The translations under genes and the position numbers were made by a program. Source: Ruminococcus sp. (lineage in GTDB: Bacteria > Bacillota > Clostridia > Oscillospirales > Acutalibacteraceae). From it: a stretch of 64,000 bases of DNA. The stretch lies in contig JAFQDM010000014.1 in the NCBI GenBank assembly GCA_017416065.1, positions 43,473 through 107,472 on the forward strand, in the 5' to 3' direction. Positions 1 to 64,000 of this stretch are shown here, piece after piece. The stretch's first letter is position 1; the number at the start of each line of letters is the position of its first letter. The notes beneath the pieces are model-generated. The model ran no database searches. It worked only from the letters and a program-made list of their open reading frames with translations, and was not told where the DNA came from.

Positions 1-201
1 GGCGCACCTCCCCACGGAGGAATGGGCATCGGACTTGACCGAATCACCATGATCCTCTGCGGTGCAGAGTCCCTGCGTGACGTTACTGCCTTCCCCAAGG
101 TTCAGAATGCCTCCGAGCTTATGTCTCAGTGTCCTTCCCCCGTTGAGAAGGAAAATCTTGATGTTCTGGGGCTCGCTCTTATTACGGAAGAAACAGAATA
201 A
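1..201 (+). CDS. aspS: Aspartyl-tRNA synthetase, C-terminal fragment
   Basis: The window opens inside this gene; 66 codons and a TAA stop remain. The visible part starts with GAPPHGGMGIGLDR, the class II synthetase motif 3 region that binds ATP with its arginine, and continues with RDVTAFPKVQNASELMSQ, which fits bacterial AspRS (RDVIAFPKTQSA). The closely related AsnRS and LysRS share motif 3, but the FPK segment and the PSPVEKENLDVLGL tail favour AspRS. It charges tRNA-Asp in the cytoplasm. A strong hairpin terminator follows directly. Confidence 0.85.
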   Translation, partial: GAPPHGGMGIGLDRITMILCGAESLRDVTAFPKVQNASELMSQCPSPVEKENLDVLGLALITEETE

Positions 202-213
202 CAGACCAAAACA

Positions 214-246
214 CCCCGAACAAACCAAGTCCTTGTTCGGGGTTTC
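214..246 (+). terminator. Intrinsic terminator of aspS
   Basis: A perfect 10-bp stem (CCCCGAACAA at 214-223 with TTGTTCGGGG at 233-242) is followed by TTT. Only 26 bases separate it from metF, so metF must rely on read-through or on a promoter overlapping this site. Confidence 0.8.
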
Positions 247-272
247 CCAAATACACAAAAGGAAGTGAGTTT

Positions 273-1136
273 ATGAAGCTTTCTAAGCTTTTCTCAAAAG
301 ACAAGCCTACTCTGTCCTTTGAGGTTTTTCCTCCCAAGACCGACGACCTTTACGAAAAGGTAGAGCAGGCGGCTCTGAATATTGCAAGGCTTAAGCCGGA
401 CTATATGAGCGTAACCTACGGTGCAGGCGGAGGCACCAGCAAATACACCGTTTCCATAGCAAGGGACATTGAGAAGACCTACTCAATTCCCACCCTTGCT
501 CACCTTACCTGCGTCTCCTCCACCAAAGAAACTGTACGCGCCCAGCTTGAGAAGCTCAGAGCCGAAGGAATTGAAAACATTCTTGCTCTGCGCGGAGATA
601 TCCCCAAAGAGGGAAATACCGCCACCGATTACAAATATGCATCTCAGCTAATAGAGGAGATCGTGGACTTTGGCGGTTTTTGCATAGGCGGCGCCTGCTA
701 CCCCGAGGGTCATCTTGAAAGCGAAAGCCTTGACGCAGACATTGTGAACATAGGCAAAAAGGTAGAGGCAGGCTGTTCCTTCCTTACAACCCAGATGTTC
801 TTTAACAACGAAATACTTTACAGCTATATAGAAAAGCTCCACCGCAAGGGTATTTTTGTGCCCATTGTAGCAGGTATAATGCCAATCACAAACGCAAAGC
901 AGATTATGCGCTCCTGTGAGCTTTCAGGCACGGTACTGCCAAAAAGATTCATAAAAATTGCCGAGCGCTACGGCGACAACCCTGCCGCAATGAAGCAAGC
1001 AGGCATAGCCTACGCCACGGAGCAGATCATAGACCTGTACGCATCGGGAATAAAAAATGTTCACGTATACTCAATGAACAAGCCCGACGTAGCCGCACAG
1101 ATCCAGGCAAATCTCTCTGAGATAATCAATGGTTGA
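273..1136 (+). CDS. metF: Methylenetetrahydrofolate reductase
   Basis: 287 residues, close to the usual bacterial MetF length of about 290. It reduces 5,10-methylene-THF to 5-methyl-THF with a flavin cofactor, supplying the methyl group for MetH downstream. The N-terminal FEVFPPKT strand, the YGAGGGT segment, HLTC, and the LALRGD motif near residue 110 are family signatures of the FAD-binding TIM barrel. An AAGGAAGTG ribosome site precedes the ATG. The stop codon lies inside the start of the next gene, so metF and the reactivation-domain gene are translationally coupled, consistent with a methionine-synthesis operon. Confidence 0.95.
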   Translation: MKLSKLFSKDKPTLSFEVFPPKTDDLYEKVEQAALNIARLKPDYMSVTYGAGGGTSKYTVSIARDIEKTYSIPTLAHLTCVSSTKETVRAQLEKLRAEGIENILALRGDIPKEGNTATDYKYASQLIEEIVDFGGFCIGGACYPEGHLESESLDADIVNIGKKVEAGCSFLTTQMFFNNEILYSYIEKLHRKGIFVPIVAGIMPITNAKQIMRSCELSGTVLPKRFIKIAERYGDNPAAMKQAGIAYATEQIIDLYASGIKNVHVYSMNKPDVAAQIQANLSEIING

Positions 1137-1737
1137 CCTTATGAACAGAATTGAAACTATCAGCAGAGATTTCTCTTGCCTGTGTGTGCCTCAAAAGGAT
1201 ATTCTTCTGTACAGCGGATGCCGCAACTGTGAAGACCCACGGCTCCACTCTCTGTGTGCAGAGTGTATGGAGGAGCTGTCCGATTCAGCAAACCTTAAGG
1301 CGGTCTACGCAGAAATCAACGTGAATTTTGAGGGCAACACCGCAGACTTCGGCTTTTATAAGGCAGAGAGCAGATCCCTCAAAACCTTTCTTGCAGACTG
1401 CAACAAGGCTTACGTCTTTGCCGCTACGATCGGTATAGGCGCCGACAGGCTCATAAACAAATACAGCACTCTTTCCCCCGCAAAAGCAGTCGTCATTGAC
1501 GGATGCGCCACCGCCGCCATTGAATGTTGGTGCGATCATCTGTGCAGAGAGGTCTTCCGTGTGCCTGAGCAGGAGCGCTTCTCCCCGGGATACGGGGACC
1601 TGCCTCTTGATATGCAGCCTCGGATCCTGTCTTATCTGGATGCCGGGCTGAACATAGGTCTTTCTATGACAGAGTCTATGCTCCTGACCCCTACCAAATC
1701 CGTCACGGCGATTGTAAAGAAAAGGACTGATTCATAA
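1129..1737 (+). CDS. Stand-alone MetH reactivation (AdoMet-binding) domain protein
   Basis: 202 residues matching the C-terminal activation domain of cobalamin-dependent methionine synthase as a separate protein. The RFSPGYGD motif near residue 147 is the AdoMet-binding RxxPGYG signature, followed by the SMTESMLLTPTKSVTAIV segment. The domain remethylates oxidised cob(II)alamin using S-adenosylmethionine and a reductant. Its start overlaps the metF stop (an in-frame ATG at 1141 is an alternative), and the MetH encoded downstream lacks this domain, so the two gene products must work together. The last 39 coding bases are repeated exactly 120 bases further on, beside the metH start (see the repeat entry). 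Stand-alone versions are known in Clostridia and Thermotoga. Confidence 0.88.
   Translation: MVDLMNRIETISRDFSCLCVPQKDILLYSGCRNCEDPRLHSLCAECMEELSDSANLKAVYAEINVNFEGNTADFGFYKAESRSLKTFLADCNKAYVFAATIGIGADRLINKYSTLSPAKAVVIDGCATAAIECWCDHLCREVFRVPEQERFSPGYGDLPLDMQPRILSYLDAGLNIGLSMTESMLLTPTKSVTAIVKKRTDS
1693..1731 (+). repeat. 39-bp direct repeat, copy 1 (inside the reactivation-domain gene)
   Basis: 39 bases that recur identically at 1813-1851, offset by 120. This copy encodes TKSVTAIVKKRTD, the last residues before the terminal Ser and the TAA stop. Confidence 0.95.
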
Positions 1738-1812
1738 AACTCCTTGCAAAAGCAAAACAGTCCCCCTTGCCTAAAGAGGGACTCTGATGATCCCTGCCCA
1801 TTCACAGAAAAC
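1732..1812 (+). other. 81-bp spacer with hairpin between the two 39-bp repeats
   Basis: This segment together with the second repeat copy makes a 120-bp addition between the reactivation-domain gene and metH. It carries a hairpin at 1759-1783: stem AGTCCC.CTT with AAG.GGGACT and a GCCTA loop. No ORF is evident. It resembles a small palindromic REP or MITE-like unit, but the identity is not established from sequence alone. Confidence 0.5.
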
Positions 1813-1851
1813 ACCAAATCCGTCACGGCGATTGTAAAGAAAAGGACTGAT
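1813..1851 (+). repeat. 39-bp direct repeat, copy 2 (supplies the metH ribosome site)
   Basis: Identical to 1693-1731. Here the AAAAGGACT end lies just upstream of the metH ATG and serves as its Shine-Dalgarno. Read in the frame of the upstream gene, the copy continues to a TGA that overlaps the metH ATG as ATGA (1857-1860), the remnant of a former stop/start coupling. Confidence 0.9.
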
Positions 1852-1856
1852 ATACA

Positions 1857-4274
1857 ATGAATATAAAAGAAACCTTAGGCAAAAGCTTCATCTTCTTTGA
1901 CGGCGCCATGGGAACCGAACTGCAAAAAAGAGGCCTTAGAACAGGCGAACTCCCCGAGCGCCTCAATCTGACAAACCCCGAGGCCATAACAGAGATCCAC
2001 TGCTCCTATCTGCAGGCAGGCTCAGACGTTATCAGCACCAACACCTTTGGCGCTAACCCGCTTAAATTTAGCTCCGACGAGCTTGAGCAGGTTATCTCTG
2101 CCGCTATTGACTGCGCACAAAAAGCGATAAAAGACACAGGTGGCAAAAAAAGATACATTGCCCTTGATATCGGCCCATTAGGCAAAATACTCAAGCCCTT
2201 TGGCGACCTGCCCTTTGAGGATGCAGTTGAGGCTTTTGCAAAGGTCGTGCGCATCGGTGCCAAGGGCGCTGACCTGATACTCATAGAAACCATGAACGAT
2301 TCCTATGAAACAAAGGCCGCAGTCCTTGCCGCCAAGGAAAACAGCAACTTACCCATATTCGTCACCAACGTTTACGACGAAAAAGAAAAGCTTATGACAG
2401 GCGCAGACGCTCTTTCTATGATAGCACTCCTTGAGGGTCTGGATGTTGATGCCATAGGTATGAACTGCTCCTTAGGCCCCAAAAAGATGAATGAGATACT
2501 CAGAACTTTTGCTGAGTACTCCTCAACTCCGCTTATGATAAGTCCCAACGCAGGACTTCCCCACACAGAAAACGACAAAGTCGTGTACGATGTTTCCCCC
2601 GAAGAATACGCACAGGAAATGGTTAAATCCGCAGGGATAGGCGCCTGCATTATAGGCGGCTGCTGCGGCACCACTCCTGAGTACATCAAAGCGGCAGTCT
2701 CTGCCCTTGATGGTAAAAATCCAAAAGAGATCACAAGGAAAAACCACTGCCTTGTTTCCTCCTACACCCACACGGTTGAGTTTGCAGACACCCCTGTTAT
2801 CATTGGTGAGAGAATCAACCCTACAGGCAAAAAGAAGGTAAAGGACGCCCTGCGTGAGGAGGATTATGCATTTATACTCAGGGAAGGGCTGTATCAACAG
2901 CAGGCAGGGGCTCAGATTCTTGACGTTAACTGCGGCCTGCCTGAAATAGACGAGGCAAGGGTAATGAAAAAGGTTATAGAGGACCTGCAGGGTGTGTGCG
3001 ATGCCCCCCTGCAGATAGATACCTCTGACCCCGTAGCTCTGGAATATGCCTTGCGGACATACAACGGCAAGCCTATGATAAACTCCGTAAACGGCAAAAA
3101 GGAATCCATGGAGGCCGTATTCCCTCTTGCAAAGAAATACGGCGGCGTTATAGTTGCACTTACTCTTGACGAAAACGGAATTCCCGAAACCCCGGAGCAA
3201 AGAGTGGAAATTGCAAACAAGATAATAAAAACCGCAGAAAGCTACGGAATAGACAGAAAAAACATTGTGGTCGACACTCTGACCATGGCAATCAGCGCAG
3301 ACGAAAATGCAGGCAGAGTTACTCTTGAAGCAATAAAGGCTATCTCTGATATGGGGATAAAAACCACCCTTGGTGTGTCAAACATATCCTTTGGTCTGCC
3401 TCACAGAGATTACGTCAACTCCGCATTCTTCTCGCTTGCTCTCAAAGCAGGGCTTTCGTCTGCAATCATGAATCCTCACAGCGAGCGTATGATAAATACC
3501 TGCAGGAAGGATTTCGGCGGCTACGGTACTTCTCCTGCAAGCAAAGACAAAGAGGAGCTTGCTCAGTTTGCAGGCAATATTATAAACGAAGTAATGAATA
3601 TGGAAGACGTGGAGCAGCTTGTACCTGCCCACACAGGCAGCCTTACCCTTAAGGATGCCGTGATCTCCGGCCTTTCTGAGGAAAGCAGCTCCCTTGCAAA
3701 GTCACTCCTTGCAGAAAACGATCCCCTTGAGGTGGTAAACGCCCACATCATCCCCGCGCTTGACGTAGTGGGGACGGGCTTTGAGCAAGGCAAGGTTTAC
3801 CTTCCCCAGCTCCTTATGAGCGCAGAAGCCGCAAAGGCCGCCTTCTCTCAGGTTAAAGAAGTGCTTTCCAAGGCGTCTGATTCGGCAGATAAGGGAGAAA
3901 AGATCATCGTTGCCACGGTTAAAGGAGATATTCACGACATAGGCAAGAACATTGTGAAGATCCTCCTGGAAAATTACGGCTACAAGGTAATAGACCTGGG
4001 AAAAGACGTGCCCGAGGAGGAGATCCTCTGCGCCGTACAGAAAACAGGCGCCACCCTTGTTGCCCTTTCTGCACTTATGACCACCACAGTCCCCTCTATG
4101 GAGCGCACCATAAAGCTTCTGAGAGAAAAGTGTCCGCAAACAAAAGTAACCGTAGGCGGTGCCGTTCTCTCCAAAGAATATGCAGATATGATAGGTGCTG
4201 ACTATTACTCAAAGGATGCAATGGGCGCCGTAAGGGTTGCCGCAGAGCATTTCAAAACCATAAAAGGTGAATGA
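1857..4274 (+). CDS. metH: Cobalamin-dependent methionine synthase lacking the reactivation domain
   Basis: 805 residues versus about 1150-1230 for full-length MetH. In order: an Hcy-binding barrel with zinc ligands (GMNCSL near 202, GGCCG near 268), a pterin-binding barrel (IIGERINPTGKKK near 315 onward), and a cobalamin cap and Rossmann domain with the GDIHDIGKNIV motif (DxHxxG; the His is the lower axial cobalt ligand) near 700. It transfers methyl from methyl-THF to homocysteine through methylcobalamin. The protein ends after the B12 domain; the missing AdoMet domain is the separate gene upstream. The ATG uses the AAAAGGACT in the second 39-bp repeat. The next gene overlaps or abuts its stop. 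Confidence 0.95.
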   Translation: MNIKETLGKSFIFFDGAMGTELQKRGLRTGELPERLNLTNPEAITEIHCSYLQAGSDVISTNTFGANPLKFSSDELEQVISAAIDCAQKAIKDTGGKKRYIALDIGPLGKILKPFGDLPFEDAVEAFAKVVRIGAKGADLILIETMNDSYETKAAVLAAKENSNLPIFVTNVYDEKEKLMTGADALSMIALLEGLDVDAIGMNCSLGPKKMNEILRTFAEYSSTPLMISPNAGLPHTENDKVVYDVSPEEYAQEMVKSAGIGACIIGGCCGTTPEYIKAAVSALDGKNPKEITRKNHCLVSSYTHTVEFADTPVIIGERINPTGKKKVKDALREEDYAFILREGLYQQQAGAQILDVNCGLPEIDEARVMKKVIEDLQGVCDAPLQIDTSDPVALEYALRTYNGKPMINSVNGKKESMEAVFPLAKKYGGVIVALTLDENGIPETPEQRVEIANKIIKTAESYGIDRKNIVVDTLTMAISADENAGRVTLEAIKAISDMGIKTTLGVSNISFGLPHRDYVNSAFFSLALKAGLSSAIMNPHSERMINTCRKDFGGYGTSPASKDKEELAQFAGNIINEVMNMEDVEQLVPAHTGSLTLKDAVISGLSEESSSLAKSLLAENDPLEVVNAHIIPALDVVGTGFEQGKVYLPQLLMSAEAAKAAFSQVKEVLSKASDSADKGEKIIVATVKGDIHDIGKNIVKILLENYGYKVIDLGKDVPEEEILCAVQKTGATLVALSALMTTTVPSMERTIKLLREKCPQTKVTVGGAVLSKEYADMIGADYYSKDAMGAVRVAAEHFKTIKGE

Positions 4275-4275
4275 T

Positions 4276-4806
4276 ATGCCCCGATTATTCGTTGCGATCA
4301 ACCTCCCGAAGGAAATAACGGAAGCCCTTTACAAAGGTGTTTTGTATCTGAGGGACAACAGTCTGAGTGCAAATCCTTCAAGAAAAGAGAATCTGCACCT
4401 GACCCTGGCATTCATCGGAGAAACTCCAAAGGTCAATAATGCAATTTCTGCCCTTAAAAGCATAAACGTAACTCCCTTTGAGATAACCCTTGCAGGTGTT
4501 GGAGCTTTTTCCTCCAAAGAAGGCAAGCTATGCTTTGCAAAAGCAAAAGAAAGCTCCTCTCTTTCAAACGCGGCAACATCCGTGAGGGGTGCACTTGCGG
4601 CTTACGGCTTTGAAACAGACCCCAAGCCATTCAAGCCTCACATCACTCTTTGCAGACAGTTTGCTCCCTCCTCTTCATACAAAGCAGAGGAGCTTTGTAC
4701 AATTCTCCCGGAGACATCGTTTCCTGTAGGAGAGATATCCCTTATGCGCTCAGAGCGAATAAACGGCAGACTTGTTTACACGGAAGTTTTCAAAAAAATA
4801 CTATAG
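4276..4806 (+). CDS. thpR: RNA 2',3'-cyclic phosphodiesterase (2H family)
   Basis: 176 residues with both 2H phosphoesterase signatures: HLTLAFIGE near residue 38 and HITLCRQ near 126, whose histidines are catalytic. Members hydrolyse 2',3'-cyclic phosphate ends of RNA; the older name is 2'-5' RNA ligase. The ATG at 4276 is preferred over the in-frame GTG at 4267, because that GTG is itself part of the AAAGGTG ribosome site. It directly follows the metH stop, so it is probably the last gene of the met operon, though no functional link to methionine is implied. Confidence 0.88.
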   Translation: MPRLFVAINLPKEITEALYKGVLYLRDNSLSANPSRKENLHLTLAFIGETPKVNNAISALKSINVTPFEITLAGVGAFSSKEGKLCFAKAKESSSLSNAATSVRGALAAYGFETDPKPFKPHITLCRQFAPSSSYKAEELCTILPETSFPVGEISLMRSERINGRLVYTEVFKKIL

Positions 4807-4808
4807 CA

Positions 4809-4846
4809 AAAATGCACCGCTGTGTTTGATCACAACGGTGCATTTT
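4809..4846. terminator. Bidirectional terminator between thpR and the histidine kinase gene
   Basis: The stem AAAATGCACCG (4809-4819) pairs with CGGTGCATTTT (4836-4846); after one mismatch TGTG pairs with CACA around a TTTGAT loop. A-rich and T-rich flanks let it work for the two convergent genes. Confidence 0.8.
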
Positions 4847-4851
4847 CATTA

Positions 4852-6411
4852 TTATATGCTGTTGATGTTTTCTGCGCTGTTTATCTTTGCCGCGTTCAGC
4901 TCAAACCAGAAGGTACTGCCCTTGCCCTTGGCACTCCTTACGCCAAAGCGCGCATTGTGGAGAAGCAGCACGTTCTTTGCAATCGAAAGCCCCAGACCTG
5001 TACCTATAACCGCAGACCTGTGCTCCTTGTCAACTCTGTAATATCTGTCCCAGATGTTGCGCAGATCCTCTGCCGCAATTCCTTCTCCGTGGTCAGTAAC
5101 CTCTATTCTCACCTTGCCGTCTGCCACCGTCTGACTTACCACCACCGTTTTGTCATCGCCGCAGTAGTTTATGGCATTGTTTATCAGATTATAAACCACC
5201 TGGGAAAGCCTTACCTCATCTCCCAAAACCGTAACGTCACAGTCATAATCAAATTGCAGAATATAATCATCCTTAGAGGTAAGCTTTGAGTACCGGGTAA
5301 AGATTCCGCTTATACTGTCGGTAATGGAAAACTCCTCCATACAGATCGGAGCGTTGCCGGACTCAAGTCTTGACAGATCAAGCAAATCTGTTACAAGCTG
5401 AGAAAGCCGATTGGTTTCATCAATAATAACCTGTACGTTTTCGGGAGTGTTTTCTCCCGGAATATCTCTCATCACCTCTGCATATCCCCCTATCATGGTA
5501 AGGGGTGTGCGCAGATCGTGAGATATATTGGAGATAAGCTCCCGTCGGAGGCTGTCTACCTTAGACAGCTCCTTTGCCGCAAAGTTTAAGGTCTCATTAA
5601 GTTCCTTGATCTCCTTGTATCCGTCCTGCTCAAAGTAAACATCATAGTTTTGCTTTGCCAATTCCTTTGCACCCTTGTTGGTCTGTGCAAGAGGACGGGA
5701 TATCCGAAGCGACATCACCACAGCAAACACAACACCTGTCAACGCAAGCAACACAGATACTATAATAAGCTGTATCTGCAGTGTTTCCACAGTGCTGGTT
5801 ACAGGGGTTATGGGCGTGCGGAGAATAAGCATATATTCGACTTCTGACTTTAGCTCCATTACTACGGCACACGTCAGGTTACCGCTTGATTCCTTGTCAA
5901 ATTTAGGTCTTTCTATCAGATCAGGCCAATTCTCCGGAAAAAACTGTCCCGAGGGATCTTTGCTGCCCTCAAAGATGACCTTGTCTCCGCTTTGCTTTGC
6001 TTTTTCGTAGCACTCATACACCTCATGAGGCATAATCTCCATACCAAATTCCGTATGGTCTGCGCTTGAGTAGATCCGTCTGAAAATATCTCCGGATGTA
6101 TCGTAGACTCCTGCCGCCATACCGTTTCGTTCCCTGAGGCTTTTGATATATTCCTCTATGTCCTCATCCTCTATATTCCTGCAGATATAGTCTGCCGTTT
6201 TTTTCATCTGATTTGTCTTGACAAATCTGTAAAAATCATCAAGGAACACCGTCTGAAAGATCCACAGTCCCACAAGCATTACTGCAGTAAAAAGCAGAAA
6301 GGCTCCTATAAGCTTTACCTTAAGGGAGGGCTTTCTTTTTTTCCCTTTGGCGGCTTCTCTGCAAGCCGAGGCCAAAGGCACCAAATCAGTTTGCTTCAAA
6401 GCGGTAGCCAA
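4852..6411 (-). CDS. Sensor histidine kinase of a two-component system
   Basis: Up to 519 residues. TM helix at about 34-56, an extracytoplasmic sensor region to about 210, a second TM at 213-236, a HAMP linker, then HisKA with SHDLRTP (phospho-His near 298) and HATPase_c with the N box NLINNAINY, DHGEGIA and GTGLGLSIAKN. The membrane kinase phosphorylates the regulator encoded just upstream; the genes overlap by 26 bases. There is no ATG before the first TM, so a TTG or GTG start (6411 or slightly downstream) is used and the exact start is uncertain. The signal sensed cannot be told from the sequence. Confidence 0.93.
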   Translation of the reverse strand: MATALKQTDLVPLASACREAAKGKKRKPSLKVKLIGAFLLFTAVMLVGLWIFQTVFLDDFYRFVKTNQMKKTADYICRNIEDEDIEEYIKSLRERNGMAAGVYDTSGDIFRRIYSSADHTEFGMEIMPHEVYECYEKAKQSGDKVIFEGSKDPSGQFFPENWPDLIERPKFDKESSGNLTCAVVMELKSEVEYMLILRTPITPVTSTVETLQIQLIIVSVLLALTGVVFAVVMSLRISRPLAQTNKGAKELAKQNYDVYFEQDGYKEIKELNETLNFAAKELSKVDSLRRELISNISHDLRTPLTMIGGYAEVMRDIPGENTPENVQVIIDETNRLSQLVTDLLDLSRLESGNAPICMEEFSITDSISGIFTRYSKLTSKDDYILQFDYDCDVTVLGDEVRLSQVVYNLINNAINYCGDDKTVVVSQTVADGKVRIEVTDHGEGIAAEDLRNIWDRYYRVDKEHRSAVIGTGLGLSIAKNVLLLHNARFGVRSAKGKGSTFWFELNAAKINSAENINSI

Positions 6412-7057
6412 CTCCTCTCAGGGTAACTATAAGGGAGCTGTATTCCCCCAGACTTTTTCTAAGAAGCTTGATGTGAGTATCCAGCGTGCGGTCATCGCCA
6501 AAGAAATCATATCCCCAAACCTTGCTGATGAGATTCTCTCTTGTAAGCGCAATGCCCTTATTGCGGCACATATAAAAGAACAGATCGTATTCCTTAGGGG
6601 TCATCTCCACTCTTTCTCCGTCAATGGTCACAATTCTGCCGCTGAAATCCACCTCAAGCCCTTTGTAAGAAAAAATATCCTTTTCCTGCTGAGTTGCGCC
6701 GGAGCGCTTGAGCACCGCGGCAACCCTCATCATAAGCTCCTTGGGAGAGAAGGGCTTTACCACGTAGTCGTCAACTCCTGTCTCAAAGCCGTGGATCCTG
6801 TCGTACTCCTCTCCGCGGGCAGAAAGAATGATTATGGGAGTATTCTTGTGTTTTCTTATCTCGCTGCATGCAGAAAAGCCGTTAAGCTCCGGCATCATAA
6901 CGTCCATAATTATCAGGTCGTAATCTCCGTTTATTGCCTTGCTTACAGCATCCATTCCGTCTGCGGATTCCTCTACGGTATGCCCCTCAAACACAGCGTA
7001 TTTTTTTATGATCTCTCTTATTCTGAATTCATCATCTACAACCAGGAGCTTTGCCAT
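6386..7057 (-). CDS. OmpR/PhoB-family response regulator
   Basis: 223 residues. Receiver domain with the acidic pair DDE at 8-10, phospho-acceptor Asp52 in IIMDVMMP and the conserved Lys in VVKPFSPKE. C-terminal winged helix with the trans-reg-C features KEYDLFFYMCRN, VWGYDFFGDDRTLDTHI and LRGVGYRFE. DNA-binding partner of the overlapping histidine kinase. GGGAGG precedes the ATG. The first of the two genes in the operon; the target genes are unknown. Confidence 0.95.
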   Translation of the reverse strand: MAKLLVVDDEFRIREIIKKYAVFEGHTVEESADGMDAVSKAINGDYDLIIMDVMMPELNGFSACSEIRKHKNTPIIILSARGEEYDRIHGFETGVDDYVVKPFSPKELMMRVAAVLKRSGATQQEKDIFSYKGLEVDFSGRIVTIDGERVEMTPKEYDLFFYMCRNKGIALTRENLISKVWGYDFFGDDRTLDTHIKLLRKSLGEYSSLIVTLRGVGYRFEAN

Positions 7058-7144
7058 TCTGATGCCTCCCTATTTTTATTATTCCGATATTAAAATACCG
7101 CCTGAATGTGACGGCATTGTGTTTTTACTCTAAAAATTGCGAAA

Positions 7145-8029
7145 TTACAAAGCCTTAGCCGACACTAAGGGTATAAGCCTTGTGCGCTCCCAATCCGTGT
7201 ATCGCTCAAATTCCCTGCAGGCAAGGTCAAAGGGCGCTGTTTCGTCGCTTACAAGCTCCACGCATAAGGAGGGTCTGTTGTATCTGTATCTGAACCAATT
7301 TTCAAAACCGCCTGCGCAGTCCTTTTTTTCTTTTGTTTCAGGACACAGCTTCAAATTACAGCCTCGGCTGATGCTTTCTGCCATTTCTCTGTCATAGGGC
7401 ACCAACCCGTTAACCGAGTCCCGCCAGAAAACACATCCCCCTCTGGTGTGGAAAGACAGAGCCGCCTCAAAGCTATGCTTCTCACACAGGCTCATAATAA
7501 ACCTTGTCTCCCTCTCCGATGCAGCAAAATCTCCCCCTTGGCGCTCCTTTGGCACCGCCTGCCATTCAAAGGGAAAGTTTGCATTCAGGTTCACATTTCT
7601 GCCGTTGTTTTTGTATGTATAGGCGCAGAAGGCCTCGTCCCGATGCTCGGGCAAAGCCCTGCCCAAGGCTATCTCCACAGAATCCGGATTACACAAAGGC
7701 AGGATATAAAAGGAATACTCCAAAAGCAGCTTCTGCAGGTCAAAGCCCCCGTAGCCCTTTGGGCATTGTGCGCTGTGGGCATATTCCTCTGCACATCTGA
7801 GCAGATATCCCGTGGTCACATACTCTCTGCCGTGGATACTGCCCAGCAGAAAAAGCTTTCTTTTTCCGGTACCGAGTATGAGCAGGGGAATGTTTCTGCC
7901 CTGCTCGCTGCTGCCTGTTTCGCCTATTCTGAGCAGACCCCTGTATCTGCACACCAGCCGCTTTATTGCACATAGAGTTCGCCTGTATGTGTAGGGATAA
8001 TTGGGGTCAACTATGTTTTTTCTCTCCAA
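7145..8029 (-). CDS. M14-family zinc carboxypeptidase
   Basis: 294 residues. The metallocarboxypeptidase zinc motif HxxE is visible as GSIHGREY near residue 84, the third zinc ligand His lies in ALSFHTRGG, and a candidate catalytic Glu in CVELVSDE near the C-terminus. No signal peptide is seen, so the enzyme appears cytoplasmic, as for murein-peptide recycling enzymes of the gamma-D-glutamyl-diaminopimelate peptidase group; that substrate is an inference. The start is TTG with GGGAGATGA upstream. It lies 87 bases upstream of the response-regulator gene on the same strand. Confidence 0.8.
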   Translation of the reverse strand: MERKNIVDPNYPYTYRRTLCAIKRLVCRYRGLLRIGETGSSEQGRNIPLLILGTGKRKLFLLGSIHGREYVTTGYLLRCAEEYAHSAQCPKGYGGFDLQKLLLEYSFYILPLCNPDSVEIALGRALPEHRDEAFCAYTYKNNGRNVNLNANFPFEWQAVPKERQGGDFAASERETRFIMSLCEKHSFEAALSFHTRGGCVFWRDSVNGLVPYDREMAESISRGCNLKLCPETKEKKDCAGGFENWFRYRYNRPSLCVELVSDETAPFDLACREFERYTDWERTRLIPLVSAKAL

Positions 8030-8093
8030 AAGATCATCTCCCGTACAGAATTCTCCATACAGGGTATGTGGAAGAATTTATGATAATTCCATT

Positions 8094-8549
8094 TTAATCA
8101 GCAATATTTTCTAAGTGCTCTTCAACAGCTTTTGCACAGATGTAAACAAGCTCTGCACAGGGGCGCTTTGCGTAGTACTTTGCAGTTCTTTTCTCAGGCA
8201 CAGGTGTGGATACCTTCTCATCAAGACCTAAAAGCTCACGGCAGATAATGCTGCCTGTTTCTGCCTCTATATTCTCAAGGACACCCCTTACCTTAGCATA
8301 AAGAGCCTTTTTTGCATCATCAGCCTTGGCATCGCTGTAACCATACTTTAAAGAAAGCACCATAACCGCACCGCTTACAGCGCCGCAAACCTCTCTTCTT
8401 CTGGATATGCCGCCGCCAAATCCCGAGGATAACACAAAGCCTGTGCTTCTTTCTATTCCAAAATCCTCGCAAAAAGCGCCAAACACCGCCTGAGCGCAAT
8501 TGTAGCCCTGCAAGAATAGATCCTTTGCCAGATCTGCTTTTCTTCCCAT
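8094..8549 (-). CDS. C_GCAxxG_C_C family putative redox protein
   Basis: 151 residues. The family name describes its conserved cysteines, seen here as GYNCAQAV near 15, FGGGI...EVCGAVSGA near 46-60, and later CRELLGL and RPCAELVYICA. Such proteins are small helical, probably metal- or cluster-binding, redox proteins of anaerobes, often beside oxidoreductases; the biochemical role is not established. AAGGAG precedes the ATG. It is followed by the M14 gene and preceded by an FAD-Rieske oxidoreductase on the same strand, with short gaps. Confidence 0.75.
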   Translation of the reverse strand: MGRKADLAKDLFLQGYNCAQAVFGAFCEDFGIERSTGFVLSSGFGGGISRRREVCGAVSGAVMVLSLKYGYSDAKADDAKKALYAKVRGVLENIEAETGSIICRELLGLDEKVSTPVPEKRTAKYYAKRPCAELVYICAKAVEEHLENIAD

Positions 8550-8615
8550 AATCTTTACTCCTTATAAAACATTTACAGTTTCGTTATATCACAAAACTGT
8601 CTGTTTTACAAGTTT

Positions 8616-9950
8616 TCAGCCCTGCTTTTTCTCTATATTTTTCTTTGCGGGAGAAAACTTAACCTGTCCCGTTTTGTCAAAGCCTGACCCGTGGCAGGGA
8701 CATTCCCAGGTATTCTCGTCCGGATTTTTCTGTAATCTGCAGCCAAGGTGAGGACATTTTCTCTCTTTTTTGCTCACAAGACCCGATATAAGATGATAAG
8801 CTGAGCTGCCTGCATCCAACAAAAAGCCGCCTGCTCCTGCCCTTATATTCATTCTTGCAGGGGTATACAGCTTTTCGTACTCGTTCTTCCTGCCGCAGAT
8901 CATATCTGCAATCAGCTCGCTTGCCACCATGCTTAAGCTCATACCCCATTTGTTGAATCCCGTAGCAACAAAAAACCGCGGAGAAAACCTGCTGTATCTG
9001 CCTATAAAGGGCAGGCCGTCGTGAGTGATGCAGTCCTGGTTTGACCAGCTCCCCAGAATCTCTGCCCCCTCAAAATTCTCACTTGCAAAGTCTTTGAGCC
9101 TGCAAAGGCACCCGCCCTTTGTGTTCTTCCCTGTGCGGTGCTTCTCTCCGCCCAGGATTATTCCTCCGTCAAAGCTTCGCAAAGAATGACCGTCATCAAT
9201 TCCCAGATACATTCCGTCAAGCTTTGTTTGGGAGCTGAGTGCAAGGGCATAAGATCTCTCCTGATGCTGTCTGAGGAAGTAAAATCCCGGAATATTTATT
9301 ATGGGGTAATGGGTAGCACACACAATGTACTGAGTCCGCACCTCTCCGCTTTGGGTCAATACCTTGCCGTCTTCTATACGGGTTACGGGGGTTTTCTCAT
9401 ATATTTTCAGATTTTTTGCAAGTGCCTTTGCAAATTTCAGAGGATGAAACTGTGCCTGATCCTCAAACCTGAGGGCGCCCCGTATGCCAAACGGCAGAGA
9501 GGTGTCCTTTGTATATCTGCACTTTGCACCTGCGTTTGTAGCACTTAAGGTTTCCTGCAATAAATTGTAGACATTGCTTCGGCTGTAAACGTAGGAGGGC
9601 AAGCGCTTAAAATCACAGTCTATGCCATAAGCCTTTATGATCTCCTCATACCTGTCTATGGCTTTTTGATTACTCTCATAATAAAGCCTTGCCTGAGTTT
9701 TTCCTATCTGCCTGCTTATTCTGTTGTAAATGAGTCCGTGCTGAGAGGTTATCTTTGCCGTGGTGCGTGCCGTTGCTCCCGAGCAAACCCTGTCTGCCTC
9801 CAGCACCACAACGGAAAAGCCCCTGCTCTGAAGCTCACGGGCAATAAGCACTCCTGCAAGCCCTGCACCTATAACCGTGCAGTCCGCAACCTCCAGACCC
9901 TGCAGACTTTCTCTCTTTTCAAACGTAACATCCTCCCAAATTGTGCTCAA
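8616..9950 (-). CDS. FAD-dependent oxidoreductase with C-terminal Rieske [2Fe-2S] domain
   Basis: About 444 residues. The N-terminal Rossmann motif GAGLAGVLIARELQ binds FAD in a DadA/glycine-oxidase type (DAO) fold; a second family motif is FVATGFNKWGMSLS near 330. The C-terminus is a Rieske domain with CPHLGC and WECPCHGSGF, giving the two Cys/His pairs for a [2Fe-2S] cluster. The architecture matches YhfW-like proteins of Firmicutes; the substrate is unknown. A TTG start at 9950 is chosen over an upstream GTG at 9959 because GAGGTGA is then correctly spaced as ribosome site. Divergent from lepA. Confidence 0.85.
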   Translation of the reverse strand: MSTIWEDVTFEKRESLQGLEVADCTVIGAGLAGVLIARELQSRGFSVVVLEADRVCSGATARTTAKITSQHGLIYNRISRQIGKTQARLYYESNQKAIDRYEEIIKAYGIDCDFKRLPSYVYSRSNVYNLLQETLSATNAGAKCRYTKDTSLPFGIRGALRFEDQAQFHPLKFAKALAKNLKIYEKTPVTRIEDGKVLTQSGEVRTQYIVCATHYPIINIPGFYFLRQHQERSYALALSSQTKLDGMYLGIDDGHSLRSFDGGIILGGEKHRTGKNTKGGCLCRLKDFASENFEGAEILGSWSNQDCITHDGLPFIGRYSRFSPRFFVATGFNKWGMSLSMVASELIADMICGRKNEYEKLYTPARMNIRAGAGGFLLDAGSSAYHLISGLVSKKERKCPHLGCRLQKNPDENTWECPCHGSGFDKTGQVKFSPAKKNIEKKQG

Positions 9951-10008
9951 AATAATCACCTCGGGGATATTTTTGCCAATTCACCGCGAAAATAATCACA
10001 GCCCGGTA

Positions 10009-10037
10009 TTGTCACTAAAAAAACATTGTGGTATAAT
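10009..10037 (+). promoter_or_regulatory. Sigma-A type promoter of lepA
   Basis: TTGTCA at 10009-10014, a 17-base spacer, and TATAAT at 10032-10037 preceded by TGG (extended -10). About 25 bases of leader precede the start codon. Confidence 0.8.
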
Positions 10038-10070
10038 TAATGTGTATATTTATCTTTTGAGGTGATACTC

Positions 10071-11882
10071 TTGGCATTTGATCAGAGTAAAATTAGAAAT
10101 TTCAGCATTATCGCACACATTGACCATGGTAAATCCACTCTTGCAGACCGCATACTTGAGCACACAAGCTCCATAACCGAGCGCCAGATGCAGGACCAGA
10201 TCCTTGATGATATGGAGCTGGAGAAGGAGCGCGGAATTACCATCAAAGCAAGAGCGGTAACTCTTCAGTATAATGCAGACGACGGTGAGACCTACACCTT
10301 CAACCTTATAGACACTCCCGGACACGTGGACTTTAACTACGAAGTGTCCCGTAGCCTTGCAGCCTGCGAGGGTGCGGTGCTTGTTGTTGACGCAACTCAG
10401 GGCATTGAAGCTCAGACCCTTGCAAACACATACCTTGCCGTTGATTCAGGGCTGGAGATAGTACCCGTTGTAAACAAAATTGACCTTATAAGCGCAGACC
10501 CTGCCCGCATCAAGAACGAGATCGAGGACATCATCGGCATTCCCGCACAGGATGCCCCCGAGATCTCTGCAAAGAACGGCATCAACATCCACTCCGTTAT
10601 GGAGCGCATTGTTCAGGATGTGCCTGCTCCCGAGGGAGATATCAACGCACCTCTGAGAGCTATGATCTTTGACAGCGTATACGACAGCTACAAGGGAGTT
10701 ATCATCTACGTCCGCATAAAAGAAGGAAAAATCAGTGTCGGCGACGAATTCAAGCTTATGCAGACAGGCTCCGTGTTCTCCGTTGTAGAGCTTGGCAATA
10801 TGGGTGCCGTCTCCTCTATGCAGAAAGATACTCTCTACGCAGGCGAGGTAGGATATATCACAGCCTCCATCAAAACTCTGGGCGATGCAAAGGTTGGCGA
10901 CACGGTAACCCTTACAAAGAATCCTGCAGAGTTCCCCCTGCCCGGCTACCGTGAGATACAGTCCATGGTTTACTGCGGAATCTACCCTGCAGACGGCGCA
11001 AAGTACGGCGACCTGCGTGATGCACTTGAAAAACTCAAGCTCAACGATGCCTCCCTTACCTACGAGGCAGAGACTTCCGTTGCTTTGGGCTTCGGCTTCC
11101 GTTGCGGTTTCCTCGGACTTCTGCATATGGAGATAATCCAGGAAAGACTTGAGCGAGAATTCAACCTGGATCTTATCACCACAGCCCCCTCAGTAAGCTA
11201 CAAAATAACCCTTACCGACGGCACTCAGAAAATGATAGATAACCCCACAAACTACCCCGAGCCCTCACTCATTGCTTCTGCAGAGGAGCCCTTCACAAAT
11301 GCTCACATCTACGCCCCCTCAGAATACGTAGGCAATATTATGGAGCTGTGTCAGGAGCGCCGAGGGGTATTTATAGGTATGACATACATCGACTCTGACC
11401 GTGTGGACATTCACTACGAGCTCCCCCTTGCAGAGATAGTCTACGATTTCTTTGACACACTCAAATCCAGAACCAGAGGCTATGCCTCCTTTGACTACGA
11501 GCTGAAGGAATACCGTCAGAGCCAGCTTGTAAAGCTTGACATTATGCTCAACGGCGACGTGGTGGATGCTCTCTCCTTTATCATCCACGCAGAGAAGGCT
11601 TATCCCAGAGCAAGAAAAATGGCAGAAAAGCTCAAGGAGAAGATCCCCAGACAGCTCTTTGAGGTGCCCATTCAGGCCTGCATCGGCGGCAAGATCATTG
11701 CAAGAGAAACCGTTAAGGCTATGCGCAAGGACGTTCTTGCCAAGTGCTACGGCGGTGACATCACCCGTAAGAAAAAGCTGCTTGAAAAGCAGAAAGAGGG
11801 TAAAAAGCGTATGCGTCAGCTGGGTACTGTTGAGGTGCCCCAGGAGGCGTTTATGGCTGTGCTCAAGCTTGATACAGACTAA
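10071..11882 (+). CDS. lepA: Elongation factor 4 (LepA), ribosome-associated GTPase
   Basis: 603 residues, the normal LepA length. G1 AHIDHGKST, the switch region RGITIKA, G3 DTPGH and G4 NKID are followed by domain II, the EF-G-like domains III and V, and the LepA-specific C-terminal domain ([16 protein letters not shown]). It acts on stalled or assembling ribosomes. A TTG start at 10071 is preferred: GAGGTGA lies five bases upstream, and the in-frame GTG at 10062 is part of that ribosome site. Own promoter upstream and a strong terminator downstream. Confidence 0.96.
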
Positions 11883-11905
11883 AAAATTTAATGATCAATA
11901 CACAA

Positions 11906-11941
11906 AAAAGCCGGCTCACACCAAAATGTGAACCGGCTTTA
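11906..11941. terminator. lepA terminator; first copy of a 36-bp duplicated hairpin
   Basis: AAAGCCGGCTCACA pairs with TGTGAACCGGCTTT (one A.C mismatch) around a CCAAAA loop, followed by AATTTT. The same 36 bases occur in the same orientation at 12737-12772. The stop codon of the XRE gene on the minus strand lies in its right edge. Confidence 0.9.
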
Positions 11942-12187
11942 ATTTTGCACTTCTAAACCTAAAAAGAACTCGTCATAGGAGCAATTATAGATCTTGCGTA
12001 ATGTAACAATAACGCTTGCTCTTATATTAAGCTCTCCTGCTTCGTATTTTGCATAAGTTGATCTTCCTATATCACAGCCATTGCGTTGTAACTCTGCACA
12101 CAGCTTTTCCTGAGACAGACCGGAGACATCTCTTAATCTCCTGAGATTGTCCCCCATATTCAAATCCCGTCTTATTTTTTGTTCCAT
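11939..12187 (-). CDS. Small XRE-family helix-turn-helix regulator
   Basis: 82 residues. The HTH_XRE core is visible: NLRRLRDVSGLSQEKLCAEL, then STYAKYEAGELNIRASVIVTLRKIY, ending in a short YDEFFLGL tail as in single-domain Cro/cI-type repressors. ATG at 12187 is chosen because GGAGGAG lies four bases upstream; no good ribosome site supports longer versions. It is transcribed divergently from the SLOG gene, and repeated TATACTGG motifs lie between them, so it probably represses that promoter and its own (inference). Its stop codon overlaps the lepA terminator. A+T-richer than lepA. Confidence 0.85.
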   Translation of the reverse strand: MEQKIRRDLNMGDNLRRLRDVSGLSQEKLCAELQRNGCDIGRSTYAKYEAGELNIRASVIVTLRKIYNCSYDEFFLGLEVQN

Positions 12188-12198
12188 AAGACTCCTCC

Positions 12199-12281
12199 GT
12201 ATAGCATTGACCAGTATTGGTTGCAATTTCTTATATTTTATGCTATACTGGGATAAAATATTGTCCGCTATACTGGTCAAT
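12199..12281. promoter_or_regulatory. Divergent promoter/operator region of the XRE-SLOG cassette
   Basis: ATTGACCAGTAT (12206-12217) and ATACTGGTCAAT (12270-12281) are perfect 12-base inverted repeats, and a third half-like copy TATACTGGG lies at 12244-12252. A plus-strand promoter fits TTGCAA (12221-12226), a 17-base spacer and TATACT (12244-12249); its -10 overlaps the middle copy. This layout suggests repressor operators for the XRE protein. Confidence 0.6.
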
Positions 12282-12294
12282 TGCAGATGAGTCT

Positions 12295-12732
12295 GTGTCT
12301 ATTTGTACATTTTTCGGTCATCGTGATGCTCCAAGTGAAATAGAACCTTTAATTAAAATTGCCATCTCAAACTTAATAGATGCACATAACGTTTCAGAAT
12401 TTCTCGTTGGTAATAACGGAAGCTTTGATCTTATGGTTATTCGTTGCCTTAAAAAACTCATTCCTTTATATCCCCATATAAAAGTAAAAATTGTTCTTGC
12501 ATATATACCAACAGAAGATAAAAACTTTCCTTTTGACACTCTTTATCCTGAAGGATTAGAATTGTCTCCAAAAAAATTTGCAATCTCAAAGCGCAATTAT
12601 TGGATGCTTAATAAAGCTGCACATGTTATAACCTTTGTCTCGAAGCCATACGGTGGTGCCGCTAAGTTTTCAGCTATAGCAGTGCAAAAAAGAAAAAACG
12701 TCATTAATTTATATAATATTTATCTAAAATAA
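12295..12732 (+). CDS. SLOG-fold protein of the CTFFGHRD family
   Basis: About 145 residues. The N-terminal CTFFGHRDAP, the central FLVGNNGSFDLMV, and ISKRNYWMLNKAAHVITF followed by YGGAAKF are recognisable hallmarks of a widespread Firmicute protein family in the SLOG (LOG/DprA-like Rossmann) superfamily, whose members bind nucleotides or nucleotide-derived ligands. No enzymatic role is established for this group. The GTG at 12295 is chosen because homologues begin just before CTFFGHR; longer readings back to a TTG at 12217 would run through the promoter and operators. It forms a cassette with the divergent XRE gene, bounded by duplicated terminators, and is A+T-richer than its neighbours. 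Confidence 0.75.
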   Translation: MSICTFFGHRDAPSEIEPLIKIAISNLIDAHNVSEFLVGNNGSFDLMVIRCLKKLIPLYPHIKVKIVLAYIPTEDKNFPFDTLYPEGLELSPKKFAISKRNYWMLNKAAHVITFVSKPYGGAAKFSAIAVQKRKNVINLYNIYLK

Positions 12733-12736
12733 CGCC

Positions 12737-12772
12737 AAAAGCCGGCTCACACCAAAATGTGAACCGGCTTTA
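12737..12772. terminator. Terminator of the SLOG gene; second copy of the 36-bp hairpin
   Basis: Base-for-base identical to 11906-11941 and in the same orientation, followed by GTTTT. It serves the SLOG gene and, in the other direction, gtrA. The pair brackets the cassette at 11942-12736. Confidence 0.9.
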
Positions 12773-12784
12773 GTTTTATAACCT

Positions 12785-13240
12785 TTATTTTTTATTTTTG
12801 AACACAAAGAGCTTGCTTAAGACGTAGTTGAGGATCACAACCACAACGCTCACAATCACCTTTGCCACCATTCCCTCGATGCCGAATATGGACTGGTTAA
12901 GACCTATAAGCATCAAAAGAGGAACTCCTACCCACTCGAGCACACCCGTTGCAAGACGGGAACCGACAAAGGATGCCATCTCTTTAAAGATTACATCTGA
13001 TTTAAAGCTTTTGCTCTCAAATACCCAGAGCTTGTTGGTGATAAACGCAAACAAAACCGCGCATATCCAGCTGAGTACGTTTGCCACAGAGGAGAGCACT
13101 ATGCTGTTTGCAATGATGATGCCGAATATGACCTCAAACAATGCGTAACTGCCCCAGCTTACCAGAGTTGTCAGCACGCCGAAGATCAGGTACATTATAA
13201 TTTCCTTGTATTTCAGAAAAAGTCCTTTGAGTTTTTCCAT
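12785..13240 (-). CDS. GtrA-family membrane protein (putative lipid-linked sugar flippase)
   Basis: 151 residues with four hydrophobic helices (about 17-40, 45-68, 92-115 and 122-143) and the GtrA end motif YVLSKLFVF. GtrA/GtcA proteins are thought to move undecaprenyl-phosphate-linked sugars across the membrane. It lies three bases after the GT2 gene, which makes such lipid-linked sugars, and near the yfhO-type transferase gene: the three parts of a known envelope-glycosylation scheme. Probably the second gene of a two-gene operon. Confidence 0.88.
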   Translation of the reverse strand: MEKLKGLFLKYKEIIMYLIFGVLTTLVSWGSYALFEVIFGIIIANSIVLSSVANVLSWICAVLFAFITNKLWVFESKSFKSDVIFKEMASFVGSRLATGVLEWVGVPLLMLIGLNQSIFGIEGMVAKVIVSVVVVILNYVLSKLFVFKNKK

Positions 13241-13243
13241 GGG

Positions 13244-14188
13244 TTACTTCTCTGCTTTCTCTATATTTTTAACCTTGGCGATGTATATGGGGCGTCTCTT
13301 TGTTTCTATGAACACTCTGCCCAGGTACTCACCTATAATACCGATGGAAAGTTCTATGATACCGCCGATGAGAAGCTCAACGCATACGGTGGTTGCATAG
13401 CCTGAGCCGATCTCTCCCGTTACAATTGCTTTGATGGCAATGTACAGCATTCCAATGCCTGAAATAATAAACATTATCACACCCAGTACAAATATAAACT
13501 TAAGGGGAGATACGGAGAATGAGGTTATTCCGTCAATTGCATAGCGAAACAATCCCCAGAAGTTCCAACTTGAAGTGCCGATGGTACGCTCCACATTCTC
13601 ATACGGTATCCATTTTGTATCAAAGCCTACCCAGCAGAAGATTCCCTTTGAAAACCTCTGCACCTCTGACATAGACAGGATGGCATCCACCATCTGCTTT
13701 GTCATCACGCGGAAGTCTACTGCACCGTATGGCATCTTTACGGAAGACATAGAGTTCTGCATCTTAAAGAAGAGCTTTGAGAATCCGCGACGGAGAAAGC
13801 CGTCCTTTCTTTCTTTTTCTTCTCTGTAAAGAGCACAGCAGTCGTGACCCTCTTCTATGCCCTTAAGCATCTGCGGGAACATTGCAGGAGGGTGCTGCAG
13901 GTCTGCGTCCATAACTATCACAAGGTCTGCACTTGCGTGCTCAAGACCTGCATACATGGCGGCTTCCTTGCCGAAGTTTCTGGAAAATGAAATATACTTT
14001 ACATTGTCAAACTCTTTTGCAAGCTTGATCATTGTAAGCAAGGTTTTGTCCTTACTGCCGTCATTCACCAATATATAACGGAAGCTGTACTCGGGCAGTG
14101 TAGCAATAACCTCGTTTGTAACCCTGATAAATTCTGGAAGCACCTCTTCCTCGTTGTAGCAAGGAACTATGATATCTACTGTTTTCAT
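13244..14188 (-). CDS. GT2 glycosyltransferase making polyprenyl-phosphate sugar (CsbB/GtrB type)
   Basis: 314 residues. GT-A fold with IIVPCYNEEEVLPEF at the start, LVNDGSKD, ISFSRNFGKEAAMYAGL and VMDADLQHPP (DxD metal site), then two C-terminal TM helices (about 230-255 and 266-292), the layout of DPM1-like and GtrB-like enzymes. It would transfer a sugar from a nucleotide donor to undecaprenyl phosphate at the cytoplasmic face. Co-transcribed with the GtrA gene. B. subtilis CsbB is a functional precedent; the sugar is not predictable here. Confidence 0.9.
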   Translation of the reverse strand: MKTVDIIVPCYNEEEVLPEFIRVTNEVIATLPEYSFRYILVNDGSKDKTLLTMIKLAKEFDNVKYISFSRNFGKEAAMYAGLEHASADLVIVMDADLQHPPAMFPQMLKGIEEGHDCCALYREEKERKDGFLRRGFSKLFFKMQNSMSSVKMPYGAVDFRVMTKQMVDAILSMSEVQRFSKGIFCWVGFDTKWIPYENVERTIGTSSWNFWGLFRYAIDGITSFSVSPLKFIFVLGVIMFIISGIGMLYIAIKAIVTGEIGSGYATTVCVELLIGGIIELSIGIIGEYLGRVFIETKRRPIYIAKVKNIEKAEK

Positions 14189-14246
14189 TCAAAAATCACC
14201 TCTTGAACTAATTACACCTGTAAAATGAACAAAGTTATACAAATGC

Positions 14247-14275
14247 ATTATATCATTAAGCATTTAAAAAGTCTA
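14247..14275 (-). promoter_or_regulatory. Promoter of the GT2-gtrA operon
   Basis: On the minus strand TAGACT (14275-14270), 17 bases, TATAAT (14252-14247). Leader of about 50 bases to the GT2 start. Confidence 0.55.
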
Positions 14276-14319
14276 CAGAAAATCACTATAAACATATTTT
14301 ATCTTTTTTTATAAAACGG

Positions 14320-14348
14320 TTTACCTTTGACAGCAATGGTGGTATAAT
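14320..14348 (+). promoter_or_regulatory. Promoter of the yfhO-like gene
   Basis: TTTACC (14320-14325), 17 bases, TATAAT (14343-14348) preceded by TGG, an extended -10. Divergent from the GT2 promoter 70 bases away. Confidence 0.65.
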
Positions 14349-14411
14349 TAGTATGTATATCTATGTGCAAGCCTCACGCTTGCAAAACACCATCTTTTGG
14401 GAGGTTATTTT

Positions 14412-17384
14412 ATGACATTTGCAAAAAAGACCAAAATCCCGAAAGCCAAAACTCTGCGTGAAGCAGGCAAACCCACATTTCTCAGCAAAAATAAGTATAT
14501 TCTTCTTTCTTTTCTTTTACCCTTTGCGCTGATGACGGTGGCCTATGCCTGGGCAGACGTGGCGCCCTTCGGAATTCTGAACACTATGGTGGAATCCATC
14601 GGTTTTCATCTGCACAAGATTTTTCCCTTTATTGGAAAAAACGCTGCTCCGAATATGGCAACCCCCTGGGGTTCAAAGCAGATACTTGTTGTAGACCTTT
14701 GGCATCAGTATTATCCCTTCCTTGTAGACCTGCAGGATAAGCTTCAATCAGGAGGCTCCCTGTTCTGGTCCTGGGCGGTGGGTATGGGCTCAAACTTCAT
14801 AGCCATGATGTCTTACTATCTGCTCAGCCCCCTTAACTTCCTGTCTGTGTTTGTGCCTACAGAGGCCCTGGTAGGTTATCTTGCGGTCATCACCGTTATC
14901 AAGATTGCCCTTGCAGGAATGTTCACCGCCATATGCTTCAGGATAATTTTCAAGAAGAACGATCTGTCTTTGGTGTTCTTCTCCGTTATGTACTCCCTGT
15001 GCTCCTTCTGTATGGGCTACTATTGGTGTACCATCTGGCTTGACTCCTTTGCAATGCTTCCCCTTGTGGTTGCGGGCACGGTTTGTCTGCTCAGAGACGG
15101 AAAGTATAAGCTTTTCATCATCTCTCTTGCATTGGCAGTAGCTTTTAACTACTACATCGGACTTTTTATCTGTGCGGCTGTGCTTCTTACAGCTATAGGC
15201 TACACCGCCTCCTGCTGGAAAAGCTTCAGAAAATCCTGCAAGGATCTGCTGCGCACGGTTATCTGCTCCGTAACCTCTTTGCTGCTGACGGCACCAATCA
15301 CCATTCCTGCCTTTCTGGCACTTCAGAATTGCTACAAATCCACAAGCGGAATGCCTACAAAGTTTGACATAAACATTGGTACAGACAACTTTGAGGGCAC
15401 CATGGATGCTGTGGTTAAGATCTTCAGCAACTTTATCTCCTTCCTCAGTCCTACATCAAAGGAGGGACTTCCCAACGTAAGCTGCGGAATTCTCTGCCTT
15501 GTGCTTTTAGCGGTGTTCTTCTGCATAAAGAAGGTAAGGCTGGGAGAAAAGATATTCTGCATCACAACCCTGCTTTTCCTTGTGGCAAGCTTTATCTTCC
15601 GCCATCTTGATTACATCTGGCACGGCTTCCACTATCCCAATATGCTCCCCTACAGATTCAGCTTCCTTGTAAGCTTTTTGCTGATCTATATGTCATTCAG
15701 GGCGTTTATGTTCATAAGCGAGGCATCATATCTTGATATTGTGATCGGCGGACTTATCTATTCCCTGTTCGTGCTTCTGCATTTTCTCAGAACAGAAGAA
15801 GACCTGAACAAAGGTGCCGCCATTGCATCTGCAATACTCGGTGCAGTTATGTTTGTTCTCTTACTGCTTTATTCCCTCAAGGTTATGCCCAAGCGAGCTC
15901 TGGCAATTATCCTCTGCCTGCTTGTAACAGGTGAAATGTGTGCAACCGCTATTATCGGCGTTAAAACCGTCAGCACCACAACCACATCCGGCTATCCCAG
16001 AGAAGCAAAGAACGTAAGCCGCATTCTCAATCATATTGACCTTTGGTCGGAGAAGGAAGCTCCTGACATCTTCCGCACAGAGACTACCTCCACCCAGACT
16101 CTTAACGACGGTGCTCTTAACGGCTACAAGGGAATTTCCGTCTTCAACTCCATGGCTAACGTGAGCATCACAAAATTTACGGAGTTTATCGGCTGTGCAG
16201 GCTGGAAGGCTGGCAACCGCTACACCTACTATGAAAGCTCACCCGTTACAAACACAATTCTCAACCTACGCTACCTCATTGCCCGTGACGGCAAAAGCTA
16301 CACAGGCAAGTATATGGAGGAGGTAGACCGTTCAAACAACGTAGTTCTTTATGAAAACACACAGTACGTTAACATGGGATTTTTGACAGAAAATCTGCTT
16401 TCAACATTTACTGTTACAGACTCTACCTACAACCCCTTTGAAAATCAGATCAACTTCTGGAAGCTTGCAACAGGCATTGAGGAGCCTCTCTACACACAGC
16501 TTACGGTTAAGGACGTTGGTCATTCAAGTGACGACCTGCTCTCTTACACCAAAACCTCTGAGGGGGTTTACACCTTCTCTCCCAAGGATACCACCTCTGC
16601 AAAGCACATCAAGTTCAACTTCTATCCTGAGGAAGACTCTATGCTCTATGCTTACTTCTACGTAAGCGGTGCTCAGGATAAGGGTAATATTTACATCGAT
16701 GATGCAAGCCGCAACACAATAAACGTAAAACAACCCTACATTTCTGCAATCGGAAACAGAAAAGAGGGCGACAAGGTATCTCTTTACTGCAGCCTTGACC
16801 CCAAGAAGACCTCCTCCGTGCGAGCATTCTGCTATGCACTGAACGAGGATGTGTATGAGGCAGGCATTAAGAAATTCAGAGAAGGCGCTCTGCAGACCAC
16901 AAAGGCTACGGATACTGTTCTTGAAGGCACAATAAACGCCGAAAAGGACAGCTTGCTGTACACCTCAATTCCCTATGAAAAGGGCTGGAGCGTTACCGTA
17001 GACGGCAAACCCGCTGAGGTTGTGGCTGTGGGAGATGCCATGTGCGCAGTAAATGTTACAAAGGGTACCCACACCATCCGCTTCAGCTATGTGCCTGACG
17101 GATTCATGCTTGGAACAGTGGCATTTATCTCAGCCGCATTACTCTTTGCATTTATGTGTGTATGCACTTCCAACAAATTCCGCACAAAGGCTTTTGCAAA
17201 GCCCGTAGCCTGGGTATTTGATCCCAATGTTCCTGAGAGAATCAGAAAAAATAAACTTGAAGAAGAGGAAGAATCAGAAGAAACAACTCCTGATTCCGAT
17301 ATGGATTCCAACTCAGAACCCAATACTTCTGAAGAAGCTCCCATTACCAAAGAAGAAACAGAAGATATAACAGAAAACGAATAA
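14412..17384 (+). CDS. YfhO-family polytopic membrane glycosyltransferase
   Basis: 990 residues. After a basic N-terminus come a dozen or more hydrophobic segments to about residue 510, then a large extracytoplasmic domain (about 520-890), a last TM (VAFISAALLFAFMCVC) and an acidic Glu/Ser/Thr-rich tail. GT-C-like YfhO proteins transfer sugars from polyprenyl-phosphate donors to envelope polymers; in B. subtilis YfhO works with CsbB and GtcA on lipoteichoic acid. Here the CsbB-like and GtrA-like genes are divergent neighbours, supporting the same role. ATG at 14412 follows GGGAGG; the TTG at 14397 is part of that ribosome site. The acceptor is unknown. Confidence 0.88.
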   Translation: MTFAKKTKIPKAKTLREAGKPTFLSKNKYILLSFLLPFALMTVAYAWADVAPFGILNTMVESIGFHLHKIFPFIGKNAAPNMATPWGSKQILVVDLWHQYYPFLVDLQDKLQSGGSLFWSWAVGMGSNFIAMMSYYLLSPLNFLSVFVPTEALVGYLAVITVIKIALAGMFTAICFRIIFKKNDLSLVFFSVMYSLCSFCMGYYWCTIWLDSFAMLPLVVAGTVCLLRDGKYKLFIISLALAVAFNYYIGLFICAAVLLTAIGYTASCWKSFRKSCKDLLRTVICSVTSLLLTAPITIPAFLALQNCYKSTSGMPTKFDINIGTDNFEGTMDAVVKIFSNFISFLSPTSKEGLPNVSCGILCLVLLAVFFCIKKVRLGEKIFCITTLLFLVASFIFRHLDYIWHGFHYPNMLPYRFSFLVSFLLIYMSFRAFMFISEASYLDIVIGGLIYSLFVLLHFLRTEEDLNKGAAIASAILGAVMFVLLLLYSLKVMPKRALAIILCLLVTGEMCATAIIGVKTVSTTTTSGYPREAKNVSRILNHIDLWSEKEAPDIFRTETTSTQTLNDGALNGYKGISVFNSMANVSITKFTEFIGCAGWKAGNRYTYYESSPVTNTILNLRYLIARDGKSYTGKYMEEVDRSNNVVLYENTQYVNMGFLTENLLSTFTVTDSTYNPFENQINFWKLATGIEEPLYTQLTVKDVGHSSDDLLSYTKTSEGVYTFSPKDTTSAKHIKFNFYPEEDSMLYAYFYVSGAQDKGNIYIDDASRNTINVKQPYISAIGNRKEGDKVSLYCSLDPKKTSSVRAFCYALNEDVYEAGIKKFREGALQTTKATDTVLEGTINAEKDSLLYTSIPYEKGWSVTVDGKPAEVVAVGDAMCAVNVTKGTHTIRFSYVPDGFMLGTVAFISAALLFAFMCVCTSNKFRTKAFAKPVAWVFDPNVPERIRKNKLEEEEESEETTPDSDMDSNSEPNTSEEAPITKEETEDITENE

Positions 17385-17391
17385 TATAAAG

Positions 17392-17424
17392 AAAGTGAGC
17401 AGAGTAGATTCTGCTCACTTTTTA
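17392..17424 (+). terminator. Terminator of the yfhO-like gene
   Basis: AAAGTGAGCAGA (17392-17403) pairs perfectly with TCTGCTCACTTT (17410-17421), with a T-rich tail. It also abuts the stop of the RHH gene on the other strand. Confidence 0.85.
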
Positions 17425-17589
17425 TTAACCTATTTTAATTTCTCCGTGCTTTTCTTCGTATTTTTCAATACAATCCCTAATTAGAATCAATATCTGGCTA
17501 TTCGCACTTCTTCCCTCATAATCTGCTACTATATGCAATTTATGAAGTGTTTCTTCCGATATTCTTATAGATAAACTCTTTATAGCCAT
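17425..17589 (-). CDS. Small ribbon-helix-helix (Arc-like) DNA-binding protein
   Basis: 54 residues, easily overlooked by size. The translation begins MAIKSLSIRISEETLHKL and continues IVADYEGRSANSQILILIRDCIEKYEEKHG, the beta-strand/helix/helix pattern of Arc-like RHH proteins (SLSIRIS strand, GRSANSQI turn into helix 2). They bind DNA as dimers. The ATG at 17589 follows GAGG. It is divergent from a SLOG gene 105 bases away, paralleling the XRE-SLOG cassette, so it probably controls that gene (inference). The stop sits next to the yfhO terminator. Confidence 0.75.
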   Translation of the reverse strand: MAIKSLSIRISEETLHKLHIVADYEGRSANSQILILIRDCIEKYEEKHGEIKIG

Positions 17590-17694
17590 AATAACCTCAC
17601 TACAGATATATTTTATATTTACTTTATACCTAATTTGTGATATTATGTTAAAAGTAGATACATTATATATTCATATTATATCTAAAGGTGAGTT
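17590..17694. promoter_or_regulatory. Divergent control region of the RHH-SLOG cassette
   Basis: 105 very A+T-rich bases with several TATA-like hexamers, an AGATATA...TATATCT inverted repeat spanning most of the region, and AAAGGTGAG as ribosome site of the SLOG gene. No single promoter can be chosen with confidence. Confidence 0.4.
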
Positions 17695-18036
17695 ATGAAA
17701 ATTGCAATAGTCGGTTCAAGAGGAATAACTAATATTAATTTAGAAAAATATATAACAAAGCAGATACTTATAAATGTGTCTGAAATTGTAACCGGCGGCG
17801 CTAAAGGCATCGATACTTTAGCTATGCAGTTTGCAAGAGATAATAACCTTCCGTGCAGGATATTCCTTCCTGAGTATTCCAGATATAAAAAAGGTGCTCC
17901 CCTTAAACGAAACGAGCTTATTGCAAATTATTGTGAGGAAGCATATATATTTTGGAATGGAAAATCTAAAGGAACAAATCATATTCTTAATTGTTTTAAT
18001 AAGTTAAATAAAAAGGTCAATTTGTTTATTATATAG
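17695..18036 (+). CDS. Small SLOG-fold protein (DUF2493-like)
   Basis: 113 residues forming one Rossmann-like domain. IAIVGSRGI at the start, IVTGGAKGIDTLAMQFA, PEYSRYKKGAPLKRNELIA and IFWNGKSKGTNH are hallmarks of the DUF2493/YAcAr branch of the SLOG superfamily, relatives of DprA and LOG that bind nucleotides. No catalytic function is known. AAAGGTGAG precedes the ATG. With the divergent RHH gene it makes a cassette between two terminators, between yfhO and gyrA. Clearly A+T-richer than gyrA and yfhO, suggesting acquisition. Confidence 0.8.
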   Translation: MKIAIVGSRGITNINLEKYITKQILINVSEIVTGGAKGIDTLAMQFARDNNLPCRIFLPEYSRYKKGAPLKRNELIANYCEEAYIFWNGKSKGTNHILNCFNKLNKKVNLFII

Positions 18037-18037
18037 T

Positions 18038-18070
18038 AAGACCGCTGTGTTTGTGCACAGCGGTCTTTGT
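18038..18070. terminator. Bidirectional terminator between the SLOG gene and gyrA
   Basis: AAGACCGCTGTG (18038-18049) pairs perfectly with CACAGCGGTCTT (18056-18067) around TTTGTG. Confidence 0.8.
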
Positions 18071-18086
18071 TATAAAATGCTATATA

Positions 18087-20675
18087 TTATTCTGTAACCT
18101 CTTCTGCAGTATCGTCTGTATCGTCTTCAGGGTTTTCTTCCTCTGCTTCGTCAATTACTGCATCTGCGGCTTCTTCCTCAGGGTCTATCTCCTCTGCTTC
18201 AAGGGCTACTGCATCCTCCTCGTGGGGTGCGCGTGCAGCGGCAACAACCTTGTTGCCTTCCTTGATGCGCATTACGGTTACACCCTTGGAGGGTCTTGCA
18301 CAAATACGGATAGAGCTTGCAAGAATTCTGATGATGATTCCATCCTCGGAAACAAGAATAATATCATCCTCAAGGTCTACAACCTTGATTGCGGCAACAT
18401 CGCCGTATTTTTCTACGTGATAGTTGATGATACCCTTGCCGCCTCTGGACTGGAGCCTGTAGTTGTCGATCTCAGAAAGTCTGCCGTAGCCTGTCTCTGA
18501 AACTGTCAGCACCTTGCCGCCCTCGCGAGCAACAGACATACCCACAACCTGGTCTCCCTGGCGGAGTCTGATAGCGCGCACACCGCGGGCAAGTCTGCCC
18601 ATAGGACGAACGTTGTTCTCGTCAAAGCGGATTGCGTAACCCTTCTTGGTTGCAATTATTATTGAATCCGTACCGTCTGTCATACGTACCCAGGCAAGCT
18701 CGTCGCCTTCGTTCAGCTCAAGAGCTATGAGGCCGCCCTTACGGTTTGTATTGTATGCATTAAGGGATATCCTCTTAATAATTCCCTGGCGGGTTACCAT
18801 GATCAGATACTTGTCCTCCTCAAAATCAGGAACTCTGATCATAGAGGTGATCTTTTCATCTGCTGTAATGGGCAGAAGGTTTGCAATATTCATACCCTTG
18901 GACTGACGGCTTCCCTCAGGAATCTCGTAGCACTTGAGTCTGTAAACTCTGCCTTTGTCTGAGAAGAATAGTATGTAATCGTGAGAACCTGTAATCATCA
19001 GCTCTGTTGCAACATCTTCCTCTCTTCTGGTCATACCGGCAACGCCTCTGCCTCCGCGATTCTGAATTTTGTAGGTATCAGTAGTCTGGCGCTTGATGTA
19101 ACCAAAACGAGTGTAGGTCACAACGCACTGCTCCTCAGGAATAAGATCTTCAATATCAACCTCACCGCTGATTGCACAGATCTCTGTTCTTCTTTCGTCT
19201 GCATATTTGTTTCTGATCTCGGTTGCCTCAACCTTTACGATCTGCATACGTCTTTCTTTACTTGCAAGGATTTCTCTGAAATCTGCAATTTTAATTCCCA
19301 GCTCCTTGATTTCGTCTTCTATCTTTTCTCTTTCTAAGCCTGTGAGCTGTCTCAGACGCATCTGAACTATTGCCTGTGCCTGAATCTCTGTAAGAGCAAA
19401 CTTCTCCATCAAGTTGTTTACAGCATCAGAAGTATCTTTACTTGCACGGATAGTGGCAATAACCTCGTCAATATTATCAAGGGCTATCTTGAGACCTTCC
19501 AGTATATGCATTCTTTCCTCTGCTTTTTTCAAATCAAATGCAGTTCTGCGGGCAATAACCTCCTCCTGGAAGTCTATGTAATTTGTGAGCATTTCCTTCA
19601 GATTCAGAATCTTAGGCTCGCCGTTTACAATTGCAAGCATAATAACACCAAATGTGGTCTGAAGCTGAGTGAAGCTGTAAAGCTGATTGAGCACTACCTG
19701 AGCAGAAGCATCTCGCTTTACGTCAATTTCAATATGCATACCGTTTCTGTCGGAGTGGTCCTCAATATTGGAGATACCCTCCAGCTTCTTTTCATTTACA
19801 AGTTCTGCGATATGCTCAATAAGTCTTGCTTTGTTTACCTGGTAAGGAAGCTCTGTAACAATAATCTTGAATCTGCCGTTCTTTTCTTCTACTATCTCTG
19901 CTTTGGCACGGACTGTGATCTTGCCTCTGCCCGTCATATATGCGGCACGGATACCGCTTCTGCCCATTATCATTGCTCCTGTGGGGAAGTCAGGACCGGG
20001 CAGGCATTCCATAAGCTCAGGGATCTCTGTGTCAGGATTATCAATAAGCATACACATTGCATCAATAACCTCTGCCAGATTATGAGGAGGAATGTTTGTT
20101 GCCATACCAACGGCAATACCGTTTGAGCCGTTTACAAGAAGATTTGGGAATCTTGAGGGAAGTACAGTAGGCTCCTGCAGACGGTCGTCGAAGTTGGGCA
20201 TAAAATCTACAGTTTCCTTGTCTATATCCGCAAGCATTTCTGTAGATATCTTGCTCATTTTTGACTCTGTATATCTGTATGCAGCAGGGGGATCGCCGTC
20301 AACAGAACCAAAGTTACCGTGTCCGTCCACAAGCATATATCTCATAGAGAAATCCTGTGCAAGACGCACCATTGCATCGTAAACGGATGCATCTCCGTGA
20401 GGGTGATAAGAACCCAGCACGGAACCGACTGTATCTGCACATTTTCTGTATGCTTTCTCAGGGGTCAGACCCTTTTCGTACATTGTATAGAGAATTCTTC
20501 TGTGAACGGGCTTTAGTCCGTCGCGCACATCAGGAAGCGCACGGGAAACAATAACGGACATTGAATAATCGAGGAAGGATTGACGCATTTCTCTGTTAAC
20601 GTCAACGTCAATAATTTTGGTATTTGAAAATGCACTTTCATCTACCATATATGATTTATCTTTTTTAATTGCCAT
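18087..20675 (-). CDS. gyrA: DNA gyrase subunit A
   Basis: 862 residues. Cleaves and rejoins DNA through the active-site tyrosine in [10 protein letters not shown] (near 133) to introduce negative supercoils together with GyrB. The N-terminal winged helix includes [17 protein letters not shown], the quinolone-interaction region; the residue equivalent to E. coli Ser83 is Ala96 and the acidic Asp100 is present. The C-terminal beta-pinwheel follows, with a QNRGGRG variant of the GyrA box, and the protein ends in a long acidic Glu/Asp-rich tail. 26 bases after gyrB, same operon. Confidence 0.97.
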
Positions 20676-20701
20676 AACTTATCAAACTCCTTTCCTCAAA
20701 A

Positions 20702-22687
<1,986 letters not shown>

Positions 22688-22743
22688 TTACTTTTAGGGC
22701 ATATAACTTTACCCTGTATAATTTATTCGTACATTTTATAAAA

Positions 22744-23529
22744 TCAGAATTTTCTGTTTGCAGAGTAATTTGATTTTGATTTATCTGTCTGAACGGAAAC
22801 CTTGACCTGTGAATGTGACTTTTCTTTTACAGGAACATATTCCTTTACATCTTCTTCTTCTGCAGAAGTCGCAACCTCATGAGAAACTCTGATAAGTGGT
22901 GCATCGCTGGAATAAGATTGAGATTTTGTAGTTCTCTCTTTATTTACATCCATATATTCATTGTTCTGTGAATCAGAAACACTAAAAGAACGGGTCTTGC
23001 TCATATCTGATGATGATGAGGAAATATCCTCATATTCTCCCGTAAATTCTGTTTGATTTGTAATGATTTTCTGAGTTCTTGATTCAACCTTTGATTTTGA
23101 AGGAGATGAAACAATGGGAACGGACAGATCTATCTTCGTTTGTGTTTGCTCCATAAATCTCTTTTGAGGTGTAAATCTTAAAAACACGGGAGATACAAAG
23201 TGAAAGATAATAAACGGTATTATCTCCCAGATTATCCATTTAATAATCATTGTATTACCAAAGAAAAGAGATACTAAAAATTTCATCTTTCCGCTTTCAT
23301 CGTAAACCCTCTGAATATGTTCTGCTGATGAAAGATAGAATATTAAAATAAATAGAGCAAAAACAATGCAAAGAACAAGCGATATCCATATGTATGAATC
23401 CTGCTTTATGTTTGAAATCTTCTGGCAATGATTGCAGTTATGTTCTCCTTTTCTATGCTCTAAGAGCCTTGTTCCGTATCCTATTTTTTTTGAACAATAC
23501 GGACATCTGAATTTATCATTTTTCATCAT
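22744..23529 (-). CDS. Zinc-ribbon membrane protein of unknown function
   Basis: 261 residues. The N-terminus has a CPYC...CNHC zinc ribbon (residues about 9-36), followed by a TM at about 47-68, a second hydrophobic stretch at about 88-114, and a long polar C-terminal half rich in Ser, Glu and Lys with no recognisable fold. I do not recognise the family. It sits in the origin-proximal replication block between remB and gyrB, where B. subtilis has no gene. AGGAGG precedes tandem ATGs at 23529 and 23526. Expression with recF and remB is likely, given the 10-base gap to remB. Confidence 0.6.
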   Translation of the reverse strand: MMKNDKFRCPYCSKKIGYGTRLLEHRKGEHNCNHCQKISNIKQDSYIWISLVLCIVFALFILIFYLSSAEHIQRVYDESGKMKFLVSLFFGNTMIIKWIIWEIIPFIIFHFVSPVFLRFTPQKRFMEQTQTKIDLSVPIVSSPSKSKVESRTQKIITNQTEFTGEYEDISSSSSDMSKTRSFSVSDSQNNEYMDVNKERTTKSQSYSSDAPLIRVSHEVATSAEEEDVKEYVPVKEKSHSQVKVSVQTDKSKSNYSANRKF

Positions 23530-23539
23530 ATACCTCCTT

Positions 23540-23809
23540 TTATGTTATTATCTGATTACTTTGTGTTCTCTTAAGCAGAGTTTTGCTTGAAAGAGGACTT
23601 ATATAAACTATTTCTTCTTTTTCGTTTTCTTTGTAAACAATAAAAGATTTCGGCAGATCAAAAAATGAAACGTTCACAACTCTTCCTTCTTTTTCTGCTT
23701 TATTCAGGAATTCTCTTGACCATTTTGATATTGTAGAGGTATCCATATCATAAATGCCAATGATATTATTTGTATCAACAATTACTTCTTGTCCTAAATG
23801 AAGATACAT
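23540..23809 (-). CDS. remB: DUF370 protein, RemB-like (YaaB)
   Basis: 89 residues, beginning YLHLGQEVIVDTNNIIGIYDMDTST as in the DUF370/RemA-RemB family, DNA-binding regulators linked to matrix genes in B. subtilis. The place directly after recF matches B. subtilis yaaB/remB. The C-terminal part has YISPLSSKTLLKR. Its start is adjacent to the recF stop. The function in this organism is inferred from synteny and family. Confidence 0.82.
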   Translation of the reverse strand: MYLHLGQEVIVDTNNIIGIYDMDTSTISKWSREFLNKAEKEGRVVNVSFFDLPKSFIVYKENEKEEIVYISPLSSKTLLKRTQSNQIIT

Positions 23810-24904
23810 TTATTTTACCTCTCCCTTTTCTATGGTAAATATCTTAATACTTTCTCCTTGCTTTAAGGGAGGTTCACAGCCTGTAATAAAGGTCTGGCAG
23901 CCTCTTGTATTTTCAAGAAGAAATTCCTGTCTGCTTCTGTCTATTTCAGACAGCACATCATCTAAAAGAACAACGGGTGATTCTGAAAAATAATCCTTGA
24001 GCATTTTAGCTTCTGCAAGCTTTAGGGATAAAACAATGCTTCTCTGCTGACCTTGAGAACCAAAATTCTTTGCTTTCATTCCGTTAATATAGAATTCAAG
24101 GTCATCTCTGTGAGGACCGCAATTTGTACATGCAAGTTTAATATCTTCTTTTATATACTTTTCAAAAGCAAAATAAAGCTTTTCCTGAATTTCCTTTTTT
24201 CCGTCAGTAAGAAGAATTCCTGCATTGCTTACGTAATCTATGGAAAATTCCTCTTTGCCTGAAGAAATTCCTTTGTGATATTCCGCCGCAATAATATTGA
24301 GCTTATTTATATATTCAATTCTTTTATAAACTATCTCAGTCGCAACAGCAATTATGGAGTCATCCCATATGCAAAGGGTATCCTTAAGCTCAGGATGCTT
24401 ATACATTTCCTTAAGAAGTGCATTTCTCTGAAAAAGTGTCTTGTTGAATTTTGAAAGTAAAACTGCAAATTTAATATTTTGCTGACATATGGCTCCGTCT
24501 ATAAACTTTCTTCTGAGAGAAGGTCCGTTTTTTACCAAAGCAAGATGCTCCGGAGAAAATACAACTGCCGCAAAGCACTGAGAAAGATATGCAGAGGAAG
24601 GCTTTAATACTGAATTGATCTCTACCCTTCTCTTATTGCCTGAAAACATAATGGAAGCTTTCTGCTCTCTTTCCTGACTGAAAAAATTCATTTCTATCTT
24701 GGATGTTTTACTTCCGAATTTAGTAAGCTCGTTTTCCTTCGCTCCTCTGAAGGAGTGCCCTCCCGAAAACATCCAGATTGCTTCCAATAAATTTGTTTTT
24801 CCCTGTGCATTGTCGCCGTATATTATATTTATATCTTCACCGGGATATATTATATTGTCCTTGAGATTGCGAAAATCGGAGAATTTCAGGGACACTACTT
24901 TCAA
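23810..24904 (-). CDS. recF: DNA replication and repair protein RecF
   Basis: 364 residues. SMC-like ATPase with Walker A GDNAQGKTNLLEAI near 30, signature FGSQGQQRSIVLSLKLAE and Walker B PVVLLDDVLSEID. It loads RecA at single-strand gaps through RecR. The start is TTG, overlapping the yaaA stop as TTGA, so the two are coupled. Standard dnaN-yaaA-recF order. Confidence 0.96.
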   Translation of the reverse strand: MKVVSLKFSDFRNLKDNIIYPGEDINIIYGDNAQGKTNLLEAIWMFSGGHSFRGAKENELTKFGSKTSKIEMNFFSQEREQKASIMFSGNKRRVEINSVLKPSSAYLSQCFAAVVFSPEHLALVKNGPSLRRKFIDGAICQQNIKFAVLLSKFNKTLFQRNALLKEMYKHPELKDTLCIWDDSIIAVATEIVYKRIEYINKLNIIAAEYHKGISSGKEEFSIDYVSNAGILLTDGKKEIQEKLYFAFEKYIKEDIKLACTNCGPHRDDLEFYINGMKAKNFGSQGQQRSIVLSLKLAEAKMLKDYFSESPVVLLDDVLSEIDRSRQEFLLENTRGCQTFITGCEPPLKQGESIKIFTIEKGEVK

Positions 24905-25122
24905 CTGACAGACACCTCTACAATTCTATCTCCATACTGAGCTTTATCTCCGTCTCTCATCTTCTTACCGCGCATTGTGCAGATCTCGCCGTTAACCAGT
25001 ACCTGTCCACTCTGAATAAGCACCTTAGCTTCTCCGCCTGTTTGCGCAAGCCCTGAAAATTTCAGGAGATTATCAAGCTTTATGAATTCTTCATTAATTG
25101 TTATTATCTCAGATCTCATCAT
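24901..25122 (-). CDS. yaaA: S4-domain RNA-binding protein YaaA
   Basis: 73 residues comprising a single S4 domain: FIKLDNLLKFSGLAQTGGEAKVLIQSG, then VLVNGEICTMRGKKMRDGD. Conserved between dnaN and recF in Firmicutes and linked to ribosome assembly. Its start overlaps the end of dnaN by 14 bases, and its stop overlaps the recF start. Confidence 0.93.
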   Translation of the reverse strand: MMRSEIITINEEFIKLDNLLKFSGLAQTGGEAKVLIQSGQVLVNGEICTMRGKKMRDGDKAQYGDRIVEVSVS

Positions 25123-26215
25123 TTAACCTCATAGGAACAACCAGGAAAATAAATCCATCTCCCTGAACGGGTCTTATTACCATAGGAGAAAGACTTCCGT
25201 TAAGAACAAGAGTTACTTCATCACACTCTGTATTTCTGAGTGCTTCCAATACGTACTTATTGTTAAATCCGATTTCTGTATCTTTACCTATAGTGGAAAC
25301 AGGAATAACATCATTTGCTCTGCCCACTGCCGTGCGGCAAGAAAGCTTGATCTCGTCCTGAGTGATGCTGAATCTTACAGGGCTCTGAACTCTGTCGCTG
25401 GTAATAAGAGCAATTCTGTCTACAGACTCAATAAGTGAACGGGTATTGATACGGATAGTTGTATCTTCGTTCTTCGGGATAGTTGTTCTGTAATCAAGGA
25501 AGTTACCCTCAATCAATCGAGAAACAATGGAATAATTATCAATTGTAAAAGAAACATGACGCTGACCGATGCATATTTCGATCTCTTTTTCATCATCTGA
25601 AATAAGCTTGAGGATCTCTCCCTGCATTTTTCCGGGAACAATGAATCTGTTTTCACTTTCAGAATCAATATTTTCCTGTCTGATAGCCATACGATAACCG
25701 TCAATGGAAACTATCCTCATAACCTTATCTTTTATTTCAAAAAGTGAACCTGTATATATAGGTTTATTGATATTGTCAGAAACAGCATAGATAGTCTGCT
25801 TTATCATATTTTTGAGAATTCCTGCTGAGATTTTGATCTCATCCAGAGAATCAAAGCGGGGCATCTCAGGATATTCCATAGAGGAGATGCCAACTATCTG
25901 ATATGCAGCATTACCGCTGTTAATGTAGATTATCATTCTTTCGTCTGTTTCTACTGTTACAATTTCCTCAGGTAGTTTTCTGACAATTTCAGAGAAAAGC
26001 TTAGCTCCGACAACTATCTCTCCTTCGTTTGAAACTGTTGCTTCAATAGAGGTAGTAATGGCAAGCTCCATATCATAGCCGGACATTGTAAGTGTGTTGT
26101 TGTATGCTTTAATAAGAATACCTTCCAATGCAGGAAGAGTAGCTTTTGTAGAAACTGCTCTTGAAACATTCTGAACTGCTGTTACAATATCAGAACGCAT
26201 AACTGTGAATTTCAT
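25109..26215 (-). CDS. dnaN: DNA polymerase III beta subunit (sliding clamp)
   Basis: 368 residues with three clamp domains; starts MKFTVMRSDIVTAVQNVSRAV and ends with the conserved VVPMRL hydrophobic-cleft segment that holds polymerase partners. Dimeric ring giving processivity to DNA polymerase III. Separated from dnaA by a 236-base A+T-rich region containing a Noc-binding site. Confidence 0.97.
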   Translation of the reverse strand: MKFTVMRSDIVTAVQNVSRAVSTKATLPALEGILIKAYNNTLTMSGYDMELAITTSIEATVSNEGEIVVGAKLFSEIVRKLPEEIVTVETDERMIIYINSGNAAYQIVGISSMEYPEMPRFDSLDEIKISAGILKNMIKQTIYAVSDNINKPIYTGSLFEIKDKVMRIVSIDGYRMAIRQENIDSESENRFIVPGKMQGEILKLISDDEKEIEICIGQRHVSFTIDNYSIVSRLIEGNFLDYRTTIPKNEDTTIRINTRSLIESVDRIALITSDRVQSPVRFSITQDEIKLSCRTAVGRANDVIPVSTIGKDTEIGFNNKYVLEALRNTECDEVTLVLNGSLSPMVIRPVQGDGFIFLVVPMRLNDEI

Positions 26216-26451
26216 TAAAAGTCATCCTTTCAGAAAAGAAATTAAAATGATTTGATATATAAATTGTAGTAGATTGTTGTAAGGGTTAAATTGTTAATAA
26301 GTGAATAATCCTCAGTAAATATGGGAATAATAAATTAATAAGACCTATGATGAAAAGATGGGAGTTATTAACATTTTGATTTCCCGGGAAATAAAGGATT
26401 ATTAAATGTTGAAAAGACGTATGTTAATGTGTGTTAATATGTGGAAAAACA
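26216..26451. other. dnaA-dnaN intergenic part of the origin region
   Basis: 236 A+T-rich bases containing the Noc-binding palindrome (26379-26392), a DnaA-box-like TGTGGAAAA at 26440-26448 (one mismatch to TGTGGATAA) and repeated TGTTAAT elements at 26423-26438. Presumably also the dnaN promoter, which I cannot fix. Confidence 0.6.
26379..26392. promoter_or_regulatory. Noc-binding site (NBS)
   Basis: ATTTCCCGGGAAAT, a perfect palindrome identical to the published B. subtilis Noc consensus. The window encodes a Noc protein at 35103. The only perfect copy I found in the window. Confidence 0.85.
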
Positions 26452-27768
26452 TCAGTTATTTCTGATATTTTTTATTACGTCTTCAACTGTTTCTCTCAAA
26501 GAGGAATCTGTCTGAATCTTTTTATCCATCTGCTGAATCGTGTAGACAATTGTGGAATAATGAAGATTGCCGAATTCCTTGCCGATTTCTACCATAGAAA
26601 GGCCGGTAAGTTCTCTTGTTATGTAGATTGCGATCTGACGTGGATTCTTGATTCTTGCCTGACGTGTATTTTTAGATCTCAGATCCTCAGAGGAGATGCC
26701 AAAGGTTCTGGCAACTTCATCTATGATTTTTTCTACTGTCTGAGCAGGAGAAGCATCATTATTGAGAATATCTGAAATAACCTCTAAAACAACGGCTTGA
26801 GTGATTTTCTCATTATTCAGCAGATACCTTGCCTTGAGCTTCTTTACAACTCCTTCAAGCTGACGGACGTTGGATTTGATTTTTTGAGCAATGGTCTGTG
26901 CAAGTTCGTCTGTAACCGGTACCTCTAAAATTGCAGCTTTCTTTTTAATAATTGCAATTCTTGTTTCTATATCGGGAGGCTGAAGGTCAGCCAGAAGCCC
27001 TGACTCAAAGCGGGAACGAAGGCGATCATCAAGAACCTTCATATCCTTAGGAGGACGGTCAGAAATGAGAACTATCTGCTTATGATCCTCATAAAGTGCA
27101 TTGAATGTATGGAAAAATTCCTCCTGCGTACTGTTTTTACCTGCAATGAACTGAACGTCATCTACAAGAAGAACATCTGTCTGCCTGTACTTTTGCTTGA
27201 ATTCAGCAGTTGTAGCGTTGCTGATTGCCTGCACAAGCTCGTTGATGAAATCATCACCCTTTACATAGCATATGTCCATATCAGGATTATTCTTTTTGAT
27301 CTCATTACCTATTGCGTAGAGAAGATGTGTTTTTCCAAGGCCGGAGCTTCCGTAAATAAGCAAGGGGTTGTATGCTCCTGCAGGATTTGCGGCAACAGCC
27401 TGAGCTGCAGCGTGTGCAAATTTATTGGAAGGACCTACAATGAAGTTTGAGAAAGTATATTCATAAATTGTGCTGGGATCTGCAGCGTTTTCTATAACTG
27501 CAGACATATCTTTTTTATCAGGTGTTGTAAGGTTAAGCTCAAAAGCTGTACCGAATATTTCCTTGCAGGCATCGTTTATAAGATTTGTGTAGCACCTTTC
27601 CAATGTTTCTTTGTGAAACTGAGTAGGGACCAACAAAGTAACTGTTCCGGATTCAAAATCAATGTTTACCGGTTCAATGCGGCTTATCCACATTTTATAT
27701 GCAACATCGGTGATTCTTGATTTGCAGTACTCGCAAATAACACCCCATGCATCGTTGAACGATTCCAT
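26452..27768 (-). CDS. dnaA: Chromosomal replication initiator DnaA
   Basis: 438 residues. N-terminal helicase-loading domain (MESFNDAWGVICEYCKSRI), AAA+ domain with Walker A YGSSGLGKTHLLYAIG and Walker B VLLVDDVQFI, and the C-terminal HTH with ARIKNPRQIAIYITRELTGLS and the DnaA signature region NLHYSTIVYT. It opens oriC. ATG at 27768 is chosen because AAGGAGG lies six bases upstream. A perfect TTATCCACA DnaA box lies in its own coding start (27684-27692). Confidence 0.97.
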   Translation of the reverse strand: MESFNDAWGVICEYCKSRITDVAYKMWISRIEPVNIDFESGTVTLLVPTQFHKETLERCYTNLINDACKEIFGTAFELNLTTPDKKDMSAVIENAADPSTIYEYTFSNFIVGPSNKFAHAAAQAVAANPAGAYNPLLIYGSSGLGKTHLLYAIGNEIKKNNPDMDICYVKGDDFINELVQAISNATTAEFKQKYRQTDVLLVDDVQFIAGKNSTQEEFFHTFNALYEDHKQIVLISDRPPKDMKVLDDRLRSRFESGLLADLQPPDIETRIAIIKKKAAILEVPVTDELAQTIAQKIKSNVRQLEGVVKKLKARYLLNNEKITQAVVLEVISDILNNDASPAQTVEKIIDEVARTFGISSEDLRSKNTRQARIKNPRQIAIYITRELTGLSMVEIGKEFGNLHYSTIVYTIQQMDKKIQTDSSLRETVEDVIKNIRNN

Positions 27769-28190
27769 AAAAAACCTCCTTGTTAAGTTTTGTTCCATTA
27801 TCTGAATTTAAGAATCTGTGACAGAATAAAAGCTGCAAAATTGTTAAAAAATAAACGAATTCTGCCAATAAATAAGACTATCACATTTACCATTTTATTT
27901 TACCAAAAACAAGCCCTGATTGCAACACTAAATTTATCATAATTTCAACATATATATGTATATATTACCATTTATAATATATCACATTGCACAGTGTTTA
28001 TTTTGCATAAATAAATTGTGGGTATAAAGCCTCATAAATACAAGATATTGTGGGTTGTAGAAAAACGTTTATTTTAAAAAATAATTTATCCGAAAAAAGA
28101 AGAAAAAAATCAAAAATTTATATTGACTATATTGAAAATTTCAAGTATAATGCTAAATTGCAAGGTTATGTATCCGAAAGGAGGATTAAT
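27769..28190. other. Putative replication origin (oriC) between dnaA and rpmH
   Basis: 422 bases without a gene, between divergent dnaA and rpmH and very A+T-rich, with the lowest-melting stretches at about 27940-27990 and 28060-28130. DnaA boxes are degenerate: TGTGGGTAT near 28017, TGTGGGTTG near 28050 and TTATCCGAA near 28086; no perfect TTATCCACA is present inside it. Gene direction switches here and the flanking synteny is that of the Firmicute origin. The exact unwinding site is not determined. Confidence 0.7.
28123..28151 (+). promoter_or_regulatory. Promoter of rpmH-rnpA
   Basis: TTGACT (28123-28128), 17 bases, TATAAT (28146-28151). About 33 bases of leader follow, including AAAGGAGG. 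Confidence 0.85.
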
Positions 28191-28325
28191 ATGCTCAGAA
28201 CATATCAACCCAAGAAGCTCCACAGAAAGAAGGAGCACGGCTTCAGAAAGAGAATGTCCGACAGAAACGGACGCAAGGTTCTTGCTCGCAGAAGAGCAAA
28301 AGGCAGAAAGAGACTTTCTTACTAA
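28191..28325 (+). CDS. rpmH: Ribosomal protein bL34
   Basis: 44 residues, the usual L34 length and extremely basic: [20 protein letters not shown], then [19 protein letters not shown] 50S subunit protein. The ATG at 28191 with AAAGGAGG upstream is the real start; a longer in-frame reading from 28050 crosses the promoter. First gene of the plus-strand origin block, followed by rnpA. Confidence 0.97.
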
Positions 28326-28360
28326 TTTATTATAAGAGATTTTCTTACTAACGAAAAGTG

Positions 28361-28390
28361 AGGACCACACTTCTGTGGTCTTTCTTTTTA
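28361..28390 (+). terminator. Hairpin between rpmH and rnpA
   Basis: GACCACA (28363-28369), loop CTTC, TGTGGTC (28374-28380), then TTTCTTTTT. It may attenuate rather than fully stop transcription, so that L34 is made in excess of RnpA. Confidence 0.65.
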
Positions 28391-28434
28391 TCAGAAGAAA
28401 TGCGGCTTTTTGCTTTTATAAGACAGGTGGTTAA

Positions 28435-28776
28435 ATGAGTGATATCATCACTTTGAAAGAAAACAGAGAATTCAGGCGAGCATATTCCCGTGGGAAATCC
28501 TATGTCTCGCCCGATCTCGTTACCTACATAATTAAAAATAATAACAATAACCTTCGTATCGGAATAACCACCGGTAAAAAAGTAGGAAAAGCTGTAGAGC
28601 GCAACCGCGCCAAGCGTATTATCAGAGCAGCATACTGTGATATATGCGGTCGTCTCCTTCCCGGGTACGACATTGTTTTTGTTGCCCGTACAAAAACTCT
28701 TTTCAGAAAAAGTACGGACATCCTCAGAAGTATGCAGAAGCATTTTAAGGATGCGGGCATATTAAAAGAGGAATAA
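28435..28776 (+). CDS. rnpA: Ribonuclease P protein component
   Basis: 113 residues. [15 protein letters not shown] at the start and the RNR motif in [19 protein letters not shown] are diagnostic. It binds RNase P RNA and helps 5' processing of tRNA. Two bases separate it from yidD. Confidence 0.95.
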
Positions 28777-28778
28777 TC

Positions 28779-29018
28779 ATGAAAAAACTGCTTTTGAAGG
28801 CTATACGCTTTTATCAAAAAAGAATCTCTCCAAATAAACCTCCTATGTGTAAGTATCAGCCAACCTGTTCTCAGTATGGCTATGAAGCAATAGAAAGATT
28901 CGGCGTTGTAAAAGGCGGCGCCCTTACTTTGTGGAGATTCCTGCGGTGTAACCCTTTCTCAAAGGGCGGGTACGACCCTGTGCCGCAGAAAAAACAAAAG
29001 ACCCGAAAGAAAGGTTAA
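28779..29018 (+). CDS. yidD: Membrane protein insertion efficiency factor YidD
   Basis: 79 residues. [34 protein letters not shown] and [13 protein letters not shown] are the family's conserved stretches with Cys residues. A small amphipathic membrane-associated protein that assists YidC, encoded next in the operon. Confidence 0.95.
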
Positions 29019-29022
29019 GCTT

Positions 29023-29946
29023 ATGAATTTTATAGGAAGCCTTTTTGGTTACGTACTATGGGCAGTTTATCAGTTAGTCCATAATTACGCTTTTGCAATT
29101 TTTATTTTTACCATTATTTCCAAGCTGATTCTTTTTCCATCATCAATCAAGCAGCAGAAGACTATGGCAGGTAATGCCAGACTCCAGGCAAAACAAAGAG
29201 AAATCCGCGAAAAATATGGAAATAACAGAGAAAAAATTCAGGAAGAAACCCAGAAATTGTATGAAAAAGAAGGTGTGAAGCCTTCTGCAGGTTGTCTTTC
29301 TTCCTTAATACCCATGTTCCTTATGTTGGGTGTTTTTTACGCAGTTGCATATCCTCTTACCAATACTCTTCATCTTAATCAGAGTATGATCGATAATGCA
29401 AAAAATGCTCTTGTATCCATTCCGGGTATAAACGTAAGTCCCTCTGCAATGTATGGCGGACAGATAGATATAATGAAGTATTTTAACGCAGACGGTATCA
29501 GAGAAATTCTTGCTCCTTGCTTTGAGGGCTCTAATCTTTCTGTTGATGCAATTTCCAATTTCTGCTACAGCTTTAATTTTGCAGGCTTTAATCTTTTGGA
29601 GACTCCCTCTGCACTTGGATTTTCATGGTATCTTATAATTCCCGTGCTCTGCTTTGTTACTTCCGTTGCATCTCAGCTGATAATTCAGAAGCTCAACGGA
29701 AACGGCGCAGAACAGCAGGGATGTATGAAGGCTATGATCCTTCTTCTGCCCCTTTTCTCAGCATACATCGCATATACAGTGCCTGCGGCAGTTGGTTTTT
29801 ATTGGATCTGCTCAACGGTACTGGGATTTGTACAGTCAATTATACTCCACTACTTCTTCGGCCCCGGTATGATGATTGCAAGAGGCGAAGCAGCAAGAGT
29901 TGCCTTGCTTGAAAAGAAAGAAGCAACATACAAACGTATAGGTTAA
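29023..29946 (+). CDS. yidC: Membrane protein insertase YidC/OxaA
   Basis: 307 residues with five hydrophobic helices and no large periplasmic domain, as in Gram-positive forms. FTIISKLILFPSSIKQQKTM includes the hydrophilic-groove region, and a cytoplasmic coiled segment follows (QAKQREIREKYGNN). It starts directly with a TM and lacks the lipobox found in B. subtilis SpoIIIJ. It inserts membrane proteins, alone or with SecYEG. Confidence 0.95.
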   Translation: MNFIGSLFGYVLWAVYQLVHNYAFAIFIFTIISKLILFPSSIKQQKTMAGNARLQAKQREIREKYGNNREKIQEETQKLYEKEGVKPSAGCLSSLIPMFLMLGVFYAVAYPLTNTLHLNQSMIDNAKNALVSIPGINVSPSAMYGGQIDIMKYFNADGIREILAPCFEGSNLSVDAISNFCYSFNFAGFNLLETPSALGFSWYLIIPVLCFVTSVASQLIIQKLNGNGAEQQGCMKAMILLLPLFSAYIAYTVPAAVGFYWICSTVLGFVQSIILHYFFGPGMMIARGEAARVALLEKKEATYKRIG

Positions 29947-29999
29947 ATAAGAAAATAATTATCATTTCAATAACATAACAAGTATAAGAAGGTGACATT

Positions 30000-30785
30000 T
30001 TGATTAGAGAAGCAATCGGTGTTGGCGAAACAGAAGTAGCCGCACAGGAGGATGCTTGCAGACAGCTTGGAGTAGAAACCTACGAGGCAGAATTTGAGAT
30101 TATTCAGAGAGCAGAAAAGAAGATCTTAGGTTTGTTTGGAGGATGCCCTGCAAAGGTCAGAGCTTTTATCAAAGCTACCCCTGCAGATGCAGCAGAGGAT
30201 TTTCTTAAAAATGTGCTGAATGCAATGGACCTTGGAAGCATCAGTATCGAAGTTAAGGAAACAGATGAAAACAGTGTTGAGATCAATCTTGAAGGCGAAG
30301 AGGTAGGCTCTGTAATCGGCAGACGCGGAGAAACCCTGGATGCACTTCAGTATCTTACAAGCCTTGTTGCAAATCATATTGACAATGCTTATTATAAAGT
30401 AACCATCAACACAGGTGATTACCGCGAAAAGAGAGAAAAAACTCTGGAGATATTAGGCAGAAAGCTTGCTTTCAAAGCAGTTAAAACCGGCTACAAAACA
30501 AGTCTTGAGCCTATGAATCCTTATGAGAGACGCATTATACACACTGCAGTTCAGAAGGTAAACGGTGCGATCTCCTGGAGTGAAGGCGAGAATCTTAACC
30601 GCCATGTGGTTATAGGTCCCGATCCTAAAGCTCCCAAAAGATCAGGCAGAGGCACAAGAAACGACCGTGGCGGATATGACAGACGTCCCAGACGTACATA
30701 TAATGCTCCTGCAGAAGACACAGTAAAGCGTGCACCTATTAACGAAGGTGAAGGCGCAGCGCTTTACGGCAGAATTGACAAGTAA
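30000..30785 (+). CDS. jag: Jag/KhpB RNA-binding protein
   Basis: 261 residues: a Jag N-terminal domain (IREAIGVGETEVAAQEDACRQLG), a KH domain with GSVIGRRGETLDALQ, an R3H domain with ERRIIHTAVQ near 170, then a disordered Arg/Gly-rich tail (GRGTRNDRGGYDRRPRR). Known in Firmicutes as part of an RNA-chaperone pair affecting division and cell size. A TTG start with AAGGTG upstream. Usual position after yidC. Confidence 0.93.
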   Translation: MIREAIGVGETEVAAQEDACRQLGVETYEAEFEIIQRAEKKILGLFGGCPAKVRAFIKATPADAAEDFLKNVLNAMDLGSISIEVKETDENSVEINLEGEEVGSVIGRRGETLDALQYLTSLVANHIDNAYYKVTINTGDYREKREKTLEILGRKLAFKAVKTGYKTSLEPMNPYERRIIHTAVQKVNGAISWSEGENLNRHVVIGPDPKAPKRSGRGTRNDRGGYDRRPRRTYNAPAEDTVKRAPINEGEGAALYGRIDK

Positions 30786-30812
30786 AATCGACGGATAAAG
30801 CCCGTCGGAATT

Positions 30813-30841
30813 AAGGGCGGCGGTAAGCCGCCCTTTTTGTT
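30813..30841 (+). terminator. Terminator of the rpmH-jag operon
   Basis: AAGGGCGGC (30813-30821) pairs with GCCGCCCTT (30827-30835), followed by TTTGTTTT. Confidence 0.85.
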
Positions 30842-30875
30842 TTAGATTAACCACTCTATGAGGCAGGTGCTCAGG

Positions 30876-32243
30876 ATGAATGAAAATACAATAGCGGCAA
30901 TAAGTACCGCACAAGGACAAGGCGGAATAGGAATTATCAGGATCTCCGGAAATGAAGCTATAAGCACAGCAGATAAGATTTTTGTATCTGTCAGCGGAAA
31001 AAGACTTTGCGATTTGGAAGGATACAGGGCTGCATACGGAAAAATTTCGGAGAATTCTGAGATGATAGATGAGGTTGTTGCCATTGTTTACAGAGCACCT
31101 TACAGCTACACTGGAGAAGACGTTGTAGAAATTTGTTGTCACGGCGGACTTTTTGTTACCAGAGAGGTTCTTCGAGCCGCAATTAATGCAGGAGCAATTT
31201 TAGCAGAGCCGGGCGAATTCACAAAAAGAGCCTTTCTCAACGGAAAAATGGATCTTAGTGAAGCTCAGGCTGTTATGGATATTATTTCTGCACAGAGCAA
31301 GCAAGCAGCAAGAACTGCTTTAAGCCAAAGAACAGGTGCATTGGGCAAAAAGGTTTCAGATATTAAAAACAGACTTGTTTCAACTGTAGGGCATCTTGCC
31401 GCCTGGGCAGATTATCCTGAGGAGGATATCCCCGAGGTGTCATCTACTGCTTTACTTGAGAATATTCTGGACGTAAAAGCTTCCATCAGCAAACTCGTTG
31501 ATGAATATTCAGCAGGACAGGCAATTCTTCACGGAATAGATACCGTTATTGCCGGCAGACCGAACGTTGGTAAATCCACTTTGATGAATCTTCTTTCGGG
31601 CTTTGACAAGAGTATTGTGACGAATATCCCGGGAACGACCAGAGATATTGTAGAAGAAACAGTAATCATCGGGGACGTTACCTTGAAACTTTCTGACACA
31701 GCAGGTATACGCGATACAGAAAATATCGTTGAAAAGATAGGTGTTGACAAAACAAGAGAAAGGATATCTTCCTGCTCTTTGATATTAGCTGTGTTTGACA
31801 GCAGTGAAGAACTCTGCGAAGAGGATATAAATCTTCTTGAAAGCATAGAGGATACACCCTCGATTGCTATTATAAATAAAACAGACCTTGAAAATAAAAT
31901 TGACTTAAAATATATAGAGAGTAAAATAAAGAATATAGTTAAGATCAGCGCAAAAACAGGAGAAGGAAAAAAAGAGCTGGAGGATGCTATAGCAGAGATT
32001 TCAGGCACTAAGGATTTTGACCCCTGCGCAGGTATAATTTCTACAGAAAGGCAGAGGTCTGCCGCAATCAAGGCAATTTCTGCCCTTGAAGATGCAGAGC
32101 AAACACTCAGCTTTGGTTTTTCTTTTGATGCTGTAACCGTATGCATAGAAGAAGCCATAGACGCTTTATTGCAGTTAACGGGAGAAAACGTTGCAGATGC
32201 GGTTGTAGATGATGTATTCCACTCCTTCTGTGTAGGTAAATAA
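30876..32243 (+). CDS. mnmE: tRNA modification GTPase MnmE
   Basis: 455 residues. N-terminal formyl-THF-binding domain (IAAISTAQGQGGIGIIRISG), helical domain with an inserted G domain (GRPNVGKSTLMN, DTAGIRDT, NKTD) and the invariant C-terminal FCVGK whose Cys is required. With MnmG it installs the 5-carboxymethylaminomethyl group on wobble U34 of tRNAs. The ATG at 30876 has CAGGTG at a good distance; the ATG at 30858 has none. Confidence 0.97.
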   Translation: MNENTIAAISTAQGQGGIGIIRISGNEAISTADKIFVSVSGKRLCDLEGYRAAYGKISENSEMIDEVVAIVYRAPYSYTGEDVVEICCHGGLFVTREVLRAAINAGAILAEPGEFTKRAFLNGKMDLSEAQAVMDIISAQSKQAARTALSQRTGALGKKVSDIKNRLVSTVGHLAAWADYPEEDIPEVSSTALLENILDVKASISKLVDEYSAGQAILHGIDTVIAGRPNVGKSTLMNLLSGFDKSIVTNIPGTTRDIVEETVIIGDVTLKLSDTAGIRDTENIVEKIGVDKTRERISSCSLILAVFDSSEELCEEDINLLESIEDTPSIAIINKTDLENKIDLKYIESKIKNIVKISAKTGEGKKELEDAIAEISGTKDFDPCAGIISTERQRSAAIKAISALEDAEQTLSFGFSFDAVTVCIEEAIDALLQLTGENVADAVVDDVFHSFCVGK

Positions 32244-32276
32244 TTTTTTAATTCTGATTTGTAATGAGGAAATAAT

Positions 32277-34175
32277 ATGAAGACATATCAGGCAGGAAAA
32301 TTTGATATTGCGGTTATTGGTGCGGGTCATGCGGGAATTGAGGCAGCTTTGGCAGCATCAAGGCTTGGATGCAGTACCCTAATATTCACAATTAATATGG
32401 ATGCTGTGGGTAATTGCCCCTGTAATCCATCTATCGGAGGCACCGCAAAGGGACACCTGGTAAGAGAAATAGATGCCCTGGGTGGAGAAATGGGAAAAAC
32501 CGCAGATGAATGCTTTCTTCAAATGAGAATGCTTAACAGAGGCAAAGGCCCTGCAGTTCATTCCTTAAGAGCGCAGATAGACCGACTTAAATATGCGTCG
32601 GTTATGAAGCACAAGCTGGAGCTTCAGGATAATCTTCAGCTTCGTCAGGCTGAAATAGTTGATATTATGCAAACTGAGGATGAAGAATATCCATGGCAGA
32701 TAACGACCCAGATGGGAGCAGAGTTTTTGCTGAAAAAAGTTATCATTGCAACGGGCACCTACCTTGGAGGCAGAATATTTGTAGGAGAAGTAAGCTACGA
32801 AGGTGGTCCCGACGGAACCTTTGCCGCCACCAAATTTGGTCAGAGTCTCAGAAATCTGGGTCTCCCCTTGCGCAGATTCAAAACCGGTACCCCTGCAAGA
32901 GTTCTGCGTTCAAGCATAGATTTTTCTGAGCTTGATGAACAGCACGGAGATGAACCTCCTGAGCCCTTTTCTTTTGAAACAGAAAATATGGGAGATAATA
33001 AAGTCGTTTGCCATATCAGCTGGACAAATGAAAACACAAAAAATATTATCCTTGAAAATATTCACCGCAGTCCTCTTTACGGCGGAATGATAGAGGGTAT
33101 AGGTCCCCGTTATTGTCCAAGCCTTGAAGATAAGATAATGCGTTTCCCGGATAAGGAAAGACATCAGCTGTTTATTGAGCCTTGCGGAGAAAACACAGAG
33201 GAAATGTACCTTCAGGGTATGTCTTCTTCCCTGCCTGAAGAGGTTCAGCTAAAATTTTATCATACCATAAAAGGACTTCAGAACGCTGTGGTTATGCGCC
33301 CTGCCTATGCCATAGAGTATGATTGTGTTGACCCTCTTTCTATGTGGGCAACCCTTGAATTTAAAGATTTTAAGGGACTTTACGGCGCAGGACAGTTTAA
33401 CGGAAGCAGTGGATACGAAGAAGCCGCAGCACAGGGACTTGTTGCAGGAATCAACGCGGCCTTGGCGGTTAAAGGCAAGGAGCCTTTGATTTTAGAGCGT
33501 TCAGGATCTTATATCGGCACACTTATTGATGATCTCATAACAAAGGGTGCAAATGAGCCCTACAGAATGATGACCTCCAGAAGTGAGTACAGACTTGTTC
33601 TCAGACAGGATAATGCAGATAAACGCCTTACTCCCATTGGCAGAGAGATTGGGTTGGTTACTAATGAAAGATGGGAGCGCTTCACTTTAAAACAAAAGCT
33701 GATTGAAGAAGAGCTTGAGAGGATAAATCACACCACTCTTACCCTTACTGAGACGCTGAATAATATTCTTGTTTCACGTGAAACATCCCCTGTTTCCACG
33801 GGAATCTCTCTGGCAGATTTATTGCGCAGACCTCAGATTTCTTACAAAGACCTGGAATCTGTAGACGTGAGCAGACCTCAGCTGCCAAAAAGTGTTTTTG
33901 AACAAGCGGAAATAGAGATAAAATATGCAGGATACATAAAGAAACAGTTAGACAGAGTAGAGCAGGTGCAACGTATGCAGGAAAAGGAGCTGCCTGCAGA
34001 TATTGATTATAAAGAGATTACCGGACTTAGGCTTGAAGCACAGGAAAAACTCAATAAAATAAAGCCTCGTAACATTGCTCAGGCAAGCAGAATTTCAGGA
34101 GTTTCCCCTGCAGATATCAGCGTGCTCGTAATCTGGATCACCTCTAACAGACACAAAAAAGGCGGTGAATGCTGA
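32277..34175 (+). CDS. mnmG: tRNA uridine-5-carboxymethylaminomethyl modification enzyme MnmG (GidA)
   Basis: 632 residues. FAD-binding GAGHAGIEAALAASRLG, the CNPSIGG motif with a catalytic Cys, and the second NCPCNPSIG-associated region; a C-terminal helical domain binds MnmE. Partner of MnmE in U34 modification. A perfect parS site lies within codons near residue 500, where it encodes VSRET and forces the local sequence. The stop overlaps the rsmG start. Confidence 0.97.
   Translation: MKTYQAGKFDIAVIGAGHAGIEAALAASRLGCSTLIFTINMDAVGNCPCNPSIGGTAKGHLVREIDALGGEMGKTADECFLQMRMLNRGKGPAVHSLRAQIDRLKYASVMKHKLELQDNLQLRQAEIVDIMQTEDEEYPWQITTQMGAEFLLKKVIIATGTYLGGRIFVGEVSYEGGPDGTFAATKFGQSLRNLGLPLRRFKTGTPARVLRSSIDFSELDEQHGDEPPEPFSFETENMGDNKVVCHISWTNENTKNIILENIHRSPLYGGMIEGIGPRYCPSLEDKIMRFPDKERHQLFIEPCGENTEEMYLQGMSSSLPEEVQLKFYHTIKGLQNAVVMRPAYAIEYDCVDPLSMWATLEFKDFKGLYGAGQFNGSSGYEEAAAQGLVAGINAALAVKGKEPLILERSGSYIGTLIDDLITKGANEPYRMMTSRSEYRLVLRQDNADKRLTPIGREIGLVTNERWERFTLKQKLIEEELERINHTTLTLTETLNNILVSRETSPVSTGISLADLLRRPQISYKDLESVDVSRPQLPKSVFEQAEIEIKYAGYIKKQLDRVEQVQRMQEKELPADIDYKEITGLRLEAQEKLNKIKPRNIAQASRISGVSPADISVLVIWITSNRHKKGGEC
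33770..33785. promoter_or_regulatory. parS site inside mnmG
   Basis: TGTTTCACGTGAAACA, a perfect 16-base palindrome identical to the bacterial parS consensus bound by ParB/Spo0J, about 5.8 kb from the origin region. Confidence 0.95.
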
Positions 34176-34885
34176 TGACTTTTCTGGAACGACTGTTTGA
34201 GGAAGCAAAAATCATAGGAATTATTCTTGATGATATTGCCCTTAAACGGTTTGAGAAATATTACGAAATGCTCGTTGACTATAACACCCGTATGAATCTG
34301 ACGGCTATTACGGAGGAACAGGAGGTTATAGTTAAGCACTTTTGCGACAGTCTGTATCTGCTGACAAAATATCACGTTCCAAACGGTGCAAAGATCATAG
34401 ATGTAGGAACCGGAGCCGGTTTTCCCGGTCTTCCCCTGCTTATTGCAAGGCCGGACCTTAATCTCACACTGCTTGACGGTCTTAATAAAAGACTGATATT
34501 TCTTCAGGCTGTGCTCAGTGAAACAGGTCTTTGTGCTGATATAGTTCATGCCAGAGCAGAAGAGGGCGCCGCAGACAAAAAATACAGAGAAAAATATGAT
34601 TTTGCTACCTCCCGAGCAGTTGCAAGGTTAAACGTCCTTTGTGAGTATTGTCTGCCTTATGTTAAGAAGGGTGGGACTTTTCTTGCCATGAAGGGACCTG
34701 CAGCAGCAGAGGAGCTTGCAGAATCACAGCGAGCCCTTGAGGTTTTGGGAGGAAAAACTGCAGAGCTTCAGGAGTACAAGCTGTCTGATGATAGCACCAG
34801 AACAATTATTGCCATAAAAAAAGAAAGGCATACTCCCCCTGCTTATCCTCGCCACAACAGCAAGATAAAGAAACAACCCTTATAA
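34169..34885 (+). CDS. rsmG: 16S rRNA (guanine527-N7)-methyltransferase
   Basis: 238 residues. The AdoMet site IIDVGTGAGFPGLPLLIARP near 75, NLTAIT and FATSRAVARL are GidB/RsmG signatures. Methylates G527 of 16S rRNA. The start overlaps the mnmG stop; ATGs at 34169 and 34175 are both possible. The C-terminal tail RHTPPAYPRHNSKIKKQPL is typical. Confidence 0.95.
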   Translation: MLMTFLERLFEEAKIIGIILDDIALKRFEKYYEMLVDYNTRMNLTAITEEQEVIVKHFCDSLYLLTKYHVPNGAKIIDVGTGAGFPGLPLLIARPDLNLTLLDGLNKRLIFLQAVLSETGLCADIVHARAEEGAADKKYREKYDFATSRAVARLNVLCEYCLPYVKKGGTFLAMKGPAAAEELAESQRALEVLGGKTAELQEYKLSDDSTRTIIAIKKERHTPPAYPRHNSKIKKQPL

Positions 34886-34896
34886 CTTATATGTTT

Positions 34897-34927
34897 AGCC
34901 AACCTCAAAAGGTTGGCTTTTTATTTT
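34897..34927 (+). terminator. Terminator of mnmE-mnmG-rsmG
   Basis: AGCCAACC (34897-34904), loop TCAAAA, GGTTGGCT (34911-34918), then TTTTTATTTT. Confidence 0.85.
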
Positions 34928-35102
34928 ACACCGAAAATCTAAAGAATCTGACACTATTTTTGCAAATAACAGAGAAATACAAAAAATAATTGCTGTAAAT
35001 GCGACAGATTAACACCTCTAAGCTGTGCTAAAATATATTCACAGTCAGGGGAACACAGTTTAGTCTTCTGATATAGTTTGAGACAAGCTGTGGGGTGATT
35101 TT

Positions 35103-35945
35103 ATGAAGTTCTTATCAAAAGATGAAAATAAGGTGCTTGAGATACCGACAATACAGATAAGACCCAATAAAACTCAACCCAGAAAGAGCTTTGATGAGGA
35201 TGAGCTCAGACTTTTGTCTCAGTCAATAGCTACCAATGGTATTCTGCAACCTCTGACCGTCCGCAGGCTCAGTCAGAATGAATATGAATTGGTTGCAGGC
35301 GAGCGCAGGCTCCGTGCGGCGGTGCTTGCAGGCCTTCAAAAGGTCCCATGCGTGCTCATAAAGTGTACGGATAAAGAATCTGCAATATTTGCTCTCCTTG
35401 AGAATATTCAAAGAAGCGACCTGAATATGTTTGAAGAAGCGCGGGGAATCTCTCGTCTGATCAGAAAATTCGGGCTTACTCAGGAGGAAGCGGCTGCAAG
35501 GCTCGGCAAAAAGCAATCTACAGTTGCAAACAAGCTCAGGCTTCTGAAGCTTTCTATGGAAGAGCAGGATTGGGTGCTTCAGTCCGGGCTTTCTGAGAGG
35601 CATGCCAGATCGCTTCTCAGAATTGACGATGAAGAAATCAGAAAAGAGATACTCAGCAAAATTGTGGCAGAAAACCTGAGCGCTAAAGAAACAGAAGATC
35701 TTGTGCTCAGAATGCTTTGCAGAGCAACTGTCACCGACTCTCCCCACCAAGACAAAAAGTTTATCGTCCGTGATGTGCGGATTTTCGTAAATACCATAAC
35801 AAAAGCGGTAGATACAATGCGGCTTTCAGGAATAAACGCTGTTGCAAAGAAGCAGGAAAACGACGAATATATAGAATATACCGTCAAGATTCCAAAAGCC
35901 GAAGCAACTCGGGAGAAATCCGCAAAAAAGAACAAGACCGCTTAA
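35103..35945 (+). CDS. noc: Nucleoid occlusion protein Noc (ParB family)
   Basis: 280 residues. ParB-type N-terminal CTPase fold with GERRLRAAV, the LLENIQRSDLN box, then the HTH with GKKQSTVANKLRLLKL and SERHARSLL. The Gln after GKK and the Arg in ERHAR are Noc-type specificity residues (ParB has Arg and Gly there). Position between rsmG and parA matches B. subtilis noc. Noc binds NBS sites and blocks division over the nucleoid. The N-terminus (MKFLSKDENK) is short and lacks an evident amphipathic membrane helix. Own terminator downstream. Confidence 0.9.
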   Translation: MKFLSKDENKVLEIPTIQIRPNKTQPRKSFDEDELRLLSQSIATNGILQPLTVRRLSQNEYELVAGERRLRAAVLAGLQKVPCVLIKCTDKESAIFALLENIQRSDLNMFEEARGISRLIRKFGLTQEEAAARLGKKQSTVANKLRLLKLSMEEQDWVLQSGLSERHARSLLRIDDEEIRKEILSKIVAENLSAKETEDLVLRMLCRATVTDSPHQDKKFIVRDVRIFVNTITKAVDTMRLSGINAVAKKQENDEYIEYTVKIPKAEATREKSAKKNKTA

Positions 35946-36022
35946 TAAACTAACCTTCCCCTTAGGATGCGCAAGCATCCGTCCACTCATACCCATTTCC
36001 TTATCTGAACCCCTTGCCTTAA

Positions 36023-36057
36023 GGCGCACGGTAAATCTATCTGCCGTGCGTCTTTTG
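36023..36057 (+). terminator. Terminator of noc
   Basis: CGCACGG (36025-36031) pairs with CCGTGCG (36044-36050), followed by TCTTTTGGCTTTTT. A GCAA-tetraloop hairpin lies just upstream at 35965-35980. Confidence 0.65.
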
Positions 36058-36076
36058 GCTTTTTCAGAAGCCTGCA

Positions 36077-36115
36077 TCGCACATGAAAAGTCGAGGGCTA
36101 CGAGCCTCGGCGCTT
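36077..36115 (+). repeat. 39-bp repeat, copy 1, between noc and parA
   Basis: 38 of 39 bases identical to 36230-36268. Each copy contains the imperfect palindrome CGAGGGCTRCGAGCCTCG. Confidence 0.9.
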
Positions 36116-36177
36116 ATAGTTGTCACGCCTCGTTGCTCTGCGCTGATCCTCGATTTTTGTTGTACTCCTTTGATTTG

Positions 36178-36229
36178 CTTATGCAGATTTATGAATGACA
36201 AAAATCTGCATTATTCAGCAAATCCAAGG
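36178..36229. repeat. Hairpin between the two 39-bp repeats
   Basis: ATGCAGATTT (36181-36190) pairs with AAATCTGCAT (36202-36211); the flanks GATTTGCT and AGCAAATC extend the inverted repeat. No poly-T tail, so not a terminator. Confidence 0.7.
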
Positions 36230-36268
36230 TCGCACATGAAAAGTCGAGGGCTGCGAGCCTCGGCGCTT
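36230..36268 (+). repeat. 39-bp repeat, copy 2, adjoining parS
   Basis: Same orientation as copy 1, with a single A/G difference; ends six bases before the parS site. Confidence 0.9.
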
Positions 36269-36274
36269 CTAATA

Positions 36275-36290
36275 TGTTTCACGTGAAACA
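36275..36290. promoter_or_regulatory. parS site upstream of parA
   Basis: A second perfect TGTTTCACGTGAAACA. It lies upstream of the parA promoter, so it is noncoding. Confidence 0.95.
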
Positions 36291-36371
36291 TATGGGCTGT
36301 GTCAAGGGGCTTCCTTTTTCTTGCTTTTTGGGGGCAAATCCTATCTTTCTGCAAGTTTTTTATAAAAACCC

Positions 36372-36400
36372 TTTAATTTTGCATAGAGATATGGTAAAAT
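36372..36400 (+). promoter_or_regulatory. Promoter of parA-parB
   Basis: TTTAAT (36372-36377), 17 bases, TAAAAT (36395-36400) preceded by TGG. It supports a parA start downstream of 36400. Confidence 0.55.
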
Positions 36401-36447
36401 TAAAGACAGATTTCGCAAGAAAAAACTTTTTCGCAAAGGTGATACAT

Positions 36448-37215
36448 TTGGCAAAGATTATGGCGGTTTCCAACCAGAAGGGTGGCGTTGGCAAAACCAC
36501 AAGTGCGGTAAATATTGCCGCGGCCTTGGGTGCCTTGGGCAAAAAGACCCTGCTTATTGATATTGACCCTCAGGGCAATGCCACAAGCGGCGTTGGAGTT
36601 GACCGCAGAAGCGCAAAATTCTCTACTTACGATATACTTGTTAATGACAAAAAGGCTTCAGAGTGCATAATTCCCACAGAATTCAAAAATCTGCACGTGA
36701 TTCCCTCAAGTCTGGACCTGGCTGCAGCAGAGCTGGAGATAGTTGACAGAGAAAAGCGAGAGGCGATCCTGAAAAATGCAGTTTTGCCCATAAAGGCTGA
36801 GTATGACTATATAATCATTGATTGTCCCCCGTCTCTTAATCTGGTGACGGTTAACGCACTTACCTGCACAGATACGGTGCTTATTCCCATTCAATGCGAG
36901 TATTACGCTTTGGAGGGACTTGCACAGCTTATGAATACCATCCGCAGAGTCAAGAGGACCTATAATTCTTACCTTGACGTGGAGGGTGTTATACTGACTA
37001 TGTATGACGGCAGGCTTTTGCTCACACAGCAGGTTGCAAACGAGGTCAAGAAGTACTTCCCCAGAAAAGTCTACTCTACTCCCATTCCCAGGGGCGTGCG
37101 TATTTCTGAGGCTCCAAGCTACGGAAAGCCCGTTATTTACTACGACAAATCCTCCAAAGGCGCAGTTGCCTATATGGAGCTTGCAAAAGAAATTCTGAAG
37201 AAAGAGAGGGCATAA
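36448..37215 (+). CDS. parA: Chromosome partitioning ATPase ParA (Soj)
   Basis: 255 residues from a TTG start with AAAGGTGA upstream: AKIMAVSNQKGGVGKTTSAVN carries the deviant Walker A KGGVGKTT, then DIDPQGNAT and YDYIIIDCPPSLN. Forms ATP-dependent dimers on DNA that pull ParB-parS complexes. An open reading frame continues upstream to 36274 but would translate the parS site and the promoter, so that extension is rejected. Two bases before parB. Confidence 0.95.
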   Translation: MAKIMAVSNQKGGVGKTTSAVNIAAALGALGKKTLLIDIDPQGNATSGVGVDRRSAKFSTYDILVNDKKASECIIPTEFKNLHVIPSSLDLAAAELEIVDREKREAILKNAVLPIKAEYDYIIIDCPPSLNLVTVNALTCTDTVLIPIQCEYYALEGLAQLMNTIRRVKRTYNSYLDVEGVILTMYDGRLLLTQQVANEVKKYFPRKVYSTPIPRGVRISEAPSYGKPVIYYDKSSKGAVAYMELAKEILKKERA

Positions 37216-37216
37216 T

Positions 37217-38077
37217 ATGGCAAGAAGAAAAGGCGGTCTTGCAGAAGGCAAGGGCCTGGATACGATCTTTCTTGACAATGAAAGCGAAAGCGGCGGAGCT
37301 ATGTCCCTTAAAATAGAAGAGATCGAACCTAACCGCGAACAGCCAAGAACTGAATTTGATGAAGATGCGCTTTTGCAGCTTTCTGAGAGCATCCGAGAAA
37401 ACGGCGTGCTGCAGCCCATCCTTGTAAGACCCATCTTCGGCGGCGGATACCAGATAGTTGCAGGTGAGCGAAGATACAGAGCCTCTCTTATGGCCGGGCT
37501 CACAGAGATTCCTGCGGTCATCCGTGATCTTGACGATAAAAAGACAATGGAGATAGCCCTCATTGAGAACCTCCAGAGAGAAAACCTGAACCCTGTTGAA
37601 GAAGCAATGGGCTACAGAACCCTGATGGAAACATACAATATGACTCAGGAGGAGGTTTCCGTTGCTGTGGGCAAGTCCCGACCTGCAATTGCAAACGCTC
37701 TGAGAATTCTGAAGCTTCCTGAGTATGTGTTGGCGCTTGTTTCTGAAGGAAAGCTTTCTGCAGGACATGCAAGAGCTTTGGCAGCGATAGAAGATCCCGA
37801 CAGAATCTGCGCACTTGCAGAAGAAATTGTTGAAAAGGGGCTTTCTGTTCGCTTTGCAGAGCAAATGGCAAAGCCGCAGAAGGAGAAAAAAGAAATCCGT
37901 GAAAAGATCCAGAAGCCTCACTACTACAAAGAGGTGGAAATGGCAATGGCAGAATCCTTGGGCAGAAAGGTTACTGTTTCCAAGGCAAAATCAGGCAAAG
38001 GCGGCTCTTTGACGATCGACTTTTATTCAGACGAAGAGCTCACAACCTTTGCAAACCTACTGGGTAAATTTAACTGA
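37217..38077 (+). CDS. parB: Chromosome partitioning protein ParB (Spo0J)
   Basis: 286 residues. N-terminal KGLDTIF (ParA contact), CTP-binding GERRYRAS with ENLQRENLNPVEEA, an HTH with GKSRPAIANALRILKL, AGHARAL, and a C-terminal dimerisation domain. The Arg of KSRPA and Gly of AGHAR are ParB-type specificity residues. It loads at parS as a CTP-dependent sliding clamp and helps recruit SMC. Both parS sites in the window fit its consensus. Confidence 0.97.
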   Translation: MARRKGGLAEGKGLDTIFLDNESESGGAMSLKIEEIEPNREQPRTEFDEDALLQLSESIRENGVLQPILVRPIFGGGYQIVAGERRYRASLMAGLTEIPAVIRDLDDKKTMEIALIENLQRENLNPVEEAMGYRTLMETYNMTQEEVSVAVGKSRPAIANALRILKLPEYVLALVSEGKLSAGHARALAAIEDPDRICALAEEIVEKGLSVRFAEQMAKPQKEKKEIREKIQKPHYYKEVEMAMAESLGRKVTVSKAKSGKGGSLTIDFYSDEELTTFANLLGKFN

Positions 38078-38132
38078 AGATAAATAATGATAATATATGG
38101 TAATAAATTATCTACAATAAGGAGACACAAAA

Positions 38133-39422
38133 ATGATTGATATTAAATTTTTAAGAGAAAACCCCGAAATTGTAAAAGAAAATATCCGCAAAAAGTTTCA
38201 GGATAAGAAGCTTCCTCTTGTTGACGAGGTGATTGCTCTTGACGTTGAGAGCAGAGCTGCAAAGAAAGAGGCTGACGACCTGCGTGCTCAAAGAAACAAG
38301 CATTCCAAAGAGATCGGTATGCTGATGGGTCAGGGTAAGCGCGAGGAGGCAGAGCAGATGAAGGCTCTGGTATCCTCTCAGGGAGAAAGACTTGCAGAGC
38401 TTGAAGCAAAGGAAGCAGAGCTTTCAGAGAAGGTCAAGACCATTATGATGACCATTCCCAACATCATTGATGACTCTGTGCCCATTGGCAAGGACGACTC
38501 TGAGAACGTTGAGGTTCAGCGTTACGGAGAGCCCGTGACCCCTGACTTTGAGGTTCCCTACCATACGGATATTATGGAAAGATTCTGCGGAATCGACCTT
38601 GACAGCGCAAGAAAGGTTGCAGGCAACGGCTTCTATTACCTGATGGGTGATATTGCAAGGCTTCACTCTGCAGTTATTTCCTATGCTCGCGATTTTATGA
38701 TCAACAGAGGTTTTACCTACTGTGTACCTCCCTTTATGATCCGTTCTGACGTTGTAACAGGTGTTATGAGCTTTGCAGAGATGGATTCCATGATGTACAA
38801 GATCGAGGGCGAGGACCTTTATCTTATCGGCACAAGCGAGCACTCAATGATCGGTAAGTTCATTGATACCATGAACAAAGAAGAAGCCCTGCCCTATACC
38901 CTCACAAGCTATTCCCCCTGCTTCCGTAAGGAGAAGGGTGCTCACGGTATTGAGGAGAGAGGCGTGTACAGAATCCATCAGTTTGAGAAGCAGGAGATGA
39001 TCGTTGTTTGCAAGCCTGAGGATTCCATGATGTGGTTTGACAAGCTCTGGCAGAACACGGTTGATCTGTTCAGAAGCCTGGATATCCCCGTACGTACCCT
39101 TGAGTGCTGCTCCGGCGACCTTGCCGACCTTAAGGTTAAGTCTGTAGACGTTGAGGCATGGTCTCCCAGACAGCAGAAATACTTTGAGGTAGGAAGCTGC
39201 TCCAACTTGGGCGATGCACAGGCAAGAAGACTCAGAATCCGCGTTACTTCCAAAGAAAACGGCAAGTACTTTGCCCATACCCTCAACAACACGGTTGTAG
39301 CTCCTCCCAGAATGCTCATTGCATTCCTTGAGAACAACCTGAATGCAGACGGCTCCGTTAACATTCCTGAGGCACTTCGTCCTTATATGGGCGGTATGGA
39401 GAAAATGCTCCCCAAAAACTGA
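38133..39422 (+). CDS. serS: Seryl-tRNA synthetase
   Basis: 429 residues. An N-terminal antiparallel coiled-coil arm (about 1-105) that grips tRNA-Ser, then the class II core: the motif 2 stretch CFRKEKGAHGIEERGVYRIHQFEKQEM and motif 3 NNTVVAPPRMLIAFLEN. Charges tRNA-Ser. AAGGAG precedes the ATG. Followed by a perfect hairpin terminator. Confidence 0.97.
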   Translation: MIDIKFLRENPEIVKENIRKKFQDKKLPLVDEVIALDVESRAAKKEADDLRAQRNKHSKEIGMLMGQGKREEAEQMKALVSSQGERLAELEAKEAELSEKVKTIMMTIPNIIDDSVPIGKDDSENVEVQRYGEPVTPDFEVPYHTDIMERFCGIDLDSARKVAGNGFYYLMGDIARLHSAVISYARDFMINRGFTYCVPPFMIRSDVVTGVMSFAEMDSMMYKIEGEDLYLIGTSEHSMIGKFIDTMNKEEALPYTLTSYSPCFRKEKGAHGIEERGVYRIHQFEKQEMIVVCKPEDSMMWFDKLWQNTVDLFRSLDIPVRTLECCSGDLADLKVKSVDVEAWSPRQQKYFEVGSCSNLGDAQARRLRIRVTSKENGKYFAHTLNNTVVAPPRMLIAFLENNLNADGSVNIPEALRPYMGGMEKMLPKN

Positions 39423-39432
39423 TAAAACTGTT

Positions 39433-39466
39433 GCGGTATCCGATGGGTTTCGGATACCGCTTTTTA
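39433..39466 (+). terminator. Terminator of serS
   Basis: GCGGTATCCG (39433-39442) pairs perfectly with CGGATACCGC (39451-39460), then TTTTTATA. Confidence 0.9.
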
Positions 39467-39527
39467 TATACTTGTTGATAACTGTGAAGATATAATTTAT
39501 AATATATGAGGTAAAGGAGTGCTTGTG

Positions 39528-40475
39528 ATGAAAATAGTTATTCTTGATAAAGATACCCTGGGCAAGGATATAGACCTTTCTCCCATAAAAAGCCTTGGGG
39601 AGTGCGCAGAGTACGGAACTACTCCCCCTGAGCTTGTGACAAAGAGGGTTGCTGATGCAGAGGTTGTTGTGACAAATAAAATAAAGCTTAACAGAGATAC
39701 CTTGGGTGGTGCTCCAAACGTGAAGCTTATCTGTGTTGCGGCAACGGGTTATGATAATATAGATACGGATTTCTGTAAAGAGAGAGGAATAGCCCTTTGC
39801 AACGTGCCCGGGTATTCAACGGACAGCGTTGCTCAGCTTAGCATTGCAATGGCACTGTCCCTGGTCACCCACCTGAGAGAGTACAGGCAGTGTGTTCACT
39901 CTGGGGAATACAGCGCCTCTTCAGTTGCAAACAAGCTGACTCCCGTGTATCACGAGATATCCTCTATGACCTGGGGAGTTGTAGGCGGAGGTGCAATCGG
40001 CACAAGGGTTGCACAGATAGCACAGGCGCTTGGATGCAAGGTGCTTGTTTGCAGAAGAAAGCAAGAGGGAGAATTTCCGCTTGCAGACGTTGACACCATA
40101 TGTGAGCAGGCAGATATAATCTCCGTCCACCTGCCTCTTTCAGACAGCACACGGGGAATCATAAGCCGCGAGAGAATAGAGAAAATGAAGAAAACGGCGA
40201 TTGTAATCAACACGGCCCGCGGGGCGGTTGCAGACGAAAAGGCCCTTGCAGACGCCATAAAAGAAGGCAGGCTCGGAGGCTTGGGGGTAGATGTGTACAC
40301 AGCAGAGCCCTTCCCCTCTGAACATCCTTACACGGAGATATTAGAATATGACAACGTATGCCTGACTCCCCATATGGGATGGGGAGCCTATGAAGCCAGA
40401 AGCCGATGCATTGCAAAAATTGCAGAAAACATTGACAGCTTTTACAAAGGCGAGCAGAAAAACAGAATAGTATAA
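39528..40475 (+). CDS. D-2-hydroxyacid dehydrogenase (NAD-dependent)
   Basis: 315 residues. NAD-binding VVGGGAIGTRVAQIAQALG near 150, the catalytic Arg in NTARGAVADE near 229, and the catalytic His in LTPHMGWGAYEAR near 285. Similar in length and motifs to glycerate/hydroxypyruvate reductases; the substrate cannot be set from sequence. ATG at 39528 follows AAAGGAG; the GTG at 39519 lies in that ribosome site. A single gene between two terminators. Confidence 0.9.
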   Translation: MKIVILDKDTLGKDIDLSPIKSLGECAEYGTTPPELVTKRVADAEVVVTNKIKLNRDTLGGAPNVKLICVAATGYDNIDTDFCKERGIALCNVPGYSTDSVAQLSIAMALSLVTHLREYRQCVHSGEYSASSVANKLTPVYHEISSMTWGVVGGGAIGTRVAQIAQALGCKVLVCRRKQEGEFPLADVDTICEQADIISVHLPLSDSTRGIISRERIEKMKKTAIVINTARGAVADEKALADAIKEGRLGGLGVDVYTAEPFPSEHPYTEILEYDNVCLTPHMGWGAYEARSRCIAKIAENIDSFYKGEQKNRIV

Positions 40476-40480
40476 GAAAT

Positions 40481-40517
40481 GCCGCAGAAAGTTTTTGTTC
40501 TTTCTGCGGCGTTTTAT
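40481..40517. terminator. Bidirectional terminator between the dehydrogenase and StnC-like genes
   Basis: GCCGCAGAAAG (40481-40491) pairs with CTTTCTGCGGC (40500-40510), followed by GTTTTATT. Confidence 0.85.
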
Positions 40518-40530
40518 TATAATATAAAAT

Positions 40531-42561
40531 TTATTTAAGAATCTTGAGAGCTCCTGTGGGACAGGCTTCTGCACACTTTTTGCAAGTGATACAGCAAGCA
40601 ATGGTGTCAGGGTTGTTGAACTCGGGCTTGATGACTGTGTCAAAACCTCTGCCTACAAAGCCAAGGATTCCCTTCCCTGCAACCTCGTCGCAAACTCTAA
40701 CGCACAGACCGCACAGGATACATTTGTCCTGATTGCGCTCTATGGAAACAAGCTTTTGCTCCAAAAAGCCCTTGTGAAGCTCGCCCATAAAGCGAGAGGG
40801 ATTCAAGGGATAGCGGTTAGCGTGACGGATGAGTGAGCAATCCTCGTAATCGTGGCAGCCGCACTCAAGGCAACGTTTTGCTTCTGCTCTTGCGGCATCT
40901 TCTGAAAAGCCAAGGTTGATCTCTTTGAAGTCGTGCTTTCTTTCCTCAGGGGAACGGTGGGGCATTTTTGCACGGGGGAGTTTTTCTCTGTCTGCAAGGT
41001 CCTCTGCTGTGACCTCTTTTTTAGAAACAAAGGGGGCTGTGTAGGGAATGCAGTCACCCTTGAGGTAGCTGTCTATAACTCCTGCGGCCTTTTGAGCCTC
41101 ACCAATGGCGGCAATCGCAATGGATGCACCGCGGTTTGTGGCATCACCCACAGCAAACACACCCTCAAGATTGGTGCGGAAGGTGTATTCATCAGCACTG
41201 ATGATACCCCGCTGATTGAGCTCGATGGCTTCAAAGCCCTCAACGTTTACCTTCTGACCGATTGCGGCAATAACCGTATCCACGTCAAGATACTTAAACT
41301 CTCCCTCAACGGGTACGGGTGAACGTCTGCCTGAGGCGTCGGGCTCGCCGAGCTCCATTACCTGGAGTTTGACCTGAGTAACCTTGCCGTTTTCTCCTAA
41401 ATATTCATCAGGGTTAGTGAGGAAGAGAAACTGTACGCCCTCCTCCATTGCTTCTTCTATTTCTATATCTTCTGCAGGCATTTCTGCTCTTGTTCTGCGA
41501 TAGATAACATATACGTTTTCGGCTCCCACGCGCACAGCAGTGCGGCAGGCGTCCATAGCGGTGTTTCCTCCGCCTACAACTGCAACGTTTTTGCCAATGC
41601 TTACCTCTTCGTGGAGGGCTACTCTTCGCAGGAAGTCTATACCTCCCACAACACCCTCAAGCTCTTCTCCTTTGGTACGGGTGCTCATAGAGCTCCAGGC
41701 TCCGATTGCAACCAGAGTTGCATCGAAGTTTTTGGTAATGTCTTCAAAGGAAATATCTTTGCCGACCTTAACGTTGTTTTTCATCTCAACTCCCAGGTCT
41801 GCAATGAGGGATATCTCCTTATCAAGCACGTCCTTGGGAAGTCTGTATTCGGGAATTCCGTAGCGGAGCATTCCGCCCATTTTAGGCATTGCATCAAAGA
41901 TCGTAACCTTGTGTCCTGCAATAGCCAGGAAGTTTGCGGCGGTAAGTCCTGCAGGGCCGCCGCCGATAACAGCAACGGTTTTGCCTGTGGATTCCTTTAC
42001 CTCAGGCTTGTAGGGGTTATCTGACGCAAGGTCGTTGTCTGCGGCAAAATACTTGAGGAATGCGATTGAAATGGGTTCCTCCACCAGAGCTCTGCGGCAG
42101 GCAGTCTCGCAGGGATGCGGGCAGACTCTGCCGATGGATGCCGGCAGAGGAAGCTTTTCTTTGATTATTCTTACGGCTTCTCTGTCGTCGCCCTCTGCAA
42201 TCTTTTTTACGTACCCCTGGCAGTTAGTGCCTGCGGGGCAGTTCAGAACACAGGGGCCCAGGCAGTCACCCTTGTGGTCGCTCATCAGAAGCTCCAGAGC
42301 AACCCTTCTTGCCTTGACTGCTCTGTCTGACTCGGTGTTTACAACCATTCCTTCGGAAACGATTGCACTGCAAGCACGCAGAAGCTTAGGAATACCCTCA
42401 GCCTCTACAACGCAGATGCCGCAAGCTCCAAAGACCTTAACGCTTTCGTGGTGGCAGAGAGTGGGGATATCTATTCCGTTATCCCTTGCGGCCTTCAGGA
42501 TGGTGTCCCCTTTTGAGGCAACAATTTCTTTTCCGTTTATGGTAAGCTTTATCTCGTTCAC
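40531..42561 (-). CDS. stnC: Iron-sulfur flavoprotein, StnC/NfnB-like subunit of an electron-bifurcating transhydrogenase
   Basis: 676 residues. N-terminal NuoG-like [2Fe-2S] domain (CHHESVKVFGACGICVV, then LRACS), a His/Cys cluster segment (HKGDCLGPC), then a GltD/NfnB-type FAD domain (VIGGGPAGLTAANFLA) and an NADPH domain (VVGGGNTAMDACR). The C-terminal ferredoxin domain has CILCGLCVRVC and CITCKKCAEACP, two [4Fe-4S] sites. No hydrogenase H-cluster motifs. Last gene after NuoF- and NuoE-like genes, matching StnABC of Sporomusa, which couples NADH, NADPH and ferredoxin. Alternative: the diaphorase part of a formate dehydrogenase or hydrogenase complex whose catalytic subunit is elsewhere. 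Confidence 0.75.
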   Translation of the reverse strand: MNEIKLTINGKEIVASKGDTILKAARDNGIDIPTLCHHESVKVFGACGICVVEAEGIPKLLRACSAIVSEGMVVNTESDRAVKARRVALELLMSDHKGDCLGPCVLNCPAGTNCQGYVKKIAEGDDREAVRIIKEKLPLPASIGRVCPHPCETACRRALVEEPISIAFLKYFAADNDLASDNPYKPEVKESTGKTVAVIGGGPAGLTAANFLAIAGHKVTIFDAMPKMGGMLRYGIPEYRLPKDVLDKEISLIADLGVEMKNNVKVGKDISFEDITKNFDATLVAIGAWSSMSTRTKGEELEGVVGGIDFLRRVALHEEVSIGKNVAVVGGGNTAMDACRTAVRVGAENVYVIYRRTRAEMPAEDIEIEEAMEEGVQFLFLTNPDEYLGENGKVTQVKLQVMELGEPDASGRRSPVPVEGEFKYLDVDTVIAAIGQKVNVEGFEAIELNQRGIISADEYTFRTNLEGVFAVGDATNRGASIAIAAIGEAQKAAGVIDSYLKGDCIPYTAPFVSKKEVTAEDLADREKLPRAKMPHRSPEERKHDFKEINLGFSEDAARAEAKRCLECGCHDYEDCSLIRHANRYPLNPSRFMGELHKGFLEQKLVSIERNQDKCILCGLCVRVCDEVAGKGILGFVGRGFDTVIKPEFNNPDTIACCITCKKCAEACPTGALKILK

Positions 42562-42573
42562 AGGGGCACCTCC

Positions 42574-44325
42574 TTAAATAGTTTTTACTGCACCAAACTT
42601 GCAGACGGTCTTGCACTGTCCGCACTTGATGCACTTGTTGTTGTCAATAATATGGGGATTCTTGAGAGAGCCCTCAATTGCACTAACGGGGCACTTCTTT
42701 GCACAAAGGGTACAGCCGCGACAGGTTTCTTTGTCGATTTCGTAGGAAATAAGGTCTGCGCACTCGTGTGCAGGGCACTTCTTTTCGCTTATGTGAGCTT
42801 CATACTCATCCCTGAAATAGCGGATAGTTGTGAGCACGGGGTTGGGAGCTGTCTGGCCAAGTCCGCACAAAGCACCGTCTTTGATGGCCTCGCAAAGCTC
42901 CTCAAGAAGCTCTACGTCACCCTCTTTGCCCTCGCCCTTTGTGATCCTTGTGAGTATTTCAAGCATACGCTTGGTGCCGATTCGGCAGGGAACGCACTTT
43001 CCGCAGCTTTCCTTGGCGGTAAAATCAAGGAAGAACTTTGCCATGGATACCATGCAGGTGCTCTCGTCCATAACAACCATACCGCCTGATCCCATAATAG
43101 CTCCCGTGGCGCCTAAGGCCTTGTAGTCAATTACCGTGTCAAGAAGCTCCTTCGGAATACATCCGCCTGAGGGTCCGCCCATCTGAACGGCTTTGAACTC
43201 TTTGTTGTCCTTAATGCCGCCGCCGATGTTGTAGATGACCTCTCTCAGGGTCATACCCATGGGGATCTCTACCAGACCGCCCTTTTTGATCTTACCCGTC
43301 AGGGCAAATACCTTTGTGCCCTTGCTGTTTTCTGTGCCCATAGCGGCAAAGGCTTCGCCGCCGTTGAGCAGGATCCAGGGAACGTTTGCAAAGGTCTCTA
43401 CGTTGTTTATGTTTGAGGGCTTCTGCCAATATCCGCATTGTGCCGGGAACGGAGGCTTGAGCCTGGGCATACCTCGGCTGCCCTCCAAGGATTCTATAAG
43501 TGCAGTTTCTTCTCCGCATACGAAGGCTCCTGCGCCTGCTTTGATGCGCATTTCGCAAGAGAAATCCGTACCCAGAATGTTCTGTCCCAGCAGACCCTTA
43601 GCCTTTGCCTGAGCTATAGCGTTTTCAAGTCGTTTGATGGCAAGGGGATATTCTGCACGGACATAGACCACGGCCTCCTTGGCACCTATGGCATAGGCAC
43701 CTATGAGCATACCCTCTATCAGGTTGTGGGGATCGCTTTCAATAACTGCTCTGTCCATAAATGCGCCGGGGTCGCCCTCGTCTGCATTGCAGATAAGATA
43801 TTTTTCATCTCCCTTGGACTGACGGGCCGCGTTCCACTTGAACCATGTTGGGAAGCCTGCACCGCCCCTGCCTGCAAGGCCGGAGGTCTTGATAACCTCA
43901 ATAACCTCCTCGGGGGTCATTTCCTTGAGGACCTTCTCTATTGCCTTGTAGCCGTCTGCACTTATATAGTCTTCGATCTGAGTGGGATCAATAACTCCGC
44001 AATGGCGAAGGGCGATTCTTGTCTGCTGAGAGAGGAACGTCTCGTCTTCTGCCGTGATGGTGATGCCTTCTACAAGTGAAAGGTCGCCGCTTTCAGCAGC
44101 TTTTACAATGTTTTCTGCATCCTTTTCGCTTACTTTTACAAGGCGTGCCTTGAGGTCGCTTCCTTCGTAAAGGTCAACAATGGGCTCAAGATAGCACATA
44201 CCTATGCAGCCTGTAACTCCCAGCTCTGCAGAGCTTTCTGAGCTGAGCAAAGCTTCAAGGGCGTTGTACACTTTTTGAGCGCCTGCGGCAATTCCGCAAG
44301 AGCCGGAGCCAACTACTATCCTCAT
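42574..44325 (-). CDS. stnB: NuoF/HydB-like FMN subunit (StnB-like)
   Basis: 583 residues. N-terminal thioredoxin-like [2Fe-2S] domain (GSGSCGIAAGA...GVTGCIGMCY), FMN/NADH-binding core (GLAGRGGAGFPTWFKW, CNADEGDPGAFMDR), a [4Fe-4S] site ESCGKCVPCRIG, and a C-terminal ferredoxin domain (CRGCTLCAKKCP, CIKCGQCKTVC). It oxidises NAD(P)H and passes electrons to the other subunits. Its start overlaps the stop of the NuoE-like gene; 12 bases before the StnC-like gene. Confidence 0.85.
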   Translation of the reverse strand: MRIVVGSGSCGIAAGAQKVYNALEALLSSESSAELGVTGCIGMCYLEPIVDLYEGSDLKARLVKVSEKDAENIVKAAESGDLSLVEGITITAEDETFLSQQTRIALRHCGVIDPTQIEDYISADGYKAIEKVLKEMTPEEVIEVIKTSGLAGRGGAGFPTWFKWNAARQSKGDEKYLICNADEGDPGAFMDRAVIESDPHNLIEGMLIGAYAIGAKEAVVYVRAEYPLAIKRLENAIAQAKAKGLLGQNILGTDFSCEMRIKAGAGAFVCGEETALIESLEGSRGMPRLKPPFPAQCGYWQKPSNINNVETFANVPWILLNGGEAFAAMGTENSKGTKVFALTGKIKKGGLVEIPMGMTLREVIYNIGGGIKDNKEFKAVQMGGPSGGCIPKELLDTVIDYKALGATGAIMGSGGMVVMDESTCMVSMAKFFLDFTAKESCGKCVPCRIGTKRMLEILTRITKGEGKEGDVELLEELCEAIKDGALCGLGQTAPNPVLTTIRYFRDEYEAHISEKKCPAHECADLISYEIDKETCRGCTLCAKKCPVSAIEGSLKNPHIIDNNKCIKCGQCKTVCKFGAVKTI

Positions 44326-44822
44326 TGTTTATCCCCCGCTTTCTCCCGAAGATCAGAAAGTATGCTGATGGCCTTCTCAGGGGTAAGGGAGCCGTAGGTC
44401 TCCTCGTTGATCATCATAACCGGAGAAAGTGAGCAGCAGCCAAGGCAGGCAACACACTTGAGGGTAAAGAGACCGTCAGCGGTGGTCTCTCCGTCTTTGA
44501 TGCCAAGCTCCTCGCAGATGGCGGCTTCGATGCGCTCTGAGCCGTTAACGTGGCAGGCTGTGCCCTGGCAAAGCATAATCAGATATTTGCCTACAGGCTG
44601 AAGCCTGAACTGTGTATAGAAGGTGGCAACTCCCATAACCTTAGCGGGGGTATTGCCTGTTTTTTCAGCAACGTGATAGATAACATCTGTGGGCAGATAG
44701 CCGTAGATATCCTGTGCTTTCTGTAAAATGGTGATAAGCGAGCCTTTTGTGTCTTTGTACTCTGAGAGCACGGGAGCAAGCAGAGAAAGGTCGCTCTGCT
44801 CCAGACCGCAACAGCAATTCAT
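44322..44822 (-). CDS. stnA: NuoE/HydC-like thioredoxin-fold [2Fe-2S] subunit (StnA-like)
   Basis: 166 residues. Helical N-terminus, then GVATFYTQFRL and the four [2Fe-2S] cysteines in CQGTAC and CVACLGCC. Small electron-transfer partner of the NuoF-like subunit. An extra CCC near the N-terminus (MNCCCGLEQ) is unusual. First gene of the three-gene operon. Confidence 0.85.
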   Translation of the reverse strand: MNCCCGLEQSDLSLLAPVLSEYKDTKGSLITILQKAQDIYGYLPTDVIYHVAEKTGNTPAKVMGVATFYTQFRLQPVGKYLIMLCQGTACHVNGSERIEAAICEELGIKDGETTADGLFTLKCVACLGCCSLSPVMMINEETYGSLTPEKAISILSDLREKAGDKQ

Positions 44823-44859
44823 AAAAACACCTCATTTTAAAATAAAACTCTAATATGTA

Positions 44860-44888
44860 ATTTTACTACAAAATCCCCATTTAATCAA
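44860..44888 (-). promoter_or_regulatory. Promoter of the StnABC-like operon
   Basis: On the minus strand TTGATT (44888-44883), 17 bases, TAAAAT (44865-44860); about 30 bases to the first start codon. Confidence 0.6.
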
Positions 44889-44962
44889 TGTTTATGGCAC
44901 TTAATCCGCACTTTATTTTCAAAATAAAAATGGTAGATTTGCATAAATAAAGCAAAAAAAGC

Positions 44963-45003
44963 GCAAAAAAACACCACCTTTGTCCCTTGAAGGGAAAAGG
45001 TGG
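44963..45003 (-). terminator. Terminator of the lipoprotein gene
   Basis: On the minus strand CCACCTTT pairs with AAAGGTGG, with an inner CCCTTCAAGGG, followed by a T tract (44964-44970 as A's on the plus strand). Confidence 0.8.
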
Positions 45004-45015
45004 CGGGTCTGCAAA

Positions 45016-45840
45016 TTATTTGTAAGAGAAAGCCTTGTAGCCTTCAAGAAGCAGGTTCTGCTGCTCGGCTTCTGAAAGCTCTGTGAAGGTGTAGTCGGAG
45101 GCATAGCCCTCTACAACACGGAAATTAAGCTCCAGCAGGGTGTTGTTCTGCTCGTAGGTGCTGAGGGTGTTGTTGTATGTATCCTCATCTGTGTTTGTAA
45201 GAGTGCCGTCTGCGTCGTATACCTCAAATATATTTTCCTCCGTTCCGCTGTCGGAGGCCTCTGCCATGGTGTACTTGAATCCCCAAAGATTCTTTGAAAC
45301 CACGTTGGACTGTTCGTCCAGAGTGAGCTCGCCTATGCGCATACCAAAGGAATAGTCTCCGCCTCTGATGTGGTCATATACCATATATTTGAGCTGCTGG
45401 GTTTCGTTGTTGCGGTAAACCTTGGGGTAGTCTCCGCCTGTGAAGTCCCACTGTTCATCCTGGTTTTTATCAGGGAAGTTAAGCTCTGTGACGGTTTTAT
45501 TCTCTGTGTCCAGCTTGTAGAATCTGTTGTTGGAGTGTGTGTCTGTGCCGCCGTTTGTGGATGCAATAAGCTCCAGTGTTCCGTCAAAGTCAAGGTCAAG
45601 GAAAAGGTAGCCGTACCAGGAGGTGGCGTTTTTATCCTGTATTATTTCCCAAACCTCCTTGTTGTCCATATAGATCCTGACTGCTTCCGCCTCAGCGCTT
45701 GCCTCATCTGCCGTAGGGGTGGCTGTAGGGGCGGTTGTTGCAGTTTCTGTGGGATTAGTGTCCGCTTTATCCTTGGCGCAACCTGCAAGCACACAGGCGA
45801 GCATAAGCAGGCAAAGAAAAGCACAGAGTAACTTTTTCAT
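45016..45840 (-). CDS. Lipoprotein of unknown function
   Basis: 274 residues from the ATG at 45840, which follows AAAGGAG. Signal peptide with lipobox VLAGC, Cys21 being the lipid-modified residue, then a low-complexity Thr/Ala/Pro linker (to about 45) and a globular domain with LFLDLDFDGTLELIAS, a D-rich loop seen in repeat proteins that track calcium or sugar ligands. The longer upstream reading has no ribosome site. Surface-anchored; function unknown. Flanked by its own terminator; upstream lies mgsA. Confidence 0.75.
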   Translation of the reverse strand: MKKLLCAFLCLLMLACVLAGCAKDKADTNPTETATTAPTATPTADEASAEAEAVRIYMDNKEVWEIIQDKNATSWYGYLFLDLDFDGTLELIASTNGGTDTHSNNRFYKLDTENKTVTELNFPDKNQDEQWDFTGGDYPKVYRNNETQQLKYMVYDHIRGGDYSFGMRIGELTLDEQSNVVSKNLWGFKYTMAEASDSGTEENIFEVYDADGTLTNTDEDTYNNTLSTYEQNNTLLELNFRVVEGYASDYTFTELSEAEQQNLLLEGYKAFSYK

Positions 45841-45867
45841 ATGTATTTCTCCTTTGTGATGTGTTAG

Positions 45868-45902
45868 AAAATAAAAGCCATCCGAGCGTATGCTCAAATG
45901 GC
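45868..45902 (-). terminator. Terminator of mgsA
   Basis: On the minus strand GCCAT..GAGC, loop ATAC, GCTC..ATGGC, then TTTTATTTT. Confidence 0.75.
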
Positions 45903-45964
45903 CGATGATCAGCATAAATCCGATAAATTGCGTACCTATCCTGCGCAGAAAAAAGGCAGGAAAA

Positions 45965-46360
45965 TTATTTGAGAATGTTTCTCCAGTCAAGGTCACCGCG
46001 GTTGAGTCCGTGAATAAGAACCTCTGCAGTTGCGATGTTAGTTGCAACGGGGATATTGTGCATATCACAAAGCCTGAGCAGGTTCATATCGTTAGCCTCT
46101 GAGGGCTTGGGGTTGAGGGGATCTCTGAAGAAAAGAAGCATATCTATTTCGTTGCAGGCGATGCGTGCGGCGATCTGCTGTCCGCCACCCTGAGTTCCGC
46201 CGAGGAAGGATTTGATCTCAAGGCCTGTAGCTTCGGTTACCATTTTGCCTGTGGTGCCTGTTGCCAATATGGTGTGACGGCTGAGGATTCCGCAGTATGC
46301 AATGCAAAACTGTACCATAAGCTCCTTCTTTTCGTCGTGTGCTATAATAGCGATATTCAT
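45965..46360 (-). CDS. mgsA: Methylglyoxal synthase
   Basis: 131 residues. IAIIAHDEKKELM at the start, LATGTTGK, SFLGGTQGGGQQIAARI and LLFFRDPLNPKPSEAND are diagnostic, including the catalytic Asp in FRDP. It converts dihydroxyacetone phosphate to methylglyoxal, a phosphate-releasing glycolytic bypass. Located 93 bases after the MinD-like gene on the same strand, as in many Clostridia. Confidence 0.95.
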   Translation of the reverse strand: MNIAIIAHDEKKELMVQFCIAYCGILSRHTILATGTTGKMVTEATGLEIKSFLGGTQGGGQQIAARIACNEIDMLLFFRDPLNPKPSEANDMNLLRLCDMHNIPVATNIATAEVLIHGLNRGDLDWRNILK

Positions 46361-46453
46361 AAATCTACCTCCGTTTCATTATTTCTTCAATTAATTCAAA
46401 ACCATAAAATAAATGCACATAAACAATGTATGCAGAAAAACAAAAGTTGTGTA

Positions 46454-47203
46454 TCAGAGTCCAAGAATCTTTTTGGCAAGAGGCGGGTTAAAACCCTCGA
46501 TTCTTGCGGCAAGGTTATTGAACGCTTCCATGGAAGGGACTGAGCGCTGTCCGCTTTCACCTCTTTGGGCAATGGCGGCAATCTGTACGTCCTCGGGAAT
46601 AATTGCGATGAGCTGAGTCTGAGTTGCGTCTATCAAAGCGTCAAGGTCGGAGTATATCCCCATTTTTCTGAATCGTTCAGGCCAGAAGCGATTGATTACA
46701 AGCCGTGCATCGTCAACTCCCATCTCTGTAAGCTTGCGTCGGATGTTAAGGCATCCTCGCACGCTTGTGGGCTCCGGGTTGATAACGATAAGGGCGCTGT
46801 CTGCTGCAGCGGCTGCTGCTTCAAAGCCTGAGCCGGTGCCTGCAGGGGAATCTATGATGATGTAGTCGTAGTCGCTTTTAATATCATTGATGAGCTCTTT
46901 GAGCACAGAGGGACTGACCTCGTCATCTGCTGAAAGTGCGGCAGGCATCATATAGAGTCCGTATATGTTGTGAGTGACGTAAATAGCGGCTGACTTGTCG
47001 CATCCGCCGCCTACAGCGTCGGATACATCGTAGATAAGTTCTTTTTCCACACCCAGCATAAGGTCTATGCCCCTCATGCCGCTGTCACAATCCACAAGCA
47101 GAACCTTTTTATTCAGTTTTACAAGCGCTACCGCAAGTCCTACGGAAACTGTAGACTTGCCGGTGCCTCCCTTGCCGGAGGCAAGCACGATCACTTTGCT
47201 CAT
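46454..47203 (-). CDS. minD: MinD-like septum-positioning ATPase
   Basis: 249 residues from the ATG at 47203. Deviant Walker A GKGGTGKSTVSVG, LLVDCDSGMRGIDLMLG as in MinD, and the Walker B-like YDYIIIDSPAG. The C-terminus (NPPLAKKILGL) is a weak match to the amphipathic MinD membrane helix. No minC or minE is adjacent. The setting beside mreBCD and the class B PBP supports a role in division-site placement; an orphan MinD/FlhG-like ATPase is the alternative. Confidence 0.75.
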   Translation of the reverse strand: MSKVIVLASGKGGTGKSTVSVGLAVALVKLNKKVLLVDCDSGMRGIDLMLGVEKELIYDVSDAVGGGCDKSAAIYVTHNIYGLYMMPAALSADDEVSPSVLKELINDIKSDYDYIIIDSPAGTGSGFEAAAAAADSALIVINPEPTSVRGCLNIRRKLTEMGVDDARLVINRFWPERFRKMGIYSDLDALIDATQTQLIAIIPEDVQIAAIAQRGESGQRSVPSMEAFNNLAARIEGFNPPLAKKILGL

Positions 47204-47385
47204 AAAATAGTACCTCACAATTATTCTAACACAAAAATGCAACAAGAACAAATATTTTTAAAGCTATAGGGTGTAAAAAATATGTTGTAAATTTTGGGCA
47301 GTTTTGATATTGTGTCAAAAACCGATGTGCCGTTTAGTGCGAAATGACAAATATCTGCAGAAAGTTTATGCAAACTACACAAGAA

Positions 47386-47413
47386 AAAGGAGAAGAAACA
47401 ACTCTTCTCCTTT
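47386..47413 (-). terminator. Terminator of the mre-PBP operon
   Basis: AAAGGAGAAG (47386-47395) pairs with CTTCTCCTTT (47404-47413); on the minus strand a T-rich stretch follows. Confidence 0.8.
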
Positions 47414-47426
47414 AAATGCTTGATTG

Positions 47427-49496
47427 TTAATTTTGTGGGGATGCAGTGGTATCTGTCGGGCTTGAGGCTGTTTCTTCCGGGAAGAAGTAGGCGTCCAGAA
47501 GGTCCCTGGCAACACCCATGGAATACATACCCTTAGCACCGTGCTCCAGCACTACTGCAATGGCAACCTCCGGGTCGTCGTAGGGTGCATAGCAGATGAA
47601 TGCGGTGTGGTCTGAGCCTGTGTTTTCTGCTGTGCCGGTTTTACCTGCTATGGGAATCTCGTAATCATAAAAAGACCAATAAGCGGTACCTGCTTCGTCG
47701 GCTATAACGTTTCTCATGGCAGTCTGCACAACAGACAGATTGTAGGGGGTAAGCTGCATATCCTCTACAACCTCGGGCTCTGTCTGCATAACAACCTTTT
47801 CTCTGTCGTAGGTGGTTACCTTGTCAACAAGGTGGGTGCGAAGTCTTACGCCATCGTTAGCGATTGTTGCCACATAGGTTGCAAGCTGAACGGGAGTGAA
47901 GGTGTTGTCTGACTGACCGATTGCGGCCTGAACCGTATTACCCGGCAGCCAGCTTACGCTGTCTCTACCTGCAAGGAAGCCCTGGGTCTCATAGACCTCA
48001 AGTCCTGTTTTTTCTCCCAGGCCGAATTTTTCCATATACAAATACATAGTGTTGATGCCAAGCAAGCGGCCAACTTCTGCGAAGTAGTAGTTGCAGGATC
48101 GTGTGAGCGCACCGTAAACATCCAGAGGACCGTGATAACCCATGCAGTTTACTACGTTTGAGGGATAGTAGTCGTAGCGCTTGGTACAGGTTACGGGAGT
48201 GTACTCAGAGACGGTGCCCTCTTCCAATGCGGCAATTGCCACAGCAGGCTTTACTACTGAACCCGGGGCAAAGGAGCCCGAAAACGCTCTGTCATAGAGT
48301 GGGAGTTTTTTGTCGTTAAGAAGAGATGTGTAGTAGTCGCCGTCGTTGTATTTTGTAATGTCATAGGAAGGATAGGAGGAGGCTGCCAGAACACCGAAGG
48401 TGTCAACATCCAGCATAACCACTGCACCTGCGGTGCAGTCTTCTCCAAATCCTTTTTCTCCGCCGCTTTGGGCGCTGAGCTCAAGACCTGCAGCCTGAGC
48501 CTCTTTGATGTTCTTTGCAAGGGATTCGTTTGCAACTTCCTGCAAGTGCTTATCAATTGTCAGGTACACAGTGTTGCCGGGTTTGGCAGGCTCCACATCC
48601 ACAACGCTGATAACGGTACCGTCTGAGTTTTTGGAAACGGTTTTTGTGCCTCCCTCACCCTTCAGGTAGTCCTCCATGGCAAGCTCGATGCCGAACTTGC
48701 CGATTATGTCGTCATATGAATAGCCCTTGTCTTTGTTTTCGTCGTACTCCTCTGCGGTAAGGGGGCCCGTAACGCCAAGGATATGAGGCATCAGGGTGCC
48801 GTCAACGCAGATGCGCTTGGATACGGTGGTGATGTCTATGCAGGGCAGTGACTGAGAAAGCTCCGAAATGATTGCCGAAAGCTCGGCAGACAGCTCCTCT
48901 GCAAAGGTGTAGGGGTTTGTGGAGGAAAACAGGCACATTTCCATATTGTATCGTACTGATGCCAAATTTCGGCAAAGCTCCTTGTCGGCCTCGTATTCCT
49001 CAAGATCGTATCTGCTCACAAGCGCCTTCATATAGTCGTCGGCCGTTGCGTATACACCAAGATTCAGATATTCAGAGGAACGGAGCTTTTCCAAAGCAAA
49101 GGCAGAATTTTCGTCATCTCGGAATTGATAATTTTCGTTCTTATCCAGAACCAGAGGCAGGGTGTCGATCCACTTTGCCTCCATTTGCTCAAAAACCTCA
49201 AACAGTCGGAGGATCACGCTGTTCACCGTCAGGTCACCGCTTATATAGAGCTTGTCAATGATCACGGAGTAGACGGTGGTGTTGGTCTCTATTGCAACGC
49301 CGTTTTTGTCCACTATCTCGCCGCGTGTTGCATCAGAGGTAAGGCGATAGTTTGCCGTGGTTGCAACCTCTTCGCGGTAGTATTCGCCCTGTATTATCTG
49401 CCAGTCAAAAAGTCTTGCCACAAAGCAGACAAAGAAGATGATCACAAGAGCCAGGCAGATGAGAGGTCTCTTGTATTCCTTAATCAGTTTTCCCAT
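47427..49496 (-). CDS. mrdA: Class B penicillin-binding protein 2 (elongasome transpeptidase)
   Basis: About 689 residues. One N-terminal TM (PLICLALVIIFFVCFVARLF), a dimerisation domain with RGEIVDKNGVAIETN, and a transpeptidase with SxxK as SFAPGSVVKPAV, SxN as SCN and KTG as IAGKTGTAEN. It cross-links peptidoglycan for lateral growth with the MreBCD scaffold encoded upstream. ATG at 49496 is preferred; the GTG at 49508 abuts the AAGGAG. The Ser/Thr/Pro-rich tail follows the catalytic domain. Confidence 0.93.
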   Translation of the reverse strand: MGKLIKEYKRPLICLALVIIFFVCFVARLFDWQIIQGEYYREEVATTANYRLTSDATRGEIVDKNGVAIETNTTVYSVIIDKLYISGDLTVNSVILRLFEVFEQMEAKWIDTLPLVLDKNENYQFRDDENSAFALEKLRSSEYLNLGVYATADDYMKALVSRYDLEEYEADKELCRNLASVRYNMEMCLFSSTNPYTFAEELSAELSAIISELSQSLPCIDITTVSKRICVDGTLMPHILGVTGPLTAEEYDENKDKGYSYDDIIGKFGIELAMEDYLKGEGGTKTVSKNSDGTVISVVDVEPAKPGNTVYLTIDKHLQEVANESLAKNIKEAQAAGLELSAQSGGEKGFGEDCTAGAVVMLDVDTFGVLAASSYPSYDITKYNDGDYYTSLLNDKKLPLYDRAFSGSFAPGSVVKPAVAIAALEEGTVSEYTPVTCTKRYDYYPSNVVNCMGYHGPLDVYGALTRSCNYYFAEVGRLLGINTMYLYMEKFGLGEKTGLEVYETQGFLAGRDSVSWLPGNTVQAAIGQSDNTFTPVQLATYVATIANDGVRLRTHLVDKVTTYDREKVVMQTEPEVVEDMQLTPYNLSVVQTAMRNVIADEAGTAYWSFYDYEIPIAGKTGTAENTGSDHTAFICYAPYDDPEVAIAVVLEHGAKGMYSMGVARDLLDAYFFPEETASSPTDTTASPQN

Positions 49497-49538
49497 CAAG
49501 CCTTTCACTCCTTTGCTTGGGGGTTAGGGGTTAAGATA

Positions 49539-50045
49539 TCAGTTATCTATTGCACTGCGCAAAAGCCTGTTCAGAAAGAAAAGAGGAGGGAGAAAAAGGC
49601 TTGTGTACAGTATTTTTACAAGATAATGGCGCAGAAAGTGTGCACCTGCATCCGGAAGATCGGAATTCACATAGAATATGAAGAAATGAAAGATTAAAAG
49701 CACGGCTATGGTAGCTCCGCCGATTGCCATTGCGTTTGCAAAATTTGTCACAAAGAAATTGCGCGCACAATAGCCGAAAATAAAGCACAGCAGGGTGAGA
49801 GAAATGGTGTAGAAGCCGATGTTGTCGGAAAAACCTATATCGCACAAAGCTCCGCAGGCAAGTCCGCAGAGCATGGCGGGAACTTCTTTCTCAAAAACAG
49901 CTATGGTAGCGGCTACAGGCAAGAGCAGAAGAGGCTTTGAGCCCAATATGGAAGGCAAAAACCCCGGAATGCCCGAGAGTACGTACAGCAGGAGAATTTC
50001 TATGGCATAGGTAATGTAGCGAAGATTTCTGAGTTTTCCGTCCAT
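49539..50045 (-). CDS. mreD: Rod shape-determining protein MreD
   Basis: 168 residues, five or six hydrophobic segments, with ALCDIGFSDNIGFYT typical of the family. ATG at 50045 is preferred over the GTG at 50054; AGGTG fits as its ribosome site. Membrane part of the elongasome. It overlaps no gene but lies tightly between mreC and the PBP gene. Confidence 0.9.
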   Translation of the reverse strand: MDGKLRNLRYITYAIEILLLYVLSGIPGFLPSILGSKPLLLLPVAATIAVFEKEVPAMLCGLACGALCDIGFSDNIGFYTISLTLLCFIFGYCARNFFVTNFANAMAIGGATIAVLLIFHFFIFYVNSDLPDAGAHFLRHYLVKILYTSLFLPPLFFLNRLLRSAIDN

Positions 50046-50046
50046 T

Positions 50047-50958
50047 TTATTCACCTGATGCTTCGCTTGTTAAAGGCTGTGTTGTTTCGGTTGATGTTTC
50101 TGCAGGCAGGGTAACGTCCTCAATAGTGCCGTCGGAGATTGTGCCCTGACCGTCAAAGTCCGTGATAACAACTACGTCTATTACTGTTTTTATATCCTCA
50201 AAGGGCTTGATTACAGCGTATTTTGAGGTGTCGTACTCGTCAAATTTGATCTGTGTGACCTCACCTATTATGAGAGAGGGAGGATAAAGTCCGCTGATGC
50301 CCGTGCTGATCACTATGTTACCCTGCTCCATGGTGTTCTGTGCAGAGATCTTGGTCATGGTAGTGAGGCCTTTGTCCGCAAGATACACGTTGCCGGTTAC
50401 TATTCCGCTGTCACGGGAGACGCTGTCAATGGCACCCACCTTTGTGTCAGGAGAAAGTATGGTCTTGACCCTTGCTGTGGAGGCGTCTACACCGCAGACC
50501 CAGCCCACAAGTCCTTTTTCGGTAACAACGGGGTCACCCTCGCTGACGCCGTCTGTATATCCCTGGTTTATGGTGAAGGAGTAGAAGTCGTCGCCGGGGT
50601 CTCTGCGTACAACCGTTGCAGGCAGCAGCTCGTATTGGGGATAATCACGTTTCAGGTCATAATATCTCCAGAGCCTGGCGTTTTCCTGCTTTACGTCGTA
50701 ATAGTCCACAAGCTGAGTGCGGAGACTTGCAACCTCGGCGTTTAAGTCCTCATTCTCCTTAAGTAGCTCATCGTAGCTTTTGGAGGAGGCGTTCTTTGCT
50801 GCTGTGGCTGAGACCTCCTGAAGTCCCAGAGTTAATCTGCTGATTATGTCAGAAACAATGGATCTGTCTGAAAAAGCGGACAAGGACATAACTGTTATCA
50901 GCACAAGAAGTACACATATTAACTTTTTGAAGCTTTTTGATGTGATAAGTTCTCTCAT
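50047..50958 (-). CDS. mreC: Rod shape-determining protein MreC
   Basis: 303 residues. An N-terminal TM, a coiled coil (SYDELLKENEDLNAEVASLRTQ), then the beta-barrel domain with VVRRDPGDDFYSFTINQG and KGLVGWV. Ends in a Thr/Ser-rich tail. It links MreB to PBP2. A strong hairpin separates it from mreB. Confidence 0.94.
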   Translation of the reverse strand: MRELITSKSFKKLICVLLVLITVMSLSAFSDRSIVSDIISRLTLGLQEVSATAAKNASSKSYDELLKENEDLNAEVASLRTQLVDYYDVKQENARLWRYYDLKRDYPQYELLPATVVRRDPGDDFYSFTINQGYTDGVSEGDPVVTEKGLVGWVCGVDASTARVKTILSPDTKVGAIDSVSRDSGIVTGNVYLADKGLTTMTKISAQNTMEQGNIVISTGISGLYPPSLIIGEVTQIKFDEYDTSKYAVIKPFEDIKTVIDVVVITDFDGQGTISDGTIEDVTLPAETSTETTQPLTSEASGE

Positions 50959-50976
50959 ACTCTCCTCCGTTTGAAA

Positions 50977-51004
50977 TTCGGGGAACGGAAGTCCGTTCCC
51001 CGAA
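50977..51004. other. Strong hairpin between mreB and mreC
   Basis: TTCGGGGAACGGA (50977-50989) and TCCGTTCCCCGAA (50992-51004) are perfect inverted repeats. No U-tract follows in either direction, so it is more likely an mRNA processing or stability element than a terminator. Confidence 0.75.
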
Positions 51005-51039
51005 GAAAGGTATGTCTGTATGCTACAGAAAAAGTCGGA

Positions 51040-52056
51040 TTATTTTCTTCTGCTTCTGTAGTACTCGCTGGGCATGGTAAGCTCCAGACGCTTGCCTGTA
51101 CCGTCAACAACACAGTCAAGGGGTCTTTCTGCAATGTGAACGGGCATACCTGTCTGCTGCATAATGAGCAGATCAAGTCCTCGAAGCAGAGCTCCGCCGC
51201 CTGTGAGCATAATGCCGTGGTCGATTATATCCGCTGAAAGCTCAGGAGGAGTTTTCTCCAGAGTGTTTACGATTGCATCAATAATGGTGGAGAGAGAATC
51301 TGCCAGAGCATCTCTGACCTCTGCGGCGGTGATGGTGATGTTTTTGGGAAGTCCGTCCATCAGATTCCTGCCCTTGATGTTCATTTCTCCCTCGTCCTCG
51401 TAAGGATAAGCGGAGCCGATGCCTATCTTGATATCCTCTGCGGTGCGCTCACCAATAAGGATATTGTATTTTTTCTTGATGTAAGACATGATCGCTTCGT
51501 CAAATTTGTCGCCTGCAACACGAACAGAGCAGGAGGTTACAATATCTCCCAGAGAAATGATGGCAACCTCAGAGGTGCCGCCGCCAATGTCAACTACCAT
51601 ACTGCCGGTGGGCTCTGCAACGGGCAGACCTGCGCCGATTGCAGCTGCCATGGGCTCTTCGATAAGCTCTATATCTTTGCCGCCTGCTTCTCTTGCGGCA
51701 TCCTCAACTGCGTTCTTTTCTACCTCTGTAACACCGGAGGGAATGCAGATGACGATTCTGGGGCGGGAGAAGAAGTTGGAGCGAACCGTCTTTCTGATAA
51801 AGTGCTTGAGCATGGAGGCTGTGATCTGGAAGTCGGCAATAACGCCGTCCTTAAGCGGACGCACAGCAACGATGGAGCCGGGAGTTCTGCCTATCATTTC
51901 CTTAGCCTGAGAGCCAACGGCAAGAACCGTATCGTTGCGGATATCAACTGCTACAACGGAGGGCTCTCGGAGAACGATACCCTTGCCCTTCATAAAAACA
52001 AGTGTATTGGCGGTACCCAGGTCGATACCGATATCTTTGGTGAAAGAAAAAAACAT
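51040..52056 (-). CDS. mreB: Rod shape-determining protein MreB (actin-like)
   Basis: 338 residues from the ATG at 52056 with AAAGGGG upstream. Actin-fold ATPase: [20 protein letters not shown] (phosphate 1), [14 protein letters not shown] (phosphate 2), [15 protein letters not shown] (adenosine). It makes membrane filaments that direct cell-wall synthesis. First gene of mreB-mreC-mreD-PBP2. Confidence 0.97.
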
Positions 52057-52139
52057 ATATTTGCCCCTTTCCTGCGAAATTCGCAAAAGCATAGATTATT
52101 TATGATATATATATCTGAAATTTATACAGTAGCTAAGTA

Positions 52140-52168
52140 ATTATACCCTATGTAAATTAAGATTTCAA
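52140..52168 (-). promoter_or_regulatory. Promoter of the mreB operon
   Basis: On the minus strand TTGAAA (52168-52163), 17 bases, TATAAT (52145-52140), leaving an mRNA leader of about 75 bases. Confidence 0.75.
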
Positions 52169-52197
52169 CCTTATTTTGTCTGAATAATTCGGGATTT

Positions 52198-52638
52198 TTA
52201 TTGTTTTCCCGTGGAGCCGAAGCCGCCTTCTCCTCGCTCTGTGTCAGAAAGCTCGCAGACCTCCACCGCAGGCATAAGAGAAACGGGAGAAATAACCATC
52301 TGAGCCACCCTTTCTCCGGGGGTGATGGTATATTCTTTGTTTGACACGTTGCAAAGGCCTACGCAGACCTCTCCGCGGTAGTCTGAGTCCACAACTCCAA
52401 CTCCGTTTGCCAGGCAGATTCCGTGCTTGATACCAAGTCCTGAGCGTGCAAAGATGTAGGCAACGTATTCAGGTGACGGGATTTCTATGGCAATGCCTGT
52501 AGGAATAAGAAGAAGCTCCCCGGGGGCGATGGTCTTTGCCTCGTCAATACAGGCGGAAAGATCCATGCCTGCGGAGCCTGAGGTTGCTCTGAAAGGGATT
52601 TTTGCATCGGGCCTGAGTTTTTTTATTTTTAGTTCCAT
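52198..52638 (-). CDS. dut: Deoxyuridine 5'-triphosphate nucleotidohydrolase
   Basis: 146 residues with the five trimeric dUTPase motifs: SGSAGMDLSA, ARSGLGIKHG, NGVGVVDSDYRGEV (with the catalytic Asp), ERVAQMV and the C-terminal GEGGFGSTGK. It removes dUTP and supplies dUMP for dTMP synthesis. Own short unit upstream of mreB. Confidence 0.95.
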   Translation of the reverse strand: MELKIKKLRPDAKIPFRATSGSAGMDLSACIDEAKTIAPGELLLIPTGIAIEIPSPEYVAYIFARSGLGIKHGICLANGVGVVDSDYRGEVCVGLCNVSNKEYTITPGERVAQMVISPVSLMPAVEVCELSDTERGEGGFGSTGKQ

Positions 52639-52799
52639 AATTTCCTCGCTTCCTGCAAAATTGAAGACAAACTTGCAAAAATTAAAAATAATTCTGTTTT
52701 GAAATTCCCCTGCGGAAACAAAAGAATTTTAATATTTCCTTGGGGAATTAAATATATTTCCAAAAAATAATTCTCTGAAAAGCATTAAAGAAATGTTAA

Positions 52800-54866
52800 T
52801 TATTTAACACCTCTGTAATATATTCCTCGGGTAAAATCCGTGAAGTTTTGATTATTACTCAAAAAATCAGGTGAGTTTTCCACTTTTTCCACAGAGTTTT
52901 CCACAGTAAAGCGAAAAACGTGGAAATCCAGATTACAAAACTCATAAATCCTTTCGAGAATTAAAAGCGGTACGCAGTTAAGTATTTCCGTGCAATTTCC
53001 GTCGCAGGTGTAAATGAAATTTTTACCCATCCTATCCTGCAAATGGTTGTCTTTGCTGCAAAGGCGGCAACCGCCTTTTGCTGTGTAGCCGGGACAGCAG
53101 CGGGTCAGCATCAGGGGCAGGTATCCGTAGGAGATAATGCCTCTGGGTAAGGTGCCGCCCAGGGAGTTTATCTGTTCCTTTGTAAGCTCAAAGCTCAGCT
53201 CTGTGTCTGAGATTCCGTATTCCCGTGCCCACTCAAGGGAAGCTGTGTTGGTGATGTTAAGCCCAAAGCCCCCGTGAATCGTAAGGCTCAACTCTCGAGC
53301 AAGAAAAACGGCTCCTATGTTAGAGGCGAGCACGTGAGTAATGCCTGCTTCCTTAAGCCTCAGAAGCTTATTCTTTATTATGTCTTCCCTGCCGAACATT
53401 CCTCGCGGAATCTCCGCGGCAACGGAAAACCCTTCTGCTTTTAATCGGAGAAACTCCTCAACGGAGCAGGACAGAGGGACAAAGACAAGGTCGCATTTTT
53501 TGTATTCCTTTGGGATGTCTGAATCTGTAAACCGTGCTCTTGTGAGTGGCAGGGCGGAAGAGCTCTCTCTTTCGGGCAATGATATTCTGACTGTTTCCAA
53601 AGAGGGTCTGAGCAGTTTTGCCCGAAGCTCTGAAAGCGTTGCAAGGGCTTTTCTGCGAAGCTCGTTGATCTTTGAAGCAGGGATGGAAACGTTACCTTCC
53701 GTATGGCAGGTGATATCTTTGGGGAAATAGGGTGTGCCGCCGCATTTGGAGAGAAGCGAACAGACTTTTTCAGCGCTCAGGGGCAGATTGATGGCTTCCT
53801 GCGCAGGGGTATCGCCTGTGACGGTAACGCTGTTTTCTCCGTCGTAAACGGACAGAGTGGGGTGCTCCCCTGTCTTTGCGTGAAATTCAAAGGTTACGGC
53901 TACACGAGGAGCCTCGTCTTTATAAGAATTACGGATTTGAGAGAGGAGCTTTTCGTCGGAAGAAACCACGTCCTCACGTCGGCGATAGCCGAACATATCT
54001 CCGTCTCTTTTTCCCATTGCGTATCCGTTTGTGAAGCCCGTCCGCGAGAAAACGCGCTCAAGGTTGTGCTGTGTGTCCGGGGAAATATATCCTGTGTCGC
54101 GCATTTCCTTGCAAGCAGATACTGCGGAGGCCACATACTCGGGGCGTTTCATTCGGCCCTCGATCTTGGCTGAATGTACGCCTGATTTTTCAAGCTCGTT
54201 AATATATTCCACAAGGCTGTTATCCTTAAGACTCAGAGCGTGGTCGCTGCCTCCCTTGAGCTTGAAGGGCAGTCTGCAGGGTTGGGCGCACATACCTCTG
54301 TTGCCTGAGCGACCGCCAAGCATGGCTGAGAAGTAGCATTGACCTGAAACGCTCATACACAGAGCTCCGTGAACAAACACCTCAAGCTCTATAGGGCAGG
54401 CCTGGGCAATCTCCTTGATCTCTTTTAAAGAAAGCTCACGACTGAGCACGACCCTGGAAAAACCCATTTCATACAGGGCCTGTGCACCCTTTGGGGTGTG
54501 CACGCTCATCTGAGTTGAGCCGTGGAGTCTGAGCTTTGGCAGATGACGGCGGACAAGGCATGCGAGACCTATGTCCTGGATTATCACAGCATCTATGCCA
54601 AGGTTGTAGGCATTTGTGATAAGCTCAAGAGCCGACTGAAGCTCGCAGTCAAACATCAGGGTGTTGACCGTCAGATACGCCTTTACGTTTCGTACGTGGC
54701 AGTAGGCAATGGCTTCACCCAATTCTTCTAATGAAAAGTTTTTGGCAGATGCACGGGCAGAGAAATCCTTTGCTCCAAGGTACACCGCATCTGCACCGCT
54801 TCGCACCGCGGCAACAAGGCTCTCGGCCGAGCCTGCAGGAGCAAGGATCTCTATTTTATTTTTCAT
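52800..54866 (-). CDS. U32-family peptidase-like protein (RlhA/YhbU/YrrO type)
   Basis: 688 residues. IEILAPAGSAESLVAAVRSGADAVYLG at the start, the U32 signature ELEVFVHGALCMSVSGQCYFS near 170, CAQPCRLPF, and a C-terminal Cys cluster (CCPGYTAKGGCRLCS). U32 proteins were named as collagenases, but family members such as RlhA and TrhP act in RNA hydroxylation and carry a cluster bound by the conserved cysteines; that is the likelier role. ATG at 54866 is chosen. The last 50 residues carry a short VENS/VEK repetition. Confidence 0.85.
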   Translation of the reverse strand: MKNKIEILAPAGSAESLVAAVRSGADAVYLGAKDFSARASAKNFSLEELGEAIAYCHVRNVKAYLTVNTLMFDCELQSALELITNAYNLGIDAVIIQDIGLACLVRRHLPKLRLHGSTQMSVHTPKGAQALYEMGFSRVVLSRELSLKEIKEIAQACPIELEVFVHGALCMSVSGQCYFSAMLGGRSGNRGMCAQPCRLPFKLKGGSDHALSLKDNSLVEYINELEKSGVHSAKIEGRMKRPEYVASAVSACKEMRDTGYISPDTQHNLERVFSRTGFTNGYAMGKRDGDMFGYRRREDVVSSDEKLLSQIRNSYKDEAPRVAVTFEFHAKTGEHPTLSVYDGENSVTVTGDTPAQEAINLPLSAEKVCSLLSKCGGTPYFPKDITCHTEGNVSIPASKINELRRKALATLSELRAKLLRPSLETVRISLPERESSSALPLTRARFTDSDIPKEYKKCDLVFVPLSCSVEEFLRLKAEGFSVAAEIPRGMFGREDIIKNKLLRLKEAGITHVLASNIGAVFLARELSLTIHGGFGLNITNTASLEWAREYGISDTELSFELTKEQINSLGGTLPRGIISYGYLPLMLTRCCPGYTAKGGCRLCSKDNHLQDRMGKNFIYTCDGNCTEILNCVPLLILERIYEFCNLDFHVFRFTVENSVEKVENSPDFLSNNQNFTDFTRGIYYRGVK

Positions 54867-54907
54867 CTTCCCCACTCCTTTTATTGTTTGAATTTGCTAT
54901 GCTATGC

Positions 54908-55555
54908 TCAGATCAGATCGTCAAAAATGCTGAACTGATGAAAGGGAGAGGCAGCTTCTGCCTGAGCTTCGTCTGCGTCGTTTGCTGAGGAGGCTGCTGC
55001 GGCAGGAGCAGGGGGATTTGCAGGAGCAAAGCTGTTGTTTTGGTTGTGATGCTTATGCTTGTTTTTCTTGTTTTTATGGCGGTCAGAGGAGAAGTTCTTG
55101 CCTGAAAATGCCATCTGTCTTTGCACAGCATTTGCCACAGCTTCCTCTGATTTAAGTGTAACGGTAATTGGTGAGGGGCTCATTTCCTCTGTGTTTTTTT
55201 GCTCTGTCTTTTGAGCAGGATCGGCAACGTTAGCGGGCAGGTTTTCTTTGAGTGCTTTCAGCTCCTCTTTTAAAGCATCGTTTTCTGCACGGAGCTTTTC
55301 GTTTGCATCAAGGTAATCCTTTACCTGTCCGCGAAGCACCTCCATCATCTGTCTGAGCTTTGTCTCGTCATCACAGATGTTCAGTGCTGTAAGGATCGCA
55401 CAGGCGTCCCTGTTGAGCTTGGGGTTGTCCTTTTGAATGCCCTTTATCATAACATCTATCTTCTCCCCGATGCCCAGTACATATTCAGGGGTGTCTGAGG
55501 TGGAGATAGAGAATCTTTGTCCTGCTACGTAGATCACAACATTTTTCTTTTCCAT
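54908..55555 (-). CDS. zapA: Cell division protein ZapA with long C-terminal tail
   Basis: 215 residues; typical ZapA is about 90-110. The N-terminal ZapA domain (VVIYVAGQRFSISTSDTPEYVLGIGEKID) leads to a coiled coil (VKDYLDANEKLRAENDALKEEL). It is followed by an unusual disordered tail with a basic Lys/His/Asn segment (RHKNKKNKHKHHNQNN) and Ala/Pro-rich and acidic ends. ZapA bundles FtsZ at midcell. ATG at 55555 follows AAGGATGG. A perfect TTATCCACA lies upstream at 55581-55589. Confidence 0.8.
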   Translation of the reverse strand: MEKKNVVIYVAGQRFSISTSDTPEYVLGIGEKIDVMIKGIQKDNPKLNRDACAILTALNICDDETKLRQMMEVLRGQVKDYLDANEKLRAENDALKEELKALKENLPANVADPAQKTEQKNTEEMSPSPITVTLKSEEAVANAVQRQMAFSGKNFSSDRHKNKKNKHKHHNQNNSFAPANPPAPAAAASSANDADEAQAEAASPFHQFSIFDDLI

Positions 55556-55694
55556 AACCGTGCCATCCTTCTTTTGATTATTATCCACAATAATTATATT
55601 ACAAAAAATCTTCATAGAAAAGTAATATGTAAAAATTGTAATTCACTTTTTAATTCGTTACTTTTCTGTTACCGCAAAAAATTATGTTTTTTTA

Positions 55695-55723
55695 TTGCAA
55701 TGAGTATGAATGTATTGTATAAT
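55695..55723 (+). promoter_or_regulatory. Promoter of glgP
   Basis: TTGCAA (55695-55700), 17 bases, TATAAT (55718-55723); a leader of about 110 bases precedes the start codon. Confidence 0.7.
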
Positions 55724-55839
55724 TATAATCATCTATTGGGCGTAGATTTGTAATAATTTGTAGAACATTACCAAAAACCGACAGATTATTTACTCATCTT
55801 GCCCAAAGCAACAGATTTTGTGAGCAAAGGAGCGCTTGT

Positions 55840-58233
55840 ATGAGCAGAAAATTTACCGTTAAAGAAGCAACAAAGGCGATCGAGGAGAAGCTTTCGCGGT
55901 TTTTTCACGTAACCGCGGAAGAGGCAAGTGACGAGCATTTTTACAAGGCAACTGCACTTATGTGCAGAGAGATGATGAGCGAGGAATACAAAGCCTTTAA
56001 GGAAAAAACTGAAAAACAGGAAAAGAAGACGGTTTACTACCTTTGCATGGAGTTTCTTATGGGTCGATCCCTCAAAAACAACCTGTGCAATATGGGAATA
56101 GAAGCAGAGGTATCTTCTGCGCTGGAGAAGCTGGGGGTCTCTCTTGAAAAGATCTACGAGCAGGAGCCTGATGCAGGACTTGGCAACGGAGGCCTGGGCA
56201 GACTTGCGGCATGCTTTCTTGACGGACTTGCTTCTCAGGGGTATCCCTCTATGGGCTACTCTCTCAGATATGAATACGGAATCTTCAGCCAGAAGCTTGT
56301 AGACGGCTGGCAGACGGAATTGCCCGATTTCTGGTTGCCGGGAGGAAGCGTGTGGCTTCACGCTCACCCCGAAAATGCGGTGGAGGTCTCCTTTAACGGA
56401 AATTTGTGTGAGGAATGGATAGACGGTATACACGTAGTGCGGGTAGAGAATGACACGAAGGTCCACGCGGTACCCTACGATATGATAGTTTCGGGAGCCT
56501 CCGGCAAAGGTATGAGCAGGCTTCGCCTTTGGGCGGCAGACTCCAAGGAGTTTGATATGCAGCTCTTTAACGAAGGCAACTACATCCGTGCAGTTGAGCA
56601 GAAGGCCATGGCAGAGAGCATCACCAAGGTGCTTTACCCGGGAGATAACCACGCAGAGGGAAAGAGCCTGCGGCTTAACCAGCAGTATTTCCTTGTATGT
56701 GCAACCATCAAAGATATTGTCACGCGGCATCTGCGTGTGTACAAAACCGTGGAGAACCTGCCTGACAAGGTGGCAATCCATCTGAACGATACCCATCCGG
56801 TGCTTGCTGTGCCCGAGCTTATGAGGATAATTATGGATGAGTGCGGCTACGGCTGGGACGAGGCCTGGAGGATAGTCAAGGGTACAGTAGCCTACACGAA
56901 TCATACTGTTATGAAGGAAGCTCTGGAATGCTGGGAAGAGGATATGTTCCGACGGAAGCTACCCAGAATTTACCAGATAGTATGCGAGATAAACAGACGC
57001 TGGTGCGAGGAGCTGAAGGCGGCAGGAAGATCCGAGGAGGAGCTTGCAAGGATGTCTGTTATCCGCGACGGATACGTGCGAATGGCAAACCTTGCGGTTG
57101 TGGCAAGCCACAAGGTAAACGGGGTTTCTGCTTTGCACAGCAATATTCTCAAGGATACCGTTTTTGCAGATTTTTACGGCCATACACCCGAAAAATTCAC
57201 GAACGTGACCAACGGAATTGCTCACAGACGCTGGCTTTGCCAATCAAATCCCGGGCTCTCGGCTTTGCTTGCAGAGCTTATCGGCAAGGGCTTTGTGTCA
57301 GATGCATCGGAGCTTGAGAAGCTGCTGAAATACTCAAAGGACAGAGCCGTGCACGAGAAGCTTTCTGAGATAAAGCGGCAGAATAAGGTGAGGATGGCAG
57401 AGGAGATAAGGCGCACAAGCGATGTGCTTGTAGACCCGGACTCGATCTTTGACGTGCAGGTTAAAAGGCTTCACGAATACAAGCGTCAGCTGCTCAATGC
57501 TCTGAATATCCTTGCAACCTATCAGATGCTCAGGGATAATCCCAGTATGGATTTTACCCCAAGGACCTATATCTTTGGTGCAAAGGCGGCGCCGGGCTAC
57601 TACTTTGCAAAGCAGATAATTCAGTTTATAGTGAACCTTGCAAACACCATCAACAACGACATCCGTGTTAACGGCAAGCTGAAGGTGGTGTATCTGGAGA
57701 ATTATCGGGTGACTGTTGCAGAAAAGCTGATCCCTGCTGCGGAGATAAGCGAGCAGATCTCCCTTGCGGGCACAGAGGCATCCGGCACGGGTAATATGAA
57801 GTTTATGATAAACGGTGCAGTGACTCTGGGAACTCTTGACGGAGCAAACGTTGAGATCTTTGATGCCGTAGGCAACGACAACATAGTGCTCTTCGGTATG
57901 ACCACCCCTGCTGTGAATGACCTGAAGTCAAGGGGTTACAAGTCTATTGATTTTTATAACTCAAATGAAATTATCAAAAATGCAATTGACGAGCTGAGAA
58001 TGGGAAGATTCTCATCTATTGCAGAGAATCTGATGTATTCCGACCCCTATATGGTGCTGGCAGATTTTGAATCTTACCGCAGAGCTCAAGAGCGCACGGA
58101 GGAACTTTATAATAACAGGGAAAAATGGAACGAAATGTCCCTTACAAACATTGCAAAGGCAGGTGTGTTCTCTGCCGACAGATCCATAAACGATTACGCA
58201 AGAGATATCTGGCACATAAAGCCTGTAGACTAA
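55840..58233 (+). CDS. glgP: Glycogen phosphorylase
   Basis: 797 residues, standard for the family. EPDAGLGNGGLGRLAACFLDG, RLHEYKRQLLNALN, and the PLP site EASGTGNMKFMINGAVTLGT whose lysine holds pyridoxal phosphate. It releases glucose-1-phosphate from stored glycogen. AAAGGAG precedes the ATG. Single gene with its own promoter and terminator; no other glycogen genes are adjacent. Confidence 0.97.
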   Translation: MSRKFTVKEATKAIEEKLSRFFHVTAEEASDEHFYKATALMCREMMSEEYKAFKEKTEKQEKKTVYYLCMEFLMGRSLKNNLCNMGIEAEVSSALEKLGVSLEKIYEQEPDAGLGNGGLGRLAACFLDGLASQGYPSMGYSLRYEYGIFSQKLVDGWQTELPDFWLPGGSVWLHAHPENAVEVSFNGNLCEEWIDGIHVVRVENDTKVHAVPYDMIVSGASGKGMSRLRLWAADSKEFDMQLFNEGNYIRAVEQKAMAESITKVLYPGDNHAEGKSLRLNQQYFLVCATIKDIVTRHLRVYKTVENLPDKVAIHLNDTHPVLAVPELMRIIMDECGYGWDEAWRIVKGTVAYTNHTVMKEALECWEEDMFRRKLPRIYQIVCEINRRWCEELKAAGRSEEELARMSVIRDGYVRMANLAVVASHKVNGVSALHSNILKDTVFADFYGHTPEKFTNVTNGIAHRRWLCQSNPGLSALLAELIGKGFVSDASELEKLLKYSKDRAVHEKLSEIKRQNKVRMAEEIRRTSDVLVDPDSIFDVQVKRLHEYKRQLLNALNILATYQMLRDNPSMDFTPRTYIFGAKAAPGYYFAKQIIQFIVNLANTINNDIRVNGKLKVVYLENYRVTVAEKLIPAAEISEQISLAGTEASGTGNMKFMINGAVTLGTLDGANVEIFDAVGNDNIVLFGMTTPAVNDLKSRGYKSIDFYNSNEIIKNAIDELRMGRFSSIAENLMYSDPYMVLADFESYRRAQERTEELYNNREKWNEMSLTNIAKAGVFSADRSINDYARDIWHIKPVD

Positions 58234-58250
58234 AACAAAGAAAAAATATA

Positions 58251-58289
58251 AAAACCGATTCGCAAGTTGTATACTGCGAATCGGTTTTT
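58251..58289. terminator. Bidirectional terminator between glgP and the LuxR-type gene
   Basis: AAAACCGATTCGCA (58251-58264) pairs perfectly with TGCGAATCGGTTTT (58275-58288). Confidence 0.9.
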
Positions 58290-58290
58290 G

Positions 58291-59397
58291 TTATTTACTC
58301 TGAATATCCAGCTTTTCTGCCGCTGCAGAAATTTCTACAAGCTCCTTGCGGTTTTTGACTCCAAGCTTTGAGTAGATGTTTCTGTTGTGATATTTAAGGG
58401 TGTTTTCTGTTATATTAAGTGCCGCCATAGCATCTTTTGTTCGTTTTCCTGACAGATATAAGCGGTAAATCTCTTTTTCGGTTGGCGTAAGGGAGCAGAG
58501 CTTTGAGGATAGATAGAGGATCTTTTCGCGCAGCTCATCTTCGCTGTCAAGTACCGCTTCTGCAGAATTTGCGCAGGCAGATGCATTAACAGGGACGGCT
58601 GGCGGCTGAGGCAGGGGCAAAGCTTTGCTGTCTGTTGAGATGAGATGTGAGGAATCGTCCTGAACAAGCAGGCTGATTCCAAGCAAGAACAGCTCGCTTA
58701 CGATGTATGAAACGGAGAGAAACTCAAAGTCGATCTTGACAAGCTGCTCCATAAGCCATACACCAATGTTGACAAGAACGGCAAATAGCAGCACAGCCGC
58801 TTGCAAGCTCGTCTTGATGTTGTTTTTTGCGCGGGCAAAGATCACGATTCCTATCATTGCAATGAAATGCCCCAGCAAGTAGTAGAGATAGATTCCGTGA
58901 AGGGGTCCGTAGACCTTCTCCAGCACGGAGATTCCGTTTACGGTAACAAGAGAAACCTCTTTGTAGTAGATATCAAGGTAACCCGGGCTTGCGGCTATAA
59001 AGAAAACTGCCGCACTGATGCCGAGGAGCAACCCTGTTAACCATCGTTTATAGTTTATCTTGCAGGTTTTGAGTATGATCATAAGCATTGAGACCGGCAG
59101 GAACACCGAACCCAGATATGCTATTCTGTTGGCAAACAGAGCTTCCTCCAGACTTGTCGAGATAGAAAGGGATAAATATCCTACGTTGACCACGGCAACC
59201 GCAGAAAACAGGACCAGAAACCAAGGCTCCTTTTTTCGTATCAGAATGCTGTAGCCTGCAAGCAGCAGAAGCGACAACGCTGTGGTTGCTATGTATATAA
59301 CGGACATATTTGCAGACTTTTCCCCTACGCGAGAGCACCCGCCAAGAGCTATGAGAGCAAATAAAAGCCCTGTTATGCTTAGTGATTTTTTTGTCAT
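58291..59397 (-). CDS. Membrane-bound LuxR-type transcription regulator (7TM N-terminus)
   Basis: 368 residues. A hydrophobic leader ending LGGC at residue 21 resembles a lipobox; about seven TM helices follow (about 34 to 246), then a linker and a LuxR HTH (SLTPTEKEIYRLYLSG, then NITENTLKYHNRNIYSKLGV). The N-terminal part resembles the 7TM sensor domain found with histidine kinases. It likely senses an extracellular or membrane ligand and regulates DNA directly. Divergent from two lipoproteins and a dockerin gene, which may be its targets (inference). GAAGGAG precedes the ATG. Confidence 0.8.
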   Translation of the reverse strand: MTKKSLSITGLLFALIALGGCSRVGEKSANMSVIYIATTALSLLLLAGYSILIRKKEPWFLVLFSAVAVVNVGYLSLSISTSLEEALFANRIAYLGSVFLPVSMLMIILKTCKINYKRWLTGLLLGISAAVFFIAASPGYLDIYYKEVSLVTVNGISVLEKVYGPLHGIYLYYLLGHFIAMIGIVIFARAKNNIKTSLQAAVLLFAVLVNIGVWLMEQLVKIDFEFLSVSYIVSELFLLGISLLVQDDSSHLISTDSKALPLPQPPAVPVNASACANSAEAVLDSEDELREKILYLSSKLCSLTPTEKEIYRLYLSGKRTKDAMAALNITENTLKYHNRNIYSKLGVKNRKELVEISAAAEKLDIQSK

Positions 59398-59445
59398 GAT
59401 GAGCTCCTTCTGAATACAATATTAAAAATTCAACATCCTACCCCT

Positions 59446-59510
59446 TTTCCCACCCCTGACGGATAGAAAATATTGATTTCCCACCCCTGTTTTGAGGCAG
59501 AGGGTGGGGA
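59446..59510. promoter_or_regulatory. Repeated TTTCCCACCCCTG elements in the LuxR/lipoprotein divergent region
   Basis: TTTCCCACCCCTG occurs at 59446-59458 and 59477-59489, 31 bases apart (three helical turns), and a related inverted copy AGGGTGGGGA at 59501-59510. Candidate operators for the adjacent LuxR-type protein. Confidence 0.45.
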
Positions 59511-59528
59511 CATTGAACGTGAAATGGG

Positions 59529-59534
59529 TATAAT
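59529..59534 (+). promoter_or_regulatory. -10 element before the structured RNA
   Basis: TATAAT preceded by GGG; no convincing -35 is seen at 17 bases, so activator-dependent initiation is possible. Confidence 0.4.
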
Positions 59535-59540
59535 TATATT

Positions 59541-59660
59541 TGCAAGAGTTCGAAGAAGGGTACGGACCTTGCCTCTGAAAGCCTCAAGGGTACCCTATTC
59601 ACACAAAGAAGTTTGCTTTGTGTGAAGTCTCTGAATTGTTGGCGCAAAAACAGAGACCGC
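59541..59660 (+). ncRNA. Candidate structured RNA of three adjacent stem-loops
   Basis: Stem-loop 1: AGGGTAC (59557-59563) and, after a GGA bulge, CCTTG (59567-59571) pair with CAAGG and GTACCCT (59585-59596). Stem-loop 2: a perfect 11-bp TTCACACAAAG (59598-59608) with CTTTGTGTGAA (59616-59626). Stem-loop 3: GTCTCTG (59627-59633) with CAGAGAC (59651-59657). It lies downstream of a TATAAT and upstream of a second promoter at 59696. I do not recognise a known riboswitch or 6S consensus. It could be a leader or an independent small RNA. Confidence 0.4.
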
Positions 59661-59695
59661 CCTAACATACATTATCATTATAATCTATTTTCGCT

Positions 59696-59724
59696 TTGTA
59701 GTCAACAAGCTGAAATAGTATAAA
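59696..59724 (+). promoter_or_regulatory. Promoter of the first small lipoprotein gene
   Basis: TTGTAG (59696-59701), 17 bases, TATAAA (59719-59724). Confidence 0.55.
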
Positions 59725-59750
59725 TTTTTATAGAATTGGAGGAATTTATT

Positions 59751-60080
59751 ATGAAAAAAGCCTTTGCACTTATTATGGTACTTGTAATGGTGCTCTCACT
59801 TGCTGCCTGCGGCGGTAAGACAGAAGAAGAGGCGCTGACTCTTGTTGGTCAGTGGGAGTATGAAGGTGGCGGATATGTGTACACCTTTAACGAGGATGGC
59901 ACGGGTACATACTCCTTTGCCGGAACGGATATGAAGTTTACTTATGAAGATAAGGGCACAAGCTTCAGTCTTCTGTACGACGGCAATACAGACGCAACCG
60001 ACTTTGAATATGTGATTGACGGCAAGACCCTAACGGTCACAGACAGCTTTGGCGAACCTGTTGTATACAACAGAAAGTAA
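59751..60080 (+). CDS. Small lipoprotein of unknown function
   Basis: 109 residues from the ATG at 59751 with GGAGG upstream. Lipobox SLAAC (Cys20), then a compact domain of beta-strand pattern (GQWEYEGGGYVYTFNEDGTGTYSF...LTVTDSFGEPVVY), like DUF5640-type lipocalin-like lipoproteins of gut Firmicutes. Role unknown. First of three secreted or lipid-anchored products read away from the LuxR-type regulator. Confidence 0.75.
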   Translation: MKKAFALIMVLVMVLSLAACGGKTEEEALTLVGQWEYEGGGYVYTFNEDGTGTYSFAGTDMKFTYEDKGTSFSLLYDGNTDATDFEYVIDGKTLTVTDSFGEPVVYNRK

Positions 60081-60126
60081 GGTGTGCTTTTAGTGAGGTT
60101 ACTCGCAAGAGTTCATATTTCCCCTC

Positions 60127-60155
60127 GGGCGGAGTTTTTTCGCTCTGCCCTTTTC
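60127..60155 (+). terminator. Terminator of the first lipoprotein gene
   Basis: GGGCGGAG (60127-60134) pairs with CTCTGCCC (60143-60150), with a TTTT tail. Confidence 0.7.
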
Positions 60156-60219
60156 AAATTGATGCAGGGTCCTTATGGGCTTCCCTGTTGATATATTTTA
60201 TTTTAAAGGAGCAAACATT

Positions 60220-60561
60220 ATGAAAAACACACTCAGACTTATTGCGCTCACTCTTTGTCTGGTATTTGTTGCATCATTTATGGTAGCTTGCGACAAAGGC
60301 TCAAAGGGTAACACAGACGGTACGGATGCACCTCAGACCACGGCTGCAGCAGAGCCTACAATTGACGAGGCAAAGGCAAAACAGCTTGCTTTTACTGACC
60401 TGAACATTCAGGAGTCTGCCGCAGAGGATCTGACCGTTGAATTTGAGAACAACAACTATACCATCACCTTCAAGTGGAGTGGATTTGAGTATAAGTATGT
60501 AATTGACGCAGTATTGGGCGACATTGCACAGATCTACTTTGACGGCGAGCCTCTTCTGTAA
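60220..60561 (+). CDS. Small lipoprotein with PepSY-like domain
   Basis: 113 residues. Lipobox FMVAC (Cys24), a short Thr/Ala linker, then a PepSY-like fold: IDEAKAKQLAFTDLNIQE followed by strands ITFKWSGFEYKYVIDAVLGDIAQIYFDG. PepSY domains are proposed peptidase inhibitors or protease-interacting modules. AAAGGAG precedes the ATG at 60220. The partner is unknown. Confidence 0.75.
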   Translation: MKNTLRLIALTLCLVFVASFMVACDKGSKGNTDGTDAPQTTAAAEPTIDEAKAKQLAFTDLNIQESAAEDLTVEFENNNYTITFKWSGFEYKYVIDAVLGDIAQIYFDGEPLL

Positions 60562-60585
60562 TTTAAAACATAAAGCGAATGGCAT

Positions 60586-60617
60586 GGGCGATGATGAGCA
60601 ATTATCATCGCCCTTTT
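60586..60617 (+). terminator. Terminator of the second lipoprotein gene
   Basis: GGGCGATGAT (60586-60595) pairs perfectly with ATCATCGCCC (60604-60613), then TTTT. Confidence 0.85.
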
Positions 60618-60652
60618 ACGAATACGAGATTTCTCTTTAAGGAGGAGTATAT

Positions 60653-62893
60653 ATGAAGAAGATCAGGCTATTTTCATTTTTTCTCTGCCTTTGTCTGATT
60701 GTTGGAGCTCTTACCTTCGGCACTTATGCTGCTGAGAAGGAAAGCGCTCCCACGGGCAACTATACTTACTACATTGAGACCTACGAACAGCTCAGAAACC
60801 TTGCAAAAACTGCTCAGGCGGACTGCAGATACGTTCTGAACTCCGACATTTATCAGGCAGACAACACAAACGACCTGGAGGTTGTGATCCCTGCAGGGGC
60901 AACCTTCCATCTGGATTTAAACGGCTATAAAATAGAAAGAGTTACTCAGGGCGTTGACTGCGCACTCTTCCGCATCAGATCAGGCGGTGTGATGACCGTC
61001 AGGGATAGCTCCACCGCCCACACGGGATATTGCTCCTTCTCAGAGGGCTATGCGGATTATTACAAGGCCGTCTTTATAAACGAAGGCGGAGAGCTGGAGA
61101 TCCTTGGCGGATATTACGAGATATTCTCTCCTAACGAGCAGGGAGACTGCAGTATATTGCGCACTACAAGCGGCTACACAAACGTTTACGACGGCACATT
61201 TGACTCAAGCAGCGCCTGGGGCGGAGATACCATTAGCGTCGGCCACAATGCTTACCTTTACAACACCCCCTATGTTGTGATCTTTGACGGAGAATTCTTC
61301 GGAAAATATTCAAGCATTGAGGTTTCTCCCATGGGAAATTATCTGAGCTACGGCAAGGAATATCCCAACGGCTCACTTCACCCCTGCGTGTATGTTCTGG
61401 GTGGAAATTTCTACGTTTCTAACGGTGGCAAGGACGGCGATGATGCAGGCTTTGCCTACTGCAACAACGGTTGGGGCAGAGTTTTTGTGGCAGAGGGCAC
61501 AGTGTTCTCTAAGTGCCTTAACAGTCACGACCAGAGATTCCTTGAGGGCACCTCAAAGGAGTACTTCACTCAGATAATAGACGACTTTAAGGGTGGATAT
61601 TACAAGGTAACTGCTCCGCCGTTGATCATATCTGAGGGACTTGATTATCACTACAGGCTCATAAACCTTTGCAAAAAAGCAGAGGCAGACAGCTACGGTT
61701 CAAGTGTATATGAAATCTTCAAGGAACGGTTTGATGAAGCAAAGCAACACCTTGATACCATCTACGTGGGGGCCTATGAAGCAGAAGCTCCCCTGATAAC
61801 CCTTGAAAACCGCACAACGGACCACATATACGTAAACTGGTATATGTGCGATGAAGCAGAGTATAACGGGGAGGATACTCATTGGACACACCTGGGAAAT
61901 ATTCAGAATGTGTCTCAGTGGCAGCCTGAGGAGCGCCCAAAGAACGGAGCAAGCTATCTCCTCAGATGTGTTCTGACAAATTCCGACCTGAGCACCTACG
62001 AGGATATAGTCCGCCTTGTTTACGAACCTTTTAAGGAAAAAACGGTTTTGTCCTTTGCAGAGGTTACGAGCGTGGAAGCTCCCTATGAGGGAAATTATCC
62101 CGACACGACCGCCCAGTGCACAACAAAGGGTTGCAAGGTTGCCTCCGTGGAGTGGTACGACAGAACCGAAACTCCTGCAAAGCTTATGGGTAGCGGTGAT
62201 ACCTTTGAAGCAGGCAGAATCTATAATGTTTGTGTTCGTCTGGATGCAGAGGAGGGCTATCTGTTTGAGCTTGACGATATGAGCGTCAACGTGGCAGAGG
62301 GCACCATCAATGGACAAAAAGCAATTACCTACGGGTCTTACGAAGATACGTATCTTGAGTTAGGATTTGTTTTTGCTCCCTGCGAGGAGAAACCTACCGT
62401 AACTGAGCCTACAGAGGAAATAACAGAAAAAACAGAGCCTGCGGAGAATACAACAGAGAAGACCGAGGCCACAGAGAATACGACAGAAAAGACAGACCCA
62501 ACAGAAACAAAACCTGCGACAGATAAGACAGAACCTACGCAGAGCACAGAGAAAAAGCCTGAGCCTACAGAAAGCACAGCGGACAAAACAGAGACTACCC
62601 TAAACACAGAGAAGAAGACAGTCCCCTCTGAGAGCACAGGGTCCAAGCCGGATCCGTCACATCCCGTAACGGCTTTGGGTATCCTTGGAGATGCAGACTG
62701 TAACCAAAAGGTAAACGTAAAGGATGCAACTGCAATCCAGAAGCACGTTGCTTCCCTTATTACGCTTTCAGAAACAGGAGAGATACTTGCGGATGCAGAC
62801 GGCAACCAAAAGGTAAACGTTAAGGATGCCACGGCTATTCAGAAGCACGTTGCAGGTATGAACACCGGCTATCCCATAGGTCAGCAGGTGTAA
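60653..62893 (+). CDS. Secreted dockerin-containing protein
   Basis: 746 residues. Signal peptide (MKKIRLFSFFLCLCLIVGAL, cleavage near TYAAE); residues about 40-300 are a repetitive right-handed beta-helix-like region (HLDLNGYKIERV, YTNVYDGTFDSSSAWGG); then a bacterial-Ig-like part and a Thr/Glu/Pro-rich linker of imperfect repeats (about 585-675). It ends in a type I dockerin with two calcium loops, each holding NQKVNVKDATAIQKHVA. Dockerins bind cohesins in cellulosome-type or surface assemblies; no cohesin is present in the window. No catalytic motif recognised in the helix domain. Confidence 0.85.
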   Translation: MKKIRLFSFFLCLCLIVGALTFGTYAAEKESAPTGNYTYYIETYEQLRNLAKTAQADCRYVLNSDIYQADNTNDLEVVIPAGATFHLDLNGYKIERVTQGVDCALFRIRSGGVMTVRDSSTAHTGYCSFSEGYADYYKAVFINEGGELEILGGYYEIFSPNEQGDCSILRTTSGYTNVYDGTFDSSSAWGGDTISVGHNAYLYNTPYVVIFDGEFFGKYSSIEVSPMGNYLSYGKEYPNGSLHPCVYVLGGNFYVSNGGKDGDDAGFAYCNNGWGRVFVAEGTVFSKCLNSHDQRFLEGTSKEYFTQIIDDFKGGYYKVTAPPLIISEGLDYHYRLINLCKKAEADSYGSSVYEIFKERFDEAKQHLDTIYVGAYEAEAPLITLENRTTDHIYVNWYMCDEAEYNGEDTHWTHLGNIQNVSQWQPEERPKNGASYLLRCVLTNSDLSTYEDIVRLVYEPFKEKTVLSFAEVTSVEAPYEGNYPDTTAQCTTKGCKVASVEWYDRTETPAKLMGSGDTFEAGRIYNVCVRLDAEEGYLFELDDMSVNVAEGTINGQKAITYGSYEDTYLELGFVFAPCEEKPTVTEPTEEITEKTEPAENTTEKTEATENTTEKTDPTETKPATDKTEPTQSTEKKPEPTESTADKTETTLNTEKKTVPSESTGSKPDPSHPVTALGILGDADCNQKVNVKDATAIQKHVASLITLSETGEILADADGNQKVNVKDATAIQKHVAGMNTGYPIGQQV
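62690..62853 (+). repeat. Dockerin tandem repeat at DNA level
   Basis: Two 62-base units (62690-62751 and 62792-62853) 102 bases apart encode the two dockerin halves; they differ at only a few mostly synonymous positions, indicating recent duplication or homogenisation. Confidence 0.85.
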
Positions 62894-62943
62894 TTGGCAA
62901 GCGGTACCGCTGTGCAAGCAGTACAACATTAAATAAAGCAAGA

Positions 62944-62987
62944 AGCACCCCTTCCAAAATCCATCGGAAGGGGTGCTGTTTTTGTTT
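62944..62987. terminator. Terminator of the dockerin gene
   Basis: AGCACCCCTTCC (62944-62955) pairs perfectly with GGAAGGGGTGCT (62966-62977), then GTTTTTGTTTG. Confidence 0.9.
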
Positions 62988-62988
62988 G

Positions 62989-63390
62989 TTAATTGTTTTT
63001 GTGATGCTGAATGATTTTTGCAGTTATTGCGCCGGTTAAACCCAGTATGGTCGTTGCTATGATGAAGTATAATGCAGGGAGTTCACCATTTTCTATACCA
63101 TGACCGAAAAGAAGGTAAAAAGCTATACCCGCGCAAGGCAGTTGTAAAAGAATATCTAAAGTGAGGATAGTGTTTATTCTTTGCAGGTTGAGTTTGTTTT
63201 TTATGGTTGGAAGGAATAACAGCATAAAATTTAAAAGCAACCCTACCGTGAGGGGAATAAAAGCGATCCATGTGTAGGAGAACTTATATGGATTGCTTAT
63301 ATAAAGGAACATATTTGCCTCCCACAGAAGATTGAATATGTACAAAACTGCGTGAAGTAACACAAAAAAGAAAAAAGTAATGCGTTTCAT
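62989..63390 (-). CDS. Small four-helix membrane protein of unknown function
   Basis: 133 residues from the ATG at 63390 (AAAGGTGG eight bases upstream; the GTG at 63402 belongs to that ribosome site). Four TM segments: ITFFFFVLLHAVLYIFNLLW, WIAFIPLTVGLLLNFMLLFL, ILLQLPCAGIAFYLLFG and ALYFIIATTILGLTGAITA. Not recognised. Convergent with the dockerin gene; no clear operon partner. Confidence 0.6.
   Translation of the reverse strand: MKRITFFFFVLLHAVLYIFNLLWEANMFLYISNPYKFSYTWIAFIPLTVGLLLNFMLLFLPTIKNKLNLQRINTILTLDILLQLPCAGIAFYLLFGHGIENGELPALYFIIATTILGLTGAITAKIIQHHKNN

Positions 63391-64000
<610 letters not shown>

Follow-up and report, generated by a model that had tools for sequence, protein, structure and literature searches.

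The window (the whole 64-kb stretch of DNA analysed here) contains, at the junction where lepA and gtrA converge, a cassette of 795 bases that is bounded on either side by a copy of one hairpin and carries two divergent genes, a minus-strand gene for an XRE regulator and a plus-strand gene for a SLOG protein (Table 1). These are the sole genes between the repeats; no recombinase or transposase gene is present inside the lepA–gtrA cassette. Its GC content is 35.0%, compared with 50.2% for lepA and 43.0% for gtrA, which confirms the sequence-only reading of an XRE–SLOG pair that lies between these genes and is A+T-richer than both; across the 64 kb, 16 of 317 segments of 795 bp have a GC content equal to or below that of the cassette. 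The 3' end of lepA is 82.6–88.2% identical in DNA to that of 29 fetched relatives.

Table 1. Features at the lepA–gtrA junction and of the second regulator–SLOG pair (positions in the window)
Feature	Position	Strand	Basis or remark
lepA	10062..11882	+	left neighbour, reads towards cassette; translation
left hairpin copy, predicted bidirectional terminator	11906..11941	.	to 11946 allowing one mismatch (41 nt)
predicted XRE repressor, 82 aa, MEQKIRRDL type	11939..12187	-	HTH_3 9.3e-08
predicted divergent promoter/operator	12207..12281	.	promoter-like match, inverted repeat and conservation in 24 loci
operator left element TTGACCAGTATTGG	12207-12220
promoter-like site TTGCAA-17-TATACT	12221-12249
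operator right element CCGCTATACTGGTCAAT	12265-12281
YpsA-clade SLOG protein, ~145 aa, GTG start inferred	12295..12732	+	PF06908 0.00092
right hairpin copy	12737..12772	.	to 12777 allowing one mismatch
gtrA	12785..13240	-	right neighbour, convergent with lepA; PF04138 1.7e-16
second regulator–SLOG pair	17391-18070
Arc-like repressor of second pair	17425-17589	-
DprA-like SLOG of second pair	17695-18036	+

The two hairpin copies are identical over 36 nt and have the same orientation, so that a repeat search bore out the identical terminators noticed earlier on either side of the cassette; with one mismatch allowed the repeat extends to 41 nt, at a spacing of 831. At up to 3 mismatches only these two copies occur in the 64-kb window (mean in shuffled sequence 0.00), and the pattern AAAGCCGG-4 to 30 nt-CCGGCTTT is found at two places only in the 1.86-Mb assembly (84.8% complete), both of them the cassette hairpins. 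The hairpin therefore does not behave as a common terminator of this genome, the circumstance that the sequence-only reading had named as fatal to its proposal, and with no third copy found in the 1.86-Mb assembly the common-terminator explanation was rejected for the window. Both copies fold strongly on either strand (z -5.2 to -7.4), which fits the expectation for a bidirectional terminator between convergent genes.

As read from the sequence, the XRE gene starts at ATG 12187, which has a Shine-Dalgarno-like sequence, and its stop codon falls at the very end of the left hairpin copy. With the copy in a related genome, G041, the protein shares 92.5% amino acid identity over 80 aa. Conserved inverted elements, TTGACCA.TATTGG and CTATACTGGTC-like, flank the promoter-like sequences; among 24 loci with an XRE regulator of the MEQKIRRDL type, the right element is present in 23, the left (at most 3 substitutions) in 21, and both in 21. 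The retention of both elements supports autoregulation of both genes, and the earlier description of the module as self-regulated thus gains support from a conserved predicted operator; the XRE protein would then repress both cassette genes.

The SLOG gene most likely starts at GTG 12295, there being no in-frame ATG and no clear ribosome-binding site. Its start region (12280-12297) is unlike that of relatives such as the G041 copy, and the gene may be weakly translated. The YpsA profile PF06908 is matched at E<=0.01 by 21 of 22 aligned members of the family (best 2.9e-11), and for the window protein on its own the score is 19.7 bits, under the curated cut-off of 27.7 (0.00092); on these profile matches it is a member of the YpsA clade. 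The profile phrog_289 of PHROGs, listed as a GTP-binding domain, is matched by 15 of the 22 members; this was regarded as a distant match. Among PDB sequences a profile search with the SLOG family found nothing significant (best E 0.17), NCBIfam contains no family matching the window protein, and two weak sub-threshold matches in Rfam were disregarded. It has no match in PADLOC either, where three families each match one other SLOG member weakly, and a known defence system was rejected for it on that basis. Thoeris ThsA involves a SLOG domain, and the connection to Thoeris suggested by the sequence-only reading holds at the level of the superfamily and no closer, the window protein being of the YpsA clade with no PADLOC match. 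The cassette encodes only the XRE regulator and a stand-alone SLOG protein, with no TIR or SIR2 partner; membership in Thoeris was ruled out by the absence of the TIR and SIR2–SLOG pair from the cassette together with the lack of a PADLOC match. According to two published sources (PMC9503650, PMC6459960), YpsA-like SLOG domains are nucleotide-related with predicted roles in conflict systems, and B. subtilis YpsA is a cell-division and oxidative-stress protein. The conserved GxFD of the cassette SLOG resembles, in our reading, the GxD/E substrate motif reported for YpsA-clade proteins (PF06908) in the same sources (PMC6459960, PMC9503650); unlike B. subtilis YpsA, the cassette protein resides in a small regulated cassette. 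We can only infer a role in nucleotide signalling or defence, in which the protein may sense or process a nucleotide signal, perhaps in a phage or stress response.

The sequence-only reading had proposed a search for regulator–SLOG pairs between duplicated hairpins at other places, and such pairs do recur. SLOG loci were collected from the genus and the family, plus 80 from named genomes; subtraction of 6 near-identical and 8 not usable loci from 179 left 165 YpsA-type SLOG loci, of which 21 have a hairpin duplicated at the cassette ends, and none of 985 control pairings of the upstream flank of one locus with the downstream flank of another passes the same hairpin test. The 144 loci without hairpin duplication may be older, decayed or otherwise inserted. 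Within the 21, the weaker cases are L172, L264, L295 and L302, and by reading the hairpins of L035, L105, L171, L172, L264 and L295, like that of L400 in a second SLOG family, may be dispersed repeats, not terminators. At L035 (G010) the hairpin belongs to a larger repeat and is present in three copies over 1.2 kb, so that it may be a dispersed repeat and not a duplicated target. An earlier, looser hairpin test gave 22 of 113 loci against 2 of 449 mismatched pairings, with L116, L172, L177 and L180 (whose hairpins are not at the cassette ends) and the identical copy L043 excluded as support. Across the duplicated loci the hairpin sequences are locus-specific: one genome, G026, has three cassettes with a hairpin pair particular to each, and in G041, which is not counted in the 21, the same XRE type and a SLOG gene follow lepA between two hairpins that share their stem with each other and not with the window.

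A second, DprA-like SLOG family has duplicated hairpins (score >=26) in 4 of 29 loci, where L387 and L405 represent one site and L400 is maybe a dispersed repeat; its control is weaker, with 2 of 171 mismatched pairings reaching score 26. Different regulators are joined to SLOG genes from the two families. One DprA-like locus, L395, has an Arc-like regulator of the type found with YpsA-type SLOG in L037 and L171, which argues that regulators have been exchanged between SLOG families. The second regulator–SLOG pair of the window (Table 1) sits, by reading, between a YfhO gene and a convergent gyrA-like gene, and its flanking hairpins are unlike. With respect to a prophage-borne moron, which phage genomes would carry, in viral contigs one pattern-based scan found 2 loci, neither with duplicated hairpins; distant relatives occur in 1 phage record and 3 plasmid records, and the neighbours in the window are lepA and gtrA.

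The anatomy was tabulated for a set of 21 loci picked for having the duplication. The inserted segment is 706–830 bp in 19 of 21 (L035 and L288 are longer), and in 19 of 21 no more than 22 nt separate the SLOG stop codon from the start of the right copy (the stop is 46 nt before it in L035 and 31 nt inside it in L105); in several loci, e.g. L038, L120 and L190, the stop codon forms part of the copied target. The regulators comprise several XRE types and an Arc-like type, and of the 19 loci with a regulator called, 16 have its stop codon at most 12 nt from where the left copy ends. With one mismatch allowed, the duplicated block is 29–50 nt, median 37 (14 loci of 16 given); the stem-loop occupies most of the block in 14 loci, with 0–24 nt beyond it on either side, and in L124 the block boundary cuts part of the stem. 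Of 25 loci given, 21 allowed both neighbours to be assigned (longest ORF only), and in 15 of these the neighbours converge, the left neighbour of L042 being possibly misassigned, as a gene on the other strand is likelier. The cassette edges vary between loci, shifting relative to the ORFs. Variable edges and the lack of shared sequence between loci speak against the earlier suggestion that a hairpin serves as a fixed attachment-like site. Terminal inverted repeats were sought in the inner 40 nt of 18 loci, with a mean of 5.39 against 5.36 in 306 mismatched pairings and none of the 18 reaching the 95th percentile, a comparison that does not bear on repeats within the duplicated block itself. 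At L037, L134, L400 and weakly L264, the hairpin copies are inverted, not direct, which is not expected from a plain staggered cut.

Sites that are filled in one genome and empty in another reveal what was duplicated. At the exoA site the filled genome, G026, has 838 nt between the genes, and G040 and G028, with 75 and 48 nt between the same two neighbours, have one hairpin each, that of G040 being clearly homologous to the G026 pair; 20 loci including G026 were fetched, and the left neighbour, checked in five (L198, L199, L201, L205, L206), is the same in three (G040, G028, G017). In the third of these, G017 (L201), a lipoprotein-like gene is inserted at the exoA junction between two unlike hairpins, so that hairpin duplication does not accompany every insertion at this place. 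The murE site is occupied in G038 (991 nt), and G025 (78 nt) and G032 (155 nt, measured between aligned ends) each carry a single hairpin that is homologous to the G038 pair; 15 of the 20 fetched loci were read, and the left neighbour is the same in two (G025, G032) of the five checked. The presence of one homologous hairpin in the relatives at exoA and murE argues that the terminator was duplicated upon cassette entry, and it supports the part of the sequence-only reading in which a unit enters and copies its target terminator. With these sister sites as the proof, we conclude from sequence comparison that the duplicated sequence is that of the predicted ancestral target terminator.

The lepA–gtrA junction itself gives a more mixed result. 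In G015 lepA and gtrA are ~69 nt apart, with the cassette absent and a single hairpin, so that relatives are not all filled at this place, and the earlier expectation of a relative with one hairpin and no cassette holds; the G015 hairpin has the predicted geometry, but its sequence differs from that of the window, so that the parental single copy was not found at this site. In G027 another gene is present at the lepA site, with one hairpin that has the same 10-bp stem as the G041 pair, a comparison that lends partial support to target duplication. L042 and L043 (G026 and G027) are identical over 3.4 kb, and G027 also has two lepA matches, which suggests that the G027 assembly holds contigs of the species of G026.

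Taken by comparison, these loci make it probable that a small mobile gene cassette entered the bidirectional terminator between lepA and gtrA and duplicated it. The mobile unit would be the regulator and SLOG gene, back to back around their shared operator; after entry each cassette gene would end in one terminator copy, and lepA and gtrA would keep theirs. A scan of 1.156 Mb of G026 found six non-coding hairpin duplications that pass the filter, a scan blind to copies differing by insertions or deletions, as at L190; one of the six is a SLOG cassette, and of two others, judged by reading, one is a duplication of tRNA type and the other reflects tandem paralogues. The window's own genome, scanned over 790 kb, gave five non-coding hairpin duplications, of which the window cassette and one further locus (L099; contig C15, 1872-3530) are terminator-like by reading. 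In L099 a zinc-ribbon membrane-protein gene lies between near-identical terminator hairpins (33 nt, spacing 1618), beside genes that by reading look like nrdR and an IscU/NifU-type gene; a non-SLOG gene with a duplicated terminator implies that the process may not be SLOG-specific. For regulators of the same type (60 loci fetched, 52 located, 34 used), the duplication is present in 4 of 17 loci with a SLOG partner, 0 of 17 with another partner and 1 of 131 in the null, counts that are too few to prove SLOG specificity and come from a table in which partner type largely tracks regulator type and some YpsA/DprA labels are wrong (weak matches).

As to how the terminator is copied, we lean tentatively toward template switching at hairpins: replication would stall at the target hairpin, copy a donor segment itself bounded by hairpins, and re-enter ahead of the target hairpin, which would be copied again. 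Such a course would explain the variable edges, the absence of terminal repeats, the ends at stop codons and the occasional inverted copies. A hypothetical hairpin-specific enzyme acting in trans, cutting opposite strands on either side of the hairpin so that repair duplicates 29–50 nt, much as a repeat is duplicated in CRISPR adaptation, is a rival that we consider possible and somewhat more doubtful. It agrees with the filling of most of the block by the stem-loop in 14 loci and with the few other terminator-like duplications in the two genome scans, and it would explain an enrichment at SLOG cassettes; it does not, however, fit well with inner ends that have no terminal inverted repeats (18 loci), with ends that shift relative to the ORFs, or with the existence of inverted copies.

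Two sites that are filled in more than one genome bear on a different account, in which initially different hairpins became alike through gene conversion once the cassette was in place, with no copying at insertion. L131 and L141 (G447 and G383, species of a single genus) share a cassette that in both is flanked by ftsH and an oxidoreductase gene but points in opposite directions, with a cassette identity of 79.7% and flank identities of 86.0% and 83.0%; a search for an empty version of this site in genus g5 (4 genomes, query the other flanking gene) gave 2 matches, both filled. At L387 and L405 the cassette identity is 92.9% and the flanks are 85.7% and 87.1% identical. In both same-site pairs the two hairpin copies within a genome agree in their loop variants and differ from the copies in the other genome, which implies conversion between copies or renewed insertion and is what gene conversion would produce. 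However, unrelated short hairpins would presumably lack the homology to start conversion, and what is duplicated has its homologue in the lone terminator at the empty sites of relatives; gene conversion as the origin of the likeness is therefore unlikely. More improbable still is a site-specific cassette, integron-like or other, that recombines at the hairpins: the unit is indeed small, hairpin-bounded and promoter-bearing, but its hairpins match each other and the target and not those of cassettes with the same regulator type (L033, L034; L035 doubtful), and it contains no integrase. That the genes happen by chance to lie between hairpins of a widespread repeat or terminator class is scarcely credible, for although hairpins at L035, L105, L171 and L400 resemble dispersed repeats and the looser test matched hairpin repeats in its 2 mismatched pairings, the own assembly has two copies, the stricter control has none in 985, and the sequences are locus-specific.

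With some doubt we advance the possibility that regulator–SLOG pairs make up a class of mobile cassettes that have neither recombinase nor terminal repeats, target any intrinsic-terminator hairpin and copy it on entry. The SLOG protein, which is related to the DNA-binding protein DprA, may then help insertion. If the terminator is copied at each entry, accessory genes could settle between convergent housekeeping genes with expression undisturbed and without a transposase, every insertion bringing its own insulation, and the spread of tiny nucleotide-signalling modules in animal-gut Clostridia (habitat from record titles) would be explained. Locus-specific duplicated hairpins provide a sequence signature for finding other such cassettes, and the mechanism of insertion becomes testable if the target terminator is copied at entry. 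As the regulators vary and a SLOG gene is constant, one can also ask directly whether SLOG proteins are linked to DNA mobility.

Searches of open-access literature, by title and abstract start, turned up no description of terminator-duplicating cassettes; the words 'duplication of the terminator' occur in one paper (PMC8880864). With a classical transposon or insertion sequence the cassette shares a target-site duplication, here of 29–50 nt; transposase and terminal inverted repeats, which are part of such elements, were not found. Integron cassettes too are small gene units that move and have hairpin-forming sites at their ends, and their attC sites are recognised by structure; they differ from the SLOG cassettes, in which the hairpins follow the target and not the cassette and no cassette-borne attC or integrase is found. 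CRISPR spacer acquisition places incoming DNA between two copies of a block of ~30–40 nt that is often palindromic, as the inserted cassette lies between copies of a hairpin block; here, however, the new DNA is ~0.7–0.8 kb and carries genes, the targets are unrelated in sequence, and there is no array. The insertion sequence IS1272 is placed in the IS1182 family. As described in its report (PMC5678879), it encodes a transposase, has terminal repeats and takes the place of the inverted repeat that it targets, with nothing duplicated, whereas the SLOG cassette, without transposase or terminal repeats, keeps and duplicates its target hairpin. IS1272 is nevertheless the nearest precedent met, the likeness being in stem-loop targeting: according to that report, its target stem-loops are of unrelated sequence, and two of three new insertions lay 66 and 15 bp downstream of genes (PMC5678879).
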